A stretch of 64,000 nucleotides of DNA from Acidaminobacter hydrogenoformans DSM 2784 (GTDB lineage: Bacteria; Bacillota; Clostridia; Peptostreptococcales; Acidaminobacteraceae). Below the pieces are notes generated by a model, which did no database searches, was not told the DNA's origin, and saw only the letters and a list, made by a program, of their open reading frames with translations. This document shows, piece by piece, positions 1-64,000 of this stretch. The stretch covers positions 116,923-180,922 of the forward strand of contig NZ_FMWL01000006.1 of assembly GCF_900103005.1 (NCBI RefSeq), read 5' to 3'. Each line of letters starts with the position of its first letter. Within the stretch, counting starts at the first letter, position 1. Position numbers and translations under genes: made by a program.

Positions 1-1337
1 ACCATAAGTCCCTGGCCGCCGGAGTTTTTCAAGGTGTTCAAGACCTCAATCTTTCGGCCCCGCTTAGTGATGAGAGGCTCAAGGCTCTTGATCATGGCAT
101 AGGTCCCGCTGAGCTTGTCCGACACGGCCAGCACGAGGATGGCCTCATAGTAATCGCTGAGGAACATTAAAAGGTTCTCAACATTTTTAATGGCAGGCAT
201 GGAGCTCTGCGGCTGATCCTTCAAGGTCTTGTTGATTTCATAGAAGTGTCCAACGGACAGCGTCACGCGGTCAAGGTGAACCACGCCGCCAATCTCAAGC
301 TGAAGGGGGATTACCGAGATCTGATGCTCGTCAATATAAGCCTGAGGCACATCCGCTATGGTGTCCGTCACAATGGCAAAAGGATATTTCCTGTGATTGC
401 GGATATCCACCTGAATCTTCATGTCATCCACTTTAATGGCGTCCAGCTTGCCCACTTTGCTCAGCGCGTCAAAGAGCGGTTCAGGTTCATTGGTGTGCAG
501 GTGCACCCGGAGCTTGTCTTCGCCGCCGGCGATCACCAGGGAATCCCCAAAGCGTTCGGCAATCCCCCGAATGGTCTCAACTTTAAGGCCCTTGTCCTTA
601 CCCTTCTCCTGCCTGGTCAGCAGCGTCTCGCAGCAGTAGCGGAACTCGCCCAGGGTCTCGTGGGCCTCAGCGCTCCTTGGATGCGCTTCGGAAGGAATCA
701 CCGAAATCTTCTCGATCCCCGCCTCGCCATGCTCAATATAATGCTTGATCCCCTCGAGAAAATGGTAAAAACCTTTGGCACCGGCGTCTACCACATTGCT
801 TTTTCTAAGCTGCTCCAGCATTTCCGTCGTCTTTCTGACGGCGGCCCCACTGTCCGAGAGCGTCCGCTCAGCGTAATCCAGGATTGTGGCAGCCTTATCC
901 TTGTGCCGCTCCAGGGAATGGATCCATTCTCGAACCACTGTCAGAATGGTGCCCTCCACGGGGTTGAGCATGACGCCATACAGACGCTTCAGGGCCCCCT
1001 GCAGGCTGTGAATCAACTCGTCCTGGGTCAGGGTCTCCTTGTTCTTGACCTCCATGTACCAGCCGTAGATCAGCTGGGCAAAGATCAGCCCGGAATTGCC
1101 CCGGGCACCCATCAAGGCGCCGTCAGCAGCGCTGGAAAGCACTAAATCCACCTCTTCCTCGAGGCGAATATTCTCCATGACCGCTTTCATGGTGGACGTC
1201 AAGTTTGCCCCCGTATCCCCGTCCGGGACGGGGAATACATTGATGCGGTCCAGTTCGCTCTTATTTTGAATCACCTCATTGGCACCCGCCAAAATGGCGT
1301 AATAGACATGTCTTCCGTTAATTGAATCGGTGGTCAT
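1..1337 (-). CDS. DhaL-DegV fusion protein, partial (C-terminus outside window)
   Basis: The visible part is about 445 residues. An N-terminal DhaL (DAK phosphatase, dihydroxyacetone kinase L-type) domain carries the Mg-nucleotide motif NVFPVPDGDTGANL near residues 33-46 and GARGNSG further on. From about residue 310 a DegV-like domain begins (PFAIVTDTIADVP). This two-domain architecture is the clostridial DegV/DhaL family, related to the fatty-acid kinase FakA/FakB system, in which DegV proteins bind acyl chains and the DhaL protein phosphorylates them; the function here is inferred from that family. The ATG is preceded by GAGGAGGG at good spacing. The gene runs off the left edge, so its total length is unknown. 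Confidence 0.88.
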   Translation of the reverse strand, partial: MTTDSINGRHVYYAILAGANEVIQNKSELDRINVFPVPDGDTGANLTSTMKAVMENIRLEEEVDLVLSSAADGALMGARGNSGLIFAQLIYGWYMEVKNKETLTQDELIHSLQGALKRLYGVMLNPVEGTILTVVREWIHSLERHKDKAATILDYAERTLSDSGAAVRKTTEMLEQLRKSNVVDAGAKGFYHFLEGIKHYIEHGEAGIEKISVIPSEAHPRSAEAHETLGEFRYCCETLLTRQEKGKDKGLKVETIRGIAERFGDSLVIAGGEDKLRVHLHTNEPEPLFDALSKVGKLDAIKVDDMKIQVDIRNHRKYPFAIVTDTIADVPQAYIDEHQISVIPLQLEIGGVVHLDRVTLSVGHFYEINKTLKDQPQSSMPAIKNVENLLMFLSDYYEAILVLAVSDKLSGTYAMIKSLEPLITKRGRKIEVLNTLKNSGGQGLM

Positions 1338-1618
1338 ACGCGATCCCTCCTCGGCGTATTATTACCCTTAAAAACGGTGTCAACTTCATTTTTTTCCTTA
1401 TTTTAATTCTATTTTTGAATTGATTTCATCAATAGGCAGGGTAAGCTTCATCGATACTATGGTTGTGGTGTGTGGGGTGCTGAAGACCATCGGCAACAAT
1501 GCTTTTTAAAGGGAAAATTAAAACACCCCCCTGGGCCCAGGGCTTTAACCCCAGACACCAAAGAGATGTTTTTTTTGCCGATAGTCGCGCAAACACCATA
1601 TTCACTCACGTCGCTCGA
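1338..1618. other. intergenic gap without a supported gene
   Basis: It lies between the DhaL/DegV gene, which starts leftward at 1337, and the 3' end of the DUF4097 gene. It must hold the promoter of the DhaL/DegV gene, but no clear -35/-10 pair was recognised. A short GC palindrome around 1526-1539, followed on the minus strand by a T-rich tract, may be a weak terminator for the DUF4097 operon. Confidence 0.4.
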
Positions 1619-2515
1619 TCACCTTATGCTCACGCTTCCGCTGACGGTTGACAGCTCAAGCGAAAATTGCCCGCTTCCCGCCGTCGCCTCAATGACGCGG
1701 TCTTCCCTGACCTCTATGTTCACTTCTTCTCGTTCTATTTCAAGCTCACCCGAGGTCGTCGTGATTTTGATCTCATGATTGAGTGGCTCCGTACTGGTCA
1801 GCTCAATACTTCCAGACGTCGTTTCCATCCATCCGTTTCCTCTCAGCGCCGCAAGTCTAAGCATCATAGCGCCGGACACCGTCTTGACGTCCAGCTGATC
1901 TGCGCTTCCAACGAACTCCACTTCGCCGCTGACAGAGCCCAAATCAACGTTCCAGGCATCAAGCCCCTCGACATAGATCCGCCCAGAAACCGACCCTGCG
2001 GAAACATTCCCCTTAAAAGGTTCTAATCCCGGTGAACGAAGCTTGACTGCACCGGAGACACTCTGAAGCTCGAGATCCCCGGACAGCGTCTCCGGAATCT
2101 TGACCATTAATCTGAGGTTCGTGGAAGTAAAGGAATGGGGCAGCGTGATCCCCCGGTCAATGTCAATTTCAACCCGGCCGTCCCCGTCCTGAGAAATACG
2201 TATTTTGGGCTGTGTGACGTCCAGAGGCGCCATATAGGTTCCCGTCAGCCTGATCTCAATATCTTCCCGCGGTTCACGGGTCACTTCCACCGATTCGAAG
2301 ACGGTCTCAACGGTGACTGCCGTCAGGGACTTGACCTCGTTAATCGCCACTGTCCGGGTCTCGTCCAGCTCAAAGCGCTGGCTTCCCGCCAGCGGCCCAA
2401 GTGGCTTGCCCTGGAGTCTGTCCATCAGCTCTGGTCCAACCTCCCGAAGCGCCAGCACCGCGATCCCGCCGCCAATCAATAGTGCTGCAATAAGCCAAAG
2501 TGCAATTTTTCTCAC
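1619..2515 (-). CDS. DUF4097 family beta-strand repeat protein, membrane anchored
   Basis: 298 residues. An N-terminal hydrophobic segment (about residues 4-22, IALWLIAALLIGGGIAVL) suggests a signal anchor. The rest is a repetitive beta-rich region with recurring short units of the type SVSGxVxL and TTSGxIxL, typical of DUF4097 (putative adhesin/right-handed beta-helix like) proteins. It is the last gene of a padR-DUF1700-DUF4097 operon, an arrangement common in Firmicutes and usually tied to envelope stress or membrane homeostasis. No enzymatic motif is visible. The role is inferred from context only. Confidence 0.85.
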   Translation of the reverse strand: MRKIALWLIAALLIGGGIAVLALREVGPELMDRLQGKPLGPLAGSQRFELDETRTVAINEVKSLTAVTVETVFESVEVTREPREDIEIRLTGTYMAPLDVTQPKIRISQDGDGRVEIDIDRGITLPHSFTSTNLRLMVKIPETLSGDLELQSVSGAVKLRSPGLEPFKGNVSAGSVSGRIYVEGLDAWNVDLGSVSGEVEFVGSADQLDVKTVSGAMMLRLAALRGNGWMETTSGSIELTSTEPLNHEIKITTTSGELEIEREEVNIEVREDRVIEATAGSGQFSLELSTVSGSVSIR

Positions 2516-2587
2516 TTTTATTACCCTCTCACGTCAGAGATTTGCAGGAGAAAAGTCAGGTGCTCCTGCTTAGTCACCGGTGATTTA

Positions 2588-3190
2588 TCAGCCTTGCTTA
2601 ATGATGCGTACATTGAGCTTCAAGTACTTCAAAGTGACCTGATAGAAGAGCTGGGTCAGCTTGAGCGCGCCAAGGAAGATGAGGCCTCCCAGGGCCGCTA
2701 TTGCCACACCTGCACCGAGGATGGCCACAATCAGTGTGCCCCCCGCTATCCCCGCTGGAATGGCCACCGGCGCGAATACCGCTGTGCCGCTGACGGCCAT
2801 GACCACACCGCCGAAGACCAGGCCTATGCCTGCGACAATCAGGGCCACCGCCGTGGCGTATACCGCAATCAGGATCCCTGCCAGCGCCAGGTAAGGGCCA
2901 AGAATGAAAATGATATTAAAAAGTCCGAGGCCAATTGAGGCAACCACTGCCCTTAAAAGATTAAAGGAGCTTGGCTTTTCCTCCGCGCGCTGGATCACTT
3001 TGCTTAACCTGAACTGCTTCGCGACCACCTCCGGCCGCCCGAGCTGCTCAAGGATGGCCTCTTCCGTCTCGCCGCTGGCCAGCGCGGCGTCAAAGTGCTC
3101 TTCATAGTCGTATAATATGTCGTTCAGCTCCGCTTCCGGCATGCCGGAAAGGGCGTTCCTCAGCTGGTTCAGATAGGTCTCCTTATTCAT
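2588..3190 (-). CDS. DUF1700 (HAAS domain) membrane protein
   Basis: 200 residues when started at the ATG that overlaps the padR stop codon (ATGA). The N-terminal soluble part, [20 protein letters not shown], followed by a [10 protein letters not shown] segment, is the HAAS/DUF1700 signature. Several Gly/Ala/Val-rich membrane helices fill the C-terminal half. DUF1700 proteins are typically co-encoded with a PadR repressor and a DUF4097 protein, exactly as here. They are thought to act with the PadR regulator in membrane-associated signalling, but no biochemical function is established from the sequence. An in-frame start 18 codons upstream lies inside padR and is less likely. Confidence 0.87.
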
Positions 3191-3507
3191 TTCCCGTGAT
3201 CTCCCTCCACAATCAAGTTGACACCTGTCACAAACCGCCGCCACTCCGCTGCCAGCGCCGCCTGCTCCTGCCGGCCCCGCTCCGTCAGTGTATAATACTT
3301 GCGGGGCGGTCCCTCAGAGGATTCCTTCAGATAGGTGGTGAACATCCCATCCTCCATGAGCCTCCGCAACAGGGGATAAATGGTCCCCTCAGAAATGGTG
3401 ATATTTTTCGAAATCTCCTGCACCAGCTCGTAGCCGTAGCAGTCCCTGTGGCTCAGTATAGACAGCACACACAGCTCCAGCACACCTTTCTTGAATTGTA
3501 TATTCAC
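3187..3507 (-). CDS. PadR family transcriptional regulator
   Basis: 106 residues from a GTG start that has AGAGGGG about 8 nt upstream. The winged-helix PadR core is complete: [15 protein letters not shown], then [24 protein letters not shown] and the wing [13 protein letters not shown]. It is first in the operon and overlaps the DUF1700 start by 4 nt (ATGA), so translation is probably coupled. PadR proteins of this short class repress their own operons. An upstream in-frame GTG at 3552 would add 15 residues without a ribosome binding site. Confidence 0.92.
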
Positions 3508-3605
3508 AGAGGATCCCCTCTTTCTCCCTTTTTGATGATTAGAGCATATCACACGGTATCTTATAATGCAAGGTAGCGAGTATTAAAAGAATCTTAAATA
3601 AGGTT

Positions 3606-3755
3606 GGGGACGCGGCGGAGTGCTTTCAGGCGGGGACAGGGACGGGCCATTGGGGACTGGGCCGCACCACACACCCACTGCATCACCCCAATTGTTTGGT
3701 GCGGCCCAGTCCCCGACCGCCCGTCCCTGTCCCCAACCACACCCCAAGCGTCCCC
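3606..3755. repeat. long inverted repeat, GGGGACAGGGAC type
   Basis: The core arms 3632-3669 and 3697-3734 are 38 bp each and complementary at about 35 positions, around a loop of about 27 bp. Outer GGGGACGC (3606-3613) and GCGTCCCC (3748-3755) extend the fold. It lies in the gap between padR and the SPFH gene. A related GTCCCTGTCCCC fragment is seen at 13502-13513. Very GC-rich compared with its flanks; it looks like a dispersed palindromic element rather than a terminator. Confidence 0.75.
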
Positions 3756-3775
3756 TTCCCTTTAAAGCAGACGAA

Positions 3776-3822
3776 AGAAAGCCGCCGCCAGACACGGAAA
3801 ACCCCGTGACCGGCGGCGGCTA
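3776..3822 (-). terminator. rho-independent terminator of the SPFH/NfeD operon
   Basis: Stem GCCGCCGCC (3781-3789) pairs with GGCGGCGGC (3812-3820). On the minus strand it is followed by a T-rich tract (TTTCTTTC). It lies just beyond the SPFH stop codon. Confidence 0.8.
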
Positions 3823-3857
3823 AACCTTTCAGCCTATAACAAATTCGCCTGACTAAA

Positions 3858-4787
3858 CTATTTCTTAATGATTTCGTTCAACGCGGCAACGGTGCCGGCA
3901 AAGCCCTGAAGGTCTGAAGGCACAATGATTTTTGTCGCCTGACCGTCAGCCATTTTTTCGAGGGCTTCAAAGCTCTTGATCGCGATGACGGCAGGATCCG
4001 CACCAGCTTCACGAATCATTTCAATGCCCTTGGCTTTCGCGCCCTGAACTTTGATAATAGCTTCCGCTTCACCTTCCGCCTCGCGAATCTGAACTTCTTT
4101 CTTCGCTTCAGCACGAAGGATGGAGGATTGCTTTTCGCCCTCTGCTTCGAGAATCATAGACTCTTTGGTACCTTGCGCCACCAGAATCTTGGAATTCTTT
4201 TCGCCTTCTGCACGAATGATGGATTCACGACGCTCACGTTCTGCGCGCATCTGTTTTTCCATGGCGTTCTGGATGTCTTCAGGCGGGATGATATTCTTGA
4301 CTTCAACGCGGTTGACCTTGATGCCCCATGGGTCTGTGGCTTCGTCAAGTATAGCGCGCATCTGGGTGTTGATCAGGTCTCTGGACGTCAGCGTCTCGTC
4401 CAGCTCCAGCTGACCAATGATGTTTCTCAGCGTCGTGGCCGCCAGGTTCTCGAGGGCAACAATAGGTCGGGAAACACCATAAGAGTAGAGCTTTGGATCT
4501 GTGACCGCGTAATAAATAACCGTATCAATCTTCATGGTGACGTTGTCCTTGGTGATAACCGGCTGAGGTGGGAAGTCGACCACATTCTCCTTCAGCGAGA
4601 CGCGGTTCGCGACGCGGTCAATGAACGGAATCTTAAAGTGCAGCCCGACGCTCCAGGTCGTGAGAAAAGCGCCGAGACGCTCAATGACATAAGCCTGAGC
4701 TTGGGGTACGACTCTGATGTTGGTGATGATCAACAAGATGGCGAATAAAAAGAGTAATGCTGGAATGATGAGCTTTAAAAAATCCAT
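3858..4787 (-). CDS. SPFH domain / band 7 (stomatin-like) membrane protein
   Basis: 309 residues from the ATG preceded by GGGAGG. One N-terminal membrane helix (FLKLIIPALLFLFAILLIITN) is followed by the SPFH/band 7 domain (VPQAQAYVIERLGAF onward) and a long charged coiled coil rich in AEGEK/RAEAKKE repeats (about residues 185-260). Family members (QmcA, HflK/C-like, YqfA-like) form membrane microdomain scaffolds. It lies directly downstream of an NfeD gene in the same orientation, the classic stomatin-NfeD pair. The 10 in-frame codons upstream of the chosen start lack a ribosome binding site. Confidence 0.93.
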   Translation of the reverse strand: MDFLKLIIPALLFLFAILLIITNIRVVPQAQAYVIERLGAFLTTWSVGLHFKIPFIDRVANRVSLKENVVDFPPQPVITKDNVTMKIDTVIYYAVTDPKLYSYGVSRPIVALENLAATTLRNIIGQLELDETLTSRDLINTQMRAILDEATDPWGIKVNRVEVKNIIPPEDIQNAMEKQMRAERERRESIIRAEGEKNSKILVAQGTKESMILEAEGEKQSSILRAEAKKEVQIREAEGEAEAIIKVQGAKAKGIEMIREAGADPAVIAIKSFEALEKMADGQATKIIVPSDLQGFAGTVAALNEIIKK

Positions 4788-4858
4788 AAATGTTTGCCTC
4801 CCTTTTGTCTGCTGCAATAATGATCACGACTTGCTTCTTTCTGTCTGATGCTTTTTGG

Positions 4859-5302
4859 CTATGCCCTTTTTACTATGAGCTTGACACCCTCCACAGCTAC
4901 AACCAGCACCCTGGCCCCAACTTCAATGGGTTCTCCATCCTCTGAAAGTGCGGTCCAGATCTGACCATTGATTTTGACCTGTCCGGTGGCGTAGCGCTCA
5001 ATGCCTTTTAGAACCGGACCGTCCATGCCAATGACTGCCTCAACGTTTGTTTTTTCACTGCCAATGTGAAGAAAGTCCTTGGCCAGAGGCTTGGTGAAGT
5101 AGATCAGAAGCGCCGAAGATATAAGAAAGACACCAATCTGAACGGGTACAGAGAATCCAATCATGGCCGCCAGAAGCGCGATCAGCGCTGCGCCTGCAAA
5201 CCAGATCGTTGTGAGGCCCATGGTCAGCGCCTCCAAAACTGCAAAAATGATGATGAGCGCGATCCAGACGATAAGTGGACTCAGGCCGGCTAAGAAACTC
5301 AT
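4859..5302 (-). CDS. NfeD family membrane protein
   Basis: 147 residues. Three to four hydrophobic segments occupy the first 75 residues. A C-terminal beta-barrel (OB-fold) NfeD domain follows (VEAVIGMDGPVLKGIERYATGQVKINGQIW...). This is the short NfeD class without the ClpP-like protease domain. It partners with the downstream SPFH protein (72 nt gap), and such pairs are thought to organise membrane rafts. AGGAG precedes the ATG. Confidence 0.92.
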   Translation of the reverse strand: MSFLAGLSPLIVWIALIIIFAVLEALTMGLTTIWFAGAALIALLAAMIGFSVPVQIGVFLISSALLIYFTKPLAKDFLHIGSEKTNVEAVIGMDGPVLKGIERYATGQVKINGQIWTALSEDGEPIEVGARVLVVAVEGVKLIVKRA

Positions 5303-5426
5303 ATGGGGTCAACTCCTCCTGCTTTATTGTAAAATGCCTGATGTGCCAAACACTTCCTCTTTATATTACCCAACATTTATTAAATAAGCATTAAAAAAGG
5401 CATGAAAATGGCACTTTTTTCAAATA

Positions 5427-5461
5427 GAAAAAGCGGGCGTCACTTTTGGACGTCCGCTTCC
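5427..5461 (-). terminator. terminator after the Tat cluster
   Basis: Stem AAGCGGACGTC / GACGCCCGCTT read on the minus strand with a 7 nt loop, followed by TTTTTC. It ends the leftward Tat operon about 65 nt beyond the last stop codon. Confidence 0.82.
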
Positions 5462-5526
5462 TCAGGGTGCCTGCATGCAACAGTTTCTCGCGTTTTAATC
5501 AAATGCACTCAATCATTATTGATACT

Positions 5527-7776
5527 CTAAACCATAGCGACCTTAAACGTATAAGTGGATGTGGTGGCATTATCCGCCGCAACAACCTTGACAGTGATCA
5601 CCTGACCGTCTTTGACAGCAATCTTATTGCTGGATTTATAGGCAACTGCCTTGCCATCCACCGTAATAGACGCCGCTTTTGTGGACATGGACGTCGGAAT
5701 TACCGTAATACTGCTATTAGACTTTGGCACTTTGACCGTGTAGTCATAGGCCCAAGGATTAAAACGGTTTTGGAGTGCGTTTTTCACAGTGATCTCTTTG
5801 CCCGCCCAAGTGAAAGGCGCGCCCGGCGCTGCATACTCCACGGTCTTTCCAACCAGCTCGCCACCAACGAACTCAATATTCGATAACACAGAGTATTTAA
5901 CGTGCCCGCCAAAGTTATAATTGACATCCACATTTGCTGCATCTGCCATATAAGGCCTCAGTTTAAGATCCGTTGTGGAGGACAAGAACTCTGCATTGTC
6001 ACCTATGATGCCTGTAAGCTTGATAGCGCACCAGTTGGTGCCGTCTTTCCACATATCGCCAATCATAGTCGTTCTGGCCCCCGGCGCATCCGTGCCACCG
6101 CGAAGGGATGGCCGGCAGCCGCCTTCACCCTTGTCCACAACCTGTTGAAGGGCTGCTTCATAGAGCTTCAGGTTATTGTCGCTGAGCGCGGATTCATCGT
6201 GGCCAGTGAAGAGCTTGTCGGACTTACCCCCATCCTTGGTGTACTTAGAGTACGACTGCTGGACGAAGGAAAGTAAAATATCTGGCGGCATGCCCGCGAC
6301 ACCGACGTTGTCCGCAGAGCCCGCACGGGTACAGCCATAGAAGTCAGACGCGAACAGAAGTCCATTTTTCCTGTCGTGGATCGCGACATTGCCATTGGCA
6401 TGGCCTGGAAGCGCGACGACGTCAAAGACAATGCCGCCGCCAAGATCGAATTTCATGCCTTCTTCAACGTTTTTGACCTTCGCCTGCGACTCCGTCGTTG
6501 AAAAGATTGGCTTGAACGGACCCGACGTTGAAGATGTGGACGCCCAGCCCCGCTCATTCAAGTAGACATCGACGCCCGCATTCATAAAGTTCATAGCCTG
6601 AGCGTCATGATCCCCGTGTTCATGGCCTACGATCAGGATATACGGCTTGGTGGCGAAACCATCGACAAACGTTTTCAAGTTCTTTTTATCTGCAGGGGTC
6701 TGCAGCGCGTCAAAGAGAATGCCGCTTGCAGGCCCTTCTATGTACCACGCCAAAGGCCTGACAGACTCAGAATCATTGCAAATCCTGAAGATTGCAGGGC
6801 TGATTGACGTCTTCTTCGCCATTTGCAGCACCTGGAAATCATCAATAAGCGGTCGGTGAAGCTTCCACGTGAAGGTCTGGACAGGGCTTGCGGCCATACC
6901 GTCTTTAAACGCAATGGCTTTATAGGTTACGACGCGGTCCGTTGGCACAGGCTCATCCGGTCCGCCGCCGCGGGTACCAATCATCTCCATGATATGTCCT
7001 TTGGTCTCTATGGTGTAGACCTCACTGTCCGCTGTAGGCTCTGAGCCGTCTGTGGTGTAATGAATAGTCGCCCCCGGCGTTGGGCAGTAAAGTTTGACAT
7101 AGCGTCTTGGCGCGATAGCGTTATCTTTTGGCAGTGCCTGTACTGGTGCGACCATAGAACCCGTAATTTTAATGAAAAGCACTTCCATTTCGTCCCCTGT
7201 CAGTGCTCTCTTGGGATTGAAAAGCTGGTCCGTGCCAATTGTGATATAACCCAGTGCCGCCAACGTATTCACGCTGGTCCTGGCATAAGCGGAAATTGAC
7301 GCTTCATCCTTAAAAAGCCCTGTCTTTGTGGTAAGCGGCAAATGGAACGCCTTCACGAGCATGACCGCAGCATCCTGTCTGGCGATCTGGGCATTCGGAT
7401 CAAAATAGCCAGCCCCTACACCACTGGTGACCTTCTCTTCATAGGCAGTCTCAATCTGCTTGCCATAACGGTCTAAAGTCTTAACGTCCTTAAACTGCTT
7501 CAGTGGCGCTTTCCAGACGTCATTGTACTCTGTTGGATGCGGCCAGGCAAAATAATTAGAGATTTTGCCAATGAATTCTGCACGGGAAACCCCGTTTGCC
7601 AGCGGCGCTTCGACGTCCGCAAAGACCGTATAGCCAGGAATAGCGCTCGAAACAGCTATCCCCGCTGCACCAATAGCCATGCCCTTCAGGAAGTTTCTCC
7701 TTGAGAGTCCCTCCTCTGAGAGCCCCAAGTTTTCCATTTTGTTTTCTTTTTGATCGGTTGTCTTGTCTTTAATCAC
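5527..7776 (-). CDS. Tat-exported metallo-beta-lactamase-fold protein with S-layer-like and chitobiase-like domains
   Basis: 749 residues from a GTG with AGGAGG 8 nt upstream. A twin-arginine signal SRRNFLKG (residues 25-32) is followed by a hydrophobic stretch. Then come S-layer-homology-like repeats (about 60-200), a chitobiase C-terminal-like beta domain (PTPGATIHYTTDGSEPT, about 230-250), and a metallo-beta-lactamase domain with the metal motif HEHGDHDAQ and a later LPGHANGNVAIHD. A C-terminal beta-sandwich region (about 590-749) is Ser/Val rich. Tat export fits a protein folded around Zn or Fe before secretion; the S-layer-like part suggests wall attachment. It is the last gene of the tatA-tatA-tatC cluster. 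The substrate is unknown: possibly an ester or phosphate hydrolase. Confidence 0.86.
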   Translation of the reverse strand: MIKDKTTDQKENKMENLGLSEEGLSRRNFLKGMAIGAAGIAVSSAIPGYTVFADVEAPLANGVSRAEFIGKISNYFAWPHPTEYNDVWKAPLKQFKDVKTLDRYGKQIETAYEEKVTSGVGAGYFDPNAQIARQDAAVMLVKAFHLPLTTKTGLFKDEASISAYARTSVNTLAALGYITIGTDQLFNPKRALTGDEMEVLFIKITGSMVAPVQALPKDNAIAPRRYVKLYCPTPGATIHYTTDGSEPTADSEVYTIETKGHIMEMIGTRGGGPDEPVPTDRVVTYKAIAFKDGMAASPVQTFTWKLHRPLIDDFQVLQMAKKTSISPAIFRICNDSESVRPLAWYIEGPASGILFDALQTPADKKNLKTFVDGFATKPYILIVGHEHGDHDAQAMNFMNAGVDVYLNERGWASTSSTSGPFKPIFSTTESQAKVKNVEEGMKFDLGGGIVFDVVALPGHANGNVAIHDRKNGLLFASDFYGCTRAGSADNVGVAGMPPDILLSFVQQSYSKYTKDGGKSDKLFTGHDESALSDNNLKLYEAALQQVVDKGEGGCRPSLRGGTDAPGARTTMIGDMWKDGTNWCAIKLTGIIGDNAEFLSSTTDLKLRPYMADAANVDVNYNFGGHVKYSVLSNIEFVGGELVGKTVEYAAPGAPFTWAGKEITVKNALQNRFNPWAYDYTVKVPKSNSSITVIPTSMSTKAASITVDGKAVAYKSSNKIAVKDGQVITVKVVAADNATTSTYTFKVAMV

Positions 7777-7928
7777 AAATCCTACCTCCTCAAAAGATGG
7801 TCCTTCACCACAGACCTTAAATTAAAGCAGCCAAACAGCCGCTCTGTTGCCATTTCAGCGCCCCGGGCAGATCGTCATTGCATATTCGTTCCCCAACCCT
7901 TCAATGATCTTTGCCCGGAGCGCCCCCA

Positions 7929-8675
7929 TCAGCTTGCTTCAGTAGCCGCGAGCTTTCGCCTGAACAGCAGGCTGCTGATCCAGATGCTGATCTCGAACAG
8001 CACGAGCATTGGTAAAGCAATCAATACTTGCGATGTCACATCCGGCGGTGTTATAACTGCCGCCAAGATAAAGACTGCCAAAATGACGTATTTTCTATTT
8101 TTTCTTAAAAATCTAGGATTAAGCATGCCAAGCTGTGTCAGCAAAATGATCACAACTGGCATTTCAAAAACGAGTCCAAATGTCAGCATGGTGTTTATAA
8201 AGAAATTCAGATAGCTCTGTATGGACACCATGGCCTTGATGCTCTGCCCATTTCCTATGCTCCCACCGTTAAGTCCGGCGAAATACTTCAGCGTAAAGGG
8301 CAGAACGACCTCATAAGCGAAAAAGCTGCCCACTGCAAACAGCATCATACCAAAAGTCAGCACGAAGCCTGCCGCTATCCGTTCGCGACGGGTCAAGCCT
8401 GGCCGTATGAACTGCCAGATCTGGAAGCTGATCACAGGAAATGCGACGATAATGCCGCAAATAATCGCGATTCTTATGTAAGCGATCAGCAGCTCCGCCG
8501 GCGCGACGTAAATAAACTCGAAATCCTTGGCTTTGCCCACCAGGTGCTTAATGACAAACTCCGACCTTGCCAGACACACGCTCATGGTGGCAACAAAGCA
8601 GATCGCGCTGACCATCATCCTTTTCCTCAACTCATTCAGATGAGAAAGCAGTGTCGTTGACTTTTTGGCTGGCAT
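7929..8675 (-). CDS. tatC: Sec-independent protein translocase TatC
   Basis: 248 residues with six predicted membrane helices. The N-terminal LLSHLNELRKRM (residues 9-20) is the conserved TatC motif that binds twin-arginine signals. An FxxFxPGLTRRER-like loop and the large periplasmic-side loop (FAYEVVLPFTLKYF) are also present. It lies 8 nt downstream of the second tatA and upstream of the Tat-signal gene, so all parts of a two-component TatA/TatC translocase and one passenger are clustered. Confidence 0.97.
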   Translation of the reverse strand: MPAKKSTTLLSHLNELRKRMMVSAICFVATMSVCLARSEFVIKHLVGKAKDFEFIYVAPAELLIAYIRIAIICGIIVAFPVISFQIWQFIRPGLTRRERIAAGFVLTFGMMLFAVGSFFAYEVVLPFTLKYFAGLNGGSIGNGQSIKAMVSIQSYLNFFINTMLTFGLVFEMPVVIILLTQLGMLNPRFLRKNRKYVILAVFILAAVITPPDVTSQVLIALPMLVLFEISIWISSLLFRRKLAATEAS

Positions 8676-8683
8676 AGGCCCCT

Positions 8684-8854
8684 TCAGCCCTCTTCCCGCT
8701 CTGTCAGAGGCTCAGCTTCCGCCTTTGAGAGACTCCTTTTAAAATTGCCTATAGTCTGACCAACCGCTTTTCCCAGTTGCGGCAGCTTGGTGGGCCCAAA
8801 GATCAATACCGCAATTCCGAAAATGACCATCAATTCAGTGGTTCCAAATCTCAT
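8684..8854 (-). CDS. tatA: TatA/E family twin-arginine translocase subunit (second copy)
   Basis: 56 residues: MRFGTTELMVIFGIAVLIFG, then the hinge PTKLPQLGKAVGQ and a short amphipathic helix (IGNFKRSLSKA) with an acidic tail. This is the canonical TatA layout: one N-terminal membrane helix, an FGP hinge and an amphipathic helix. TatA oligomers form the transport pore. It lies between the other tatA and tatC with short gaps. The ORF is short and easily missed, but the frame and the motif are clear. Confidence 0.95.
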   Translation of the reverse strand: MRFGTTELMVIFGIAVLIFGPTKLPQLGKAVGQTIGNFKRSLSKAEAEPLTEREEG

Positions 8855-8928
8855 GACTCTACCCCTTCCTGTCTCACTAAATTTTTGTGGATCCTAAATA
8901 AACGCTCATACGCATTTCTCAGAGCCCT

Positions 8929-9132
8929 TTACGTTGATTCCCGCTCCACCGTCTCCTCTGCACCGAACAATTCCCCACTCTCCAGATCTTTCTCGATTGT
9001 GCTCGCGTATCGCTTGAGAGAGCCTATGGAACGCCCAGCGAGTTTACCGAGCTCAGGCAGCTTTGAAGGTCCAAAGATGACCAGCGCGACTGCGAAGATC
9101 AGTATAAGCTCAGTAGTCCCTATTCCTGACAA
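8929..9132 (-). CDS. tatA: TatA/E family twin-arginine translocase subunit (first copy)
   Basis: 67 residues from a TTG with GGAGGTGATC upstream. The membrane helix (TTELILIFAVALVIFGP) is followed by the hinge SKLPELGKLAGRSIG and an amphipathic helix. It is clearly paralogous to the neighbouring 56-residue copy (GTTEL...FGP.KLP.LGK shared). It begins the leftward operon tatA-tatA-tatC-substrate. Two TatA-like genes with one TatC may mean TatA/TatB-like division of labour; neither copy has an obvious TatB-type long tail. Confidence 0.94.
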   Translation of the reverse strand: MSGIGTTELILIFAVALVIFGPSKLPELGKLAGRSIGSLKRYASTIEKDLESGELFGAEETVEREST

Positions 9133-9369
9133 TTAAGATCACCTCCGCTGCTTGACTGTCTTATGGTGCTTCAGCAGTTTAGTCAGACTGAAACGTATTT
9201 GCTGATACCTTCAACATACCTGAACCCAGGTTGAAACATAAGGCCCAGGTTTCCGCAACGTGTATCACTCAGCCGAATCCACTGTTTCAATTCGGAATAT
9301 TCTGTTTCAATATTCTGTTTATTGGCTTCCTTTACTGTTACAGACCGTCGCATCCTAAGCAATCCGTGT

Positions 9370-9375
9370 TATAAT
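9370..9375 (+). promoter_or_regulatory. -10 element upstream of the AraC-type regulator
   Basis: A perfect TATAAT lies 50 nt before the ATG of the membrane AraC regulator. The matching -35 position (about 9347-9352) is poor, suggesting activator dependence. The divergent gap also holds repeats of CTGTTTCAAT/ATTCTGTTT at about 9281-9322. Confidence 0.45.
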
Positions 9376-9424
9376 CATTATTACCGACAACACTTTCTAC
9401 TGGATGGAAAGGAGGACCAAAAGA

Positions 9425-11791
9425 ATGCATCTGCGATCATTTTTTTCAAACCGGCTGTTCATCAAAATGCTGATGTACTTCAGCACATTGCTGATTCCTG
9501 TCCTCCTTATAGGCATCCTCTTTTATAATTATTCGGTATCAGAAGCTAAGAAGGACTTTAGCCAAAACATAGCGAAGAATCTTGAGTTTTCTAAGGAACG
9601 CATTGATCATTCTGTCCAAATGGCTGTCGATGCGAGCCTCAATCTGATCATGGAGGATGCTTTCTTCGAACCCGTAATGCGTTCTCCTGAAATGAGCACA
9701 GAACAAAAGCGACACTTTGAAAACATGATCCAGGCTATTGTCAAAAGTCAAAATATCTCCAACTACTTTATTGATAACCTCTTCGTCTTTAAAGACAGTG
9801 AATGGATTTTTCGCAGCGCCGGTCCAGAGACTTTTGAACGCTTTTTCCGGGAGCTTTACTGGTTTGAAAAATATCCTGTTCCCTTCTGGAAAACTTATCT
9901 GGCCAGACCTTCAGCGGTTCAGTATCTTTCTCCGACACTGATCAAAACCTCAAGTGGCAGCACCAAAACCGTCATACCTACGGTTACCGTAGAGCACAGT
10001 CCCAAAGGCAATATAGCGGTAGTCGCGTGCCTCTCTGTCAGCGCGATTCATGAAACCATCAAATCCAACATGATCTATCCCGAAACGGAATTTATCTTAC
10101 TGGATCCGGCGGATAATATCATAACCAGCAGCCGGGATGACCTCTGGAACAATGTCACTGTCGATAGACTCAAGTCTCTTCAGGCAACCAGTCCTTCAGA
10201 GCTCATCCCCCTTGAGTGGCAGGGTCAGAGCTACCTGGTTTCCACTTTGTCCTCTGAACGCCTTGAGTGGACTTACTACACCATCACACCGAGCTACTAT
10301 TTCAGAGCCGAAGCCAACAACGTCCTCTTCGTCACCTTTTGGACAAGCATTGCGCTCATTTTTCTCGGCATTGGCTTGGCCTTGGTGTTCAGCGTCAAGC
10401 TCTACAGCCCAATAAACAATATAAGGGAAATCCTGCTGCAAAATACCGGCAGCCCAGACTCAGCCGAAAAAACACCTAAGCACCAGAATGAATTTGAGCT
10501 CATCCAGTCTTCCCTAAGGGAATTGCTCAGTGAAAAAACGGCTTACTCTGACAAAGTTGATGAACTTTCCTCAGAATATCTCGACAATGCCTTTATTCAG
10601 CTGCTGCGCGGGCATTCCCTGGACCCCATCAAAAAGTTCAGAACATTGATTCAGGATGACCTTAAGTTTACGACTGAGACGTTTCTCTGCTTCTCAATAG
10701 TTTTTGATTTCAACGAGCGTTTCTTTACAAAAATTTTGAGTCAGGAGCGGCATCATGTCCTTGAAAGCATCAAAATTATAATCCTGGATGCCTTGTCCGC
10801 CCAAAACAGAGTGTATCTTCTGGAGCTCGAACCCGGTCATTTTGTGGGCATCTCCAATCTGGACACACAGCATGATCAACGGACGCTGATGAACTCCCTC
10901 GACAAGCTTCTCGAATCTTTTTCCTACGAATCCAAGCATTATAAGATTTACATAGGTGTCGGCAGAATCCACGGTGGGCTCAACAATCTATGGCTCTCCT
11001 ATTCCGAAGCCCAATACGCCCTGGAGTCCACAATAGATGCTGCGCATAATCAGGTGGCGGATGCTTCAACCCTTGAAATCAAACCCCATCATATTTACAC
11101 CTTCCAGGATGAAGAAAAAATCATGAATTGCTTGCAAGCCCGGGACGAAGCTGGACTTGAAGGGATTCTGGATGGGCTGGTGAGGCAGACAGAGACCATC
11201 GGCAGCACCGGCTTCAGCAGACAGGCATTGTTCCACGATCTGCACCGAACCGCTGCTCGCTACGCTGCAGCCCATAGCCTGGATTTCTATACTGCGCTGG
11301 ACCAGCAGGTCTGGTCATGGACGTCTCAATCCCACGCAATGGAAATGGCGTCTGGTGTCAATCCGGACAAAACGGTTCTCCTGCAAATGTTCAAGTCACT
11401 CATGGCGCTGGCTGAGCCGCCATCAGACCGCTCAGTGCAGATGATTCAAAATGTCATCACTTTCATTGATGAACACTTCCAGGAGGATATTCATCCAGAG
11501 CTGATCGCCAGTCAGGCAGGGATCTCTGTTAAATACCTCTCCAAGCTTTTCAAGGCACACACGAACCAAAATCTGACGGATTACATCAGCCAAAAACGTA
11601 TATTCAAAGCCAAGGCGCTGCTGAGCACCACCAACCTGACCATTGAAGACATCTTTCCTATGGTGGGGCTGCAAAGTCGCGTGACATTTTACAGGCTGTT
11701 TAAGAAACATGTCGGGACCAATCCGGGGAGTTACAGAAAAAGCAACAACCAAGACCTGGAGCAGGTGCAGGAGGTGGACACAAATGAATGA
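9425..11791 (+). CDS. membrane-bound AraC family transcriptional regulator with extracellular sensor
   Basis: 788 residues from the ATG preceded by AAAGGAGG (9408-9415). A membrane helix (about residues 12-32) is followed by a large extracellular sensor region (about 35-290, Cache-like in layout), a second helix (about 295-318, NVLFVTFWTSIALIFLGIGLALVF) and a cytoplasmic linker. The C-terminal AraC DNA-binding domain contains two HTHs (ELIASQAGISVKYLSKLFKAH and IEDIFPMVGLQSRVTFYRLFKK). This design is common in Paenibacillus/Clostridia regulators of carbohydrate uptake. The next gene, a solute-binding lipoprotein, overlaps its 3' end by 8 nt, so the two are co-expressed and may sense together. 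Confidence 0.92.
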   Translation: MHLRSFFSNRLFIKMLMYFSTLLIPVLLIGILFYNYSVSEAKKDFSQNIAKNLEFSKERIDHSVQMAVDASLNLIMEDAFFEPVMRSPEMSTEQKRHFENMIQAIVKSQNISNYFIDNLFVFKDSEWIFRSAGPETFERFFRELYWFEKYPVPFWKTYLARPSAVQYLSPTLIKTSSGSTKTVIPTVTVEHSPKGNIAVVACLSVSAIHETIKSNMIYPETEFILLDPADNIITSSRDDLWNNVTVDRLKSLQATSPSELIPLEWQGQSYLVSTLSSERLEWTYYTITPSYYFRAEANNVLFVTFWTSIALIFLGIGLALVFSVKLYSPINNIREILLQNTGSPDSAEKTPKHQNEFELIQSSLRELLSEKTAYSDKVDELSSEYLDNAFIQLLRGHSLDPIKKFRTLIQDDLKFTTETFLCFSIVFDFNERFFTKILSQERHHVLESIKIIILDALSAQNRVYLLELEPGHFVGISNLDTQHDQRTLMNSLDKLLESFSYESKHYKIYIGVGRIHGGLNNLWLSYSEAQYALESTIDAAHNQVADASTLEIKPHHIYTFQDEEKIMNCLQARDEAGLEGILDGLVRQTETIGSTGFSRQALFHDLHRTAARYAAAHSLDFYTALDQQVWSWTSQSHAMEMASGVNPDKTVLLQMFKSLMALAEPPSDRSVQMIQNVITFIDEHFQEDIHPELIASQAGISVKYLSKLFKAHTNQNLTDYISQKRIFKAKALLSTTNLTIEDIFPMVGLQSRVTFYRLFKKHVGTNPGSYRKSNNQDLEQVQEVDTNE

Positions 11792-13415
11792 GAAAGCTGT
11801 GTTTGTTTTTAAACACGGACTTGACGACCAGACAAAGCAAAGCCCATTACGATTCAGTCTGTTCCAGCGGCGCCTCCTGGTATTTTTTTGCCTGACTGCG
11901 GTTATTTGCCTGTTGCTGACGGCCTGCTCTGAGACCGTTCCGACAGATTCCCCAGACCAGGATTCCACTGTAAAACTCAGGGTTATGCGTCGTGAATCTG
12001 TTTTCCAGCCTATCAATATCAATCCGGAAACCCGGGCTCGGTATAAAGCTGCCACGGGCATTGATCTTCAGATCGAAGCCGTTCCAAGCAACAATTATTC
12101 GAGCAAGCTCAAGCTTTCACTCTCCTCAGAAAACTTGCCTGACATTATTGAGGTCTCCTATTCAGAAATGATCCAGTCTGTTTCATCAGGGCGGCTTGCG
12201 CCGCTGAGCCATCTGATCGCCACTCAAGCGCCGCACTTCAGCAAGTTGCTTGAGGCACGGCCAGAGCTGAACGCCCTTATGATTGGAGACAATTTTTACG
12301 CGTTCCCCATGCTGGTGTGGAAATCACTTCCGACAGCGGCTGTGCCAATTCTGCGAATGGATGTCCTGAACGCCCTTGATTTGGGCGATCGCCAAAACCT
12401 GACAGCACCTCAAACCTATGACGAGCTTCTGGAACTGCTTATTTACATTAAAGCCGCTTATCCGGAACTGGACTTGTGGATCAACAGAAGCGGTACTCGC
12501 AATTTGATTTCTAATGTCTCCTATCCGCTTGGTTCAGGCTACAGCCAGTCCACCTCCTTTTACTTTGAACCGCGCTCAGGGAAGGGTGAATTCCTGTATG
12601 GCCCTGCCCACAGCAGTTTTAAAGAGGTTCTGGCGTTTTTAAAGAAAGCCTACGAAAGTGGTGTTCTGGACCCCTATTACGCCCTGACGACTGTCGATGA
12701 ATGGCAGCAAAAACTCAGCACCGGACAAGCACTCTTCTTCTTTGACCTGCCCATCAATCTGGAGAATTTCAATGTGCCCTTGAAAAAGCTAAATTCAAAC
12801 TATGCCTTCGCGCCGCTTCTCAATATCAAAAACGGTGCGGGAGATGCCAGAATCAGCCTGCAATACGAAACCCACTGGCTCCACAATTACTACGCGATTT
12901 CATCCAAATCAAGGAACATCGAAGCTGCGGTACAGCTCCTGGACTGGTTATATTCTGAGGAAGGCGCCTCCGTCGCCAATTACGGGGCATTTGGGACGGA
13001 CTATACCTTGGAGGCTGGCCGTGCCATTATTCATCCAGGGCATTATCTGCACTATAAAGAGGCGCCCTTCAGCTTCAGGCTGATGCAGTTTGAGCGCGGC
13101 ACCGGTCAAGGTTTTTTTACGCCTTATATTGATCAAACCTTCCAGTACCAGATTCAGCCCCAGCTTGAGGCTGTTATGGATCAAATAGCCCGGAGCGGCA
13201 TGGGAGAAACCGCGCCGCTGCCACCATCCCTGACTGTGAAGGAAGCCGCTCGGGTCAGTGAGCTTATCCAGCATTTAGACGCGATTTTATTTGAGCACAT
13301 TGATGCCTATATCATAGGAGAAAAATCCATAGATCAGTTTGAGACGACGTTAATGCGACAGCTGCAAGAAGCTGGTTCTGGCGAGCTTGAAGAGATCTTG
13401 AACCGGGAGCGATAG
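11784..13415 (+). CDS. extracellular solute-binding lipoprotein, family 1 type
   Basis: 543 residues. A cytoplasmic-looking lead of about 30 residues, unusually long for a signal peptide, precedes a hydrophobic stretch and the lipobox LLTAC with Cys48. The mature part has the layout of sugar-type ABC binding proteins (YSEMIQSVSSGRLAPLSHLI; LWINRSGTRNL; FEPRSGKGEFLYGP). GGAGGTGG precedes the ATG inside the previous gene. No permease or ATPase genes follow; the transcript ends at a terminator 10 nt after the stop. It may therefore deliver ligand to the upstream membrane AraC sensor or work with a distant permease. Confidence 0.88.
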   Translation: MNEKAVFVFKHGLDDQTKQSPLRFSLFQRRLLVFFCLTAVICLLLTACSETVPTDSPDQDSTVKLRVMRRESVFQPININPETRARYKAATGIDLQIEAVPSNNYSSKLKLSLSSENLPDIIEVSYSEMIQSVSSGRLAPLSHLIATQAPHFSKLLEARPELNALMIGDNFYAFPMLVWKSLPTAAVPILRMDVLNALDLGDRQNLTAPQTYDELLELLIYIKAAYPELDLWINRSGTRNLISNVSYPLGSGYSQSTSFYFEPRSGKGEFLYGPAHSSFKEVLAFLKKAYESGVLDPYYALTTVDEWQQKLSTGQALFFFDLPINLENFNVPLKKLNSNYAFAPLLNIKNGAGDARISLQYETHWLHNYYAISSKSRNIEAAVQLLDWLYSEEGASVANYGAFGTDYTLEAGRAIIHPGHYLHYKEAPFSFRLMQFERGTGQGFFTPYIDQTFQYQIQPQLEAVMDQIARSGMGETAPLPPSLTVKEAARVSELIQHLDAILFEHIDAYIIGEKSIDQFETTLMRQLQEAGSGELEEILNRER

Positions 13416-13425
13416 CGATCGCTGA

Positions 13426-13458
13426 GAGCGGATGTCAACACGACATTCGCTTTTTTTA
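13426..13458 (+). terminator. terminator after the solute-binding protein
   Basis: Stem GAGCGGATGTC / GACATTCGC with a small loop, followed by TTTTTTT. It ends the two-gene sensor operon. Confidence 0.85.
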
Positions 13459-13676
13459 TGAGAAGAAGGTGGGATCAGACACCAGCTTCCTTTTTCGGCT
13501 TGTCCCTGTCCCCCACCATAATCCTTTTTTACATTTCATTTTTTGCAGGATTATGTTACGCTATATTCACCCATAAAAAATTTTCCATACGTTTAAATGG
13601 TTACCTTACAGGGCGCGCTTCACCTCACGCCCACTCATCATTCCTGTCCTGCTGTTATCGAATGGAGGTTATTAAA

Positions 13677-15458
13677 ATGTCCCACAACTGGCGCCTCGAC
13701 GCCCTCTACCTGAGCTTTGAAGACCAAGCTCTGAAAACCGACTACCAGTCCAGCCTGACAGAAGCCCGGGCCCTCATTCAAGAGAGTATCATTCTCACAG
13801 AAGGCTCCCCTGAGCCAGAGACCTTTGAAAAACTCCTCAGAGTCGCGGAAGCCCTCTATCTCAAGCTCTGGAAGCTGTCTGCCTTCGCCTCTCTGACCCT
13901 GTCTGCGGACACGTCCTGCGAGCCTGCCCTGGCCCTTGAGGAAAAGGTCCGTAGGCTCCAGGCGGACCTCACCGTCTTTGAGGTCCGCCTCAATCGCGCC
14001 GCCGGCCGCATTGACGACGTGAAAACGTGGCTTGAGTCCTCAAATTCCGACTACCTCAAGGACCTTGAATTTTCCCTGTCAGAGCGCGCCGCGCTGGCCC
14101 ATCACCTCCTCAGCGACGAGGAAGAAACCCTGATCGCCAAGCTGCGCATCACCGGCTCGGACGCCTGGGAGACCCTGCACGCCAGGCTGACCTCCACGCT
14201 GATGACCGACCTCCCGGATGTCAGTGGCCAAATCACCGCCACGCCGCTCTCCGCCACAAGGGCTCTGGCCCACGACCCGGATCCAGAGGTCCGCCGCCGG
14301 GCTTACCTGGCAGAGCTGGCCGCCTTCCCCAAAATTGAGGACAGTGTCGCTGCCTCACTCAACGCCATCAAAGGCGAGGTCCTGACCCTCACCGAGCGCC
14401 GGCGATACGCCTCACCTCTCGAAGGTACCCTTAAGGAAGCCAGGATGACGAAGCAAACCTTGGATGCCCTGATCAGTGCCATTGAAGAAAAACTCCCGGC
14501 GCTGAGAGCTTACTACAAAGCAAAAGCAACCCTCCTGGGTGACGAAAACGGCCTCAAATTCCACAACCTCTTCGCGCCAGTGGGCACACTGTCTGAGACC
14601 TACACCTACGAATCCGCCATGGACTTTGTCGTCCGCCATTTCACCACCTTCAACCCTGAGCTGGGCGCCTTTGCGGCCAAAGCACGGGACGAACAGTGGA
14701 TCGACGTCGAGCCAAAAGCCGGCAAAGTGGGCGGCGCCTTCTGCTCCAGCCTCTATCCCGTCAAGCAGTGCCGCATCCTGACCAATTTCCAAGGGAGCCT
14801 GGGCGACGTGCTGACCTTGGCCCATGAGCTGGGACACGGCTACCACGACTACCGCCTCGAAACCCAAAAACTCTTCAACATTGAAGTCCCCATGACCCTT
14901 GCGGAAACCGCTTCCACTTTCTGCGAGACCGTCATTGCAGACGCCGCCCTGGCGACGCTGAGCGATGCGGACGCTATGACCGTCCTTGAGAGCAGCCTCC
15001 AGGACGCCGGCCAGGCCATAGTAGACATCTATTCCCGCTACCGCTTTGAGTCCCGGCTCTTCGAGCTCAGGGCAGACCATGCCCTCTCCGTCAACGAGCT
15101 GAAAGAAGAGATGCTGAAGGCCCAGGAAGCTGCTTACGGTGACGCCCTGGACCCTGAGGTCCGCCACCCGTACATGTGGCTGGTCAAAGGCCATTACTAC
15201 AGCGCTTCCGTCAACTTTTACAACTTCCCATACGCTTTTGGGCTCCTGTTCGCCAAGGGCCTCTACCAGCTTTACCGTGAAGAAGGCAAGGCCTTCCTGC
15301 CGCGCTATGACAAGCTGCTGGCGGAGTCCGGCAAAGCCTCTGTGGAATCCGTCTGCGCCTCCGTTGGCATAGACGTCACCACAAAGGTTTTCTGGCTGAA
15401 GTCCCTGGACGTGATCCTTGGGGATATCAAACGGTTTGAGACACTGGCGAAGAAGTAA
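13677..15458 (+). CDS. pepF: M3 family oligoendopeptidase
   Basis: 593 residues from the ATG that has GGAGG 8 nt upstream. The in-frame extension back to 13458 contains hydrophobic nonsense and no ribosome binding site. The Zn motif HELGH lies in LAHELGHGYHDY near residue 385, and the distal glutamate is likely in LAETASTFCET. Length and domain order match the PepF/M3 oligopeptidases that cut 5-20-residue peptides in the cytoplasm. It stands alone, flanked by terminators, with no peptide transporter nearby. Codon use is more C-rich in the third position than in adjacent genes, as in highly expressed genes of this genome. Confidence 0.95.
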   Translation: MSHNWRLDALYLSFEDQALKTDYQSSLTEARALIQESIILTEGSPEPETFEKLLRVAEALYLKLWKLSAFASLTLSADTSCEPALALEEKVRRLQADLTVFEVRLNRAAGRIDDVKTWLESSNSDYLKDLEFSLSERAALAHHLLSDEEETLIAKLRITGSDAWETLHARLTSTLMTDLPDVSGQITATPLSATRALAHDPDPEVRRRAYLAELAAFPKIEDSVAASLNAIKGEVLTLTERRRYASPLEGTLKEARMTKQTLDALISAIEEKLPALRAYYKAKATLLGDENGLKFHNLFAPVGTLSETYTYESAMDFVVRHFTTFNPELGAFAAKARDEQWIDVEPKAGKVGGAFCSSLYPVKQCRILTNFQGSLGDVLTLAHELGHGYHDYRLETQKLFNIEVPMTLAETASTFCETVIADAALATLSDADAMTVLESSLQDAGQAIVDIYSRYRFESRLFELRADHALSVNELKEEMLKAQEAAYGDALDPEVRHPYMWLVKGHYYSASVNFYNFPYAFGLLFAKGLYQLYREEGKAFLPRYDKLLAESGKASVESVCASVGIDVTTKVFWLKSLDVILGDIKRFETLAKK

Positions 15459-15493
15459 GCGCCCTGAAATTTGAAAAGTGCACAAAAACTAAT

Positions 15494-15543
15494 GCCTGCC
15501 GATGGTTCACGTTCCCAAAACCATTGGCAGGCTTCATTTTTTG
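15494..15543 (+). terminator. terminator after pepF, GCCGATGGTT family
   Basis: Stem GCCTGCCGATGGTT (15494-15507) pairs with AACCATTGGCAGGC (15519-15532), then TTCATTTTTT. It shares its stem core with the terminators at 17292 and 19119. Confidence 0.9.
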
Positions 15544-15803
15544 AGCTATTTCACTATAATAGTTCGCCCGCGCGCAAGTCGCCATCACAGGCCTGTATAA
15601 ATTCATTACACCCTGCGCAAGAATACTTGCAGCAAAATCTCCGTGAAATCTTCCAAAGTGTATAAATTTTAGTCACATCATGAAAACGGTGCCTTTCATC
15701 TTGAACCACGGCGCCTGCTTAAACAGCATGCTTCACAAAGGAAACCCAGCATTATCAATACTTCCAAAAATTCAAACGGCATATTTCGCCCCTGCCTCAC
15801 ACT

Positions 15804-15819
15804 TGGCACAGCCTTTGCG
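15804..15819 (+). promoter_or_regulatory. sigma-54 (-24/-12) promoter upstream of the YjiH-type gene
   Basis: TGGCACAGCCTTTGCG. GG at 15805-15806 and GC at 15817-15818 are 12 nt apart, as required for RpoN promoters (consensus TGGCAC-N5-TTGCW). The expected transcription start is about 15831, leaving a leader of about 25 nt to the ATG at 15856. A palindrome at 15614-15634 is a candidate activator site. Confidence 0.75.
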
Positions 15820-15855
15820 ATTAAAGAACCTCAAATACAATTATGAGGTGATTCC

Positions 15856-17187
15856 ATGTCTATTCAAGAGCAAGTCATCCAAACCCGAAAAGCCGCGACC
15901 CGGCAGCAGCTGCTGATGAAGCTGGTCAGTTATAGCGCCATTGGCATAGTCATGTTTTTTCTCCCGGTAACCCTGGGCACAAAAACGACTATTCCCATTG
16001 ACCACATTGTCACGGGTCTCAGGGAGGCCTTCCCGGGGGCGAGCGCGTTCTACACGCTTTTTGTGATCATGGCGGGTGCTGTCTACAGCCTTAAGTCCGA
16101 AAAATGGCGGGGCTCAGTGACAGAGCTGTCCTTTACGGGGCTCAAGCTCCTGGGGATGGCCCTGGGTCTCATGGCCTTTTTCGGGGACGGGCCGGCCTGG
16201 CTGTTCGAGCCGGATATGCTGCCATTTTTCTTCAACCGGATCGTCATGCCCATTGGTCTAATTATTCCCATAGGCTCAGTGTTTCTCGCCTTTCTGATCA
16301 ACTACGGTCTGCTGGAGTTGGTGGGGGTCATCATGAGGCCGGTCATGAAGCCCCTTTTCAGGACGCCGGGCCGCTCCGCCATTGACGCGGTGGGGTCCTT
16401 CGTGGGCAGCTATTCCATAGCCCTCCTCATCACCAACGGCGTTTACAGAGAAGGCAAATATTCCATACGTGAAGCCGCCATCATAGCCACTGGATTCTCC
16501 ACCGTCTCCGCAACCTTCATGATCATTGTCGCCAAAACTTTAGACCTTATGGACCACTGGCTGACCTTCTTCTGGGTCTCCCTGATCCTGACCTTTGCCG
16601 TCACCGCTGTTACGGCGCGCATCTGGCCGCTGAGCAGGAAGCCTCAGACCTACTGCAATGGCATGGTTGGAATCCCGGAATCCAGTGAAAAAGGCAATAT
16701 CCTAAAGCGTGCCCTCAACGAGGGCATGGACGCGGCCGCCGTAGCGCCAGGCCTCCTCAGCAGTGTCAGAGAGAACCTCCGAAACGGCCTGGTCATGGCC
16801 ATGGGCGTCCTGCCTACAGTACTCGCCATTGGTATTTTAGGCGCCTATCTGGCAAAGTATACGCCGGTCTTCGACTGGCTCGGCATGCCGTTTATTCCGC
16901 TGATCCGCTTGCTGGGCCTGCCGGACGCAACCTTGATCGCGAAGTCCCTGGTCCTCAACATTGCGGATATGTCCCTGCCGCTGCTCATCATGCAGGGCAC
17001 CGCCATGGTTCCAAAGTTCATTATAGCCAACATCAGCATCTCCACCGTGCTCTTCCTGTCCGCGTCCATCCCATGCGTGCTCTCCACGGACATCCCGCTG
17101 ACCTTTGTGGAGATTATGATCATTGCCCTGGAGCGCACAGTCATTGGACTGATCCTGATCACGCCGGTGGCGTATATGCTGTTTTGA
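15856..17187 (+). CDS. YjiH family membrane protein (nucleoside-recognition Gate domains)
   Basis: 443 residues with about ten hydrophobic segments. Two Gate-type regions are seen (about residues 130-240, with GLLELVGVIMRPVMKPLFRTPGRSAIDA, and 310-430). YjiH proteins are conserved inner-membrane proteins of unknown transport specificity, often near peptide or amino-acid catabolic genes. GAGGTGATTCC precedes the ATG. The gene is probably driven by the sigma-54 promoter ending 37 nt upstream and stops at its own terminator. It follows an oligopeptidase and precedes an OFA-family transporter, so a role in peptide or amino-acid metabolism is plausible but unproven. Confidence 0.88.
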   Translation: MSIQEQVIQTRKAATRQQLLMKLVSYSAIGIVMFFLPVTLGTKTTIPIDHIVTGLREAFPGASAFYTLFVIMAGAVYSLKSEKWRGSVTELSFTGLKLLGMALGLMAFFGDGPAWLFEPDMLPFFFNRIVMPIGLIIPIGSVFLAFLINYGLLELVGVIMRPVMKPLFRTPGRSAIDAVGSFVGSYSIALLITNGVYREGKYSIREAAIIATGFSTVSATFMIIVAKTLDLMDHWLTFFWVSLILTFAVTAVTARIWPLSRKPQTYCNGMVGIPESSEKGNILKRALNEGMDAAAVAPGLLSSVRENLRNGLVMAMGVLPTVLAIGILGAYLAKYTPVFDWLGMPFIPLIRLLGLPDATLIAKSLVLNIADMSLPLLIMQGTAMVPKFIIANISISTVLFLSASIPCVLSTDIPLTFVEIMIIALERTVIGLILITPVAYMLF

Positions 17188-17291
17188 GTCACTTGGGAGA
17201 GCGATACATGAGAGCGACTTACTTCCTCTGTGTCTCTCCTCTGATCAACAAAAAAGAAAGTGTGAAAGAAATATTGCCACCCAAAATACGA

Positions 17292-17340
17292 ACTGCCGAT
17301 GGTTCCCAATACCAAAACCATCGGCAGTCTTTCTTTTTAA
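17292..17340 (+). terminator. terminator after the YjiH-type gene, GCCGATGGTT family
   Basis: Perfect 13-bp stem ACTGCCGATGGTT (17292-17304) / AACCATCGGCAGT (17316-17328), followed by CTTTCTTTTTA. Confidence 0.9.
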
Positions 17341-17641
17341 ATCAGACATGTTGGCTCACAACCAAGTCAAATTTTTTTTACACCCATATGCGTTCTTATT
17401 GACGTAAGCCGAAATTACCAAGTCGAATAATCAAAATCACAATTTCAAACTCGCCTCCTTCAGAAATTTCCAACCCCCTTCATATGCTTTAGACCGCACT
17501 CAGGATAAAAAGTCTGCGCACTGAACTTCTTACAAATCAACCACTGTGGACTTCAGCGCCGACTGAACGTCAAGAACTGTATGTTCTTATTTATAACTCT
17601 TTTCAGATCCAAATAATCACTCTAAATTTTCCTGATACTTT

Positions 17642-17657
17642 TGGCATGTTATTTGCT
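17642..17657 (+). promoter_or_regulatory. sigma-54 (-24/-12) promoter upstream of the OFA transporter
   Basis: TGGCATGTTATTTGCT fits TGGCAYG-N4-TTGCW, with GG (17643-17644) and GC (17655-17656) 12 nt apart. The next gene on this strand is the OFA-family transporter. No enhancer-binding-protein gene is present in the window. Confidence 0.78.
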
Positions 17658-17847
17658 TTAAAATACCATAGATAAGCTATTATTCATAAATTACTGGAAT
17701 GCGGAATGGACGGTATCAGAGAAAAGGAGGCAGATCCCTTACTGTATGGGCTTCGAAATGGAACAACCATTATCATCTTTGTAAGAAGACAAATTGCTCA
17801 GCTAATAATTAATCAAAACATCAGGTTGGGAACAGGAGGCAATATTC

Positions 17848-19092
17848 GTGAATTATAACTCTAAACGGTGGGGCATGCTAATCGTTGGCATCATCATTAA
17901 TATCTGCGCTGGCTTTGGCTATGCGTGGAGCGTTTTTCAAAACCCTTTAATGCAGCAGTTCGGCTGGAACGCCATTCAAACATCCTTGGCCTATACTTTG
18001 GTCATGGGCGTCTCCGCATTGCCCATGGCACTCGTCGGCATGGCACAAGCTTATGTATCACCCCGTGTCCTGATCTTCACAGGAGGACTTCTTTTAGGGG
18101 GGTCAGTATTTCTTACTGCATCAATCCAGTCTCTTACCCAGTTATATTTGATTTATGGCATTGGCATTGGACTTGGTGTTGGTATTGTATATTCAGGAAG
18201 CCTTTCCAATATGGTCAGGTTTTTCCCTGATAAACGCGGTCTGTGTTCTGGCGCCATGGCCGCCGGTATGGGAAGCGGCGCCGTTATTATTGCGCCGTTG
18301 GCAGCAGCGCTGATCTCAGAATATGGTGTCATGCCAACATTCAAGATCTTGGGCATAGCCTTTATCGCAATCATTTGCGGACTTTCATTGTTCATCGAAA
18401 CTGCTCCTCATAATTTCAATCCGAAGGGATGGACACCAAAGAGAACCACCTCTTCAATCTCGGGGATCGAAAAAAACTGGAAGGCAATGTTGAAAGATCC
18501 AATTTTCTATTTGATAGCAGGGATCTTTATGACGGGTGCAACCTCAGGTGTCATGATCCTCGGCCATGCCTCACCTATGTTTCAGGAAATAATGAAATTT
18601 ACATCGCAAAAAGCAGCTGCCATGGTCGGTGTCCTGGCACTGTGCAATACTCTCGGCAGAGTAATTTGGGGCTTTACTTCTGACAGGATTGGTCGACTGA
18701 AAACGATTTATTTTTTATATGTCATTACTGCCCTCTCATTGTTCGGATTGATATATTTTTCAGGTCAGTCTCTTTTTGTAGTGATGGTGATGTTGATAGG
18801 TACCTGCTATGGCGGCTTTATGTCAATGATCGCCTCTTTAACTGCTGACGCCTTTGGATCAAAAAATCTTCCTGTCAACTTTGGCATCATGTTCTTGGCT
18901 TATGGATTTGCAGCTTTTACTGGTCCGCGTATGGCTGCTGTTGTAAAAATCATGAATCAAGGTGACTATTCTCTCGCATTTATAATTGCGATCCTGATGT
19001 GCCTGGCAGGTATGCTCCTTAACTGGATCACCATGAAAAAGTTGTCCAAAGAGCAATCTGAACCGCAGGCTCTCGTACATTCAATGACATAA
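17848..19092 (+). CDS. OFA family MFS transporter (oxalate/formate antiporter type)
   Basis: 414 residues from a GTG with AGGAGG upstream. Twelve hydrophobic segments. The N-terminus MLIVGIIINICAGFGYAWSV and the motif FFPDKRGLCSGAMAAGMGSG are typical of the oxalate/formate antiporter family, and a second MFS signature GRVIWGFTSDRIGRLK lies in the second half. OFA carriers exchange small carboxylates (oxalate, formate, lactate, pyruvate); the substrate here cannot be read from sequence. A sigma-54 promoter about 190 nt upstream suggests induction by a specific metabolite through an enhancer-binding protein. Confidence 0.93.
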   Translation: MNYNSKRWGMLIVGIIINICAGFGYAWSVFQNPLMQQFGWNAIQTSLAYTLVMGVSALPMALVGMAQAYVSPRVLIFTGGLLLGGSVFLTASIQSLTQLYLIYGIGIGLGVGIVYSGSLSNMVRFFPDKRGLCSGAMAAGMGSGAVIIAPLAAALISEYGVMPTFKILGIAFIAIICGLSLFIETAPHNFNPKGWTPKRTTSSISGIEKNWKAMLKDPIFYLIAGIFMTGATSGVMILGHASPMFQEIMKFTSQKAAAMVGVLALCNTLGRVIWGFTSDRIGRLKTIYFLYVITALSLFGLIYFSGQSLFVVMVMLIGTCYGGFMSMIASLTADAFGSKNLPVNFGIMFLAYGFAAFTGPRMAAVVKIMNQGDYSLAFIIAILMCLAGMLLNWITMKKLSKEQSEPQALVHSMT

Positions 19093-19114
19093 TGACTGGG
19101 CTTTCCCAGACTGC

Positions 19115-19175
19115 AAAAAACGACTGCCGATGGTTTTCAGTGATCAACACCATCGGCAGTCGTTTTCAATTTTTT
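19115..19175. terminator. bidirectional terminator between the OFA transporter and btuD, GCCGATGGTT family
   Basis: Perfect 16-bp stem AACGACTGCCGATGGT (19119-19134) / ACCATCGGCAGTCGTT (19149-19164). A T-run follows on the plus strand (to 19177) and an A-run precedes (T-run for minus transcripts), so it can serve both convergent genes. Confidence 0.92.
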
Positions 19176-19961
19176 TTACCTCGGAATCACATGGGGATTC
19201 CCGGACACCGGATTGACAATCAGTGTCACATCCACTTCGTAAACCGCCTTGATATATTCCTCTTTGATAACGCTGGAAGGCGGCCCTTCCCTGTAAATGC
19301 GGCCGTCCTTCATCATAAAGACGTAGTCGCTGAACTCAATTGCCAGGTTGAGGTCGTGAAGGATGGCCACCACGGTGATGCCACGCTCCTTGGTCAGCTT
19401 CCGGGTAAGGCGCATGAGCTCGAGCTGATGATGCAGGTCAAGGTGAGCTATGGGCTCATCGAGAACGAGGATCTCCGGCTCCTGGGCAATGGCCCTGGCA
19501 ATGATCACCCGCTGGCGCTCGCCGCCACTGAGGCTGTTGATGGGAAAGTCCCGCATTTCCCAAACGCCGGTGGCCTTCATAGCCTCTTCAACGATTTTGT
19601 GATCCAGGTCAGATTCAGGCTGAAAACGCCTCAGGTGCGGATAGCGGCCCATCATGACCACTTCATGGGCGCAGAAGTCGAACTCCGTCCCTGTGACCTG
19701 AGGTACCGAGGCCATGACCTTGCTGAGCTCCTTATGGGAATAGGACGTGAGATCCCGGCCATTGACCGTCACCAGTCCTTTGCCTGCATGGACGATCCGG
19801 GTCAGGTTCTTGACAAACGTTGACTTACCAGAGCCGTTCGGACCCACTATAGTCGTGAACGAGCCCTTGCGGATGCGCATATCCACACCGTTCAGTACTG
19901 GCGTTTTGGAGTAAGCGAAATGCAGGCCTTCTACGAGAATAGGAAATTCCATGTTGTTCAT
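19176..19961 (-). CDS. btuD: cobalamin ABC transporter ATP-binding protein
   Basis: 261 residues. Walker A GPNGSGKST, signature LSGGERQRV, Walker B EILVLDEP and the H-loop ILHDLN are all intact. It belongs to the FecE/BtuD branch of metal-chelate importers. The B12 assignment comes from the cobalamin riboswitch ahead of the operon. It is the last gene of btuF-btuC-btuD, 7 nt after btuC, and converges on the OFA gene across a shared terminator. The start could be the first ATG or the ATG three codons later. Confidence 0.93.
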   Translation of the reverse strand: MNNMEFPILVEGLHFAYSKTPVLNGVDMRIRKGSFTTIVGPNGSGKSTFVKNLTRIVHAGKGLVTVNGRDLTSYSHKELSKVMASVPQVTGTEFDFCAHEVVMMGRYPHLRRFQPESDLDHKIVEEAMKATGVWEMRDFPINSLSGGERQRVIIARAIAQEPEILVLDEPIAHLDLHHQLELMRLTRKLTKERGITVVAILHDLNLAIEFSDYVFMMKDGRIYREGPPSSVIKEEYIKAVYEVDVTLIVNPVSGNPHVIPR

Positions 19962-19968
19962 TTCACAT

Positions 19969-21030
19969 TCACCTCACACTTGACCGCGTTTTATTGCGGT
20001 ACAGCAGATACAGGAAATACGGCGCGCCAAAGACCGACGTGATGATGCCAATTGGCAGCTCCCCCGGCATGACAACGGTTCTGGCCAGAGTGTCTGAAAT
20101 CACTAAAAACACAGCGCCTCCCAGGATTGAAAATGGCAGGAGCGTTCTGTGATCAGGCCCTGAAATGATTCGGACCACATGGGGTATGACAAGACCTACG
20201 AAACCAATGATGCCACTGACTGAAACCGCAGCTGCGGTCACGACAGAAGCCACCACCAATATGTTCTTTTTTACCTTTTCCGTATCTACGCCAACGCCCT
20301 TTGCGCTCTCCTCGCCAATGGCGAGGGCATTGAGATCCCTGGCGTAGGTCAGCAGATATCCCGTTCCGAAAGCAATCGGCACAAAGGCCACAAGGATCTG
20401 GAGCCAGTCTGCTGTCGAAAAGCTTCCCATGGTCCAGAAAATAATATGTTCCATCTCGTCACGGTTGAGTGACATGATGAGCGAAATCATGGAGGAGAGC
20501 AGATAGTTAACGGCGATTCCCGCTAAGAGCAGTGTCACCACCGGTGTCCTGTTGCCCACTCTGCCAACGTTGTACACAACGTAAGCCGCCAGGAGCGCGC
20601 CTGCGAAGGCACCCACTGAAACAGAGCTTAGTCCCGCAACGCCAACATTGAAACCTGTCACTATAATCAGAGTCGCACCTAAAGCTGCGCCGGAAGAGAT
20701 CCCAAGGACAAAGGGGTCTGCCATGGGATTCTTGAAGATGCCTTGATAGGCGACCCCGGATACCGACAGGGCACTGCCAACCAAAGCGGCGAGAAAGATG
20801 CGCGGCAGGCGGATTTTCAATAGAATCGCCTCATGGGTCGGTTTTATTCCCTCCATAGGGATCATGCCGTTTATGAGCGGAATTCTGGAGAGCAGAATTC
20901 GGGCACTATCCCCAAAGGAAATATCTGCAGAGCCAATGGCGCTCGCGGCGACAACGGCGAGCACGAGTCCTGCAGCAAGCGCCACAAGGCCTTGAATCAG
21001 CTTTTTGTTTCGCTTTTTCACACGCGCCAC
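19969..21030 (-). CDS. btuC: cobalamin ABC transporter permease (FecCD family)
   Basis: 353 residues with about ten membrane helices, typical of BtuC/FecCD permeases. Conserved family segments are visible: LPRIFLAALVGSALSVSGVAYQ near residue 75, NPMADPFVLGISSGAALGA and the C-terminal GFVGLVIPHVVRIISGPDHR loop that contacts the ATPase. It lies between btuF (42 nt) and btuD (7 nt). Substrate specificity is inferred from the operon's cobalamin riboswitch. Confidence 0.94.
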   Translation of the reverse strand: MARVKKRNKKLIQGLVALAAGLVLAVVAASAIGSADISFGDSARILLSRIPLINGMIPMEGIKPTHEAILLKIRLPRIFLAALVGSALSVSGVAYQGIFKNPMADPFVLGISSGAALGATLIIVTGFNVGVAGLSSVSVGAFAGALLAAYVVYNVGRVGNRTPVVTLLLAGIAVNYLLSSMISLIMSLNRDEMEHIIFWTMGSFSTADWLQILVAFVPIAFGTGYLLTYARDLNALAIGEESAKGVGVDTEKVKKNILVVASVVTAAAVSVSGIIGFVGLVIPHVVRIISGPDHRTLLPFSILGGAVFLVISDTLARTVVMPGELPIGIITSVFGAPYFLYLLYRNKTRSSVR

Positions 21031-21072
21031 ACATCCTTTTCTATGCCGAAAAACTTTCTATCCGGCTCAGGA

Positions 21073-22038
21073 TCAGAACAGCTCCGGATGCATGATTTTC
21101 GCGAGCTCAAGCAGTCCCTCAGCAAGTCTTGGTCCCTGAAGATCAATGAGATTGTTGTCAATTTCCACCAAGCGGCCTTCTTTGACAGCCGTCAACTCTT
21201 TGTAGCCATTTGTGCTTTCTATGCCAGCTTTGTCATCATTGTAAAGCGAGCAGATGACGTATTCCGGGTCTTTTTCCACAAGCTTCTCAATGCTGTATTT
21301 CCAGCCTTCCATATCATTGGCAACATTAGCGCCGCCAGCCATGGTGAGCATCTGGTCAATAAACGTGCCTGCGCCAGCTGTATAATCTCCGCTCTCTCCG
21401 TAGCCTACGACATAATAGACCGTCTTAGACTCAACACCGGCAACTTTTTCTTCTACTTCAGCAATCGTTGCTTTCATGTCTTCCACAATGGCATTGGCCT
21501 GGTCTTGTCGGTTCAAGACGTTTCCAGTTTGAGCGATGGCATTATACACGCCTTCAAAAGTGTCATGGGAAGAAAGGTCGAGGACCTTGTAGCCCAAAGA
21601 TTCAAGCTTAATACGGACATCATCCGTGAACATGTTGGAGACCAGAATGAGGTCTGGCTCGAGAGACGCGATCGTTTCAATATTGGGCTCTGTGATGGCG
21701 CCAACCGAAACGACATCTGCCACCTCTGCCGGGTATTTGCAGTAATCTGTACGTCCAACCAGTTTTTCGCCAGCGCCTATAGCATAGACAATTTCAGTCG
21801 CCGCTGGGGAAAGGGAAATGACCTTTTCTGGCTCTTGTTCCAAAGTCACGGTTTTGCCTGAAGCATCCGTTACTTCGAGGGGATAAATAGTTGCGGTCTC
21901 GTCAGCAGGTGCTTCTGCAGGCGTCTCTGTTTCTGGCGTTTCAGCTGCTGGTGCCTCAGTTCCTGGAGACTGGCAGGCCGCCAGCGTTAAAACCAACATC
22001 AGCATAACGAGCAGTGACATAAACTTCTTTTTGAACAT
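21073..22038 (-). CDS. btuF: cobalamin-binding lipoprotein of ABC transporter
   Basis: 321 residues. Lipoprotein signal with lipobox LAAC (Cys22), followed by a Pro/Glu/Thr-rich linker (about 23-50) and a periplasmic-binding fold of the helical-backbone class (VISLSPAATEIVYAIGAGEKLVGRTDYCKYP, then EPNIETIASLEPDLILV). This class binds cobalamin and other metal chelates. The cobalamin riboswitch immediately upstream makes a corrinoid the likely ligand. It is the first gene of btuFCD; GGGAGG precedes the ATG. Confidence 0.93.
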   Translation of the reverse strand: MFKKKFMSLLVMLMLVLTLAACQSPGTEAPAAETPETETPAEAPADETATIYPLEVTDASGKTVTLEQEPEKVISLSPAATEIVYAIGAGEKLVGRTDYCKYPAEVADVVSVGAITEPNIETIASLEPDLILVSNMFTDDVRIKLESLGYKVLDLSSHDTFEGVYNAIAQTGNVLNRQDQANAIVEDMKATIAEVEEKVAGVESKTVYYVVGYGESGDYTAGAGTFIDQMLTMAGGANVANDMEGWKYSIEKLVEKDPEYVICSLYNDDKAGIESTNGYKELTAVKEGRLVEIDNNLIDLQGPRLAEGLLELAKIMHPELF

Positions 22039-22099
22039 TAAAAAAATCCTCCCTTTGTTTTAGGTGAGGACCGTTACGGATAAGGCAAAACCCCATTTA

Positions 22100-22275
22100 C
22101 TGGAAAAAGAGGGTTCGCCTATGTAGCCGGTCAACCTCATCCTCGTGAGTTGATGTACCAGAAATCCTGGGCTGGTTCCTGACTCGCGCTGGCATGACGC
22201 CATGCGCTCACAGTAGCGGGACTGTGCCGGCTTTTCACCGGCTTCCCAATTAAGTCCGAAGACACCACGGATTTA
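22100..22275 (-). ncRNA. cobalamin (AdoCbl-type) riboswitch
   Basis: Read on the minus strand it contains the B12 box region (GCCGGTGAAAAGCCGGC, then ACAGTCCCGCTACTGTGA) at 22207-22243, the GAGTCAGGAACC segment, and flanking stems. Downstream, a hairpin (about 22085-22125, GGCGAACCC / GGGGTTTTGCC) without a T-run is the probable expression platform. It precedes btuF, so corrinoid limitation should induce the transporter. Confidence 0.93.
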
Positions 22276-22456
22276 TGTTAATATCAGCCTCATCATACAC
22301 GATTGTAAAAAATAATGCAACCCTGCTTGCAGAAGTTGCTCCATTATTGACCATCGGCAAGGACTTAATCCTGCCTCTGGATGATTATTTCTGTTGTCCC
22401 CATGCTCCAGATGCTTTTACACATTCCATCCCCAAGAAAACCGTGTTTTTGCACAC

Positions 22457-22581
22457 TTCATCCACAGTTTCTGTGGATAACCTCGTTTCATGCCCTATAA
22501 TCGACATTATTCGATACGAACACAGATTCGGTTATACACATAGTCCACACGTTATCCACCGTTTAACACAGATTTTACACA
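22457..22581. repeat. DnaA-box cluster
   Basis: One perfect box TTATCCACA on the minus strand (22472-22480) and several near-matches on the plus strand: TTATACACA (22532-22540), TTATCCACC (22552-22560), TAGTCCACA, TTTAACACA and TTTTACACA (22573-22581). The arrangement TTCGGTTATACACA ... GTTATCCAC recurs at 38.4 kb with the same 20-nt spacing. Confidence 0.65.
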
Positions 22582-22654
22582 AAGGATTCACAGCTTATGC
22601 CCAAGGGTATACAATAGAATGAACGTAAATCATCACCGACTGGAGGTATGAAGG

Positions 22655-22900
22655 ATGCTTATTAAGATTTACGGACACGGCTGCGACAAGTGTGAAAAGA
22701 TGTACACGCTGGTCCTTGAAATTTTAGCTGAAAAAGGTATGGAGGCTGAGGTCGAAAAGGTCGAGTCGCTTATGGACATCTATAAAGCAGGCGTTATGAC
22801 GACCCCTGCCATGAGCATTGACGGCACCATGGTTTATGCGGCAAACGCAGTACCGGGACGCAGCAGCCTCGAAGCGCTTTTATTGAAAAACAAGGGGTAA
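22655..22900 (+). CDS. thioredoxin-fold small redox protein (CxxC)
   Basis: 81 residues. The N-terminal beta strand MLIKIYG is followed by the redox motif CDKC (Cys10, Cys13) and a cis-Pro region TTPAMSIDG, the minimal thioredoxin/redox-active-disulfide fold. GGAGG precedes the ATG. The next gene, 30 nt downstream, is a paralogue in which the active site is Cys-TGA. The two form a bicistron ended by a terminator. The physiological partner is unknown; a cytosolic thiol-transfer role is likely. Confidence 0.85.
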   Translation: MLIKIYGHGCDKCEKMYTLVLEILAEKGMEAEVEKVESLMDIYKAGVMTTPAMSIDGTMVYAANAVPGRSSLEALLLKNKG

Positions 22901-22930
22901 ACACCATTGACTTTGAAGGGAGTGGGAACT

Positions 22931-23191
22931 GTGAAGCTGATTATTTATGACCAGGTTTGCTGAGGGTATTCTAAAATAGCGCCCATCGTGAATGAGGCCA
23001 TACAACAAATGAAGGTTTCTCTGGAAGTTGAAATTATTGGTGATATCCGGCTGATTCGGGAGGCGGGGGTTGAAATGATGCCCGCCATGGCTATGGAAGG
23101 AAAAATCCTCCATCAGGGCAGAACCCCAAACGTCCAGGAGGCCATTGCCATATTGGAAAAAGCGCTTGCGGAAGCGGCATCCGGAACATAA
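22931..23191 (+). CDS. thioredoxin-fold selenoprotein candidate with vicinal Cys-Sec (in-frame TGA)
   Basis: 86 residues if the TGA at 22961-22963 is read as selenocysteine (Sec11). A GTG start with AAGGGAG 8 nt upstream gives VKLIIYDQVCUGYSKIAPIV. The beta strand and Cys10 align with the CxxC paralogue just upstream, and the cis-Pro region (EMMPAMAMEG) lies downstream of the TGA in the same frame, so both sides are under coding constraint. Directly after the TGA, 22964-22984 can fold as GGG-TATT-loop-AATA-bulge-CCC, a SECIS-like hairpin. The motif is Cys-Sec-Gly-Tyr rather than CxxU or UxxC. The alternative is a point-nonsense pseudogene (TGG to TGA). A HesB-type Sec gene elsewhere in the window shows that Sec use is likely. 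Confidence 0.72.
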
Positions 23192-23204
23192 TAAGGGAAT
23201 ATGA

Positions 23205-23266
23205 CAAAAAAAGGCTGCCCCAGCGCACGGCCTGTCGGCCACTGCTGCTGATGACAGCCTTTTTAA
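23205..23266. terminator. bidirectional terminator
   Basis: AAAAAAAGGCTG ... CAGCCTTTTT flanks an inner GGCC-containing hairpin. It can end both the redox bicistron (+) and the convergent Lrp gene (-). Confidence 0.8.
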
Positions 23267-23326
23267 TGATTTGACTTTCATCTGTTGTTCCTAATTTACA
23301 GAAGCTTAGCACTCAGGGCGCTGGGG

Positions 23327-23764
23327 CTACTCAATTCTGAGCTTTGAGGTCTCTTTTAAAGTTGACAGAGCCACATAAGTGTAGGTGTTGCGGGCGAAAT
23401 CATTAATTTGTTCAATGACGTTTTCCAGCTCCGTTGTGGTGGAGGTCCTGACTTTGACCAGAAAAGTCGTATTTCCCGTGACTTTGTGACATTCCAGGAC
23501 TTCCGGCATGGCAATCAGTCTTTCACCCATTTCCGTAATACTGACATCTCCCATTGGAACACTTATGAAGGACAATAGGCCGGCGTCGACCTCATCTGCA
23601 TTTAAAATGGCCGTATAGCCCTTAATGACCCCTTCCTGCTCGAGCTTCTTCACGCGCTCCTTGGTGGCCGTTGTGGACAGGCCTATGGTTCGCCCCAGCT
23701 CAGATATAGAAAGCTTGGCGTCATCCTGCAGGATCCTTAGGATCTCCTTATCTGTTGCGTCCAT
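23327..23764 (-). CDS. Lrp/AsnC family transcriptional regulator
   Basis: 145 residues. The N-terminal HTH (ILRILQDDAKLSISELGRTIGLSTTATKERVKKLEQEGVI, quoted in part: SELGRTIGLSTTATKERV) is followed by the RAM ligand-binding domain (GLLSFISVPMG, MPEVLECHKVTGNTTFLVKV). Standard Lrp length. Such proteins sense amino acids and control their metabolism or transport. It stands alone with GGAGG before the ATG; the target genes cannot be told from the window. Confidence 0.94.
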   Translation of the reverse strand: MDATDKEILRILQDDAKLSISELGRTIGLSTTATKERVKKLEQEGVIKGYTAILNADEVDAGLLSFISVPMGDVSITEMGERLIAMPEVLECHKVTGNTTFLVKVRTSTTTELENVIEQINDFARNTYTYVALSTLKETSKLRIE

Positions 23765-23985
23765 GATTTTTTCCTCCTTGCGAGTGTGGGGTAAATCGCC
23801 GGTAATGGCTGCCGTCCTGAGCGATAAATCGCTTAAGCTTCAGTCGCCAATGACCTGCGAGCCTCGTTGAAACGATTATAGCCTTTTTTTCGCATTTGTG
23901 CAATAATAGTCAATAAAGCCGTAAAATTAACTGAAAATCTATTAAAGAGATTTAAAATTAACGTGAAAGATAGGAGGCTTCCGTT

Positions 23986-24546
23986 TTGAAGCTTGTAACG
24001 ATCCATACAGACGGCGGCTGTGCCGGCAATCAATCTGAACAAAATTTTGGGGGTTGGGGCGCCCTTCTTGAATACAATGATAATGTCAAAACCCTGCATG
24101 GCGGAGAGATCAACACCACCAACAACCGCATGGAAATGACAGCAGTCCTCGAAGCCCTCCGTGCACTCAAGTCCAGGGACCTGCAGCTCGAAATCTATTC
24201 GGACAGTGCTTATCTGGTCAATTGCTTCCGTGAGCGTTGGTACGACAAATGGCGCCTCAACGGCTGGATGAATGCCTCCAGGCAGCCTGTCGAAAACCGC
24301 GACCTGTGGGAAGCGCTGCTGCCCCTGGTCGAAAGCTTTGCCAAAGTGGAATTTTTTAAAATCAAAGGCCACCTCAGCCTGAATAAGCCCGCGGAAATCA
24401 GAAAATGGAAAGAAAAGATAGAACGTTACAACGGGCGCACTTACACCGACTCGGCTTTCCGTCATCTGCTCGAGATGAATGCCAAGGTGGATGCCCTTGC
24501 AAACCAAGGGATTGATGAGGTACGGACCCAAACGGAGCAAGCTTAG
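23986..24546 (+). CDS. rnhA: ribonuclease HI
   Basis: 186 residues from a TTG with GGAGG upstream. The four acidic catalytic residues are present: HTDGGCAGN (Asp9), NNRMEMTAVLEAL (Glu), YSDSAYLVN (Asp) and VDALANQ (Asp). The central KWRLNGWM segment matches the basic handle of bacterial RNase HI. The protein is about 30 residues longer than E. coli RNase HI because of an insert (KPAEIRKWKEKIERYNGRTYTDSA) before the last motif. It degrades RNA in RNA:DNA hybrids. Confidence 0.95.
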   Translation: MKLVTIHTDGGCAGNQSEQNFGGWGALLEYNDNVKTLHGGEINTTNNRMEMTAVLEALRALKSRDLQLEIYSDSAYLVNCFRERWYDKWRLNGWMNASRQPVENRDLWEALLPLVESFAKVEFFKIKGHLSLNKPAEIRKWKEKIERYNGRTYTDSAFRHLLEMNAKVDALANQGIDEVRTQTEQA

Positions 24547-24631
24547 GTTTTGGTTGGCCTCCTGAGGTTTGTTGATTTTGTGCAGCGTGACAAAAGGGTT
24601 GCTTACTAACTGAAAAAGCTATGACAGAAAG

Positions 24632-24673
24632 AAAAGCGAGGATGGTGTTATTATACACCGCCTCGCTTTTTAT
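24632..24673. terminator. bidirectional terminator between rnhA and the HD gene
   Basis: AAAAGCGAGG (24632-24641) / CCTCGCTTTT (24661-24670) with an inner GGTGT/ACACC stem. A/T runs on both sides. Confidence 0.85.
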
Positions 24674-24696
24674 AATGTGCCGTAAGCGTCTCAACC

Positions 24697-25263
24697 TTAC
24701 AGCAAGCTCAGGCCTTCAGCCTTTAACTCCTCTTCGCGTTCTTTTAGGGCATCCACGACGTTTTGGATATGCTCTGTCAGATCTATGCCAATATCCTCCG
24801 CGCCTTTCGCGATCTCATCCCTGTTGACAGCCCTGGCAAAAGCCTTATCCTTGAGTTTTTTTCGGACCGACTTCGCTTCAAGCCCTTCAAAGCCACCGGG
24901 CCTTACCAGCGCTACTGCCACGACAAAGCTTGCCAGCTCATCACAAGCATACAGCATTTTAGCCATTAAAGTCTCCCTTGGCGTCTCGGTGTAATCCGCA
25001 TGGCCTTTGACAGCGAGCACAAACTCATCCGGAAAATTCCTGTGCTCAAGCAGATCTACGGCGACATAGGGATGCCTGTCCGGATACTTTTCATAATCCA
25101 GATCGTGCAATAACCCAAGGGCTGACCACACCTCAAGGTTTTCTCCAAGGCGTTTGGCATACCCTCTTAAAGCGGCTTCAACAGCGAGGGCGTGCTTACG
25201 CAGACTATCCGTCTCAGTAAATTCCTGCAGCAGCAACCATGCCTGATCTCTGGTGACCATCAT
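24697..25263 (-). CDS. HD domain (HDIG type) hydrolase
   Basis: 188 residues. The metal-binding HD pair is LLHDLDYEKYPDRH, followed by GHADYTETPRETLMAKMLYACDELASF. This resembles the stand-alone HDIG proteins common in Clostridia, which are probable phosphohydrolases of unknown substrate. AGGAGG lies 9 nt before the first ATG; an in-frame GTG two codons upstream is too close to it. It lies downstream of rubrerythrin but beyond that gene's terminator, so it is probably a separate transcript. Confidence 0.86.
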   Translation of the reverse strand: MMVTRDQAWLLLQEFTETDSLRKHALAVEAALRGYAKRLGENLEVWSALGLLHDLDYEKYPDRHPYVAVDLLEHRNFPDEFVLAVKGHADYTETPRETLMAKMLYACDELASFVVAVALVRPGGFEGLEAKSVRKKLKDKAFARAVNRDEIAKGAEDIGIDLTEHIQNVVDALKEREEELKAEGLSLL

Positions 25264-25326
25264 TTGCACCTACCTCCTCATCACATTCAACGTTTTGCCA
25301 CTATTATAGCACAATCACGGAAATGG

Positions 25327-25350
25327 AAAAACGGCGCTTTCGCGCCGCTT
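25327..25350 (-). terminator. terminator after rubrerythrin
   Basis: Minus strand GCGGCGC-GAAA-GCGCCG followed by TTTTT. It ends the oxidative-stress operon about 15 nt beyond the rubrerythrin stop. Confidence 0.85.
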
Positions 25351-25364
25351 TTGATTTGACAATC

Positions 25365-25943
25365 TTAGTAGTTTGTTTCTTTAACTTCAAAGTAGCCTTG
25401 AGGCTTCTTGCAAGTCGGGCATAAACCTGGCGCTCTTTCGCCTTCGTGGACGTAGCCGCACTCACGGCATTTCCAGCGCGTTTTTTCCTTCTTGGCAAAG
25501 ACTTCCTCATTCGCGCAGTTTTCCGCAAGCTTGAGGTAACGCATTTCGTGCTCATACTCCACCTTGGAAATCATGCGATAAGCAGTGGCAACGTCCTTGA
25601 AGCCCTCTTCCTCAGCGATTTTGGCAAACATAGGATAGAGGACGGTGTGCTCTTCGTTTTCACCATGGGCGGAAGCAAGGAGGTTCTCATACGTAGAACC
25701 GACCGTACCCGCAGGATAAGCCGCCGTAATCTCAAGAGCTTCTCCCGCAGTGAGGAAGCTGAAGAAAATTTCAGCGTGTACACGCTCGTTGTCAGCAGTT
25801 TCATTAAAGAGACCTGCAATTTGCTCATAGCCTTCTTCGATGGCCTTTTTGGCGAACATATGATAGCGGTTTCTCGCCTGTGATTCACCCGCAAAAGCTT
25901 TTAAAAGATTCTTTTCGGTTTGTGTGCCTTTAATCCCGGACAT
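25365..25943 (-). CDS. rbr: rubrerythrin
   Basis: 192 residues from the ATG with AGGAGGG upstream. A ferritin-like di-iron four-helix domain (EKNLLKAFAGESQARNRY, NERVHAEIFF, YEHEMRY with EExxH-type ligands) is followed by a C-terminal rubredoxin-like FeS4 domain (CRECGYVHEG ... CPTCKKPQGYF). It reduces hydrogen peroxide using electrons from rubredoxin. It is the last gene of the PerR operon and follows ferritin, desulfoferrodoxin and two rubredoxins, its likely electron donors. Confidence 0.96.
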   Translation of the reverse strand: MSGIKGTQTEKNLLKAFAGESQARNRYHMFAKKAIEEGYEQIAGLFNETADNERVHAEIFFSFLTAGEALEITAAYPAGTVGSTYENLLASAHGENEEHTVLYPMFAKIAEEEGFKDVATAYRMISKVEYEHEMRYLKLAENCANEEVFAKKEKTRWKCRECGYVHEGERAPGLCPTCKKPQGYFEVKETNY

Positions 25944-26041
25944 TGTTTCCCTCCTGATTATGTAAGTTATGCCGGCCGAACAATACTGTCCGGCCGGCTG
26001 TCGCATTCATTTTATCTGATGGATAGGCTTAACCGACCAAC

Positions 26042-26548
26042 TTATTCAGCGGCTGGGTTAAATACGCGTGTCTTAAATTCACGGTTCATCATCATGATAC
26101 CGTTGCCTTTTCCGTCAATCAGTTTAAGATCTGCCAGAATAGCTTCTGCATTTGCCTCTTCTTCAACCTGCTCATCTACGAACCAGTTGAGGAAGCTGCG
26201 GGTCGCATGATCCTTCTCATCAATGGCAATGTCCATGATGTTGTTGATAAGACTCGTCACGTGCTGTTCGTGAGACAAAACTTCCGCGAAAACGTCTACG
26301 ACATTCTCCCACTCAACCTTAGGGCCATCAATTTTTGTCAAAACAACACGGCCGCCACGCTCGTTGACATAATCGAACATCTTCATTGCGTGGAACTGCT
26401 CTTCTTGGAACTGAACGCGCATCCAGTTCGCAAAGCCAGGGAGGTTTTGAGCTTCGAAATACGCAGCCATAGACAGATAAAGGTAAGCTGAATACAGTTC
26501 TGCGTTGATTTGGATATTGAATGCTTCTTCTACTTTTTTATTAATCAT
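26042..26548 (-). CDS. ferritin
   Basis: 168 residues. The helices carry the ferroxidase-type residues (INAELYSAYLYLSMAAYFE, then EEQFHAMKMFDYV and EEEANAEAIL). It is a non-haem bacterial ferritin that stores iron as ferric mineral and so limits Fenton chemistry. It sits in the PerR operon between desulfoferrodoxin and rubrerythrin, with gaps of about 90 nt on each side and no terminator between. Confidence 0.96.
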   Translation of the reverse strand: MINKKVEEAFNIQINAELYSAYLYLSMAAYFEAQNLPGFANWMRVQFQEEQFHAMKMFDYVNERGGRVVLTKIDGPKVEWENVVDVFAEVLSHEQHVTSLINNIMDIAIDEKDHATRSFLNWFVDEQVEEEANAEAILADLKLIDGKGNGIMMMNREFKTRVFNPAAE

Positions 26549-26635
26549 ATTTAGTCACTCCTGTACTGCCTTCAGAAATTACTCCGAAAGTCGCTATTGT
26601 TTAGTTAGTGGTGTTGAAATCTGACAATCAAAAAT

Positions 26636-27016
26636 TTATGCCTCTGAGCTCCAGTGTCCATGAAGGTTGCAGTACTCACGGGCAGTAACCTTCTCAGCGT
26701 CTGTGCAGAAATAAGCCACCGGCTCGTCTCCTGGTTTGAGGAACGCAGTCAATACTTCTGTTCCAGTCAGAAGCTCTATCCACTGAATGTAGTGAGCGTC
26801 CTGCATTGGATGAAGCGTTGAGCCCACTGTAACCTTATAGCCGCCCTCAACCTTTTCAATAACCGGTACGTGCTTCTCTGTAGAGGCGTCCGCTTTCTTC
26901 TCTTCCATGAATACCATAGGCTTTTCACAGCAGACGAGCTCGCCAGCGCCTTCATTGTAAACCTCTACTATATTGCCGCACACTTCACATTTATAAACGC
27001 CAAGTTGTTTTGCCAA
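26636..27016 (-). CDS. dfx: desulfoferrodoxin (superoxide reductase)
   Basis: 126 residues. The N-terminal desulforedoxin-type FeS4 centre is [22 protein letters not shown]. The neelaredoxin-like domain follows with His ligands in [25 protein letters not shown] and the C-terminal YCNLHGHW. It is a class I, two-iron-site superoxide reductase that turns superoxide into hydrogen peroxide with electrons from rubredoxin. It lies in the PerR operon. Confidence 0.97.
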
Positions 27017-27105
27017 TGTGTTTCCCTCCTAAAAATGTCTTAAACTGTGATGTGAACTCCATTTTGCATTAAATTTGTTTTTTAATTCTCTTCAGCAAAT
27101 AAATT

Positions 27106-27525
27106 CTACTGGATCTTGTTGCACCCAGAACATAGCCCCTTGTAATAAATGTGCTTCTCTCGAACTTCCGATCCCTCTGGGCCGCTATAACGCAATTGAT
27201 CCGCTTCGATTTCAAAATCGAACACCTTCTCACAGGACACGCACTTGAAATGTCCGTGCAATGAAGTATCCGCGTCATAGCGGGCTTCATTTTCCTCTAT
27301 GGAAATCAGGTGTGTGATCTGGTTCTCAACAAAGAGGTTCAAAGTGTTGTAGACTGTCGTCTTGGAGAGTGTCGGTATTTCGGGAACAAGCGCGCGGTAG
27401 ATGGTGTCCACAGTAGGATGTGCCGTTGTCTTCATCAGATACTCAAAAATGCGGATCCTCTGATAGGATGGCTTGATCCCGTGTGACTTCAGATACTCGC
27501 TGATGTTCTCGATTTTCCTGAGCAT
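27106..27525 (-). CDS. perR: Fur family regulator, PerR type
   Basis: 139 residues. The N-terminal winged helix (KPSYQRIRIFEYLMKTTAHPTVDTIY..., LSKTTVYNTLNLF) is followed by a dimerisation domain with the zinc pairs CVSCEKVFDF and CSGCNK, plus metal-site residues in EARYDADTSLHGHF. A PerR-like assignment rests on its place inside an oxidative-stress operon and on the Asp in DADTSLHGH, where PerR has Asp and Fur has other residues. A PerR-like palindrome precedes the operon, indicating autoregulation. Confidence 0.88.
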   Translation of the reverse strand: MLRKIENISEYLKSHGIKPSYQRIRIFEYLMKTTAHPTVDTIYRALVPEIPTLSKTTVYNTLNLFVENQITHLISIEENEARYDADTSLHGHFKCVSCEKVFDFEIEADQLRYSGPEGSEVREKHIYYKGLCSGCNKIQ

Positions 27526-27558
27526 TAAGCCCTGACTCCCTTCAATGGTCCTGCGGTT

Positions 27559-27717
27559 TTATTCTAATTCGAACATGTCCTTGCCAACGCCGCAAAGCGG
27601 GCAAACCCAATCATCAGGAATGTCAGCGAATGCTGTGCCTGGCGCTACGCCGCCATCTGGATCTCCGAGCTCAGGATCATAAACATAACCGCATGCAGTG
27701 CAAACATATTTTTCCAT
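27559..27717 (-). CDS. rubredoxin (copy 1)
   Basis: 52 residues. [20 protein letters not shown] and later [15 protein letters not shown] provide the four Cys ligands of the FeS4 centre. Very close to the second rubredoxin downstream in coordinates (about 80 percent identical by eye), suggesting local duplication. It passes electrons from the divergent NADH reductase to superoxide reductase and rubrerythrin. Confidence 0.97.
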
Positions 27718-27809
27718 AAATAGTCTCCCTTCAAAGTGTGTTGAGGTTATCCCCGGCAGTCATTTAAAAAGCGCTGCCGATTGTTTTTCGTCAAAATGCT
27801 TTTCCCGGC

Positions 27810-27965
27810 CTAAACCGGCTCGAACATGTCCTTGCCAACACCGCAAAGAGGACAGACCCAATCCTCCGGGATGTCTTCGAAGGCAGTGCCCGGCGCTATG
27901 CCGTTGTCTGGATCGCCTATTGCCGGATCGTACTCATAACCGCAAGCTGTGCAAACATATTTCAT
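27810..27965 (-). CDS. rubredoxin (copy 2)
   Basis: 51 residues. [20 protein letters not shown] and [15 protein letters not shown] carry the four Cys ligands. GGAGG precedes the ATG. It is translated just before copy 1, separated by 92 nt. The pair probably serves different acceptors or simply raises dosage. Confidence 0.97.
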
Positions 27966-28048
27966 TTTGTTGTCCTCCCTGTCTGATTTTTTATGTTGAT
28001 CCGGATCTCGTCCGGCTTCAAACCAAGCTTCTACAGGCTGCGCCTGCC

Positions 28049-28237
28049 CTATTTCACAATTTCATAAAAGCAGCGCTTTGGTGAATAGATTTTTCCTTCA
28101 TCCTTAAGCTGCTTGATTGCTTTATCTACCTCTTTTTTGTCAGCACCGGTTTTTTCGACGATTTCGCCGGGACGAACCGCACTGCCTGCCTCTTCAAACG
28201 CTTTCAAAACTTCTTGTTTAAGCTCCAACTTTGACAA
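28049..28237 (-). CDS. small winged-helix DNA-binding protein
   Basis: About 60 residues: [20 protein letters not shown], then [24 protein letters not shown] and a short wing [12 protein letters not shown]. This is a minimal winged-helix fold often encoded with rubredoxin and PerR genes in Clostridia. It is the first gene of the oxidative-stress operon. The start is uncertain: GAGGAGG lies only 1 nt before the first TTG (28237) but about 10 nt before the next in-frame TTG at 28228, which I consider more likely. It has a single Cys. Confidence 0.82.
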
Positions 28238-28255
28238 GCCTCCTCATTCGTTGAA

Positions 28256-28270
28256 TTGTAATGATTACAT
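28256..28270. promoter_or_regulatory. PerR-like operator before the oxidative-stress operon
   Basis: TTGTAATGATTACAT resembles the PerR box TTATAATnATTATAA at 12 of 15 positions. It lies next to the presumed minus-strand -10 region of the operon, between it and the divergent reductase gene. Confidence 0.68.
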
Positions 28271-28505
28271 TTTTATACTAACATATTAATTTAGACAACG
28301 TCAAGCCTTTTTCCCATATTCAGGGTGGGTCATGCGTATTGACCAACCGGCGCAATGCTTTATTATTATACCTAAATACGCCCTGCCTAAACCAAATATA
28401 ACTATTTTCTGAAAGGGATAAGTAATAAAATCGTTTTTGACCTTGCCTATTGGGTAGAAGTAGGTCGTACGGCATTTTTACTGTTAAAACAAGGAGGTCA
28501 TTCCT

Positions 28506-29711
28506 ATGAATAAAAAATCTTATGACATTATCATTCTTGGAAACGCCGCAGCGGGTACGGGCGCCGCTGAAAGCATCCGCGCCGCAAGTCCTGATGTTTC
28601 CCTGGTCATGATCTCATCAGAGCCGGAGCTCGGGTATTTCAGACCTATGGTGAGCTACTATCTTTACGACGCCCACAAGCCAAACCTCTTTTACCTCCAC
28701 TCTCAAGACTGGTACGAAGAGAGGAATATAGAACTGTGCCTTGGTACGACTGTCACCGAGCTGCTGCCGGACAAAAAGCTTTTGAGGACTTCAGAAGGCG
28801 ACGAGTATGTCTATGGCAAGCTGATCCTGGCTAACGGCAGCAGAAACAATGTGCCGCCTATTCGAAACATTGACAAAACCGGGGTCTTTACGGTCCGAAC
28901 CAAGAAGGACGCAGATGACATCAAAGCTTACGCCAAGGGCGTTCAAGAGGCTGTGGTCATAGGCGGCGGGCTCCTTGGCCTTGAGTTTGCCTGGGGGCTT
29001 AAGAATCTTGGCCTCGACGTCACCGTCCTCGAGATAGCGGACCGTCTTCTGCCACGACAGCTGGACCACGAGGGTTCCAGACTTTTTGAGGAAGGTGTCA
29101 TAAATGCGGGGATTAAAGTGCGCAAAGAGGTAAAAATCCAGGAGCTGATTGGAAAGGAAGCCGTTGAAGGCGTCCTGATCGGTGACGGCGCAGGGGAAAT
29201 CATCAACGCGCAAATGGTTCTCGTTTCCGCTGGCGTCAAACCCAACAAGGAATTGGCTGAAGCCGCGGGCATTGAATGCAACCGCGGCATCCTGGTGGAT
29301 GCATCCATGAAGACCAGCGCCGGAGACGTCTTTGCAGCCGGCGACGTCGCAGAGGTTGGCGGCTTCGTGTACGGCCTCTGGCCTATGTCTCTTGAGATGG
29401 GGAAAGTTGCGGGTTCGGGAGCTGTTGGGCAGGACGCCGTCTGGAAAACCACTGTACCATCCAGTATCTTCAAGAGCATGAACATGCAGGTCTTCTCTAT
29501 TGGCGACATCATGACCTTCGAATCAAAGGGCCTTAGAAACATCACAGATTATGACAAAGCCAGCGGGAGCTACAAAAAGCTGTATTTCGAAGACGGGGTC
29601 TACGTTGGCGGGATCCAGATGGGCAGTCTGAATAAATCAGGGGTGATGCAAAAGTCCATCGGCAAAAATATCAACGCGGCTCAGATGATTGAGGACGTAT
29701 TTTTGAAATAG
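28506..29711 (+). CDS. NAD(P)/FAD-dependent oxidoreductase, NADH:rubredoxin reductase type
   Basis: 401 residues. The FAD-binding motif IIILGNAAAGTGAAESIR is at the N-terminus (GxAAAG instead of GxGxxG, normal for this family). The NAD-binding motif VVIGGGLLGLEFAWGL is near residue 145, and the second FAD motif VFAAGDVAEV near residue 280. It has the size and layout of clostridial NROR, which feeds electrons from NADH to rubredoxin. It is transcribed away from the rubredoxin/superoxide reductase operon, supporting that role. GGAGG precedes the ATG. Confidence 0.9.
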   Translation: MNKKSYDIIILGNAAAGTGAAESIRAASPDVSLVMISSEPELGYFRPMVSYYLYDAHKPNLFYLHSQDWYEERNIELCLGTTVTELLPDKKLLRTSEGDEYVYGKLILANGSRNNVPPIRNIDKTGVFTVRTKKDADDIKAYAKGVQEAVVIGGGLLGLEFAWGLKNLGLDVTVLEIADRLLPRQLDHEGSRLFEEGVINAGIKVRKEVKIQELIGKEAVEGVLIGDGAGEIINAQMVLVSAGVKPNKELAEAAGIECNRGILVDASMKTSAGDVFAAGDVAEVGGFVYGLWPMSLEMGKVAGSGAVGQDAVWKTTVPSSIFKSMNMQVFSIGDIMTFESKGLRNITDYDKASGSYKKLYFEDGVYVGGIQMGSLNKSGVMQKSIGKNINAAQMIEDVFLK

Positions 29712-29730
29712 CGACTATGGAAAAAAGAAA

Positions 29731-29789
29731 AAAGAGCGAAGGGGAAATTGGTCCAGTTTAAAAAGGCCAATTTCTGCTTCGCTCTTTCT
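29731..29789 (+). terminator. terminator after the rubredoxin reductase gene
   Basis: Long stem AAGAGCGAAG..GAAATTGG / CCAATTTC..CTTCGCTCTT followed by TCTATTTTT; may also serve the convergent DUF1028 gene. Confidence 0.88.
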
Positions 29790-29815
29790 ATTTTTGCGGC
29801 TATGGAAATGTGGGG

Positions 29816-30700
29816 CTAATTCGCTTCATGCCCCGCCTTTTTGAGTAAACACTGGTAGGTCCTCTGGTCGATAAACGCTCCCTGAAGCAGTCGCACCTCA
29901 TAGTTTTCACTGCTGGCAAAGGCTTCATAAGCAGCTTTGAGCTTCCCTTCAAAATAGGGGTGCGCTTCCAGAACACCCGGGTCATAGCCCAGCTGCTTTA
30001 GGGCATTATGAAGCTTCACTGCGATCTCAGGCGTGACGTTCAGATGCTCCTTCTGAGTGGGGGCTTCAAAATACATTTCATGGAGTGTCAGCAGGTGTTC
30101 GAGCTTTTCGACAGGCTCCGGGTCGTCATCCACCCGCAGGTCAACAGCGCGGTCGTTGTATCCGCCATAGCTGCCGTTCTCCCGGACGATCAGAAGCGCG
30201 GCGGACTGTCTTCCGCGGCTGTCTCCGCCTGCAGCCTGAGCCGCCTTCAGGGCTTCCAGAAGCCGCCTGGCCAAAGTGCCTTCCGAGTTTTCAAAGGTAT
30301 CCGCCATAGCAGTCACTGTATCGCCATTCACCAGGATATTGCCCTGGCAGGCGTAGTTGTCGCCGTAAAGGCCGCCGGCCCAGAGGTGGCAGCGCTCACC
30401 GGTATAGGAAACCGCCCTTCCCTGGGCATCCACAATGCCCACCTGCCGGTCTTCCCTGCCTTCGTCCAGTGCCAGCAGCGCTTTTAAAGTCTCATCCGCG
30501 GTGTAGCCTTTTTTTAGGAGTTCAAGGCCCAGCTCCCCGTAGTCCAGGTTGGCATAAGCCTGGGTCGCAATGGCGCCCACGTTGGCTTTAGCCCAAGGCA
30601 CCACGGCGCCTACGGCCAGGAACTTCGACTGGACTGCGACGCCCAGCTCTTGGGTAACCGGATCACGGGCTACTATTGAAAACGTGGCTATGTTTTGCAT
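29816..30700 (-). CDS. DUF1028 family protein (Ntn-hydrolase-like)
   Basis: 294 residues. TFSIVARDPVTQELGVAVQS at the N-terminus and AVGAVVPWAKANVGAIATQA are hallmark DUF1028 segments, a family with a predicted Ntn-hydrolase fold. The C-terminal about 75 residues (VTPEIAVKLHNALKQLGYDPG ... DQRTYQCLLKK) look like a peptidoglycan-binding-like helical domain often fused to it. Some relatives sit in amino-acid or oxamate/pyrimidine catabolic clusters, but no partner is seen here. It is monocistronic, with terminators on both sides. Confidence 0.87.
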   Translation of the reverse strand: MQNIATFSIVARDPVTQELGVAVQSKFLAVGAVVPWAKANVGAIATQAYANLDYGELGLELLKKGYTADETLKALLALDEGREDRQVGIVDAQGRAVSYTGERCHLWAGGLYGDNYACQGNILVNGDTVTAMADTFENSEGTLARRLLEALKAAQAAGGDSRGRQSAALLIVRENGSYGGYNDRAVDLRVDDDPEPVEKLEHLLTLHEMYFEAPTQKEHLNVTPEIAVKLHNALKQLGYDPGVLEAHPYFEGKLKAAYEAFASSENYEVRLLQGAFIDQRTYQCLLKKAGHEAN

Positions 30701-30789
30701 ATAAAGGCCTCCTCGTGTGGACAGCGTGGCTGCTCAGATACCCTATTGATATCCCCTGACTTTGGAACTGAAACATTTGAAAAAGACGA

Positions 30790-30871
30790 AAAGGGACCGT
30801 CTGGCCGCTTCCGCAGATCGCTTCGCAGCCTTTCAGCTGCGGCACCTGCGGGGTTGCCAGACGGTCCCTTT
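30790..30871 (-). terminator. terminator of the CsoR-type/reductase operon
   Basis: Sixteen-bp stem AAAGGGACCGTCTGGC (30790-30805) / GCCAGACGGTCCCTTT (30856-30871) with a nested CCGCAG/CTGCGG hairpin. On the minus strand a T-rich run follows. Confidence 0.88.
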
Positions 30872-30897
30872 AAATTAAATTTCTTAGCCTAAAACGC

Positions 30898-31188
30898 CTA
30901 TTTTGAAAACTGGAGAATCATGTGAATGATGTGCTCCATTCGGTCCGCTTCGACCTTGCCATTTTCATCCGGATCCAGGAGGCACTCCAGCGCATGGCTT
31001 TCCATGACCATGAGCCCAATTTTGTGAACTGAGGATTTGATGGCGAGAATCTGCGTCAGAACATCTTCACAGCCTTTGCCTTCATCCACCATTTTCTCGA
31101 TGCCGGCGATATGACCCTTGACGGTTCTCAGACGGTTGATGATGTCCTTGCGGTTTTTCTCAACCGTTTTGTCGCTGTAAACTTCCAT
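30898..31188 (-). CDS. CsoR/RcnR/CstR family metal- or persulfide-sensing repressor
   Basis: 96 residues, all-helical DUF156 fold (IINRLRTVKGHIAGIEKMVD). Cys40, His65 and Cys69 have the spacing of the Cu(I) ligands of CsoR (Cys-x24-His-x3-Cys). The neighbour, however, is a persulfide-handling multidomain reductase, the kind of gene controlled by the persulfide sensor CstR, which uses only the two Cys. So copper and sulfane-sulfur sensing are both possible. It follows the reductase by 14 nt in one operon. CsoR-like operators lie in the promoters of this operon and of the HesB selenoprotein gene. Confidence 0.9.
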   Translation of the reverse strand: MEVYSDKTVEKNRKDIINRLRTVKGHIAGIEKMVDEGKGCEDVLTQILAIKSSVHKIGLMVMESHALECLLDPDENGKVEADRMEHIIHMILQFSK

Positions 31189-31202
31189 TAAACTGCCTCC
31201 TT

Positions 31203-33719
31203 TTAGATAAAGAGGTTCACGTCAGCCTCTTCCGCTGCGCCAAGATAGGTCGCGACTCCAGAGTATTCAATGCCGTCGATCAGCTCTTCTTTTTCAACGC
31301 CGAGAACGTCCATGGACATGGTGCAGGCGATCATGCGGACATTGTTCTCCAAAGCTTGCTTAAGCAACGTGTCGAGGGAATCAACGTTTTTGTCCTTCAT
31401 AATTTTCTTCATCATGGCCGGACCCATGCCAAACATGTGCATCTTGGACAAACCAAGCTTGTCGACGCCTTTTGGAAGCATAGCGCCAAACATTTTTGAC
31501 ATGAAGTCTTTTGACACTGACGGCGGGTTGGACTTCTTCAGGATATTGAGACCCCAGAAGGTGTAGAACATGGTGACTTTTCTTCCCATGGCAGCAGCGC
31601 CGTTGGCAATGATCAGAGCCGCCAATGCTTTATCCAGGTCGCCGCTGAAGACGACGAGGGTTTTGTCATTAGGCATCTCTGCCAGATGCTGAGCCGGCTT
31701 GCGCTCAACTGTACCCTTCATGACGGTGGCGAAGACATTCTTCTTGTCGCCTTTACCGGAGCTCATCAGCGTATTGCCTGTCTTTTTGGCCCAAGTCGCA
31801 ATATCGTTGACAAAGCCTGGATCTGTCGCAGTAACTTCAAGAACGTCACCCGGTTCGAGCTCTTCCATCTTTTTAAACACTTGAAGGATAGGACCTGGGC
31901 ACTGGAGGCCGCAGGCATTGAGCTTGATGACATTGCCCGTCTCCTTGACTGCCTTGGACACAACCTCGCCGGAATCTGAAATCTCCATGTCGTCAATCAT
32001 GACACCTTCCGTACCGCTGATGATTGTGCCACCGCATTTTTCCAGGTTGGCCGGATCCTGACAGTAGACGTTTTGGAAGGTTGAAAAGCCGCCGCTGAGG
32101 TTTCTGACATCTTCAAAACCGAGCTGCTTGAGGATGCGGGCTGCAATGTAGCCGCGAAGTCCTACGGCACAGTATACCACGATGGTTTTGGACTTGTCGA
32201 GCTCGCCATGACGCGCTCTGAGATCATCCACCGGAATGTTGATTGAGCCGCCTACGTAGCCGAGCTCGCGCTCTACCGGATCACGAACGTCAACGATCAC
32301 GCTCTTCTCAGAATCCAAACCTTCAATCTCATGCCACTGTATGACATTGAGATCACCTTTTAGAATATTTTCAGCAGTAAAGCCCGCCATGTTGACCGGA
32401 TCCTTTGCGGAAGAGTACGGTGGTGCGTAAGCCAGCTCCAGCTCTTTGAGGTCTTCAATGGTTCCGCCAAATCTTATAGCCGTTGCAATAACGTCAATAC
32501 GCTTGTCGACACCGTCATGTCCAACGATTTGAGCCCCCAGCACTTTGCCTTTATTGTCGAAGATAAGCTTAAACGCCATGGGCAGGGCACCCGGATAGTA
32601 ACCCGCATGAGACTTGGAATGAATGATGGACGTCCAGTAGTCGACGCCATAAGCTTTTCCGGCACGCTTCAGGGATTTCTCATTGACACCGGTATTTGCA
32701 ACCGTAAGGTCGAAAACCTTGGCGATCGAAGTCCCTTGAGTGCCCTTGTATTCCTCGCTTGCGCCGGCAATATTGTTTGCCGCGATACGGCCTTGCTTGT
32801 TGGCAGGACCCGCAAGTGGGACCATAGCCTTGATCCCTTGGACGAAGTCCATGACCTCAACGGCATCACCAATAGCGTAAATGTTAGGATCGCTGGTCTT
32901 CAGCGTACTGTCGACCACAATGCCGCCGCGCTCGTTGAGCTCAAGGCCCGCGTCCTTCGCAAGCTGCGTCTGAGGACGGACACCAATGGAAAGGAGCACA
33001 ATCTCGGCGTCCACCTTGGCACCGCTTGCCAAAGTGACCGTGGTGACACCATTGTTGTAGTCAAATTCTTTGACGCCGTCAGAAAGGCGGAGGTCGACAC
33101 CCTTTTGTCTGAGGTGTGCATGAACCTGCTGCGCCATCTCAAAATCGATGGGTGCCATAACCTGATCCAGCATCTCAATGACGCTGACCTGAATGCCTCT
33201 GTCCCAAAGGTTCTCCGCCATTTCAAGACCAATAAAACCGCCGCCTATGACTGCCGCTCTCTTTGGCTTGAGGTTGTCGACGAAGCCCTTGATGGCATCC
33301 GTATCTGGAATATTCCAAAGGGTAAAGATGTTTGGATTGTTGATGCCAGGAATTGGCGGCTTGAGCGGTGTCGAGCCTGGTGACAGGACCAGGACGTCGT
33401 AGCTCTCTTCGTATTTCTGACCGCTGGCAAGGTTGATAACCTCGATGCTTTTCTTCTCACGGTTGATGCTGAGCACTTCGTTCTGAACACGCACGTCTAT
33501 GTTGAAGCGCTTTTTCATGTCCTCCGGCGTCTGAACCAGCAGCGCCGAACGCTCTTCAATGGTCTCACCAATATAATACGGCAGGCCGCAGTTCGCAAAT
33601 GAAATGTATTCGCCTTTTTCGAACAGAATAATTTCCGCAGTTTCATCTACACGTCTGAGACGGGCAGCCGCACTCGCGCCACCGGCGACACCGCCGACTA
33701 TCAATACTTTTTTTCCCAC
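31203..33719 (-). CDS. CoA-disulfide reductase / rhodanese / TusA / DsrE four-domain fusion
   Basis: 838 residues. Domains in order: FAD/NAD-dependent CoA-disulfide reductase (GGVAGGASAAARLRR, active-site Cys in SFANCGLPYYIGE, about 1-450); rhodanese (VVYCAVGLRGYIAAR, about 465-555, catalytic Cys in CAVGLRG); TusA-like (LNACGLQCPGPILQVFKKM, about 590-665); and a DsrE/DsrF-like C-terminus (ATVMKGTVERKPAQHLAE..., TMSMDVLGVEKEELID, about 670-838). All sulfur-carrier Cys are intact. Such fusions reduce or move sulfane sulfur between persulfides and CoA/thiol acceptors. It is first in an operon with a CsoR-type repressor, behind a near-consensus promoter with overlapping operators. Confidence 0.95.
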   Translation of the reverse strand: MGKKVLIVGGVAGGASAAARLRRVDETAEIILFEKGEYISFANCGLPYYIGETIEERSALLVQTPEDMKKRFNIDVRVQNEVLSINREKKSIEVINLASGQKYEESYDVLVLSPGSTPLKPPIPGINNPNIFTLWNIPDTDAIKGFVDNLKPKRAAVIGGGFIGLEMAENLWDRGIQVSVIEMLDQVMAPIDFEMAQQVHAHLRQKGVDLRLSDGVKEFDYNNGVTTVTLASGAKVDAEIVLLSIGVRPQTQLAKDAGLELNERGGIVVDSTLKTSDPNIYAIGDAVEVMDFVQGIKAMVPLAGPANKQGRIAANNIAGASEEYKGTQGTSIAKVFDLTVANTGVNEKSLKRAGKAYGVDYWTSIIHSKSHAGYYPGALPMAFKLIFDNKGKVLGAQIVGHDGVDKRIDVIATAIRFGGTIEDLKELELAYAPPYSSAKDPVNMAGFTAENILKGDLNVIQWHEIEGLDSEKSVIVDVRDPVERELGYVGGSINIPVDDLRARHGELDKSKTIVVYCAVGLRGYIAARILKQLGFEDVRNLSGGFSTFQNVYCQDPANLEKCGGTIISGTEGVMIDDMEISDSGEVVSKAVKETGNVIKLNACGLQCPGPILQVFKKMEELEPGDVLEVTATDPGFVNDIATWAKKTGNTLMSSGKGDKKNVFATVMKGTVERKPAQHLAEMPNDKTLVVFSGDLDKALAALIIANGAAAMGRKVTMFYTFWGLNILKKSNPPSVSKDFMSKMFGAMLPKGVDKLGLSKMHMFGMGPAMMKKIMKDKNVDSLDTLLKQALENNVRMIACTMSMDVLGVEKEELIDGIEYSGVATYLGAAEEADVNLFI

Positions 33720-33773
33720 TTTAGACCCTCCAATTAGGTTTAAGTTAGTTGATTCTCACTTTTAACTTCCGAG

Positions 33774-33835
33774 CACCCCCACCCCTATGGGGGCGATTAC
33801 ACTCTCAATATACCCCTATCCGGATCGTTTGTCAA
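33774..33835 (-). promoter_or_regulatory. promoter with CsoR/CstR-like operators for the reductase operon
   Basis: On the minus strand -35 TTGACA (33835-33830), 17-bp spacer, -10 TATATT (33812-33807). The spacer ends in GGATAGGGGTATAT, and a second G/C-block palindrome (GCCCCCATAGGGGTGGGG) lies just downstream at 33776-33794. Placement inside and after the promoter fits repression. Confidence 0.8.
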
Positions 33836-33989
33836 TAGATTATCAGCACGAATTGCTTCAACGACACAAATTTTTAAAGCCCTCTCCCGACAGGTCAGTT
33901 TATGCCGATGGTCTATAATTCCGGGATGGGAGAAAGCAGCTCGAAGAGGCCCATAGCCGTAAATAGCTTTAACCAAAATTCCAAACATA

Positions 33990-34030
33990 GAAAAAGCACC
34001 TCTGCCGGAATATCCCCACAGAGGTGCTTC
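33990..34030 (-). terminator. terminator after hcp
   Basis: AAGCACCTCTG (33994-34004) / CAGAGGTGCTT (34019-34029); the minus-strand product ends in TTTTTC. Confidence 0.87.
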
Positions 34031-34077
34031 TAACTTCATTGAATCATTTGGAAAGTCCTGTTTGCTTCTCGTTTAGA

Positions 34078-35724
34078 CTAAGCCATGAACAGCTTGATGT
34101 CGTCCTCAACAGAACCGACGCCTGCGATGCCAAACGTATTTACGAGTACATTTGCGACGTTAGGTGACAGGAACGCAGGAAGCGTTGGTCCAAGGTGAAT
34201 GTTTTTCACGCCGAGGTACAGAAGGGCAAGGAGAACGATGACAGCCTTTTGCTCATACCAGGCGATGTTGTAAGCGATAGGAAGATCGTTGATGTCATTG
34301 AGTTCGAAGACTTCCTTGAGCTTGAGGGCGATGACAGCCAGCGAGTAAGAGTCGTTGCACTGACCAGCGTCCAGAACTCTTGGGATGCCGCCAATGTCAC
34401 CGAGCGGAAGCTTGTTGTAACGGTATTTTGCGCAGCCCGCTGTTAAAATGACGGTGTCATTAGGAAGGGCTTTAGCGAATTCTGTATAGTAGTCGCGGTC
34501 CTTCATACGGCCGTCGCAGCCTGCCATGACGAAGAACTTCTTGATGGCGCCGGATTTAACCGCGTCGACAACCTTATCAGCAAGGGCAAAGACTTGAGCA
34601 TGCGCAAAGCCGCCAACAATTTCGCCAGTTTCGATTTCCACAGGTGCTGCGCAAGTCTTAGCCATCTCGATGACTGCGCTGAAGTCCTTAGCGCCGCCTT
34701 CAGGTCTGTCCGCAATGTGAGGGCAGCCAGGGAAGCCAGCGGCACCCGTTGTGAAAAGCTTGTGCTTGTAGCTGTCTTTAGGAGGCACAATACAGTTGGT
34801 CGTCATGAGGATTGGGCCGTTGAAGGACTCAAACTCTTCATTTTGCTTCCACCAAGCGTTGCCGTAGTTGCCTACAAAATGCTTGTAGGCCTTAAATTTT
34901 GGATAGTAGTTCGCAGGAAGCATCTCACTGTGGGTATAGACGTCGACGCCTGTACCTTCCGTTTGCTTGAGAAGCTCTTCCATATCGCGGAGGTCGTGGC
35001 CAGAAATCAGGATCCCCGGGTTCTTGCCTACGCCAATATTGACTTTTGTAATCTCTGGATTGCCGTAAGTCGATGTGTTGGCTTTGTCGAGAAGCGCCAT
35101 AACGTTGACACCGTACTCGCCAGTCTTGAGAACCAATGCGACGAGCTCATCCGCAGTGAGGGCGTCATTCGTCGTTGCGACGAGGGCTTCTTCAGCGAAA
35201 GCCGCAATGGTAAGATCCTCGTAGCCAAGGTTCATAGCGTGCTCTGCGTAAGCCGCCATACCTTTGAGCCCATAGATGATCAGCTCACGGAGGGAACGAA
35301 CATCTTCATTTTCAGTAGAGAGGACACCAATGCTTGGCGCCTTCGCGTCAAACTCAGCCTCTGTGGATGCTGTCCAAGTTGCGGACTCATGTAAATCAGC
35401 AGGAATTTCAACGCCGTTCGCGACGAGAGCGGCTTTGATTTCCTCACGAAGCGCAAGCGCGTCTTGAATGCGCTTGACGAAAGCAGCTTTGTCAAAGTTG
35501 GCATTTGTTATAGTTGTAAAGAGACTTTCAACGATGAAACGGTCCGTTCTCTTTGGAGAAAGGCCTTTTTCACGAGCGATCAGGTCAAATCTGGAAATGC
35601 CTTTAAGGACGAAGATGAGCAGATCTTGAAGATTCGCGACGTCATCCGGTTTGCCGCATACACCGCGGATGGTACAGCCTACGCCTTTTGAAGCTTCCTG
35701 ACATTGATAACAGAACATGGACAT
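34078..35724 (-). CDS. hcp: hydroxylamine reductase / hybrid-cluster protein
   Basis: 548 residues. The N-terminal cluster ligands [22 protein letters not shown] are those of the clostridial short Hcp class. The hybrid-cluster ligands appear in [45 protein letters not shown] and the C-terminal [35 protein letters not shown]. Hcp acts as a nitric-oxide or hydroxylamine reductase under nitrosative stress in anaerobes. A GTAAC-N4-GTTAC palindrome lies 85 nt upstream. A ferredoxin and a Crp/Fnr regulator follow in the neighbourhood. Confidence 0.97.
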
Positions 35725-35808
35725 GAATCAATCTCCTTTCAATATCTTGCTGAAGGTTTGTTTATGAACTTCTTAAGTCCACTATATATTTATATATCCA
35801 ACTTAGCG

Positions 35809-35822
35809 GTAACTCAGGTTAC
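35809..35822. promoter_or_regulatory. Crp/Fnr (HcpR-like) site upstream of hcp
   Basis: GTAACTCAGGTTAC, an exact GTAAC-N4-GTTAC palindrome, lies just upstream of an AT-rich -10 region (TATATA, about 35783-35800) at a spacing that suits class II activation. The same palindrome occurs at 36808-36821. Confidence 0.72.
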
Positions 35823-35871
35823 ATTTTTGAAAAACTTCGACATTTTCTCTGGAATAGTCTCTTTTCTTATC

Positions 35872-36654
35872 TTAGAGAATTTCGCCATTTTGCTTGATTG
35901 TCACTTCACTGTACGGGAAGATTCGTCCAGACTGGAGCATGGCGCTCTTCACCGCGTGGGTTATTCCTGAGCAGCAAGGTACCTGCATACGGACCACGGT
36001 CACTGACTTTAAATCGTTAACGGTAAACAGCTCCGCCAGCTTATTGATATAGTGCTGATTGTCATCCAGCTTTGGACACCCAATCAGTACCACTCTGCCT
36101 TTGACGAAGTCTTTGTGGAAGTCACCATAGGCAAAGGCAGTGCAGTCCGCCGCAATCAGCAGGTCCGCGTTTTGAAGGAACTCGGAGCGCGTATTCACTA
36201 AATTGATCTGGACCGGCCAGGTCGTCAACTCAGAGGGTCTGACCCCTTCACTTGAATTCTGGACGGGTGCCGATGGTTTCATAACCTGCTCCATCGATTT
36301 GCGTTCAATGGTCATTGGCTTAGAGCTTGGGCAGCCGCAGTCACAACCGCAATCGTCATCCGCTGGGGCACTGTGGAAGCCCGCCGGCGGAGGCGTAAAG
36401 CCAAATGGCGTCTTGGATGCGGCAAGTCTCGCATCTACTGCTTCCTGAGAGTACTCGTCCGCGTCACGCTCTATGATCTTGATGGCACCTGTAGGACAAG
36501 CAGGCAAGCAGTCTCCGAGGCCGTCGCAGTACATGTCACTGACCAATCTCGCCTTGCCATTCACCATTTCAATAGCGCCTTCATGACAGGCGTCTACGCA
36601 CAGCCTGCAGCCATTGCAAAGTGCTTCGTTTATTTCAACAATTTTTCTTTTCAT
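35872..36654 (-). CDS. 4Fe-4S ferredoxin with C-terminal extension
   Basis: 260 residues. Two 4Fe-4S motifs: CNGCRLCVDACHEG (about 13-26) and CDGLGDCLPACPTG (about 43-56), the second with a longer first gap. A Cys-rich patch DDCGCDCGCPSS lies near residue 100. The C-terminal half (about 150-260) resembles iron-sulfur accessory proteins, with VPCCSGITHAV. This gene is often next to hcp in Clostridia and may donate electrons to Hcp. It is transcribed toward hcp, 147 nt upstream, and diverges from the Crp/Fnr gene. Confidence 0.9.
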   Translation of the reverse strand: MKRKIVEINEALCNGCRLCVDACHEGAIEMVNGKARLVSDMYCDGLGDCLPACPTGAIKIIERDADEYSQEAVDARLAASKTPFGFTPPPAGFHSAPADDDCGCDCGCPSSKPMTIERKSMEQVMKPSAPVQNSSEGVRPSELTTWPVQINLVNTRSEFLQNADLLIAADCTAFAYGDFHKDFVKGRVVLIGCPKLDDNQHYINKLAELFTVNDLKSVTVVRMQVPCCSGITHAVKSAMLQSGRIFPYSEVTIKQNGEIL

Positions 36655-36806
36655 TTAAATCTCTCCGTTCTATCTTTTGTGTTATGCAAACTCAACGTCA
36701 GACTACCCTAAAAACATTGTAACTTATCCATTTTAGTCATACCTACAAACACACTGCTTCTCCTTGAACTTATGCTTAGATTATATTAATCTTAAGCTAT
36801 TAAGTA

Positions 36807-36822
36807 TGTAACGCACGTTACA
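36807..36822. promoter_or_regulatory. Crp/Fnr (HcpR-like) palindrome between ferredoxin and regulator genes
   Basis: TGTAACGCACGTTACA, a perfect 16-bp palindrome with the GTAAC-N4-GTTAC core, lies 22 nt before the Crp/Fnr start. It can control the regulator and the divergent ferredoxin gene. Confidence 0.75.
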
Positions 36823-36843
36823 AAAAAAGAAAAGGTGATGAAA

Positions 36844-37521
36844 ATGAGCAATACTCTAACGGTATTAAAGCGCTGCCGCCTGTTCACCAATCTTCATGAA
36901 GGCCAAATAGCACATCTGCTCAACGTCCTCGGCGCTAAAACCGTCAACTACAAAAAGGATACTGCCATCGCCATTGAAGGCGACAGCTGTGAACGTCTGG
37001 GCATTGTCATAGAAGGAAAGGTCGACCTGCAGAACATCCTTCCTTCTGGAAAAGTGGTTACACTTATTCAGTTTGGACCTGCCGAGGTCTTTGGCGAAGC
37101 CCTCATTTTCTCCAAGCAGACCGAGTACCCTGTTACGATCACCAGCGGCACTGCCTGCTCTATCCTTTTCATCGATAAGAAAGAAGTGGTCTTTCTTCTA
37201 ACCCACCATCCTGTGCTGCTGGAGAACTTCCTTGGTCTCTTGTCAGACAAGCTCTTTTTCATGAACAAGAAGGTCAAGGTTTTGGCCCTTGAAACGATCC
37301 GCCAAAAAATCTGCGACTTCATCTTAAAAGAATATAAAAAGCAGAAAAAAATGAAGCTCGACATTCCCTACTCCAGAAAGGAAATGGCCGAGCTTATGTC
37401 CCTCCAGCGTCCCTCCCTGTCCAGGGAGCTGATCAATATGCGGGAGGAAGGCCTGATAGACTTCGACAAACACACTATAGAAATCCTGGATCTTGAAGGT
37501 GTCGAGCTTGAAATCCTCTAA
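36844..37521 (+). CDS. Crp/Fnr family regulator (HcpR-like)
   Basis: 225 residues from the third possible start, which has AAAGGTG 6 nt upstream. The N-terminal cyclic-nucleotide-binding-like beta roll (about 20-120) lacks the FNR cysteine cluster. The C-terminal HTH is SRKEMAELMSLQRPSLSRELINMREEG. Its place beside hcp and the ferredoxin gene, plus a shared palindrome at hcp and at its own promoter, suggest a nitrosative-stress regulator like HcpR, which senses NO through haem in other bacteria. Confidence 0.9.
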   Translation: MSNTLTVLKRCRLFTNLHEGQIAHLLNVLGAKTVNYKKDTAIAIEGDSCERLGIVIEGKVDLQNILPSGKVVTLIQFGPAEVFGEALIFSKQTEYPVTITSGTACSILFIDKKEVVFLLTHHPVLLENFLGLLSDKLFFMNKKVKVLALETIRQKICDFILKEYKKQKKMKLDIPYSRKEMAELMSLQRPSLSRELINMREEGLIDFDKHTIEILDLEGVELEIL

Positions 37522-37523
37522 AT

Positions 37524-37556
37524 AAAAAAAACCCTTCCTCCATTTTGGAAAAAGGG
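37524..37556 (-). terminator. terminator after the glutaredoxin gene
   Basis: Read on the minus strand, CCCTTTTTCC-loop-GGAGGAAGGG-like stem followed by TTTTTTTT. It probably also ends the convergent Crp/Fnr transcript poorly. Confidence 0.7.
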
Positions 37557-37584
37557 CGCATAATCATGATTCAGCTTTTAATGC

Positions 37585-37818
37585 CTAGGATTTAAGGAGC
37601 TCGTCCAGTCTTGTCTTGTCAAAGCCTTGAACCACTTCATCATCCACATAGATGACCGGTACGCCCATAAAGCCTTTGGACATCAGTTCTTTTCTGGCAA
37701 CTGTATCCGTTGAGACATTCTTTTCTTCAAACGCAATATTGTTTTCCTTAAGATAATTCTTTGCAAGATGGCAGTAACTGCAGGTGGAGCTTGTGTAGAC
37801 CACTACTTTTTTGCTCAT
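37585..37818 (-). CDS. glutaredoxin family protein
   Basis: 77 residues from the ATG with GGAGGG upstream. Strand VVVYTSS, redox motif CSYC, then the cis-Pro region GVPVIYVDDEVVQGFDKTRLDELL, the NrdH/glutaredoxin fold. It is 22 nt downstream of the HesB-like selenoprotein gene in one operon. Families of this kind include Sec-containing members in anaerobes; here both active-site residues are Cys. It probably reduces or loads its HesB-like partner. Confidence 0.93.
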   Translation of the reverse strand: MSKKVVVYTSSTCSYCHLAKNYLKENNIAFEEKNVSTDTVARKELMSKGFMGVPVIYVDDEVVQGFDKTRLDELLKS

Positions 37819-37840
37819 GCCAGATCCCTCCAATTTCAAA

Positions 37841-38140
37841 TTAGCATCTAGATCCGCCGTACTGGGAACGAACCACGAAGCCCTTTGAGAAAAAGTTTTT
37901 CATGAAGTCGATTTCAAAGGTTTTGAACTGATCCTTGAGGTCCTTTTCAACCATGAGCTTGCCATTGCCGAAGTCCTCAGTGTAATCATTCTCTTTTTGC
38001 TCATCCAGAGCAATGCCGAAAACGGGACCGCCTCAGCCAATGCCTCGGACGAACACACGGAAGTTCATTGCTTTGTCTTTGCGGGTTTCAAGCGTATTTA
38101 TAAGTTCTTTCTTAGCTTCTTCAGTCACTTTAAAAACCAT
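37841..38140 (-). CDS. HesB-like selenoprotein (IscA/HesB fold, in-frame TGA)
   Basis: 99 residues with Sec36 encoded by TGA at 38033-38035. The start ATG has AGGAGGG upstream. MNFRVFVRGIGUGGPVFGIA is the HesB/IscA core, with Sec in the position of the first conserved Cys (GxGC/UGGP). HesB-like selenoproteins are a known bacterial selenoprotein family. Coding continues without interruption for 63 residues after the TGA. The C-terminus ends GGSRC, keeping one Cys. Short nested stems (GAG/CTC around CCG-TTTT-CGG) follow the TGA and may form a SECIS. A glutaredoxin gene follows. The promoter carries two CsoR/CstR-like operators. Confidence 0.9.
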
Positions 38141-38154
38141 GTTATACCCTCCTT

Positions 38155-38212
38155 GTATCCCCCCTGGGTGGGGGTTGACTTAATCATAAACCATGGGGGG
38201 GTATTTTGTCAA
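38155..38212 (-). promoter_or_regulatory. promoter with CsoR/CstR-like operators for the HesB-like selenoprotein operon
   Basis: On the minus strand -35 TTGACA (38212-38207), 18-bp spacer AAATACCCCCCCATGGTT, -10 TATGAT (38188-38183). The spacer holds an ATACCCCCCCATGG half-site, and a second GC-block palindrome (CCCCCACCCAGGGGGG) lies at 38157-38174. The layout is the same as at 33774-33835. Confidence 0.8.
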
Positions 38213-38611
38213 CATAAAATTTAAGTCATTGACTGGTTCTGCTTATACACTTGACACGCTACCATCGGCCTCAATCTCTTTATTCCCTGAATTGACGAAA
38301 GCTAAACACAGCGAACTTTTTAGCTTAAAATTTTAATTTCATTCGTTAGAAACCTGACCAAGGCCCTAAAATTAGAGTTTTAGGGTCATGTTTATAAATA
38401 GATACATTCGGTTATACACACAACCCACAGGTTATCCACAGTTTTCCACAACCTTTTCCACAAAAAGTGTGAACTTTCCTGATTCTCATTCTCAAAACAC
38501 GCACCGCTATTTGAGTCTGCTGGCGCACAGATTTCCATTATCATTCAAGGCACGCCAATACAGAATCATGGCGTGATCGTGTATACTATAACCGGAAAGG
38601 AAGTGACACCC
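38213..38611. other. 399-nt gap holding the DnaA-box cluster and recU promoter
   Basis: Apart from the DnaA boxes (38412-38462) and a TATACT -10-like element at about 38581-38586, it contains an inverted repeat CCCTAAAAT / ATTTTAGGG-like (AGGCCCTAAAATTAGAGTTTTAGGG region, about 38361-38383). No convincing gene. Confidence 0.5.
38412..38462 (+). repeat. DnaA-box cluster upstream of recU
   Basis: TTATACACA (38412-38420), perfect TTATCCACA (38432-38440), TTTTCCACA (38442-38450) and TTTTCCACA (38454-38462), all in the same orientation. It matches the 22.5-kb cluster in sequence (TTCGGTTATACACA) and in the 20-nt box spacing. Confidence 0.7.
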
Positions 38612-39148
38612 ATGACGGTCTGGAAGTCCCACGGTCTCCGGGGCGACGCCCTGGAATCCCTGCTCCTGAAAACCCATGATTATTACCGCTCCAAGCAGCT
38701 GGCTCGCATTGACAAAATCCACGTGCCTGTCAAAGTGGTGGAGCTGGATGAACGTGGCATGATCACCAAGGCTTACTTTGAGAAAAAGTCCACCATTGAC
38801 TTTCAGGGTGTGATTCAGGGCGTAGGGGTAGCCTTTGAAGCTAAGGAAACACATCAGAAGAATCTGCCGCTGTACAATATCCACGAGCACCAGGTTGAGT
38901 TCATGCGGGATATAGACGCCCAGGGAGGTCTGACCTTTATCATTGTGCATTTCAAATTTAATGATACCTACTTCCTCATCCCCTATGAGGTCGTGCGGGA
39001 TTATTATTATGGAAAGACGCGTAAATCCATCCCCTACAGCGCCATGAACGCGCAGTACAAGATTGAGCTGACTGCCATGGGCGTACTGAATTATCTCCCC
39101 GCCCTCAACAATTATGTGCGGGAAAAGATGAAGGAACAAAAAAAATGA
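38612..39148 (+). CDS. recU: Holliday junction resolvase RecU
   Basis: 178 residues. TVWKSHGLRGDALESLLLKTHDYY matches the RecU N-terminus; the nuclease core shows DERGMITKAYFEKKSTIDFQGV and EAKETHQ (catalytic E-x-K) and HQVEFMRDIDAQGGLTFIIV. RecU cuts Holliday junctions in Firmicutes. GGAAGTGA precedes the ATG. It is monocistronic, ends at a bidirectional terminator, and lies about 150 nt downstream of DnaA boxes. Confidence 0.94.
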   Translation: MTVWKSHGLRGDALESLLLKTHDYYRSKQLARIDKIHVPVKVVELDERGMITKAYFEKKSTIDFQGVIQGVGVAFEAKETHQKNLPLYNIHEHQVEFMRDIDAQGGLTFIIVHFKFNDTYFLIPYEVVRDYYYGKTRKSIPYSAMNAQYKIELTAMGVLNYLPALNNYVREKMKEQKK

Positions 39149-39180
39149 CCCGGAGCACGCCACTCCGGGTCATTTTTTTT
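39138..39180. terminator. bidirectional terminator between recU and rsmA
   Basis: ATGACCCGGAG (39145-39155) / CTCCGGGTCAT (39163-39173) flanked by A- and T-runs of eight. Confidence 0.92.
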
Positions 39181-39181
39181 C

Positions 39182-40039
39182 TTAAATTTCCTCAAACGCA
39201 TTCGCCAGCCGGGCAAACTCTTCAATAGAAAGTGCTTCTCCCCTAATATTCGGCAAAATTTCCACCTCTTCAAGGGCTGTGAGGATCTTGTCTTTTGGCA
39301 TGGAGAGGCCGGCACTGAGCGCATTGAGCAGCGTTTTACGCCGTTGTCCAAAGGCCGCTTTGACCAATTTGAAGAAAAAGTCGGGATTGACCAGCTCGAC
39401 GCAAGGCTTCTCACGAAGCTTAAGGCGGATCACCAGGCTTTCAACACTAGGCTGAGGCATAAAGACCGTTGGCGGCACTTTTTGGACCACGGCGGCTTCA
39501 CAGTAGTACTGCACCGCAATGGAAAGCGACCCGTAGGCCTTTGTGGATGGGGAGGCTGTCATGCGCTCCGCCACTTCCTTCTGGATCATGACCACAATTT
39601 CGCTCACGGGAAGCCGCTCCTCGAGGAAGCGCATCAAAATGGGCGTTGTCACGTAATAAGGCAGGTTTGCGACGACCTTGGGCTTTCGGTCGCCAAAGTG
39701 CTCATTTAAGAGTGCTTTGACGTCAATTTTAAGAATATCGCCGTGAACGACTTCGACATTGTCGAGACCGTCCAAGGTTTCATTCAGGACAGGCAATAAG
39801 CTGCTGTCAATTTCCACAGCAACGACTTTTTCCGCATGGGCAGCCAGGACCTGGGTCATAACGCCAATACCCGGTCCGACCTCAAGTACCATGTCCTCAG
39901 GTCCGACCTCCGCGTTGGCGACGATTCGATTCACCGTGCCTTCGTCGATCAGGAAGTTCTGACCCAGACTCTTGGAAAAGCGAAAGCCATACTTGTCCAT
40001 AATATACCGAATGGTGGATGGTGAGGTAAGCTTCAGCAT
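39182..40039 (-). CDS. rsmA: 16S rRNA dimethyladenosine transferase (KsgA/RsmA)
   Basis: 285 residues. SKSLGQNFLIDEGTVNRIV (SAM-binding motif X/I region), VLEVGPGIGVMT (motif I), VVANLPYYVTTPIL (NLPY motif IV) are all present. It dimethylates A1518/A1519 of 16S rRNA. It overlaps rnmV by 7 nt, in the conserved tatD-rnmV-rsmA order. Confidence 0.97.
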   Translation of the reverse strand: MLKLTSPSTIRYIMDKYGFRFSKSLGQNFLIDEGTVNRIVANAEVGPEDMVLEVGPGIGVMTQVLAAHAEKVVAVEIDSSLLPVLNETLDGLDNVEVVHGDILKIDVKALLNEHFGDRKPKVVANLPYYVTTPILMRFLEERLPVSEIVVMIQKEVAERMTASPSTKAYGSLSIAVQYYCEAAVVQKVPPTVFMPQPSVESLVIRLKLREKPCVELVNPDFFFKLVKAAFGQRRKTLLNALSAGLSMPKDKILTALEEVEILPNIRGEALSIEEFARLANAFEEI

Positions 40040-40599
40040 GTCTGTGGTCCTCCATTTTCAAGGTCAATTGCCGTCAGCGCTTTTTCGAATTCTTCCCTGG
40101 ACACGCCAAAGCGATTGAGTCTGAGCAGGAACTGCTTGCCGTTGCCATAGCCAATGCCGAGAAGCTTTCCCATTTTATCCCTGCGCTTTAGGGCACCGGG
40201 GCCCCCTTCCAGGCCATTCCTAATCAAATCTGATTTTGTGAATTCGTCCACCGGGTTCTCTACCCAGGTCCTGACCTTTTCAAGCGCTGCCAGGATTGCT
40301 TCAGGCTTTGCGTTTTCAATGCCTATATCGCCCTCAGAAGTGGCGTCTGCCCGGGAAAGATAAGCGTGCCTGGCATTTGGCACACGCCGCTTGAGTCTCT
40401 CGCGGATCCGCTCCCCCATGAAGTCCGGATCCGTGAAAATAATGACGCCGCAGCGGCGGTCTGCCTCTTCAATGGCCTTAAAAGTGGTTTCCTTGATGCC
40501 ATAGCCGCTTGTGATGATGATTTGCGCATCTACCGCCCGTTTCACTGCGCGTTCGTCACTTCGCCCCTCTACAACAATAACCTCTTTGATCCGCATCAT
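40033..40599 (-). CDS. rnmV: ribonuclease M5 (5S rRNA maturation)
   Basis: 188 residues. Toprim motifs VVEGRSDERAVKRAV and VIIFTDPDFMGERIRERL carry the catalytic Glu and the DxD. RNase M5 trims pre-5S rRNA in Gram-positive bacteria. It overlaps tatD at its 5' end (4 nt) and rsmA at its 3' end. Confidence 0.96.
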   Translation of the reverse strand: MMRIKEVIVVEGRSDERAVKRAVDAQIIITSGYGIKETTFKAIEEADRRCGVIIFTDPDFMGERIRERLKRRVPNARHAYLSRADATSEGDIGIENAKPEAILAALEKVRTWVENPVDEFTKSDLIRNGLEGGPGALKRRDKMGKLLGIGYGNGKQFLLRLNRFGVSREEFEKALTAIDLENGGPQTC

Positions 40600-41381
40600 T
40601 TGACAGTCCTCGGATCCGGAATGCCAAAAAATCGCAGACCGTTCTGATAAGTGGCTTCAGCGGCCTCTTCCAGACTGATCCCCCTGATTTGGGCCACCTT
40701 TTCACAGGTGTGCCGGACGTACATAGGCTCGTTGCGTTTGCCGCGGTTGGGCTCCGGCGTCAGGTACGGCGCGTCTGTTTCAATCAGCAGCCGCTCCAGG
40801 GGCACCTGTTCTACGACGCTTATTGTCTTGTGATTGTTCTTATACGTTACCGGCCCGGCAATGGAAATATAAGCCCCAAGCTTGACGTATTCCTTAGCCA
40901 GCTCCGCGCTTGAAGAATAGCAGTGCATCAGAACGCCGTGATCAAAGGCCTTCTCCGCCTTCAGCGTCTTAAAGATCTCTTCATGGGCTTCCCGGTCGTG
41001 GATAATCACCGGCATACCAAGGCGGCGAGCCAAGCGCAGCTGTTCTATGAACCATTTGCGCTGGACTTCGGGCTCGGAGAAATTATAATGGTAATCCAGT
41101 CCAATTTCCCCTATGGCAACAACCTTTTCTTTTTTCGCCAGGCTTTCGATCATGGCCAGCATGGCCTCGTCCATGGTCTTGGCGTCGTGGGGGTGAACCC
41201 CCACGGCCGCGTAAATGAAATCATAAGCTTCACTCAGTTTGACGGCAGCCATGGAGCTTTCCAAGCTGGCGCCGGGGTTCACCATCAGCGAGACACCGTT
41301 GCTTTTTGCCCGATTGATGACGAACTCCCGGTCGTTTTCAAATTTTTTCGAATCCAAATGGGTATGGGAATCAAAGAGCAT
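40596..41381 (-). CDS. TatD family metal-dependent hydrolase
   Basis: 261 residues. The metal-binding set FDSHTHLDS, AIGEIGLDYHY, VIIHDREAHEE, MHCYSSS and LIETDAPYLTP covers the TatD DNase/hydrolase active site. Despite its name it is unrelated to Tat export. Usual place between metG and rnmV (62 nt after metG). Confidence 0.95.
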   Translation of the reverse strand: MLFDSHTHLDSKKFENDREFVINRAKSNGVSLMVNPGASLESSMAAVKLSEAYDFIYAAVGVHPHDAKTMDEAMLAMIESLAKKEKVVAIGEIGLDYHYNFSEPEVQRKWFIEQLRLARRLGMPVIIHDREAHEEIFKTLKAEKAFDHGVLMHCYSSSAELAKEYVKLGAYISIAGPVTYKNNHKTISVVEQVPLERLLIETDAPYLTPEPNRGKRNEPMYVRHTCEKVAQIRGISLEEAAEATYQNGLRFFGIPDPRTVK

Positions 41382-41443
41382 GTCGTACCTCTTTTCTTTT
41401 GCTTGTTAGGACATCAGGACATTAAAGTTGCTTTGGTCACCTT

Positions 41444-43438
41444 TTAGGAAACCGTTGTGCCGGAAGGCATGTCTACCGTCAGCAGGCCAAGGGACTCGCC
41501 GTCCGCAGCGGCCAGGATCATGCCGTGGGATTCAACACCCCGGAGCTTGACCGCTTTCAGATTGGCGACCAGGATAACCTTACGGCCCACTAAGGCCTCC
41601 GGCTCAAAGAACTTGGAGATGCCGCTGACGACCTGACGTGTCTCTTCCCCAGCTTTGAGCTGGAGTATCAGCAGTTTGTCCGCGTTTGGATGGCGCTCGC
41701 AGGCCACGACCTCCGCGACCTTGAGCTGAACCTTGGCGAAGTCGTCAATGGAGATTTCTGCGGGTTGTGGGGCGCCGTGACTATCGGCAGAAGCCTTGTC
41801 TTTGGCATTTTCTTTTGGAACAGGCGCTTCCTTCTTCTCTTCCTTCTCAGGGGCTTCAACCGGCGCGCCAAGCGCTGCCAGGGATTCGAGTTCCTTTGGA
41901 ACGTCTATGCGCGGGAAAAGCGCTTCTGCTTTCGTGACCTGGAGGCCTTCAGGCAGCAGGCCAAAGCTGCGGGCGCTGTCCCAATGGGTCAGGTCGCCCT
42001 CTTCGAGGCCAAACTGCGTCCAGATCTTGCGGGAGGTGTGAATCATAAACGGCTGAATGAGCGCTGATACAATGCGGATGGACTCTGCCAGGTTGTAGAG
42101 CACCGTGTCGAGGACGTCTTTTTGGTGCTCATCCTTGGCAAGGGCCCATGGCGATGTCTCATCAATGTACTTGTTGGTGCGGCGGACCAGTTTCCAGATC
42201 TCGTCCAGAGCGGTTGAGAAGTCGAGCTTGTCGAGGCGCTCCTCTACCTTGCCTATAGTTTCCTCAGCCAGCGCGCTCAGCGAAGCGTCAAAGGCCGTGA
42301 CGGCGCTGCCCTTCTTGATGACGCCGCCGTTGTATTTCTCGATCATGGCGACGGTGCGGGAAACCAGGTTGCCCAAATCGTTTGCCAAGTCGGAGTTTAA
42401 GCGGTTGAGCAGGACCTCATTGGTGAAGATGCCGTCCTGTCCAAAGGAGTACTCCCGCAGAAGGAAGTATTTTAGGGCATCCACACCGTAGCGGTCAATC
42501 AGGACCACCGGATCGACAATATTGCCCTTGGATTTCGACATTTTTCCACCTTCGAGGAGGATCCAGCCGTGGCCAAAGACCTTCTTGGGCACCGGTACAT
42601 CCAAGGCCATCAGCATGGCCGGCCAGATGATCGTGTGGAAACGGACAATCTCCTTGCCGACGAGATGAACGTCCGCCGGCCAAAACTTGGCGAAATCGCC
42701 ATCCACTTCTTCAGGATAACCCAGGGCAGTGACGTAGTTGCTCAGGGCATCCAGCCACACGTAGATGACGTGCTTTGGATCAAACGGTACAGGGATCCCC
42801 CAGTCAAAAGAGGTCCGTGTCACGCAGAGGTCCTCGAGGCCCGGTTTGATAAAGTTGTTGACCATCTCGTTGACCCGGGACTTTGGCTCAGCGAAGCCTT
42901 CCACGTTTTCAAAGAGGTCCAGGAGGCGGTCCTGGTATTTGGACATTTTAAAGAAATAGGCTTCTTCACTGGTTTTGGTGACCTCACGGCCACAGTCCGG
43001 GCACTTGTGGTCCACGAGCTGGGACTCAGTCCAGAAGGACTCACACGGTGTGCAGTACATGCCCTCGTAAGTACCTTTATAGATGTCACCTTTTTCATAG
43101 AGCTTCTCGAACATCATCTGAACCCGGCGCTCATGGTAGTCGTCCGTGGTGCGGATGAATTTGTCGTAGGAGATCTCCATGACCTTCCAGAGATCTTTGA
43201 TTTCAGCGACGACCTTATCCAGAAATTCCTTTGGTGCCTTGCCCTGGGCTTTGGCGACATTTTCGATTTTCTGGCCGTGCTCGTCTGTGCCGGTCAGGAA
43301 CATGACGTCGAAGCCTTGGGCGCGCTTGTACCTGGCCATGACGTCCGCCGCCACAGTGGTATAGGTATGGCCAATGTGAAGCTTGGAGCTTGGATAGTAG
43401 ATTGGCGTAGTGATGTAGAATGAGCCTTTTGCTGACAT
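41444..43438 (-). CDS. metG: methionyl-tRNA synthetase with C-terminal tRNA-binding domain
   Basis: 664 residues from the ATG with GGAAGTG upstream (the 22 upstream codons are leader). TPIYYPSSKLHIGHTYT (HIGH motif), a zinc knuckle CTPCESFW ... CPDCGRE with four Cys, GGKMSKSKGN (KMSKS) and a C-terminal EMAP/Trbp111-like domain (DFAKVQLKVAEVVACERHPN). An acidic/Lys linker (about 530-565) separates the two. A T-box leader precedes it. Confidence 0.97.
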   Translation of the reverse strand: MSAKGSFYITTPIYYPSSKLHIGHTYTTVAADVMARYKRAQGFDVMFLTGTDEHGQKIENVAKAQGKAPKEFLDKVVAEIKDLWKVMEISYDKFIRTTDDYHERRVQMMFEKLYEKGDIYKGTYEGMYCTPCESFWTESQLVDHKCPDCGREVTKTSEEAYFFKMSKYQDRLLDLFENVEGFAEPKSRVNEMVNNFIKPGLEDLCVTRTSFDWGIPVPFDPKHVIYVWLDALSNYVTALGYPEEVDGDFAKFWPADVHLVGKEIVRFHTIIWPAMLMALDVPVPKKVFGHGWILLEGGKMSKSKGNIVDPVVLIDRYGVDALKYFLLREYSFGQDGIFTNEVLLNRLNSDLANDLGNLVSRTVAMIEKYNGGVIKKGSAVTAFDASLSALAEETIGKVEERLDKLDFSTALDEIWKLVRRTNKYIDETSPWALAKDEHQKDVLDTVLYNLAESIRIVSALIQPFMIHTSRKIWTQFGLEEGDLTHWDSARSFGLLPEGLQVTKAEALFPRIDVPKELESLAALGAPVEAPEKEEKKEAPVPKENAKDKASADSHGAPQPAEISIDDFAKVQLKVAEVVACERHPNADKLLILQLKAGEETRQVVSGISKFFEPEALVGRKVILVANLKAVKLRGVESHGMILAAADGESLGLLTVDMPSGTTVS

Positions 43439-43543
43439 AGTGCACTTCCTTTCAAATAAAATCATTTTGGGGTTCGGATATAGGTTAAGTTGGTCCATGA
43501 TCAATTATCCGGCTATACAGCCAAACACGTGCTGAATGTGACT

Positions 43544-43815
43544 AAAAAAAGATAAACCTCCGTCCTGATTCCTCAAGGACGAAGGTTCTGTTCGCGGTAC
43601 CACCTTGCTTCACGCGACGAGTCGCGTCTCAGCGCTGCAAAGCTTTTAAGCGCTGCTGGACAGCTGCTTTGCGGCAGGCAGTGTAACGTTTGCCGGACGG
43701 CGCTGACTATGTGGCAGTTTTTCTCACCTGTTCGTCAGGGCGGTTCAGGGGCCATCTTCGCATTTCGCTTGCCGCCGGCTCTCACCATCACCCGGCTCTC
43801 TGTGGGGTTGCGATA
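43544..43815 (-). ncRNA. T-box riboswitch upstream of metG
   Basis: Minus strand: stem I motif AGAGAGCCGGGTGATGGTGAG near 43800, a specifier region GCGAAATGCGAAGATGG offering AUG (Met), the T-box AAGGTGGTACCGCG (43593-43606) and the terminator CCTTCGTCCTTGAGGAATCAGGACGGAGG-like (about 43557-43585) with a T-run. Uncharged tRNA-Met should allow readthrough into metG. Confidence 0.94.
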
Positions 43816-44002
43816 ATGTTACTCTTCCCATCATGACCTTTTGATATCAATTGTACCACATTATAGCACAACGTGAATTTTGGTGCAAGTTTCGCATGCC
43901 TCCAGTAAAAACAAGTTGATTCCCTCTTGTTATTATGATAAAACCATAGAGAACTCCAACAAAAACGCAATTCTATGGTATCAACAAAGAGGTGCAGAAT
44001 CT

Positions 44003-44425
44003 ATGAGCAAATATTTGAACGACCAACTCAATCAAATCCGGCAAGTTGAGCTGGATCTCATGAACATTGATTTTAAAGAAGAACGCATTCGCATTCAGGG
44101 CGCAGAGGCAGGAGACCATGAGAAACGCTTCGACCTTGTCTTTGAAGGCGTCAACGCCTTTTTTTACAGTGATCCAAGTGAAATGGAAGCCGCAATTCCA
44201 GGCAGGCGTTCGACCATGAAAACCGTCGCTTACCAGCATGATGGCTTCGGTGAGTTTGCGGTTGTACATCGTCACGAAGAAGTGGACGACGCAGATTTTC
44301 TGAATCTTGAATCCAACATTTCAGTGCCAAACTTCAACATTGAATTTGATGATGCCACCCTCTTCATAGAAGCAGAAGGCATTACCATTAATGATCGCCG
44401 TTATACCCTGACAAAACAGAGCTGA
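44003..44425 (+). CDS. hypothetical protein, Glu/Asp-rich beta protein
   Basis: 140 residues from the ATG with AGAGGTG upstream; the 41 upstream codons in frame are leader. No family recognised. The sequence is acidic with repeated beta-like stretches (FDLVFEGVNAFFYSDP, FNIEFDDATLFIEAEGITIND) and no signal or membrane segment. It resembles small cytosolic YxiG/DUF-like proteins only in composition. It lies between the divergent metG T-box region and a DUF948-like gene, outside the conserved operon, and ends at its own terminator. Confidence 0.75.
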   Translation: MSKYLNDQLNQIRQVELDLMNIDFKEERIRIQGAEAGDHEKRFDLVFEGVNAFFYSDPSEMEAAIPGRRSTMKTVAYQHDGFGEFAVVHRHEEVDDADFLNLESNISVPNFNIEFDDATLFIEAEGITINDRRYTLTKQS

Positions 44426-44432
44426 TCTGGGC

Positions 44433-44480
44433 AAGGCTGTCGCAAAACTATTGAATAGTTCGGCGACAGCCTTTTTTTTG
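44433..44480 (+). terminator. terminator after the acidic hypothetical gene
   Basis: AAGGCTGTCGC (44433-44443) / GCGACAGCCTT with TTTTTTTT; inner AACTATT/AATAGTT stem. Confidence 0.92.
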
Positions 44481-44691
44481 AGAGTGGCTTGTTTGAACGA
44501 AGGGACTAAACGAAAACAGCAGTCGCCAGTGGGGCGTAATTCCTGCGCCTCTCACCGCCCATTCAGGGAAAAACGCAAAAAAATCAATTGGCAGGCAACT
44601 ATTTCGTGTAAAATTTGAAAATAGGGTACAAATAGGATAATAGGCATTTTTAAGAGAAAAGATGTCAGCAAAGAATAAGGGGGTAACTCAC

Positions 44692-45195
44692 TTGAATTCA
44701 CAACTCGTATTTACACTTAAGGACGTTGGCATGCTGGTCATTTGGGCACTGCTCGTCGCCATACTTATTTTTATCCTTTTGGTTCTGATCCGCTTTTACC
44801 GGTCCTTCAAAGATATCATGAAGATTGTCGACGACCACAGAACCAATATTGATAAAGTCCTGGAAGAAGCACCTGGCATCACAAAAAATGTCAATCAAAT
44901 TTCAGATGAGGTCAACACCACACTTAAGGCTTTCCATGGCACTATTCAAAACGTCGCCGAAACTACGGAGGCAGTGACCACTTCTATCAAAGACAACAAG
45001 GATATTGTTTCCAACATCTCATCTGTTTTCAATACTGCCAGGATCGTTAAAGGTTCCTATGACAGAATTTTTAAAACGGAAGAGGAAATAAACGCGGAAG
45101 CTGAAGCGAAGGCTGATACCGAGGCGCATAAAAAGCCTCCAAAAAGTAAAAAAACTGCTGATACACCTGAAAAGGACACAAAAATTGAGCTGTAA
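44692..45195 (+). CDS. DUF948-like membrane-anchored coiled-coil protein
   Basis: 167 residues from a TTG preceded by AAGGGGGTAA. One membrane helix (about residues 10-34, VGMLVIWALLVAILIFILLVLI) is followed by an amphipathic coiled coil (DDHRTNIDKVLEEAPGITKNVNQISDEVNTT...) and a Lys/Glu-rich tail. This is the layout of DUF948 general-stress-type proteins (YtxG-like). An earlier ATG at 44662 would add ten residues with no ribosome binding site. Confidence 0.75.
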   Translation: MNSQLVFTLKDVGMLVIWALLVAILIFILLVLIRFYRSFKDIMKIVDDHRTNIDKVLEEAPGITKNVNQISDEVNTTLKAFHGTIQNVAETTEAVTTSIKDNKDIVSNISSVFNTARIVKGSYDRIFKTEEEINAEAEAKADTEAHKKPPKSKKTADTPEKDTKIEL

Positions 45196-45242
45196 TACAC
45201 GTAAAGGCGTTCTCGACATTCTTGAAATTCTTAAATTTTCCT

Positions 45243-45268
45243 AAAAAACGGATTAAAATCCGTTTTTT
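45243..45268 (+). terminator. terminator after the DUF948-like gene
   Basis: Perfect 12-bp stem AAAAAACGGATT-AA-AATCCGTTTTTT. Confidence 0.85.
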
Positions 45269-45454
45269 ATGTTTACTTTTTATCCATTTTGTGGTATAAA
45301 TGAATATATCATCTAAGTCTTGACACCATGTCTCTGGCTTAGATTTTTCTTTTTTGCAACATAAGAATTTCCAGTTGACTATTAATGTAAATGCTGGTAT
45401 TCTTATCTTAAGCGAATTTTGTCGAAATTTGCACTTAAAAAAGGAGGTTTTTAT

Positions 45455-45697
45455 ATGAAGTCAACAGGAATTGTAAGAAAAGTGGATGAACTCGGACGTG
45501 TTGTTATTCCGATTGAACTTAGAAGAACCCTTAGCATTGGTGAGAAAGACGCGCTTGAAATCTTTACTGAAGCAGACACGATCATTCTCAAGAAATACGA
45601 GCCTGCTTGTATTTTCTGCGGCCAGGCAAAAGGGGTCAAAAACATTAAAGGCAAAAATATTTGTCCGGACTGTATTACTGAAATTACCAAACTTTAA
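45455..45697 (+). CDS. abrB: AbrB family transition-state regulator
   Basis: 80 residues from the ATG with AAAGGAGG upstream. The N-terminal swapped-hairpin DNA-binding domain MKSTGIVRKVDELGRVVIPI is near-identical to B. subtilis AbrB. The C-terminus differs: a CIFCGQ...CPDC pair replaces the usual AbrB dimerisation domain, so this belongs to the zinc-ribbon subclass found in Clostridia. It faces rsmI, as in the B. subtilis origin region. Confidence 0.93.
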   Translation: MKSTGIVRKVDELGRVVIPIELRRTLSIGEKDALEIFTEADTIILKKYEPACIFCGQAKGVKNIKGKNICPDCITEITKL

Positions 45698-45717
45698 GCT
45701 CTAATGCATGATCCCTC

Positions 45718-45761
45718 AAAAAAGGCGGTGCCAGTTTAATCTGAGCATCGCCTTTTTTTTT
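45718..45761. terminator. bidirectional terminator between abrB and rsmI
   Basis: AAAAAAGGCGGTGC ... GCATCGCCTTTTTTTTT with A-run and T-run on the two sides. Confidence 0.88.
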
Positions 45762-45770
45762 AACGCATTT

Positions 45771-46616
45771 CTATACCTGTGTAGAAAGCTTATATACCTC
45801 TTTCTTCGACAAACCGTAAAGCGCGGCTACTTCCGCCGCGGCGTCCTTTCTGCTCATTCCTTCTTCTACGCGGTTCATCAGCTCACGCAGAACCTCATCT
45901 TCTTCAGGTGCTTCAGCTCCATCTGTGCCTGCCTCAAGCGGGTCTGCACCAGCCAGGACAATGACGAACTCACCCTTCGGCGCCTGGGCTTCAAAATGTC
46001 GGATGGCCTCCGTGACGGTTCCCCTCACAAATTCTTCGTAGCGCTTTGTCAGCTCCCGCGCCACCGCGATCCGCCTGTCTCCAAAGCACGCCAGCATGTC
46101 CTTCAGCGTCGCTTCCAGCCTGTGTGGCGCCTCATAGAAAATAAGCGTCCGTTCATCCCGCACCAAAGCCTCAAACTGACTTCGACGGGTCTTTTTATTC
46201 CTGTCAGGAAAACCCTCAAAAGCAAAGCGCGCCGTTGGAAGCCCAGAAAGAATCAGCGCGTGTATGCCGGCGACAGGGCCTGCGATCAATTCCACATGAA
46301 TCCCTTCACGGATGCAGCTCTCAATCAGCACCTCTCCTGGATCCGAGATCCCCGGCATGCCCGCGTCAGAAACCAGCGCAATATTCATCCCGCTCTTCAG
46401 CTTCTCCATCAACGCCTCACCAGATTTTCTGAGGTTGTGCTCATGATAGCTGACGAGAGGTTTGCGGATGCCCAGATGATTCAGCAGCTGCGAAGACCGC
46501 CGTGTGTCTTCCGCCGCCACAAGGTCCGCCTGCTGAAGGACTTCCTCAAGCCTTCTGGAGATATCCCCCAAATTGCCTATGGGTGTGCCACATACGAATA
46601 GTGTTCCCGTCATCAT
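45771..46616 (-). CDS. rsmI: 16S rRNA 2'-O-ribose C1402 methyltransferase
   Basis: 281 residues, tetrapyrrole-methylase fold. TLFVCGTPIGNLGDIS at the N-terminus, VAAEDTRRSSQLLNHLGI and ALVSDAGMPGISDPG are RsmI signatures. C-terminal helical tail AAAEVAALYGLSKKEVYKL. Overlaps the trmN6-like gene by 4 nt. Confidence 0.97.
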   Translation of the reverse strand: MMTGTLFVCGTPIGNLGDISRRLEEVLQQADLVAAEDTRRSSQLLNHLGIRKPLVSYHEHNLRKSGEALMEKLKSGMNIALVSDAGMPGISDPGEVLIESCIREGIHVELIAGPVAGIHALILSGLPTARFAFEGFPDRNKKTRRSQFEALVRDERTLIFYEAPHRLEATLKDMLACFGDRRIAVARELTKRYEEFVRGTVTEAIRHFEAQAPKGEFVIVLAGADPLEAGTDGAEAPEEDEVLRELMNRVEEGMSRKDAAAEVAALYGLSKKEVYKLSTQV

Positions 46617-47407
46617 AGGCCCTCCTTCTCGAGTCCTGAATCCCGAGGCGTTGGGTCAACACCGGCCCGTTTGTAAATTTCGAGGATCTCCGGATCATAA
46701 CCGCCCTCATCAGAATAAACGTAAAGCGGCGGCTCGACCCGCATTTCAGCGCCACCGCCCCGTACACCCTTAATCAGGAGGATGTTTGGCGCCTGCCCCC
46801 GCTTTGGATGCACAAACCTGAGGAGTTTCGGCTCAAGCTTATACCGCCGCATCAGCTCGATCATGTCTGGAAGCCGGGATGGCCTGTGCACCATGAAAAA
46901 TCCCCCGCCGGGCTTCAGAAGCTGCGCTGCGGTACGAATAACATCCTCCAGGGTGCAATGGATCTCATGCCGGGCTATAGCTTTCGCGTCCCTGGGATTC
47001 ACAAGACCGCCGCCGCCCGCTACGTAGGGTGGGTTGGTAACCACGACATCCACAGAAGATTTGTTCAAGTGCGTAGTGGCATTTCTTAGGTCATCTGAGA
47101 TAATTTGAATCCGGGCCTCAAGCCCGTTATAAACGACGCTCCTCCGCGCCATTTCCGCGACTTCTTCCTGGATTTCAAACGCGGTTATAGAGGACGCTTT
47201 CGTCTTTGCGCTAAGCAGCAATGGCAGGATCCCATTTCCCGTGCCCAAATCGACTATATGCGCTCCATGCTTTGCTTTGGCAAAGTCGCTGAGCAGCACA
47301 GCGTCCACGCCAAAACAAAAGCCGCTGGGATTTTGGATTATGCTGAGCCCATTTAGCTGCAAATCATCTACGCGTTCACCCGGGAGTACGAGTTTCTCTC
47401 TTTCCAT
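46613..47407 (-). CDS. tRNA1(Val) m6A methyltransferase-like protein (YabB/TrmN6 family)
   Basis: 264 residues from the ATG with CAGGAGG upstream. FCFGVDAVLLSDFA, a SAM-binding motif IVDLGTGNGILPLLL and the catalytic NPPY (VVTNPPYVAGGG) mark a class I N6-adenine methyltransferase. The place next to rsmI matches B. subtilis yabB-yabC. The 81 nt upstream in frame hold short ACAGGAGAA repeats that are probably untranslated and that duplicate ribosome-binding-like GGAG. Confidence 0.92.
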   Translation of the reverse strand: MEREKLVLPGERVDDLQLNGLSIIQNPSGFCFGVDAVLLSDFAKAKHGAHIVDLGTGNGILPLLLSAKTKASSITAFEIQEEVAEMARRSVVYNGLEARIQIISDDLRNATTHLNKSSVDVVVTNPPYVAGGGGLVNPRDAKAIARHEIHCTLEDVIRTAAQLLKPGGGFFMVHRPSRLPDMIELMRRYKLEPKLLRFVHPKRGQAPNILLIKGVRGGGAEMRVEPPLYVYSDEGGYDPEILEIYKRAGVDPTPRDSGLEKEGL

Positions 47408-47465
47408 GATGCTGCCACCTCCTGTATCTACAGTTTCTCCTGTTTCTCCTGTTGCTCCAGAGCCT

Positions 47466-47511
47466 AAAAAAGCCGCCCGCCAGACCATAGTCTGGATCTT
47501 AGGCGGCTTTT
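47466..47511 (-). terminator. terminator after ricT
   Basis: Minus strand AAAAGCCGCC ... GGGCGGCTTTTTT with an inner CAGACTATGGTCTG hairpin. It separates ricT-holB-darA from the methyltransferase genes. Confidence 0.85.
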
Positions 47512-47531
47512 AAGCACTGAATCAAATCAAA

Positions 47532-48776
47532 TTATTTCTTCTTGCGCCTTCTTGGTCGTCTTCGGCGTGGCTTTTGTCCTTCTTCGCCTGTGCCCTCAGT
47601 CTCCGCGTCACCCTTAGGACCTTCAGAAACCTTATCCGGTTCTATGCTGCCCGGGGCGACCTGTCTTGGTTCAGATTTCTTTGCCGGCGGGTTTCTCCGT
47701 GCTTGTTCAGGACGTTCTGTCCGCTCAGTTTTCTCAGGTCGGTCAGCCTTAGCCTTTTGTGGCGGCCTTCCCTCGCGTTCACCGGATTTGTCAGCGCCGC
47801 CCTTACTTCGATCCCTGCGGTCGCCGGCGCCAGCGCCACTTCCTGCCCCATCCCGCCGGTTTGGCTGATTAGGTTTCAAGTGGTCGTCAAGACCATCAAA
47901 GCGCATGTCATCAAAAGGCTCTTCCTCTGCCGGCTTGACATACTCAGGATTGTCTCCCAGCTGATTCTTCTTATAGGTCACAATGTCCTCGCTGAGCTCC
48001 AGACGCCCGTCCGGCTGTTCATTGAGGATATGACGCACCTTAACGGACTCCGTCAAAATCACTGAGTCAAGCACCACGCCCATGCCGTCCGGTGTTTTAA
48101 TCCGCTCGCCTCTGTTTGGCAGCTCACGGCGAATCTCCTGATAAGTGTCGTGCTCGTATTTGAGGCAGCACATCAGACGTCCGCAAATACCTGAAATTTT
48201 TGTTGGGTTCAATGAAAGGTTTTGATCCTTTGCCATCTTGATTGACACTGGCGCGAAATCCCCGAGCCAGTTGGCGCAGCAAAGTCCAACGCCGCACGGA
48301 CCAATGCCGTTGACAATTTTCGCCTCATCCCGAACGCCAATCTGCCGTAGTTCAATCCGGGTTCTGAAAACAGAAGCGAGGTCTTTGACCAGCTCCCGGA
48401 AATCGATTCTGCCATCCGCAGTAAAATAGAATATGACCTTGTTACAGTCAAAGGTATATTCCACCTCTACCAGCTTCATTTCGAGCTCGTGCTCGATAAT
48501 TTTTGCCTGGCAGGCAATGTGGGCTTCCTTCGCCTTTTCCTGGTTCTCTCTTTGAATTGCCTGATCCTCTTCAGTCGCAATTCGCATAACCTTTTTCAGC
48601 GGTGTGACAATTTCTGATTCGTCGACCTCCCGCAGTCCCAAGACAGCTTTTCCAAATTCGATGCCGCGGGCGGTTTCCACCACGACGTCATCTCCCCGTT
48701 GTATGTCAAGCCCGTCCGGGTCAAAATAGTAGATTTTGCCGGCCTTCTTAAACCGGACCCCTACGACTGTTATCAT
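47532..48776 (-). CDS. ricT: RicT/YaaT, PSP1 domain protein
   Basis: 414 residues. The N-terminal PSP1-associated part (VRFKKAGKIYYFDPDGLDIQRGD, about 1-60) and the PSP1 core with the Cys cluster CGVGLCCANWLGD ... ISGICGRLMCCLKYEHD (about 175-215) match RicT, part of the Fe-S-containing RicAFT complex that guides RNase Y. The C-terminal 110 residues are a low-complexity, Lys/Arg/Pro/Gly-rich tail ending RRRRPRRRKKK, absent from B. subtilis YaaT and probably RNA-binding. It overlaps holB by 29 nt. Confidence 0.94.
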   Translation of the reverse strand: MITVVGVRFKKAGKIYYFDPDGLDIQRGDDVVVETARGIEFGKAVLGLREVDESEIVTPLKKVMRIATEEDQAIQRENQEKAKEAHIACQAKIIEHELEMKLVEVEYTFDCNKVIFYFTADGRIDFRELVKDLASVFRTRIELRQIGVRDEAKIVNGIGPCGVGLCCANWLGDFAPVSIKMAKDQNLSLNPTKISGICGRLMCCLKYEHDTYQEIRRELPNRGERIKTPDGMGVVLDSVILTESVKVRHILNEQPDGRLELSEDIVTYKKNQLGDNPEYVKPAEEEPFDDMRFDGLDDHLKPNQPNRRDGAGSGAGAGDRRDRSKGGADKSGEREGRPPQKAKADRPEKTERTERPEQARRNPPAKKSEPRQVAPGSIEPDKVSEGPKGDAETEGTGEEGQKPRRRRPRRRKKK

Positions 48777-49758
48777 GCATTACCTCCTGTATTTTCAAAG
48801 CCATGGCGTGCATGGCGAGAGACGTGTTCGCATTACTGTTCAATGCGCGCGCCGTTTGGTCTAAAATATCAAGACAATCCAGCCACGGTGACTTTTGGGT
48901 CTTCCCCAAAAGCTCGATCAGGTCTGAACGCTTATCTTGACTGAAGATCTTCGCGCTTTCGGGATCCACCGAAAGGGCAGAAATATCTCGATACCATATT
49001 ATCATCAATTCGATCAAAGAGGTAGCCAAAACTTTATCAGCGCTATATTTTTGAAGCTTGAAAAGTCCCTCGAGGGGATCTCGCTTCATCAAGGCTTTGA
49101 GGATGTCGAAGGCGTCCTGCCTCGTCTGAGAAAACACCTCAGAGGTTGCCAGCATGAGGGCTTTGGCTATGGAACCATCGGCAAAATTAGACGCCACCCG
49201 GGCGACGCCGGACTCAACCCCGTGCGCCTCAATGAGCCAGGCTTCTATCACCGGGGGGTTCAGTCTCGAAAAAGAAACGACCTGACATCTCGACAAAATT
49301 GTTGGCAGAAGCGCGTCCGCCTGGTTGGTCACGAAAATAAGCGTCGCGTAGGCCGGCGGCTCCTCGATCAGCTTCAGCAGCCGGTTCTGTGCGGATGCTG
49401 TCATGGTCTGAGCCTCGTCCACGACCACTACCTTGCGCGCCCCGCTATAAGGCTTGATCAGCACGAAGGACTGCAGGGCTTCAATTTGCTCAACCTTGAC
49501 GGATTTCCCATCCGGCTCGATCTCCAGGTAATCCGGATGATTCTGCGTCTCGAATTTAAGGCAGGACTGACAATGGCCACAGCCCTCATCCAGACCTGAC
49601 TCACAGAGCAGCGCCTTCGCCAGCTCCCTGGCGACCAACCGCTTCCCGCAGCCTGGAACGCCCTCAAAAATATAGCCATGCGCCAGTCTCTGCCGGTTCA
49701 TGGCTAATCTCAACAGACCAATCACGTCTTCATGGCCTGCGATGCGATTATATCCCAT
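48748..49758 (-). CDS. holB: DNA polymerase III subunit delta'
   Basis: 336 residues. P-loop-like FEGVPGCGKRLVARELAKA, zinc motif CESGLDEGCGHCQSC with four Cys, and VVVDEAQTMTASAQNRLLKLIEEP. Clamp-loader subunit. It overlaps the 5' end of ricT and lies 11 nt after darA. Confidence 0.95.
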   Translation of the reverse strand: MGYNRIAGHEDVIGLLRLAMNRQRLAHGYIFEGVPGCGKRLVARELAKALLCESGLDEGCGHCQSCLKFETQNHPDYLEIEPDGKSVKVEQIEALQSFVLIKPYSGARKVVVVDEAQTMTASAQNRLLKLIEEPPAYATLIFVTNQADALLPTILSRCQVVSFSRLNPPVIEAWLIEAHGVESGVARVASNFADGSIAKALMLATSEVFSQTRQDAFDILKALMKRDPLEGLFKLQKYSADKVLATSLIELMIIWYRDISALSVDPESAKIFSQDKRSDLIELLGKTQKSPWLDCLDILDQTARALNSNANTSLAMHAMALKIQEVMHDNSRRGPV

Positions 49759-49769
49759 AGTTCACCTCA

Positions 49770-50096
49770 TCAGAACTTGACATGGCTCTCGACATCCACG
49801 ACAAAAACCGTAGCTCCACCCACGGTCACCTCGATTGGCATTGTCATAAAACCGCCTGCCTCGCTGATGATTGACGTCGTTGTCGTGACCTCTTTGCGCG
49901 TTTTGCACGTCTCGCCAATCAGCGCCATGACATCCTCAATATGCTCTTTGCTGACGCCAATCAGCACCGTTGTATTGCCCGCTTTCAGGAAGCCGCCCGT
50001 CGACGCCAGTTTCGTCACGCCAAACCCAGCCTCATTAAGCTTACCAATGAGCTGCTGCGCGTCCTCGTCGTGGATGATTGCTATCACTAATTTCAT
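49770..50096 (-). CDS. darA: cyclic-di-AMP receptor (DarA/PstA family)
   Basis: 108 residues, PII-like fold: MKLVIAIIHDEDAQQLIGKL, FGVTKLASTGGFLKAGNTTVLIGV, and RKEVTTTTSIISEAGGFMTMPIEVTVGGATVFV. The TGGFLxxGNTT loop binds c-di-AMP in DarA/PstA. It lies upstream of holB as in B. subtilis (yaaQ). Confidence 0.95.
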   Translation of the reverse strand: MKLVIAIIHDEDAQQLIGKLNEAGFGVTKLASTGGFLKAGNTTVLIGVSKEHIEDVMALIGETCKTRKEVTTTTSIISEAGGFMTMPIEVTVGGATVFVVDVESHVKF

Positions 50097-50162
50097 AAAT
50101 TTCGGCCTCCTTCATCTTCTTCATGAATTGTCTCTTTTTATTTTTGCATGTCACTGCTCAGT

Positions 50163-50717
50163 TTACATATCCCCAAAACGCGTCAAAGGATACAGCCTGA
50201 AAATGGCTTTGCCGATGATCTTCTCACCATCAATCAAGCCCACCTGACTGTCTCTGCTGTCCAGGCTCACCGCCCGGTTGTCGCCCATCAAAAAATATTT
50301 TCCATCCGGGATCGACTTTATATGAACATCTCCGTTGGTGTTGGAACTGACATAGGTTTCCTGAAGCTTCTCCCCATTGATATAAACCTCGCCACCCACA
50401 ATATCAATAGTATCCCCCGGCAGCCCAATCACGCGTTTGATCAGGTTTTTGCCCGGATTGACGCTGGCAAAGATCTTCTGGATGGGATTCAAAGAGGCTA
50501 TGTCGTTTTCAGACAGGGTCAAATCTGTCCTGAAGGAAACTATGTCCCCGCTTTTAACATCACTTGAGCGTCTTAACAGTAAAATATCCTTCTCAATCAG
50601 CGTTGGATACATGGAGGTGCTGTAAACTACCGTAGTCGCAAAAAAAACATTGAACACCAGCACAATGATGATGGCTACAGCAAAGGACTTCAACCACTCA
50701 AATATTTCATTTTTCAT
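50163..50717 (-). CDS. lepB: signal peptidase I
   Basis: 184 residues from the ATG with AGGAGA upstream (the 27 in-frame upstream codons are leader). N-terminal membrane helix, catalytic Ser in YSTSMYPTLIEKD, catalytic Lys in NLIKRVIGLPGDTI, GDNRAVSLDSRD box. It releases exported proteins at the membrane. It sits between the decarboxylase gene and darA, where tmk is often found in Firmicutes. Confidence 0.95.
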   Translation of the reverse strand: MKNEIFEWLKSFAVAIIIVLVFNVFFATTVVYSTSMYPTLIEKDILLLRRSSDVKSGDIVSFRTDLTLSENDIASLNPIQKIFASVNPGKNLIKRVIGLPGDTIDIVGGEVYINGEKLQETYVSSNTNGDVHIKSIPDGKYFLMGDNRAVSLDSRDSQVGLIDGEKIIGKAIFRLYPLTRFGDM

Positions 50718-50799
50718 ACTATGATCTCTCCTGCCCAAACGGCACCGCCGTTTCAATATGCAGGCAGCCTCTGGATTCTGTTCCAAAATGCTGCCCACC

Positions 50800-52284
50800 T
50801 TATTTAACCTTCTTTGAGGTCGTTTGCATTTTTAAGACGGAAAAACACCCATCACTCAAACCATTTACCTTATGTTGAATACCCAGATCTGACTGAACTA
50901 TTCTCAACACTTCCTCCGAGACTATTTCACCAGGCGCCAGCAGCGGAATCCCCGGCGGATATGGGATCAAAAAATCTCCGGCAATCCGTCCTTTTGCCTC
51001 AGCGACTGGAATCCATTCCTGCTCCGACCAGAGCGCTGCCTCCGCTGAAACCGCCCGCTCAGGAAGTGCTGTTATTCTCAGCACTGGCACTCTGAGCAAG
51101 CCTGAATCTGCTATGGTCACCGCAGATACCGTGCTTTGGGCAATCTTTTCAAGACTCGCCATTAATGTGTTGAAATCCGAAGCGTTACTGACCAAACTTG
51201 GGATCAACACCACATACAGCGGCGTCGCGAACTCACCCACGACGCCAGCTTCTTCCAGCGCCTGATAAAGCTGATAGCCATCTATCCCAAGATCTGCGGC
51301 ACTTATTACGAGACGCGTCCTGTCGACAGCAAAACCCGCTGGCAGCGCCATGCTTTCATGCATAAACCTGTAGCCCAGTAATTTTGCTTTCGAAGCAAAC
51401 TTTTCAATCAAGCCCAAAAGCTGCGCCATGTCCTTCGACCCTTCTGCCTCATAGTAACTGGCCGCGAGCTCTAAAGACACCATTAGAGGATATGAGGGGC
51501 TCGAGCTCTGGAGCATTGCAAGATAGCTTGAAATTCTGTGCTTTAATCCCAGTCCCCGGTCTGTGCCGTAATGGAGCATGGAGCTCTGGGTCAGGGAGGT
51601 CAGAGTCTTGTGGGTACTTTGAACTGCAATATCAGCACCCAGGGACAGCGCCGTTTCCGGCAGATCCCCAGACAAACCAAAGTGCGCGCCATGGGCCTCG
51701 TCTACAATCACCGGCGTATTATGACTGTGCGCGATCTCTATTATAGACTTCAAATCACAAGCGACACCTTCATAATTCGGGTAAGTAATGAGGACAGCCG
51801 CCGCATCAGAGTGGCTTCGCAGTGCGCCCTTTACCATATCAGCGGACACCCCGAGGGCTATGCCTGTGGCAGTGTCGATCTCAGGCAAGAGATAAACCGG
51901 CTTGAGGCCCCCCATTAAAACAGCTGATAATACGCTTCTATGGGCGTCCCTTGGCAAAATGATCTTAGCGCCCCTTGGAACAGTTCCCAGAACTGCACCG
52001 AGAATGCCAACCGTTGTCCCACCCACGAGAAACTGCGTTTCCCGGGCCCCAAAAATCCTCGCAGCATCTCTCTGGGCTTCCAGAATGACCCCTTCCGGCG
52101 CATGCAGATTGTCCGTGCCGTGGATCTCCGTATAGTCCAGGGCCTCCAGGCTCAGATTCTCCGCGGTTAAAAAACAGGACAGGCCTCTTCCAAATTTATT
52201 GCCAGGCACATGGAACGAAGTCTGACCGGCGTGCCTCATTTCTGCCAATTTACTGAATAAGCTTTCATTTTTGGCTTTTTTCAC
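50800..52284 (-). CDS. Orn/Lys/Arg decarboxylase-family PLP enzyme (YaaO/SpeA-like)
   Basis: 494 residues from a GTG that overlaps the previous stop (GTGA). GHVPGNK-like SFHVPGNKFGRG, DYTEIHGTDNLHAPEG, VDEAHGAHFGLS and the PLP lysine in VQSTHKTLTSLTQSSML. It is the short class of basic amino-acid decarboxylases found next to tmk/holB in Firmicutes; the substrate (Arg, Lys or Orn) cannot be told from sequence. Confidence 0.93.
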   Translation of the reverse strand: MKKAKNESLFSKLAEMRHAGQTSFHVPGNKFGRGLSCFLTAENLSLEALDYTEIHGTDNLHAPEGVILEAQRDAARIFGARETQFLVGGTTVGILGAVLGTVPRGAKIILPRDAHRSVLSAVLMGGLKPVYLLPEIDTATGIALGVSADMVKGALRSHSDAAAVLITYPNYEGVACDLKSIIEIAHSHNTPVIVDEAHGAHFGLSGDLPETALSLGADIAVQSTHKTLTSLTQSSMLHYGTDRGLGLKHRISSYLAMLQSSSPSYPLMVSLELAASYYEAEGSKDMAQLLGLIEKFASKAKLLGYRFMHESMALPAGFAVDRTRLVISAADLGIDGYQLYQALEEAGVVGEFATPLYVVLIPSLVSNASDFNTLMASLEKIAQSTVSAVTIADSGLLRVPVLRITALPERAVSAEAALWSEQEWIPVAEAKGRIAGDFLIPYPPGIPLLAPGEIVSEEVLRIVQSDLGIQHKVNGLSDGCFSVLKMQTTSKKVK

Positions 52285-52781
52285 GCTTTCACCTTTTCTT
52301 GTTCAATATGGGCTCTAAGAATTTCCAAAAATTTTTCAGACGGTTCAAACAATAATTTTTCTTTCCTTCTACGCCCAAATGAAATCACATGCCAGGACCC
52401 TTTTTGGCGCGAGACCTTGAACCGCCTGTTGCCAGGTATCCTCCGGTCCACTTTGTGGTCATAGCTTCTTATCTCGCTCACTTCCTCCAGCTTGAGGCTG
52501 AAATATGAGGTGCTGGACCGCCCCAGCTGACGCTCAACCACCAGGAGATCGTCAATGATTTTATAAGTAAACGACTCCCCATTGTGGGAGATCAGCTTCC
52601 ACACAAATCCAATGCCAAACACCAGGACCGCTATGGAGATAGCGGAGTTCAGACCAGGCGGCAGCTTACTGAAAATCCTGACACAACCGTTTGTCGCAAA
52701 GGCAATCAAGCCAATTGCCGCCATCAGCCTAACCGTTCCTACCGGCTTTCTTCTGACGGTTTCCCTTTCGAAAATTCCCAT
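52281..52781 (-). CDS. membrane protein with PH-like domain, hypothetical
   Basis: 166 residues. Two hydrophobic segments (about 17-35 and 45-62) are followed by a beta-rich cytosolic part (SFTYKIIDDLLVVERQLGR..., RDHKV.RRIPGNRRFKVSRQKG). This resembles bacterial PH-domain (YdbS/DUF-like) proteins. Translationally coupled to the decarboxylase gene. Function unknown. Confidence 0.75.
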   Translation of the reverse strand: MGIFERETVRRKPVGTVRLMAAIGLIAFATNGCVRIFSKLPPGLNSAISIAVLVFGIGFVWKLISHNGESFTYKIIDDLLVVERQLGRSSTSYFSLKLEEVSEIRSYDHKVDRRIPGNRRFKVSRQKGSWHVISFGRRRKEKLLFEPSEKFLEILRAHIEQEKVKA

Positions 52782-52792
52782 GTTGCCTCCAT

Positions 52793-53008
52793 TTATTTAA
52801 TGACTTTCAGTCTGTTGCCCTTTTTATCCTTGCCGACCTGCGACTTTCTTTTAGCCGATGGCCGTTCATCCGTGCGCGCTCTCTGTTCCATAGGCTGAGC
52901 CCGGTCCAGCGCCTTTCTCATTTTCCACAGATCCGACAGAAAAAATGCCAGACAGCCAAGCACAATGATGCCTACAACTACTAAAGTGACAATTTGAACT
53001 GCCGACAT
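52793..53008 (-). CDS. small single-helix membrane protein, hypothetical
   Basis: 71 residues from the ATG with GGGGGAG upstream. One N-terminal membrane helix (VQIVTLVVVGIIVLGCLAFFL) followed by a basic, disordered tail ending KGNRLKVIK. It precedes the PH-like protein by 11 nt and diverges from the aminotransferase gene. No family recognised. Confidence 0.75.
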   Translation of the reverse strand: MSAVQIVTLVVVGIIVLGCLAFFLSDLWKMRKALDRAQPMEQRARTDERPSAKRKSQVGKDKKGNRLKVIK

Positions 53009-53139
53009 TGAAGACTCCCCCCGGAAGAATTTTTCTGATATAATGACATCCATAATGAATGCGCATCAACGGTACTATTTTATCACAAATTGTGCTGGTT
53101 TGATGAGCAGATCCGCAAAACATGTTAGGAGGTACTCAT

Positions 53140-54318
53140 TTGCTGTCCAAAAAGCTAGCTTCTATTACGCCTTCCTTTACCATCGGCATCAGTACTAAGG
53201 TTAATGAGATGAAAAGAAATGGTATTGCCATTACCAACCTGAGTATTGGAGAACCTGACTTCTTCACGCCGGAGCGCGCCAAAGCCGCCGGGATGAAGGC
53301 CATCGAGATGAACAAGACCAAATATGACGCCGCCGAAGGGCTCCGCGACCTGAGAGAAGCGATTTGTCTCAAGCTCAAAGAAGAAAACAATATCGAGTAC
53401 AAGCTGGATGAAATTGTCGTTTCAAGCGGCGCGAAGCACTCCATCACCAATGCGCTGATGGCGCTGCTGGATCCGGGAGATGAAGTCCTGATTCCAAAGC
53501 CGTATTGGGTCAGCTATCCCGAGATGGTTAAACTGACTGGTGGCGTCCCCATCTTTGTCGAGACGCAAAGGGCCAACGATTTTAAAGTGACTGTTGAGGA
53601 TCTTAAAGCCTGTGTCAGCGATCGCACGAAAGCCGTCTTTATCACAAATCCTTCCAATCCTACCGGCGCTGTTTACCGCCGGGAGGAGCTTCTGCCCATT
53701 GCTGAATTCCTGGTAGAAAAAGGCGTTTACATCATTGCTGATGAGATCTACGAAAAGATCGTCTTTGATCAGGCGTTTACGTCTGTCGCTTCTTTGTCAG
53801 AAGCCATCAAAGACATGACAATCACCATCAACGGCATGTCAAAATCTACCTCAATGACAGGCTGGAGAATTGGTTACACTGCGAGCACGCGGCCAATCGC
53901 CAAGGCTATGGCTACCATTCAGGGTCACCTGGTATCCCATCCGGCTACAATTTCCCAATACGCCGCTCTGGAATCCCTCAACTGCAAAGAAGAAATGATT
54001 GAAATGAAGAACGCCTACGCAAAGAGACGCGACCTCGTCAGCGGCCTTCTGACTGAGATAGAGGGCGTAGATTTCGTACGTCCTGAAGGTGCGTTCTACG
54101 TCTTTATTGATGTCAGCGCCTTCAAGTCCAAGCTGCCTGCGTCTGACAGCCTCTCTATTCAGGTGTGTGACCTGCTGCTTGAGAAATTCCAGCTCGCTCT
54201 CGTACCGGGCATCGCGTTCGGCCTTGACAATTATGTCCGGGCGTCCACAGCTGCGAGTGAGGAAACTTTGAGAGAAGGTATGGCCAAGCTGGCTGCCTTT
54301 GCAGCTTCACTCAAATAA
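53140..54318 (+). CDS. aspC: pyridoxal-phosphate aminotransferase, aspartate aminotransferase type
   Basis: 392 residues. The best start is a TTG with AGGAGG 7 nt upstream; an ATG 18 nt earlier lies before that site. LSIGEPDFFTPERAK, SSGAKHSITNALMALLDPGDEVLIP, NPSNPTGAVY, ADEIYEKIVFD and the PLP lysine in INGMSKSTSMTGWRIGY are class I aminotransferase (AspC-1b) motifs. It links aspartate/oxaloacetate with glutamate/oxoglutarate. Monocistronic. Confidence 0.93.
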   Translation: MLSKKLASITPSFTIGISTKVNEMKRNGIAITNLSIGEPDFFTPERAKAAGMKAIEMNKTKYDAAEGLRDLREAICLKLKEENNIEYKLDEIVVSSGAKHSITNALMALLDPGDEVLIPKPYWVSYPEMVKLTGGVPIFVETQRANDFKVTVEDLKACVSDRTKAVFITNPSNPTGAVYRREELLPIAEFLVEKGVYIIADEIYEKIVFDQAFTSVASLSEAIKDMTITINGMSKSTSMTGWRIGYTASTRPIAKAMATIQGHLVSHPATISQYAALESLNCKEEMIEMKNAYAKRRDLVSGLLTEIEGVDFVRPEGAFYVFIDVSAFKSKLPASDSLSIQVCDLLLEKFQLALVPGIAFGLDNYVRASTAASEETLREGMAKLAAFAASLK

Positions 54319-54363
54319 TAACGCTGGATTCTGATTATAATGTAATGCAGCACCCAAAAATAA

Positions 54364-54412
54364 TGAAGACGGTGTAAGCGGGCTTTGGCCTGCTGGCACC
54401 GTCTTCTTGCTT
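54364..54412 (+). terminator. terminator after the aminotransferase gene
   Basis: GAAGACGGTG (54364-54373) / CACCGTCTTC (54397-54406), inner GCGGGC/GCCTGC stem, then TTGCTTATT. Confidence 0.82.
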
Positions 54413-54488
54413 ATTCCTGTGGGAAGCCGCCGGAGCTTCCTCCAGCTCGCTGCTACTGTTCACTCAGTTTCATTTTGGCTCAAACGCA

Positions 54489-55763
54489 TTAGCGGATGAC
54501 TTCTACACCTCTCATGTAAGGGCGGAGAACTTCCGGAATCACGACACTGCCGTCCGCCTGCTGGTAATTCTCAAGAATTGCAGCATTCGTCCTGCCAATT
54601 GCCAGGCCAGAGCCATTAAGTGTATGAACAAAGTTGACCTTTTTTGTATCCTTATCTCTGTATCTGATGTTCGCGCGGCGCGCCTGATAATCCTCAAAAT
54701 TTGAGCAAGAGCTAATCTCAACATAGCGGCCATAGCTTGGCATCCAAACTTCTATGTCATAAGTCTTCGCAGAGCTGAAGCCAAGGTCACCGGTGCAGAG
54801 CTGAACGACACGGTGAGGGATCTTAAGGAGCTTCAGCACTTCTTGGGCCTCATTGAGGAGTTTTTCCAGCTCATCATAAGAGCTCTCCGGTTTGACAAAT
54901 TTGACAAGCTCCACTTTATTGAACTGATGTTGTCGGATCAGGCCACGCGTATCTCTTCCAGCAGAACCCGCTTCTTTTCTGAAGCAAGGCGTATAAGCTG
55001 TATGATACAGCGGCAGCATGGAATCCTCCATAATCTCATCGAGATATAAGTTCGTGAGCGGCACTTCTGCTGTAGGCACTAAGAAAAAATCCTTCGCCGG
55101 AATGTGGAACATGTCGTCTTCAAATTTAGGCAGCTGACCTGTGCCTGTCATTGCCGCGCGATTGACCATAAACGGCGGCAGAATCTCCGTATAACCATGT
55201 TGCTCCGTATGAAGGTCCAGCATAAAGTTGATCAGCGCCCGCTCAAGTTTTGCACCGAGCCCTTTATAAACAGTAAATCTGGTCCCTGCGATTTTTGTCG
55301 CACGCTCGAAATCCAAAATCCCCAGATCCGTACCTACATCCCAGTGGGCTTTCGCTTCAAAATCAAAGGTCGTTGGCTCTCCCCACACTCTGTATACCGC
55401 ATTGTCCGCGTCACTTGTGCCAATTGGGTTGCTCTCGTGTGGTGCGTTTGGAATGTTGAGGAGCCTATCCTTTAACTCAGCCTCAAGGGTGGATACGCGT
55501 TCGTCAAGGGTCTTAATCTCGTCTGCAAGCTGCTTCATCTCTTCCATGAGCGCCTCGACGTCCCCGCCGTTCTTTTTGAGCACCGGAATCTGCTTGGATG
55601 CCGTCTTCTGCTCGTTTTTCATCTTTTCAACTTTTGCCAGGATTTCCCGTCTTTCATTGTCGAGGACCAGTACCTGGTCAATGCCAAAATCACCGTTGCC
55701 TCTGGATTCAACTTTGGCCTTTATATTGTCAAAGTCCTCTCTGATTCTGCGAATATCCAACAT
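54489..55763 (-). CDS. serS: seryl-tRNA synthetase
   Basis: 424 residues. N-terminal coiled-coil arm (about 30-110), then class II motifs: motif 2 [25 protein letters not shown] and motif 3 [20 protein letters not shown] Ser T-box leader lies upstream. Confidence 0.97.
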
Positions 55764-55852
55764 ATTAAAACCTCCTCTAATTTATGTTTATCACTGCGCT
55801 TTTACTTCAACGTTGTTTCAGTTCTGACATGAAACGGCAAAACTGCGGCAAA

Positions 55853-56090
55853 TAAAAAAGCCCCTCGTCCCCGGTATAGGGACGAAGAACTTGCTCTCCG
55901 CGTTGCCACCCTGATTGACTCCGCTCACCGCGAAGTCCTCTCAATAACACTATAACGCGTGTCAAGCGTCCGGCATTACCCGGATAGCTCCAAGGCGGAT
56001 TCAGCCTTCATCACGTACCGGATTCCACCATGCCCGGCTCTCTTTGACAGATGATCAGCTTACTGCTCCTCTTCAATGCTTTGATTGGTG
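55853..56090 (-). ncRNA. T-box riboswitch upstream of serS
   Basis: Minus strand: AGAGAGCCGGGCATGG in stem I, the T-box CAGGGTGGCAACGCGG (55898-55913), and a terminator GTCCCTATACCGGGGAC with flanking pairs (about 55860-55885) before TTTTTT. The specifier is plausibly UCC (Ser) in GCTGAATCCGCC; that reading is less certain. Confidence 0.93.
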
Positions 56091-56199
56091 TTTATCATAG
56101 CACAAGATGTCTAATTCTGCAAGTCTAAGACTACAATTGAGTGAAAATTATGTATACTTTTCTCAGCAGCGCAGCTGCCTTACAGCGGGACTGTATCAA

Positions 56200-56445
56200 C
56201 TACAACTCATTCTTAAGCTGGTTGAAGATCTTGCGATCCACTTGCTCCACCAGGACTTCAAGGGCTTTTGCCTTTATTTTCATGATTCTGGAAATCTCTG
56301 ATGGCGGCAACGGCTGCTCGATTCCAATCCCGTAACGCAGCCTGATTAAATTTGACTCCATATCATCGAAGAGCTGACGGTCAAGCAAAGTTTGGATCTT
56401 TGATTCCAAAGTCTCAGAGTTCTGTTCATTATTTACCTTCACCAC
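56200..56445 (-). CDS. small sigma-70 region 4-like HTH protein
   Basis: 81 residues. The C-terminal two-thirds, LIRLRYGIGIEQPLPPSEISRIM then KIKAKALEVLVEQVDRKIFN, follow the pattern of sigma-factor region 4 (LRYGL...TLEEIG.IMGISRERVRQIE). The region 2/3 parts are missing, so it is a stand-alone region-4-like HTH. Start GTG GTG; GAGG about 8 nt upstream. It lies between murI and the serS T-box in the same direction. Whether it binds RNA polymerase or DNA is unknown. Confidence 0.72.
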   Translation of the reverse strand: MVKVNNEQNSETLESKIQTLLDRQLFDDMESNLIRLRYGIGIEQPLPPSEISRIMKIKAKALEVLVEQVDRKIFNQLKNEL

Positions 56446-56649
56446 TTCTCCTACCTCAATATTTTTGAAATTTTAGTCGTTTTATGTATGTGGACCCCCA
56501 TCAACATTTTTTCAAGGGGTGGCGAGGGTTCATCCTGAATCCAAATCAATTTCGAAATCCATTTTAGCCATTGTTTCATATTTTATTCACAACCTATCCT
56601 ACAAAATTATCTTGTATTCCAATCTTTTTTTCATTTCCAAAGCGGGTAA

Positions 56650-57447
56650 TCAAAGGGCAACCTCCTCGTAAATGCGAAGCAAATCAAGCATCTGTTGGTT
56701 GTATGCCTCGTCCTTTGAACTCTTCAAAATAAAGCTGCCCTGGTGATTCGGCTGAGCCAGTTGGCCCTTTTGAAGCAATATCGCTTTAAGATTGTTAATC
56801 GTCCCGCCATTGCCATCGTAAATATGTACGCCTTCGCCCAACAAGCCCTTCAAAGCTTTTCTCAGGAACAGGAAGTGTGTGCACCCCAGTACAACACCGT
56901 CGATACTCGAAAGGTCAATATTATCATAGCACGCCTTCAGCTCTTTTTCAGCCTCAGGCCCATAAACAACACTCCGCTCAACCATTCTGACAAGGCTTGG
57001 ACATGGCAGCTTTATGACTTTAGCTTTTGAAGCTGTTTTAAGCATAAGCTCCGCGAATTTCTTTTCACGCAGCGTCACCTCTGTTGCCATGACCACGATC
57101 GTTCCCTTTGGAAAGTCTTGAACTGCGGGTTTTAATGCAGGTTCCATCCCCAGAATTGGAATCTGGGTAAACTTTTTTCTAAGATGAGACGCTGCCGCAG
57201 AAGTCGCTGTATTGCATGCAATGACTATTGCTTTTACATCATGGGCCAACAAGACCTCACAAACCCGCTCTGACAGCGCAATGATCTGAGCCGTTGACTT
57301 TTCACCGTAAGGCGCATTCGCCGAATCTCCATAGTAGACAAACGACTCGTTAGGCATTTGCTGGATGGCTTCGCCAAGAACGGAGATCCCGCCCATACCG
57401 GAATCAAAGATTCCAACAGGCCTGTTGTCTTGATCAGACAATGACAT
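56650..57447 (-). CDS. murI: glutamate racemase
   Basis: 265 residues. VGIFDSGMGGISVLGEA, VIACNTATSAAASHLR (first catalytic Cys) and GVVLGCTHFLFL (second catalytic Cys) are complete. Makes D-glutamate for peptidoglycan. GGAGGA precedes the ATG. Confidence 0.96.
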   Translation of the reverse strand: MSLSDQDNRPVGIFDSGMGGISVLGEAIQQMPNESFVYYGDSANAPYGEKSTAQIIALSERVCEVLLAHDVKAIVIACNTATSAAASHLRKKFTQIPILGMEPALKPAVQDFPKGTIVVMATEVTLREKKFAELMLKTASKAKVIKLPCPSLVRMVERSVVYGPEAEKELKACYDNIDLSSIDGVVLGCTHFLFLRKALKGLLGEGVHIYDGNGGTINNLKAILLQKGQLAQPNHQGSFILKSSKDEAYNQQMLDLLRIYEEVAL

Positions 57448-57858
57448 TGGAACGTCCTCCTCCCAAAATGTTGTCCACAGTCATTATAATACATGCCAAA
57501 AAAAAAGCAATCTTTACCGTTAAAAGATGAAATTTGTAACTTCTTATCAACTTATCAACAGTTCGGCTGTTGATAAGAGCATAGCGTTTAACATAATCTT
57601 AGCTAAATTCATGTAAAATTAACGAAAGTGTATTTTTCATCCCCAGCGCCTTGACACAAGATTATAGAAAACTGCCACAAGATGTAGGGGTTAGCATAAG
57701 TCGTTAATAGAAAGCTTGATCGGGAAACTGGAGAAAATATTATTATCCGTAAAAAGAAAAAGAGCAAAGTCCAGTCAAAAACCCTGACGTCACCCATTTT
57801 CTCAATAATGTAAATTAGTCGTTTTTTGACGCGTTCAGAAGATCACGAGACAAGGCAC
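57448..57858. other. 411-nt gap between murI and the NAD operon
   Basis: It holds the palindrome at 57551-57577. The stretch 57600-57800 is AT-rich with no gene-like ORF and no clear terminator for the incoming PTS-like gene. Confidence 0.5.
57543..57577. repeat. perfect palindrome with TTCGG loop plus direct half repeat
   Basis: CTTATCAACAG-TTCGG-CTGTTGATAAG (57551-57577), preceded by another CTTATCAA (57543-57550). On neither strand is it followed by a T-run, so it is not a simple terminator. It lies about 105 nt upstream of murI; TTATCAACA is one base off a DnaA box. Confidence 0.7.
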
Positions 57859-58881
57859 TTAGAGCTTCATGTCCCCACTTTTGATCCAGCCCTTCTTTCT
57901 CATGAATTCAGAAAAGAACAGCGTCAGTATAGCTGGCAGAATAAAGTGAAGCACACCCATTTTCATAATGATGGTCGAAAACCCAACCGTTTCAGACATG
58001 GCTGCTACTGTCCCGAACTGCCCGACCAGGCCGCTGGTACCCATGCCCGCACCGACCGAATTGCTTTCCATTTTGAAAAAGACAGTCGCAACAGGACCCA
58101 AAATGGCGCTGGTCAGGATTGGAGGGATCCATATTTTTGGGTTTCTTATAATGTTTGGAATTTGAATCATGCTCGTCCCAAGGCCTTGAGAGATCAATCC
58201 CCCAATCCCGTTCTCCCTGTAACTTGCCACTGCGAAGCCAATCATCTGGGCACAGCACCCCACCAGTGACGCGCCCGCTGCAAGCCCGCTAAGACCAAGG
58301 GAAATTGCGAGGGCTGCGCTGCTGATAGGCAGTGTCAGCACGATCCCCATGATGACCGCCACCAGGATGCCCATAGGCACAGGATGCAGCTCCGTCGCTA
58401 TGTTGATGACCTGGCCGATGGACTTCATAATCCCCGCAATTACCGGACTCACAAGCAGACCCACCAGACCACCGACAAGGATCGTCGTCGCAGGAACCAC
58501 AACTATATCCACCTTGGTCTTCCCGCTGATCAGCTTCGAAAATTCAGCTGCTGCAAGCGCAGAAACGAAAGCTCCCATGGGCTCCCCAATTTTGACTATG
58601 AAATCCCCCGCCGCGTTTTGACCTACTGTTCCAGCGCCGACAGCGCCTGCCACCATAGAAGCGAAAATGCCAAGGGGTTTGGCCCCGACACTATAGGCAA
58701 CAGCGCCCCCAATAGCAGGTCCCATCATGAATTGCGCTACTCTGCCAAACGTTGTCAATGCTTCAATACCGCCATAATCCCCAATTTGCTTGAGAATCAA
58801 TCCAATAATCAAGGAGCTGAACAATCCCAGCGCCATGCCGTTCAAAGTCTTGATCAGATAATCCCTAATTTTTTTTCCCAT
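57859..58881 (-). CDS. PTS EIIC-like membrane protein in the NAD operon
   Basis: 340 residues with about nine hydrophobic segments and internal Gly/Ala-rich repeats (MMGPAIGGAVAYSVGAKPLGIFAS; GQNAAGDFIVKIGEPMGAFV; ELHPVPMGILVAVIMGIV). This is the PTS_EIIC_2 type of stand-alone EIIC proteins. No EIIA/EIIB partners are present. It follows nadC by 12 nt, so it is the last gene of niaR-nadA-nadB-nadC-EIIC. A transport role for an NAD precursor is inferred from that location; the family itself does not tell the substrate. Confidence 0.82.
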   Translation of the reverse strand: MGKKIRDYLIKTLNGMALGLFSSLIIGLILKQIGDYGGIEALTTFGRVAQFMMGPAIGGAVAYSVGAKPLGIFASMVAGAVGAGTVGQNAAGDFIVKIGEPMGAFVSALAAAEFSKLISGKTKVDIVVVPATTILVGGLVGLLVSPVIAGIMKSIGQVINIATELHPVPMGILVAVIMGIVLTLPISSAALAISLGLSGLAAGASLVGCCAQMIGFAVASYRENGIGGLISQGLGTSMIQIPNIIRNPKIWIPPILTSAILGPVATVFFKMESNSVGAGMGTSGLVGQFGTVAAMSETVGFSTIIMKMGVLHFILPAILTLFFSEFMRKKGWIKSGDMKL

Positions 58882-58893
58882 CTTCTTCGTCCC

Positions 58894-59730
58894 TTATCCT
58901 ATAAATTTCATGTGGATGTCGAGGGCCCGCGCCGAATGCGTGAGCGCTCCTGAGGAAATAACATCGACCCCTGTCTCAGCAAGAGTTTTTAAAGTCTCCA
59001 GAGTCACCCCACCTGACGCCTCAAGCACCACACGCTTGTCATTTAGCGCCACCGCCTCACGTACCTGCGCAGCACTCATATTATCCAGCATAACAATATC
59101 TGCTCCGGCAGCGATTGCCACCTCCAGCCCTTTTAAATCCTGAACCTCAATCTCCAGCTTCACCGTATGGCCTACTTTGTCTCTGATGACCTCAAGAGCC
59201 TCTCTGATGCCACCACAAGCCTGAATATGATTGTCCTTGATCAAGACCCCTTCAGAGAGATTAAACCTGTGATTGAAGCATCCACCGCATCTGACAGCAT
59301 ATTTCTCAAGCGCTCTCAACCCGGGCGTGGTTTTACGCGTATCGACAATTTTCACTTGCGTATGGCGCACAGCGTCCGCATAACGTCTGGAAACTGTGGC
59401 GATCCCGGACATCCGCTGCATCAGGTTCAAGCAAAGCCGCTCACCCTTTAAAAGCGCCTGAGAAGGCCCCTCAATTTCCGCAACAGCCTCACCCTGTAAA
59501 ATCATATCGCCTTCCTGCTTATAATAAGTATACCTCATTTTACCAGGTGCCAGCGCTTCAAATACTGTCTCAATGACAGGAATGCCACACAAAATGCCCT
59601 CTTCCTTAAAAGCAATCCGCGCTTTGCTGACCGATTCTGCCGGGATCAGCAAATCTGTCGTCAAATCAATGTAGTGCAAATCTTCATTTAAACCCCGCTC
59701 CACAACCTCTTTCAACATTCTGGTGATCAA
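58894..59730 (-). CDS. nadC: quinolinate (nicotinate-nucleotide) phosphoribosyltransferase
   Basis: 278 residues. LNEDLHYIDLTTDLLIPA, RLCLNLMQRMSGIAT, VDTRKTTPGLRALEKYAVRCGG, HRFNLSEGVLIKDNH and VMLDNMSAAQVREAV cover the QAPRTase active site. It converts quinolinate and PRPP to NaMN. Confidence 0.97.
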   Translation of the reverse strand: MITRMLKEVVERGLNEDLHYIDLTTDLLIPAESVSKARIAFKEEGILCGIPVIETVFEALAPGKMRYTYYKQEGDMILQGEAVAEIEGPSQALLKGERLCLNLMQRMSGIATVSRRYADAVRHTQVKIVDTRKTTPGLRALEKYAVRCGGCFNHRFNLSEGVLIKDNHIQACGGIREALEVIRDKVGHTVKLEIEVQDLKGLEVAIAAGADIVMLDNMSAAQVREAVALNDKRVVLEASGGVTLETLKTLAETGVDVISSGALTHSARALDIHMKFIG

Positions 59731-59787
59731 ATGACGGATCTCCTTTCATTATTTAAAGTATACTGCTTTTCAAGCGCTACTAAGCAA

Positions 59788-61296
59788 CTATTCAATAACA
59801 AAGCTGCCGATGGACGTTTTAATCGTCAACGCATCCAAAATCAACGCCTTAGCAACCTGCAGCCCATTATACACTTCAAAAGCCTTAGGCTCCGACAAAG
59901 GCGCTTCCTCAATCTCATCGAACGATGCCTTGATCTTTTTCAAAGCAGCCTCAAGAACTTCGCTGTGCTTCACCAAAGGAAGAGCAGAATCAAAAATCTC
60001 GCAAAGCGCAAATTTTGAAATACCCGCCTGACCAGAGGACGCATTGGTTTTCGGCGACGCCTTATAATTCGCAAGTATTCTGCGTTTCGGAGCCTCCACA
60101 TCCAGTGTCCTTAAGATCCTTTCACTCAACGCCATGCATTCCAACAGCGAATTGCTTGCCAACCGATTAGCGCCATGAAAGCCTGTCCCTGCCGTTTCTC
60201 CCGTGACAAAAAGTCCTTTGATAGCCGTTGAACCGACGCTGTCCGCCATGACACCACCCATGTGATAGTGCTCCACAGGTTCTACAGGGATAGGCGTCAC
60301 CCTGGGATCAATGCCATTTTCCACGCAAACCTTGTGTATGTTCGGAAATCTGGTTTCAAAAAATCCGGCACTGAGATGCCTGACATCAACAAAGACCTTT
60401 GATCCGGCACACATCTGGTCATGAATTGCCTTGGCAACAACATCCCGCGGCGCCAGCTCCATCAATGGGTGAAGACCCTTCATGAAACGCTTGCCGTCAC
60501 TGTTAATCAAAAATCCGCCTTCCCCTCTGACTGCCTCAGAAATCAGAAAATAGCCACCCGCTTTTAGCTTAAATGCCGTGGGATGATACTGGATATAAGC
60601 GGCATCTCTCAATGGAACACCTGCTCTTAGCGCCATTGCGAGGCCATCACCCGTGACAACGGGCGCATTGGTCGTTCTTGAAAACCAGCCCCCAATACCG
60701 CCCGTCGCAAGGACAACTGTATTTGAAGCCACACAATGCATCTCACCGTTCATCCAGTAGGAGACTCCCAAGATCCCATAATCATCAGAGATCAGATCTA
60801 CAGCAAAGGCATGCTCCAGGACATCGAGATTTTCACGATCTTCAACTTGCCTGATCAAAGCCTCCATCAGCGCCATCCCAGTTGTATCCCGCGAATGTAC
60901 GATTCGTCGCTTTTTATGTCCGCCCTCCATAGTCATGTTCAATTCGTTGCCTTCATTTTTATCAAAGTCTACCCCATAGACGATCAGGCGGCTCAGAACG
61001 CTTTCACTTTCGCTGATCATTGCCTTTACAACGCGCAAATCATTGACATAGGCGCCGGCTGCCAGCGTATCTTCAATGTGGCCGCTAAGTTCTCCATTCA
61101 GCGTCAATGCTACGCCACCCTGAGCAAGCTGACTGTTGCAGACAGATAAACTGTCCTTTGAAAGAACGAGCGCTTTATAATGCCGGGGCAGTCCTGCAGC
61201 TAAATACAGTCCACTGACACCCGCCCCAATAATCACGACGTCATAGTAAGGTGACGCCTCATCCAGAACGACCTCCGTCAAGTATCTCCTAATCAT
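59788..61296 (-). CDS. nadB: L-aspartate oxidase
   Basis: 502 residues. FAD motif YDVVIIGAGVSGLYLAAGL, SQLAQGGVAL, RRIVHSRDTTGMAL, QYHPTAFKL, EAVRGEGGFL and GETAGTGFHGANRLASNSLLE are NadB motifs. The C-terminal helical domain is short. It oxidises aspartate to iminoaspartate. It overlaps nadA by 8 nt. In an anaerobe the acceptor is probably fumarate. Confidence 0.96.
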   Translation of the reverse strand: MIRRYLTEVVLDEASPYYDVVIIGAGVSGLYLAAGLPRHYKALVLSKDSLSVCNSQLAQGGVALTLNGELSGHIEDTLAAGAYVNDLRVVKAMISESESVLSRLIVYGVDFDKNEGNELNMTMEGGHKKRRIVHSRDTTGMALMEALIRQVEDRENLDVLEHAFAVDLISDDYGILGVSYWMNGEMHCVASNTVVLATGGIGGWFSRTTNAPVVTGDGLAMALRAGVPLRDAAYIQYHPTAFKLKAGGYFLISEAVRGEGGFLINSDGKRFMKGLHPLMELAPRDVVAKAIHDQMCAGSKVFVDVRHLSAGFFETRFPNIHKVCVENGIDPRVTPIPVEPVEHYHMGGVMADSVGSTAIKGLFVTGETAGTGFHGANRLASNSLLECMALSERILRTLDVEAPKRRILANYKASPKTNASSGQAGISKFALCEIFDSALPLVKHSEVLEAALKKIKASFDEIEEAPLSEPKAFEVYNGLQVAKALILDALTIKTSIGSFVIE

Positions 61297-62200
61297 TTGG
61301 TTTCAACATCCTTAATAAGGCACCCTCTGCGCGAAGCCTAAGACCCTCATCCATCAGGATTTCAGCAACGCCGCCAGACAAAGCTTTTTCAACGTCTTCC
61401 AGGGTAGTTTTCTTCATATTTTGACATACCAGACAATCTGAAAGTAAATGGCATGTCTTTTCAGGCGCTACCTTTTTAAGAGAATGTAAAATCCCCGCCT
61501 CTGTGCCTATGATAAATTCCTGATCCTCGGAATTTGACACATAGTCTATGATTTGAGCTGTACTCCCCATAAAATCAGCGAATCCCCAGACCGTAGGGTT
61601 ACACTCAGGATGCATCAAAACCTTAGCGCCCGGATGCGCTTCAACAGCCTTTTTGACATCCTCTGCTTCAACACGTTCATGGGTAATGCAGAAGCCCTCC
61701 CAGAGAATGATCTCCTTCTCAGGCACCTGCTCAGCAACAAATGTGCCAAGGTTTCGGTCCGGCACAAAAATGACCTTCTCCTCCTTCAGCCCCTTAACTA
61801 ACGAGACGGCATTGGATGAGGTACAACACAAATCACTCAAAGCTTTAACCTCTGCAGATGTGTTTACATACGCCACCACCGGAACACCCGGATACTTCTC
61901 CTTAAATGCCTTTAAGTCTTTAGGCTGTACCATATCCGCCATTGGACATCCTGCGTCAGGATTCGCCAAAATCACCCTTTTTGACGGATTGAGAATCTTT
62001 GCACTTTCCGCCATAAAATGAACCCCGCAGAAAATAATACAGTCCTTATCTGTCGTTTGGGCATACTTAGCCAGCATATAGGAATCACCGACAATATCAG
62101 CAATATCCTGAATCTCAGGAATTTGATAATTATGCGCCATGATCAGCGCATTTTTTTCTGCTTTTAACTTTTTAATTCTTTCGATCAACAATACTGACAC
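61289..62200 (-). CDS. nadA: quinolinate synthase
   Basis: 303 residues from the GTG at VSVLLIERIKKLK, with AAAGGA about 12 nt upstream; an in-frame start 18 codons earlier would give an unusual N-terminus. NALIMAHNYQIPEIQDIADIVGDS, IIFCGVHFMAESAKIL, the cluster cysteines in CCTSSNA, HPECNPTV and SDCLVCQNMKKTTL, and GTEAGIL are NadA motifs for the [4Fe-4S] enzyme. Confidence 0.95.
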   Translation of the reverse strand: MSVLLIERIKKLKAEKNALIMAHNYQIPEIQDIADIVGDSYMLAKYAQTTDKDCIIFCGVHFMAESAKILNPSKRVILANPDAGCPMADMVQPKDLKAFKEKYPGVPVVAYVNTSAEVKALSDLCCTSSNAVSLVKGLKEEKVIFVPDRNLGTFVAEQVPEKEIILWEGFCITHERVEAEDVKKAVEAHPGAKVLMHPECNPTVWGFADFMGSTAQIIDYVSNSEDQEFIIGTEAGILHSLKKVAPEKTCHLLSDCLVCQNMKKTTLEDVEKALSGGVAEILMDEGLRLRAEGALLRMLKPND

Positions 62201-62280
62201 TTTATGTACACATCCTTTGGTTGTATAATCAGGTGTCTTGTCACCCTGCCGCAAAAAAATGGCTGGCTTTTTGCCATCCT

Positions 62281-62802
62281 TTATAAATGAATAAATCCTC
62301 GTTCTCTCAATTTAGATTCAATTATATCATATACGCCGCTATTTGGAACCTCAATAGTATGATAATGCTTTCCATCAGTCAAAGAAGCCAGCGGCATTGC
62401 ATCAGAAGCTTTTACTTTCTTGATGAAATCCTCAAGATCCGAACGGCTGTTGATCATGAGCGCCACGACAATCTCCCCATAAACAGGATGCTCAACCATA
62501 ACATCAATGATTCTGCCACCATACTCCACAATTATTGACAGCTCTTCCTCCAAAGCCGCCAGTCCACTGTGAACCGACTGCAGCGTCCTTATGTGGACAC
62601 CACGACGTGGTTTAGGAATCAGGTAGCCATTTGACGTTGAGACAATCTGAAGGCCAGAAGCTCGCAAAACAGCAATATCCTGAACAATCACCTGACGACT
62701 GACCTCGAATCGCTTCGCCAAGCTCGAGCCCGTAACCGCTTCCTCACTTTCCTGAAGTAAAGCTGCAATTTTTATACGTCTTTCTTCTGTCAACAACAAC
62801 AC
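62281..62802 (-). CDS. niaR: niacin-responsive repressor NiaR
   Basis: 173 residues. N-terminal HTH_11 (RRIKIAALLQESEEAVTGSSLAKRFEVS, in part SGSSLAKRFEVSRQVIVQDI-like) and the 3H domain with its metal-binding histidines: LQSVHSGLAAL, VEHPVYGE and DGKHYHTIEVP. NiaR represses NAD biosynthesis and uptake when nicotinate is plentiful. It heads the nad operon and is probably autoregulated. Confidence 0.95.
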   Translation of the reverse strand: MLLLTEERRIKIAALLQESEEAVTGSSLAKRFEVSRQVIVQDIAVLRASGLQIVSTSNGYLIPKPRRGVHIRTLQSVHSGLAALEEELSIIVEYGGRIIDVMVEHPVYGEIVVALMINSRSDLEDFIKKVKASDAMPLASLTDGKHYHTIEVPNSGVYDIIESKLRERGFIHL

Positions 62803-62822
62803 CTCACATCAGTATTTAATCA

Positions 62823-62873
62823 AAGAAGCTGACGAACTCAGCCTTTATAAAAAACTGTTACCGTCAACTTCTT
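62823..62873. promoter_or_regulatory. inverted repeat between gntR-type gene and niaR
   Basis: AAGAAGCTGACG (62823-62834) and CGTCAACTTCTT (62862-62873) pair over 12 bp with one wobble. It may be a weak terminator for the upstream GntR gene or a NiaR operator; no T-run of note. Confidence 0.45.
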
Positions 62874-62888
62874 GTTCACCCTTAAATT

Positions 62889-63566
62889 TTATCTTTGATC
62901 CAAAGTTATATTTCTTGTTCGATCCACATTAGCACGTGAATTGGAAATATGCTTTGTAATAGATTCAACGGCACGTTCCTCATCCCTGCTGATAAAAGCT
63001 TCCAGGATCGTTCTATGCTCCGCCAGGGCTTTGTCCATTCTTCCTTCAACCCTGAGAGAAGCATTTCTCGTCGATTTGATAAACAATTGAAAATCCTTAA
63101 GCAGATGTTCCAAATAACGACTTTTAGTAGCGTGATATATGGTCTCGTGAAAAATAGTATTCAATTCAAAGAACTTATCAACGTCCTGCTTCGCGGCATA
63201 AAACTCCATGAGCTCAAAAATCTCTCTCAACTGATCCAGCTCAGCTTTTTCCATACGATGAACAGACCATTTCGCGGCGATAGCCTCTATAGCAAGCCTG
63301 ATAGTATAAATGTCGCCTATATCCTGATCCGTAATGCCTTTTACAATGACACCTCTGTTGGGCAGATTCTCAACCAAGCCATCCAGCTCAAGCTGCTTTA
63401 GAGCCTCTCTGACAGGTGTTCTGCTCACACCGAGCTCGTCAGCCAGCTTAGCTTCTACAATCTTTTCTCCAGTAACGTACTTTCCACTTAAAATATCATC
63501 TCTGACACGATCAAAAATAATTGTGGTTAATGATCTATTTTCCTTTTTCTGATCAAATATATCCAT
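62889..63566 (-). CDS. GntR family regulator (FadR/FCD class)
   Basis: 225 residues from the ATG preceded by GGGGGA. The GntR winged helix (IIFDRVRDDILSGKYVTGEKI, ADELGVSRTPVREALKQLELDGL) is followed by the all-helical FCD ligand domain with metal-type histidines (FHETIYHATKSR, AEHRTILEAFISRD). FCD regulators sense organic acids. It lies upstream of niaR in the same direction with an 86-nt gap; no catabolic partner is visible. Confidence 0.93.
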   Translation of the reverse strand: MDIFDQKKENRSLTTIIFDRVRDDILSGKYVTGEKIVEAKLADELGVSRTPVREALKQLELDGLVENLPNRGVIVKGITDQDIGDIYTIRLAIEAIAAKWSVHRMEKAELDQLREIFELMEFYAAKQDVDKFFELNTIFHETIYHATKSRYLEHLLKDFQLFIKSTRNASLRVEGRMDKALAEHRTILEAFISRDEERAVESITKHISNSRANVDRTRNITLDQR

Positions 63567-63679
63567 ATGAGGTCCCCCATTAATTGTATGTACACTCTGA
63601 TTTATTTTAACATTAGTTTTGTAGGTAAGCAACTATACATAAAAAAAGGGGCTGTTGCATAATAGTCCCGAATAGAAGG

Positions 63680-63722
63680 GACAGATGGAAATCAATTTTT
63701 GATGACCATCTGTCTTTTTTAG
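63680..63722 (+). terminator. hairpin terminator inside the IS left end
   Basis: GACAGATGG (63680-63688) / CCATCTGTC (63706-63714) followed by TTTTTT. Upstream of the transposase it would block readthrough from outside. Confidence 0.8.
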
Positions 63723-63782
63723 TTCAAAAAAATTAATCAGGACCGGCTCCAAGAGCCAGTCCCGATAGGGTATAATTGATTT

Positions 63783-64000
63783 ATGCAGAACCAAATAACC
63801 CTAAATCATAATACCCCGAAAGTCCACTTTTGGCAACTGCCTATGAATTTTAGTGTGGGCACATTAATACCAGAAGATAGCAAGGTCAGACTGGCGTGCA
63901 AAATTATCGAAAGGATGGATTTAAGCACAATATCAAGCACCAAGCCTCAAAAAGGCAGAAAGCCAGCCGTTGATCTCGTCAACTTCCTAAAAATTATTCT
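63783..64000 (+). CDS. IS1182 family transposase, N-terminal part
   Basis: At least 72 residues from the ATG: QITLNHNTPKVHFWQLPMNF, then SVGTLIPEDSKVRLACKIIERMDLS. This is the N-terminal pattern of IS1182-family DDE transposases. It runs off the right edge, so integrity is unknown. Confidence 0.8.
   Translation, partial: MQNQITLNHNTPKVHFWQLPMNFSVGTLIPEDSKVRLACKIIERMDLSTISSTKPQKGRKPAVDLVNFLKII

What the first reader, a model, noticed from the sequence alone, without database searches (positions are those of the whole stretch)
22931..23191. Thioredoxin-fold gene with a Cys-TGA (Cys-Sec) active site beside its CxxC paralogue
A GTG start with a ribosome binding site, 10 codons, then TGC-TGA-GGG, followed by 75 in-frame codons that keep the thioredoxin cis-Pro region. 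The aligned upstream paralogue has CDKC. The TGA is next to the Cys that aligns with the first Cys of CxxC, giving a vicinal Cys-Sec pair, not the usual CxxU/UxxC. A hairpin follows the TGA directly. I know of the vicinal Cys-Sec motif from the C-terminal GCUG of animal thioredoxin reductases, not from small bacterial thioredoxin-like proteins, so this could be a little-described class.
Basis: partly seen in the sequence, partly recalled or inferred. Interest (0 to 1): 0.85.

Follow-up and report, generated by a model that had tools for sequence, protein, structure and literature searches.

The report
Cys-Sec thioredoxin-fold protein for arsenicals
A small thioredoxin-fold gene in an Acidaminobacter-type anaerobe carries an in-frame TGA that is very likely read as selenocysteine next to a cysteine, and because about half of the relatives found sit beside arsenic-type regulators or efflux pumps (three pumps with a TGA of their own), it is predicted to bind toxic arsenic-like compounds for removal.

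Summary
In detail: GTG start, TGC-TGA-GGG, then 75 open codons (22931-23191), after a CxxC paralogue. Alone it would not beat chance (67 comparable TGAs in the window); conservation is decisive. The genome has selA, selB, selD (own TGA) and tRNA-Sec. Order-wide, at least 22 loci in 20 of 393 genomes keep a TGA at this residue; the one Cys form in the clade is in a genome without Sec machinery. A SECIS stem at +18 to +35 keeps 133 of 140 pairs (maximum 116 in 2,000 synonymous resamplings). Each Sec form has one Cys: vicinal Cys10 in 14 (CU), relocated Cys37 in 8 (GU), so a Cys-Sec pair is kept while the Cys moves. Models put the CU pair on a loop, not at the helix start as in the CxxC paralogue. 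Seven of 14 CU loci adjoin ArsR and/or ArsP_1 genes, five of 8 GU loci split ArsP_1-like genes; in three operons ArsP_1 itself has TGA in its C(S/T)C motif. Best reading: a Sec-armed metalloid carrier for efflux; a redox enzyme is the main rival. No active-site CU/GU subfamily is in the 2026 review table that I read, but three relevant papers were not available.

The parts
22931..23191 (+). predicted selenoprotein gene, 86 residues, CUGYS motif (Cys10, Sec11, Ser14)
   Evidence: at least 22 TGA-bearing loci in 20 of 393 genomes of the order; dN/dS 0.085 after the TGA against the same-genus copy
22958..22963 (+). TGC-TGA, vicinal Cys-Sec pair
   Evidence: of 22 TGA loci 14 have Cys before Sec, 8 have Gly there and Cys at residue 37
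22981..22998 (+). SECIS-type hairpin GCCCAUC-GUG-AAUGAGGC, 24 nt between TGA and loop, G first in the loop
   Evidence: 133 of 140 pair cells kept in 20 sequences (6 of 7 in the window); 8 cells with both sides changed (0 of 500 shuffles); 0 of 7 pairs in the Cys homologue
22916..22922 (+). ribosome-binding-site-like AAGGGAG, 8 nt before the GTG
   Evidence: sequence
22655..22900 (+). CxxC (CDKC) paralogue, MTH895/ArsE family thioredoxin-like protein, probably co-transcribed
   Evidence: TIGR00412 72.6 bits (cut-off 62), PF13192 2.5e-19; the CxxC-then-CU order is found in 7 of 14 CU loci

Best explanation
The gene at 22931-23191 encodes a thioredoxin-fold protein whose in-frame TGA is very likely read as selenocysteine, giving a Cys-Sec pair that is predicted to sit on an exposed loop and would bind trivalent arsenicals or a similar metalloid and pass them to an ArsP-type efflux permease. 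Shown by calls: the TGA, its conservation, the Sec machinery, the hairpin, the separate clade, the single Cys partner (10 or 37), the neighbourhood of relatives. Inferred: Sec insertion itself, the loop geometry (model made with Cys for Sec), metalloid binding and hand-over. Working picture: SelB and tRNA-Sec decode the UGA with the help of the hairpin 18-35 nt downstream; the reduced thiol-selenol pair would clamp As(III) or a methylated or aromatic As(III) species, as the Cys12-Cys13-Cys18 site of ArsD does, while the CxxC paralogue of the same operon would keep the pair reduced or release it. In the GU branch Cys37, at the end of strand 2, would take the place of Cys10. In the window's own genome the ArsP_1 gene is elsewhere (G000:C36), so the target permease would be reached in trans.
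For: Sec: selA 631 bits, selB 381 bits, selD with own TGA (GUAAK) and tRNA-Sec (anticodon tca) in one cluster of contig C25; TGA is an ordinary stop here (14 of 48 long ORFs); at least 22 TGA loci in 20 of 393 genomes; 18 of these 20 have selA against 227 of the other 373 (p 0.005), the two without being 79% and 63% complete; the Cys form L053 sits in G048, a one-contig 99% complete genome without selA at E 1e-60, without a selB over the cut-off and without a tRNA-Sec over the cut-off. RNA. Pair: each of the 22 Sec forms has exactly one Cys in the aligned stretch, Cys10 (14) or Cys37 (8). Metalloid role: ArsR and/or ArsP_1 genes next to 7 of 14 CU loci and split ArsP_1-like genes next to 5 of 8 GU loci; one locus also has arsM, arsN1, arsA and arsD; three ArsP_1 genes carry TGA for the first Cys of C(S/T)C, a motif that PMC4435449 calls conserved in all surveyed ArsPs. 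Geometry: helix 1 starts at residue 17 in the Sec protein and at residue 11 in the CxxC paralogue. hhalign places the pair on the Cys12-Cys13 pair of ArsD (E 1.6e-4, probability 51%).
Against: No protein or selenium data. In the window itself and its nearest relative no ars gene is adjacent; 7 of 14 CU loci and 3 of 8 GU loci have none within about 5 kb (by eye). Three GU loci lie by acetolactate-synthase-like genes (by eye). The ArsD similarity is weak (below both curated cut-offs) and ArsD's third cysteine has no counterpart. ArsR-family regulators and ArsP_1 permeases can serve other metals. A Cys partner for Sec is as expected for a selenenylsulfide redox site as for a clamp. The AlphaFold model used Cys for Sec and only 27 sequences; the distance from Cys37 to Sec11 was not measured.
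Confidence: 0.58

Rival explanations
1. A Sec-dependent redox enzyme (thiol-disulfide, peroxide or arsenate/selenium-compound reduction): Sec is the attacking residue of a UxxS site, Cys10 or Cys37 resolves it as a selenenylsulfide, and the CxxC paralogue reduces it; the metalloid genes nearby only reflect a shared stress.
For: Thioredoxin fold with cis-Pro; UxxS in 22 of 22 TGA forms; one Cys partner in each; CxxC partner in tandem in 7 of 14; window neighbourhood has rubrerythrin-, ferritin- and desulfoferrodoxin-like genes (by eye); PMC2963123 reads the CxxC relatives in ars operons as electron carriers, possibly for ArsC.
Against: Helix 1 is predicted to start 6 residues later than in the CxxC paralogue, so the site is not a classical helix-capped one; repeated linkage is with ArsR/ArsP_1.
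Confidence: 0.3
2. A Sec-armed carrier or sensor for another soft metal (Hg, Sb, Cu/Zn, organometals), not arsenic.
For: Two of the adjacent permeases tested also match SaoE and SO_0444 Cu/Zn efflux models, below cut-off; the review lists a UxC SO_0444 selenoprotein and the Sao proteins.
Against: One locus carries arsM, arsN1, arsA, arsD; the ArsR-family protein at six of the seven CU loci has an LCVC motif (sequence).
Confidence: 0.1
3. The TGA is a plain stop: a nonsense mutation, a sequencing error or a 10-codon leader peptide before a separately started short protein.
For: The protein database search returned only pieces that begin after the TGA (10 hits of 60-71 aa); a pattern of this kind alone is common by chance.
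Against: Same TGA in at least 22 loci of 20 genomes; codons before the TGA conserved too; SECIS pairs exceed the synonymous-codon control; Cys homologue in a Sec-less genome.
Confidence: 0.02

Closest known systems
MTH895/ArsE family thioredoxin-like protein ('redox-active disulfide protein 2', TIGR00412 / PF13192; structure 1ilo)
   Same: Fold, length, cis-Pro and C-terminal GxxPxxxE region; 1ilo is the best solved sequence relative (E 4.1e-12); 3 of 20 Sec forms pass the TIGR00412 cut-off (66.0-68.3 bits); the family is known in ars operons (PMC2963123, passages)
   Different: No CxxC; Cys10-Sec11 or Gly10-Sec11 with Cys37; the window protein and 16 other Sec forms stay below the cut-off of 62 (window 40.7); separate clade 98/98
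Brachyspira thioredoxin-like selenoproteins Sec.1 and Sec.2 (PF13192; PMC5330540, passages)
   Same: Sec in the same Pfam family; gene cluster with a Cys paralogue; bacterial SECIS
   Different: Their Sec lies in an N-terminal extension before the thioredoxin domain; here it is inside the domain at the CxxC place and there is no extension
ArsD arsenic metallochaperone (NF033727 / PF06953)
   Same: Vicinal pair after a first strand-like stretch; hhalign aligns pair to pair; one relative locus encodes both
   Different: Far below ArsD cut-offs (16.8 of 90 bits); third Cys and C-terminal Cys pairs missing
Seleno SO_0444 efflux transporter (UxC) and SaoE, for the neighbouring permease
   Same: Sec for the first Cys of a C-x-C motif; metal(loid) efflux
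   Different: The neighbour permease is ArsP_1 (1.1e-72) and below the SO_0444 and SaoE cut-offs (90 of 300 and 115 of 325 bits)
Animal thioredoxin reductase C-terminal Gly-Cys-Sec-Gly (Cys497-Sec498; PMC10957665, passages)
   Same: Vicinal Cys-Sec pair, there a target of arsenic trioxide
   Different: C-terminal tail of a flavoenzyme, unrelated fold and context (recalled)

Membership tests
Bacterial selenoproteins | in-frame TGA conserved at one residue, with coding constraint on both sides | tested here: met
Bacterial selenoproteins | selA, selB, selD, tRNA-Sec in the genome | tested here: met
Bacterial selenoproteins | SECIS hairpin shortly after the TGA, G in the apical loop | tested here: met
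   (the spacing and loop rule is recalled)
Bacterial selenoproteins | Cys homologue at the Sec position | tested here: met
   L053 in G048; one only, on a long branch
Bacterial selenoproteins | selenium in the protein | not testable with these tools
   needs 75Se or mass spectrometry
MTH895/ArsE (TIGR00412) | score over the curated cut-off of 62 bits | tested here: not met
   window Sec protein 40.7 bits; of 20 Sec forms 3 pass (L049 66.1, L055 66.0, L056 68.3) and 17 do not; the CxxC paralogue has 72.6
MTH895/ArsE (TIGR00412) | CxxC active site | tested here: not met
Thioredoxin_3 (PF13192) | score over Pfam gathering cut-off | tested here: met
   41.5 against 24.8 bits
Brachyspira Sec.1/Sec.2 | Sec in an extension N-terminal to the domain | tested here: not met
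ArsD | score over NF033727 / PF06953 cut-offs | tested here: not met
   16.8 of 90; 16.7 of 27 bits
ArsD | Cys12, Cys13 and Cys18 | tested here: not met
   pair aligned, third Cys absent (Cys roles from PMC4562236, passages)
CGFS monothiol glutaredoxins | glutathione site and Fe-S cluster binding | not tested
   only the UGFS/CGFS likeness, recalled

The most novel reading that the evidence does not exclude
A selenium-for-arsenic relay: anaerobes of one clostridial order use Sec in both halves of an arsenical extrusion module, a thioredoxin-fold carrier with a Cys-Sec clamp and an ArsP permease with Sec in its C(S/T)C gate, so that trivalent arsenicals are moved from selenol to selenol and out of the cell.
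Probability: 0.3. Interest if true: 0.85.

Novelty: new variant of a known kind. Interest (0 to 1): 0.72.

Why it matters
It adds a conserved Sec subfamily to the thioredoxin-fold selenoproteins, in which Sec stays put while its single Cys partner sits either next to it (residue 10) or far along the chain (residue 37): a natural experiment on what Sec needs. The database hits found here begin after the TGA, so such genes are easily missed. The link with ArsR/ArsP_1 operons, three with a second in-frame-TGA gene, makes a testable case for selenium being used to handle a metalloid rather than to speed up a redox reaction. It also suggests an RNA signal shaping a protein: the P-I/V-V-D stretch of the Sec forms coincides with the hairpin and is not kept in the Cys form (ENILIRA) or the CxxC paralogues shown.

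Full report
Observation. The window is G000:C35:116923-180922; its same-genus relative G001 carries the gene on a contig of 99443 bases, the same length and place as the Acidaminobacter sp. MAG4 record L117, so the source is an Acidaminobacter-type bacterium (Peptostreptococcales, Acidaminobacteraceae). The gene reads VKLIIYDQVCUGYSKIAPIVNEAIQQ... with one TGA at codon 11. Thirty bases upstream ends an 81-residue CxxC paralogue. Read alone, this would not exceed chance: 67 distinct TGAs in the window have a start within 30 codons before and at least 70 open codons after.

Is the TGA read as Sec? The genome has selA (631 bits, cut-off 268), selB (381, cut-off 242), selD (403, cut-off 125, itself with a TGA in GUAAK) and tRNA-Sec (70.5 bits, anticodon tca), all between 268 and 277 kb of contig C25. 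TGA also ends 14 of 48 little-overlapping ORFs of at least 150 codons in the window, so it is a stop in general. In 393 genomes of the order, 136 have some family match at E 1e-5 or better (mostly without a TGA at the site), and 22 places in 20 genomes have a TGA at exactly this residue (the list was cut, so a lower bound). Fourteen read CU, eight read GU. Of the 20 carrier genomes 18 have selA, against 227 of the other 373 (one-sided Fisher p 0.005); the two without are 79% and 63% complete. One clade member has Cys for Sec (FEVVCCKGGK, L053); its genome, G048, is a single contig, 99% complete, and has no selA at E 1e-60, no selB over the cut-off (best 184 of 242 bits) and no tRNA-Sec over the gathering score (three 85-nt hits at 46.4 of 47 bits; a like hit of 47.9 bits in G000 is a tRNA-Ser by ARAGORN, while the tRNA-Sec hits of four Sec genomes have 68-74 bits). 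Against the same-genus copy, differences after the TGA fall 10/8/35 on codon positions 1/2/3 and dN/dS is 0.085. A protein database search gave 10 hits, each beginning after the TGA.

RNA signal. In the 20 aligned TGA sequences a stem GCCCAUC-GUN-GAUGNGGC lies at the same distance, 24 nt between TGA and loop; RNAalifold finds it by itself. 133 of 140 pair cells are standard (95%); eight cells have both sides changed, at pairs 36-53, 39-49 and 40-48 (0 of 500 shuffles as high; covariation score 0.232, 0 of 500; slid versions 24-53% paired). Two weaker measures: pairs with both sides changed, 12 of 500 shuffles reach it; further pair types, 370 of 500. Because the protein is conserved too, I resampled synonymous codons: mean 100, maximum 116 of 140 in 2,000 rounds. 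The Cys homologue keeps 0 of 7 pairs and five correctly framed CxxC paralogues 1-3 (a sixth control row was out of frame and is dropped). In the window one pair is lost (C-A) and 6 of 7 remain.

Family. Read with C for U, the window protein matches Thioredoxin_3 (41.5 bits, cut-off 24.8) but stays below the MTH895/ArsE model (40.7 of 62), which its paralogue passes (72.6). Of 20 Sec forms 3 pass that model (66.0-68.3 bits) and 17 do not; no NCBIfam selenoprotein model is matched at E 0.01 by any of the 21 members of A3. So this is a branch of, or sister to, the MTH895/ArsE family without its CxxC. The alignment of the 21 is ungapped through the site; Sec/Cys11, Pro51, Gly63 and Pro66 are invariant. 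In a tree of 46 rows (79 columns, weak in detail) the split between {14 CU, 8 GU, L053} and {22 CxxC, L066} has 98/98 support; GU is one nested clade (99/97), so CU looks ancestral (rooting is by midpoint).

The Cys partner moves. In the aligned stretch each of the 22 Sec forms has exactly one Cys: Cys10 in the 14 CU forms, Cys37 in the 8 GU forms (0 of 14 CU forms have Cys37), and Ser at U+3 in 22 of 22. Residue 37 directly follows strand 2 (residues 32-36 in the model); in thioredoxin folds the end of this strand lies on the active-site side (recalled, distance not measured). One loss with one gain on one branch is a single event, so it is suggestive, not proof, that Sec needs a Cys partner.

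Geometry. AlphaFold2 models (27 sequences each, mean pLDDT 91.7 and 94.2) give the same fold, but helix 1 starts at residue 17 in the Sec protein and at residue 11 in the CxxC paralogue. The pair would therefore lie on a loop. Caveat: Cys stood for Sec.

Neighbourhood. CU loci (n = 14): ArsR and/or ArsP_1 adjoin seven: G013 (ArsR), G037 (ArsR, ArsP_1), G087 (ArsR, CxxC), G062, G120 and G132 (ArsR, ArsP_1, CxxC), and G096 (arsM, arsN1, CxxC, CU, then ArsP_1, ArsR, ArsA and ArsD on the other strand). The CxxC paralogue lies directly upstream in seven, the window included. The other seven, window and G001 included, show no ars gene within about 5 kb (ORF lists read by eye). GU loci (n = 8): five are divergent from a pair of half-length ArsP_1-like genes (one half of each pair passes the Pfam cut-off); three lie by acetolactate-synthase-like genes (by eye). 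In G062, G120 and G132 the ArsP_1 gene itself has an in-frame TGA, SPF-U-SCSTVPIFIGF, where G037 has SPFCSCS; among the 31 permease matches listed in 21 of 22 searched genomes these three alone have a TGA. PMC4435449 (passages) reports C(S/T)C as conserved in all surveyed ArsPs, and tPF before it in one of two ArsP clusters, which fits. In the window's genome ArsP_1 (no TGA) is on contig C36 next to a third MTH895-like gene.

Mechanism. Sec insertion I hold at about 0.96. For the role, the recurrent ArsR/ArsP_1 linkage, the loop position, the vicinal pair aligned with Cys12-Cys13 of ArsD (hhalign E 1.6e-4, probability 51%; the CxxC family aligns with ArsD only in its C-terminal half, E 3.5e-4) and the permease neighbours with their own TGA favour a metalloid carrier. 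That the Cys-Sec pair of thioredoxin reductase is a target of arsenic trioxide is stated in PMC10957665 (passages). The main rival is a Sec redox enzyme using UxxS with Cys10 or Cys37 as resolving residue and the CxxC partner as reductant; the moving Cys fits both.

Known or new. Table 1 of the 2026 review PMC13188914 (119 families, table read in full) lists two PF13192 selenoproteins, Sec.1 and Sec.2 of Brachyspira; PMC5330540 (passages) says that their Sec lies in an N-terminal extension. It lists a UxC SO_0444 transporter, which is close to, but by cut-off not the same as, the permease seen here. I found no mention of a CU/GU active-site PF13192 family or of a seleno-ArsP_1 (listings), but three relevant papers were not held. 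I therefore call it a new variant of a known kind.

Noticed in passing
L141:6601-7548 (+), L146:8210-9157 (-), L145:6664-7611 (+): ArsP_1 permease genes with an in-frame TGA for the first Cys of the C(S/T)C motif (SPF-U-SCS), each in an ArsR-permease-CxxC-CU order; stem-loops fold after these TGAs, without a control.
   Followed up: partly
L046, L051, L052, L054, L057, L063-L065 (GU branch), residue 37: The GU branch has lost Cys10 and carries a Cys at residue 37 in 8 of 8 members, against 0 of 14 in the CU forms.
   Followed up: partly
window 22458-22560 and 38412-38462: Two clusters of four DnaA-box-like 9-mers each (at most one mismatch to TTATCCACA; 22 such hits in the window); the first lies directly upstream of the CxxC-CU pair.
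   Followed up: no
window 22153-22284 (-): Cobalamin riboswitch (Rfam 72.3 bits) ahead of a substrate-binding-protein-like and ABC-transporter-like genes on the minus strand (by eye).
   Followed up: no
L149, L151, L152: Gly-Sec branch members by acetolactate-synthase-like genes (in L151 and L152 also a nitrilase-like gene; by eye), with no arsenic-type gene seen near; the link is unexplained.
   Followed up: no
L143:7473-7709, L144:6936-7172: Second CU copies (EHVCUSGSEMEPIVDAAL) in G096 and G132, next to a ~102-aa gene of unknown kind shared by both and without ars genes seen near.
   Followed up: partly
L142:10043-10381 (-): A 112-aa cysteine-rich protein (CCCGPSDNCGPSEE) between arsA and ArsR, no Pfam or NCBIfam match.
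   Followed up: no
L066:1501-1749 (G054): A CC-type relative with a longer loop (NCCGSHGKRDAS) in a genome that has selA; it groups with the CxxC side of the tree on a long branch.
   Followed up: partly
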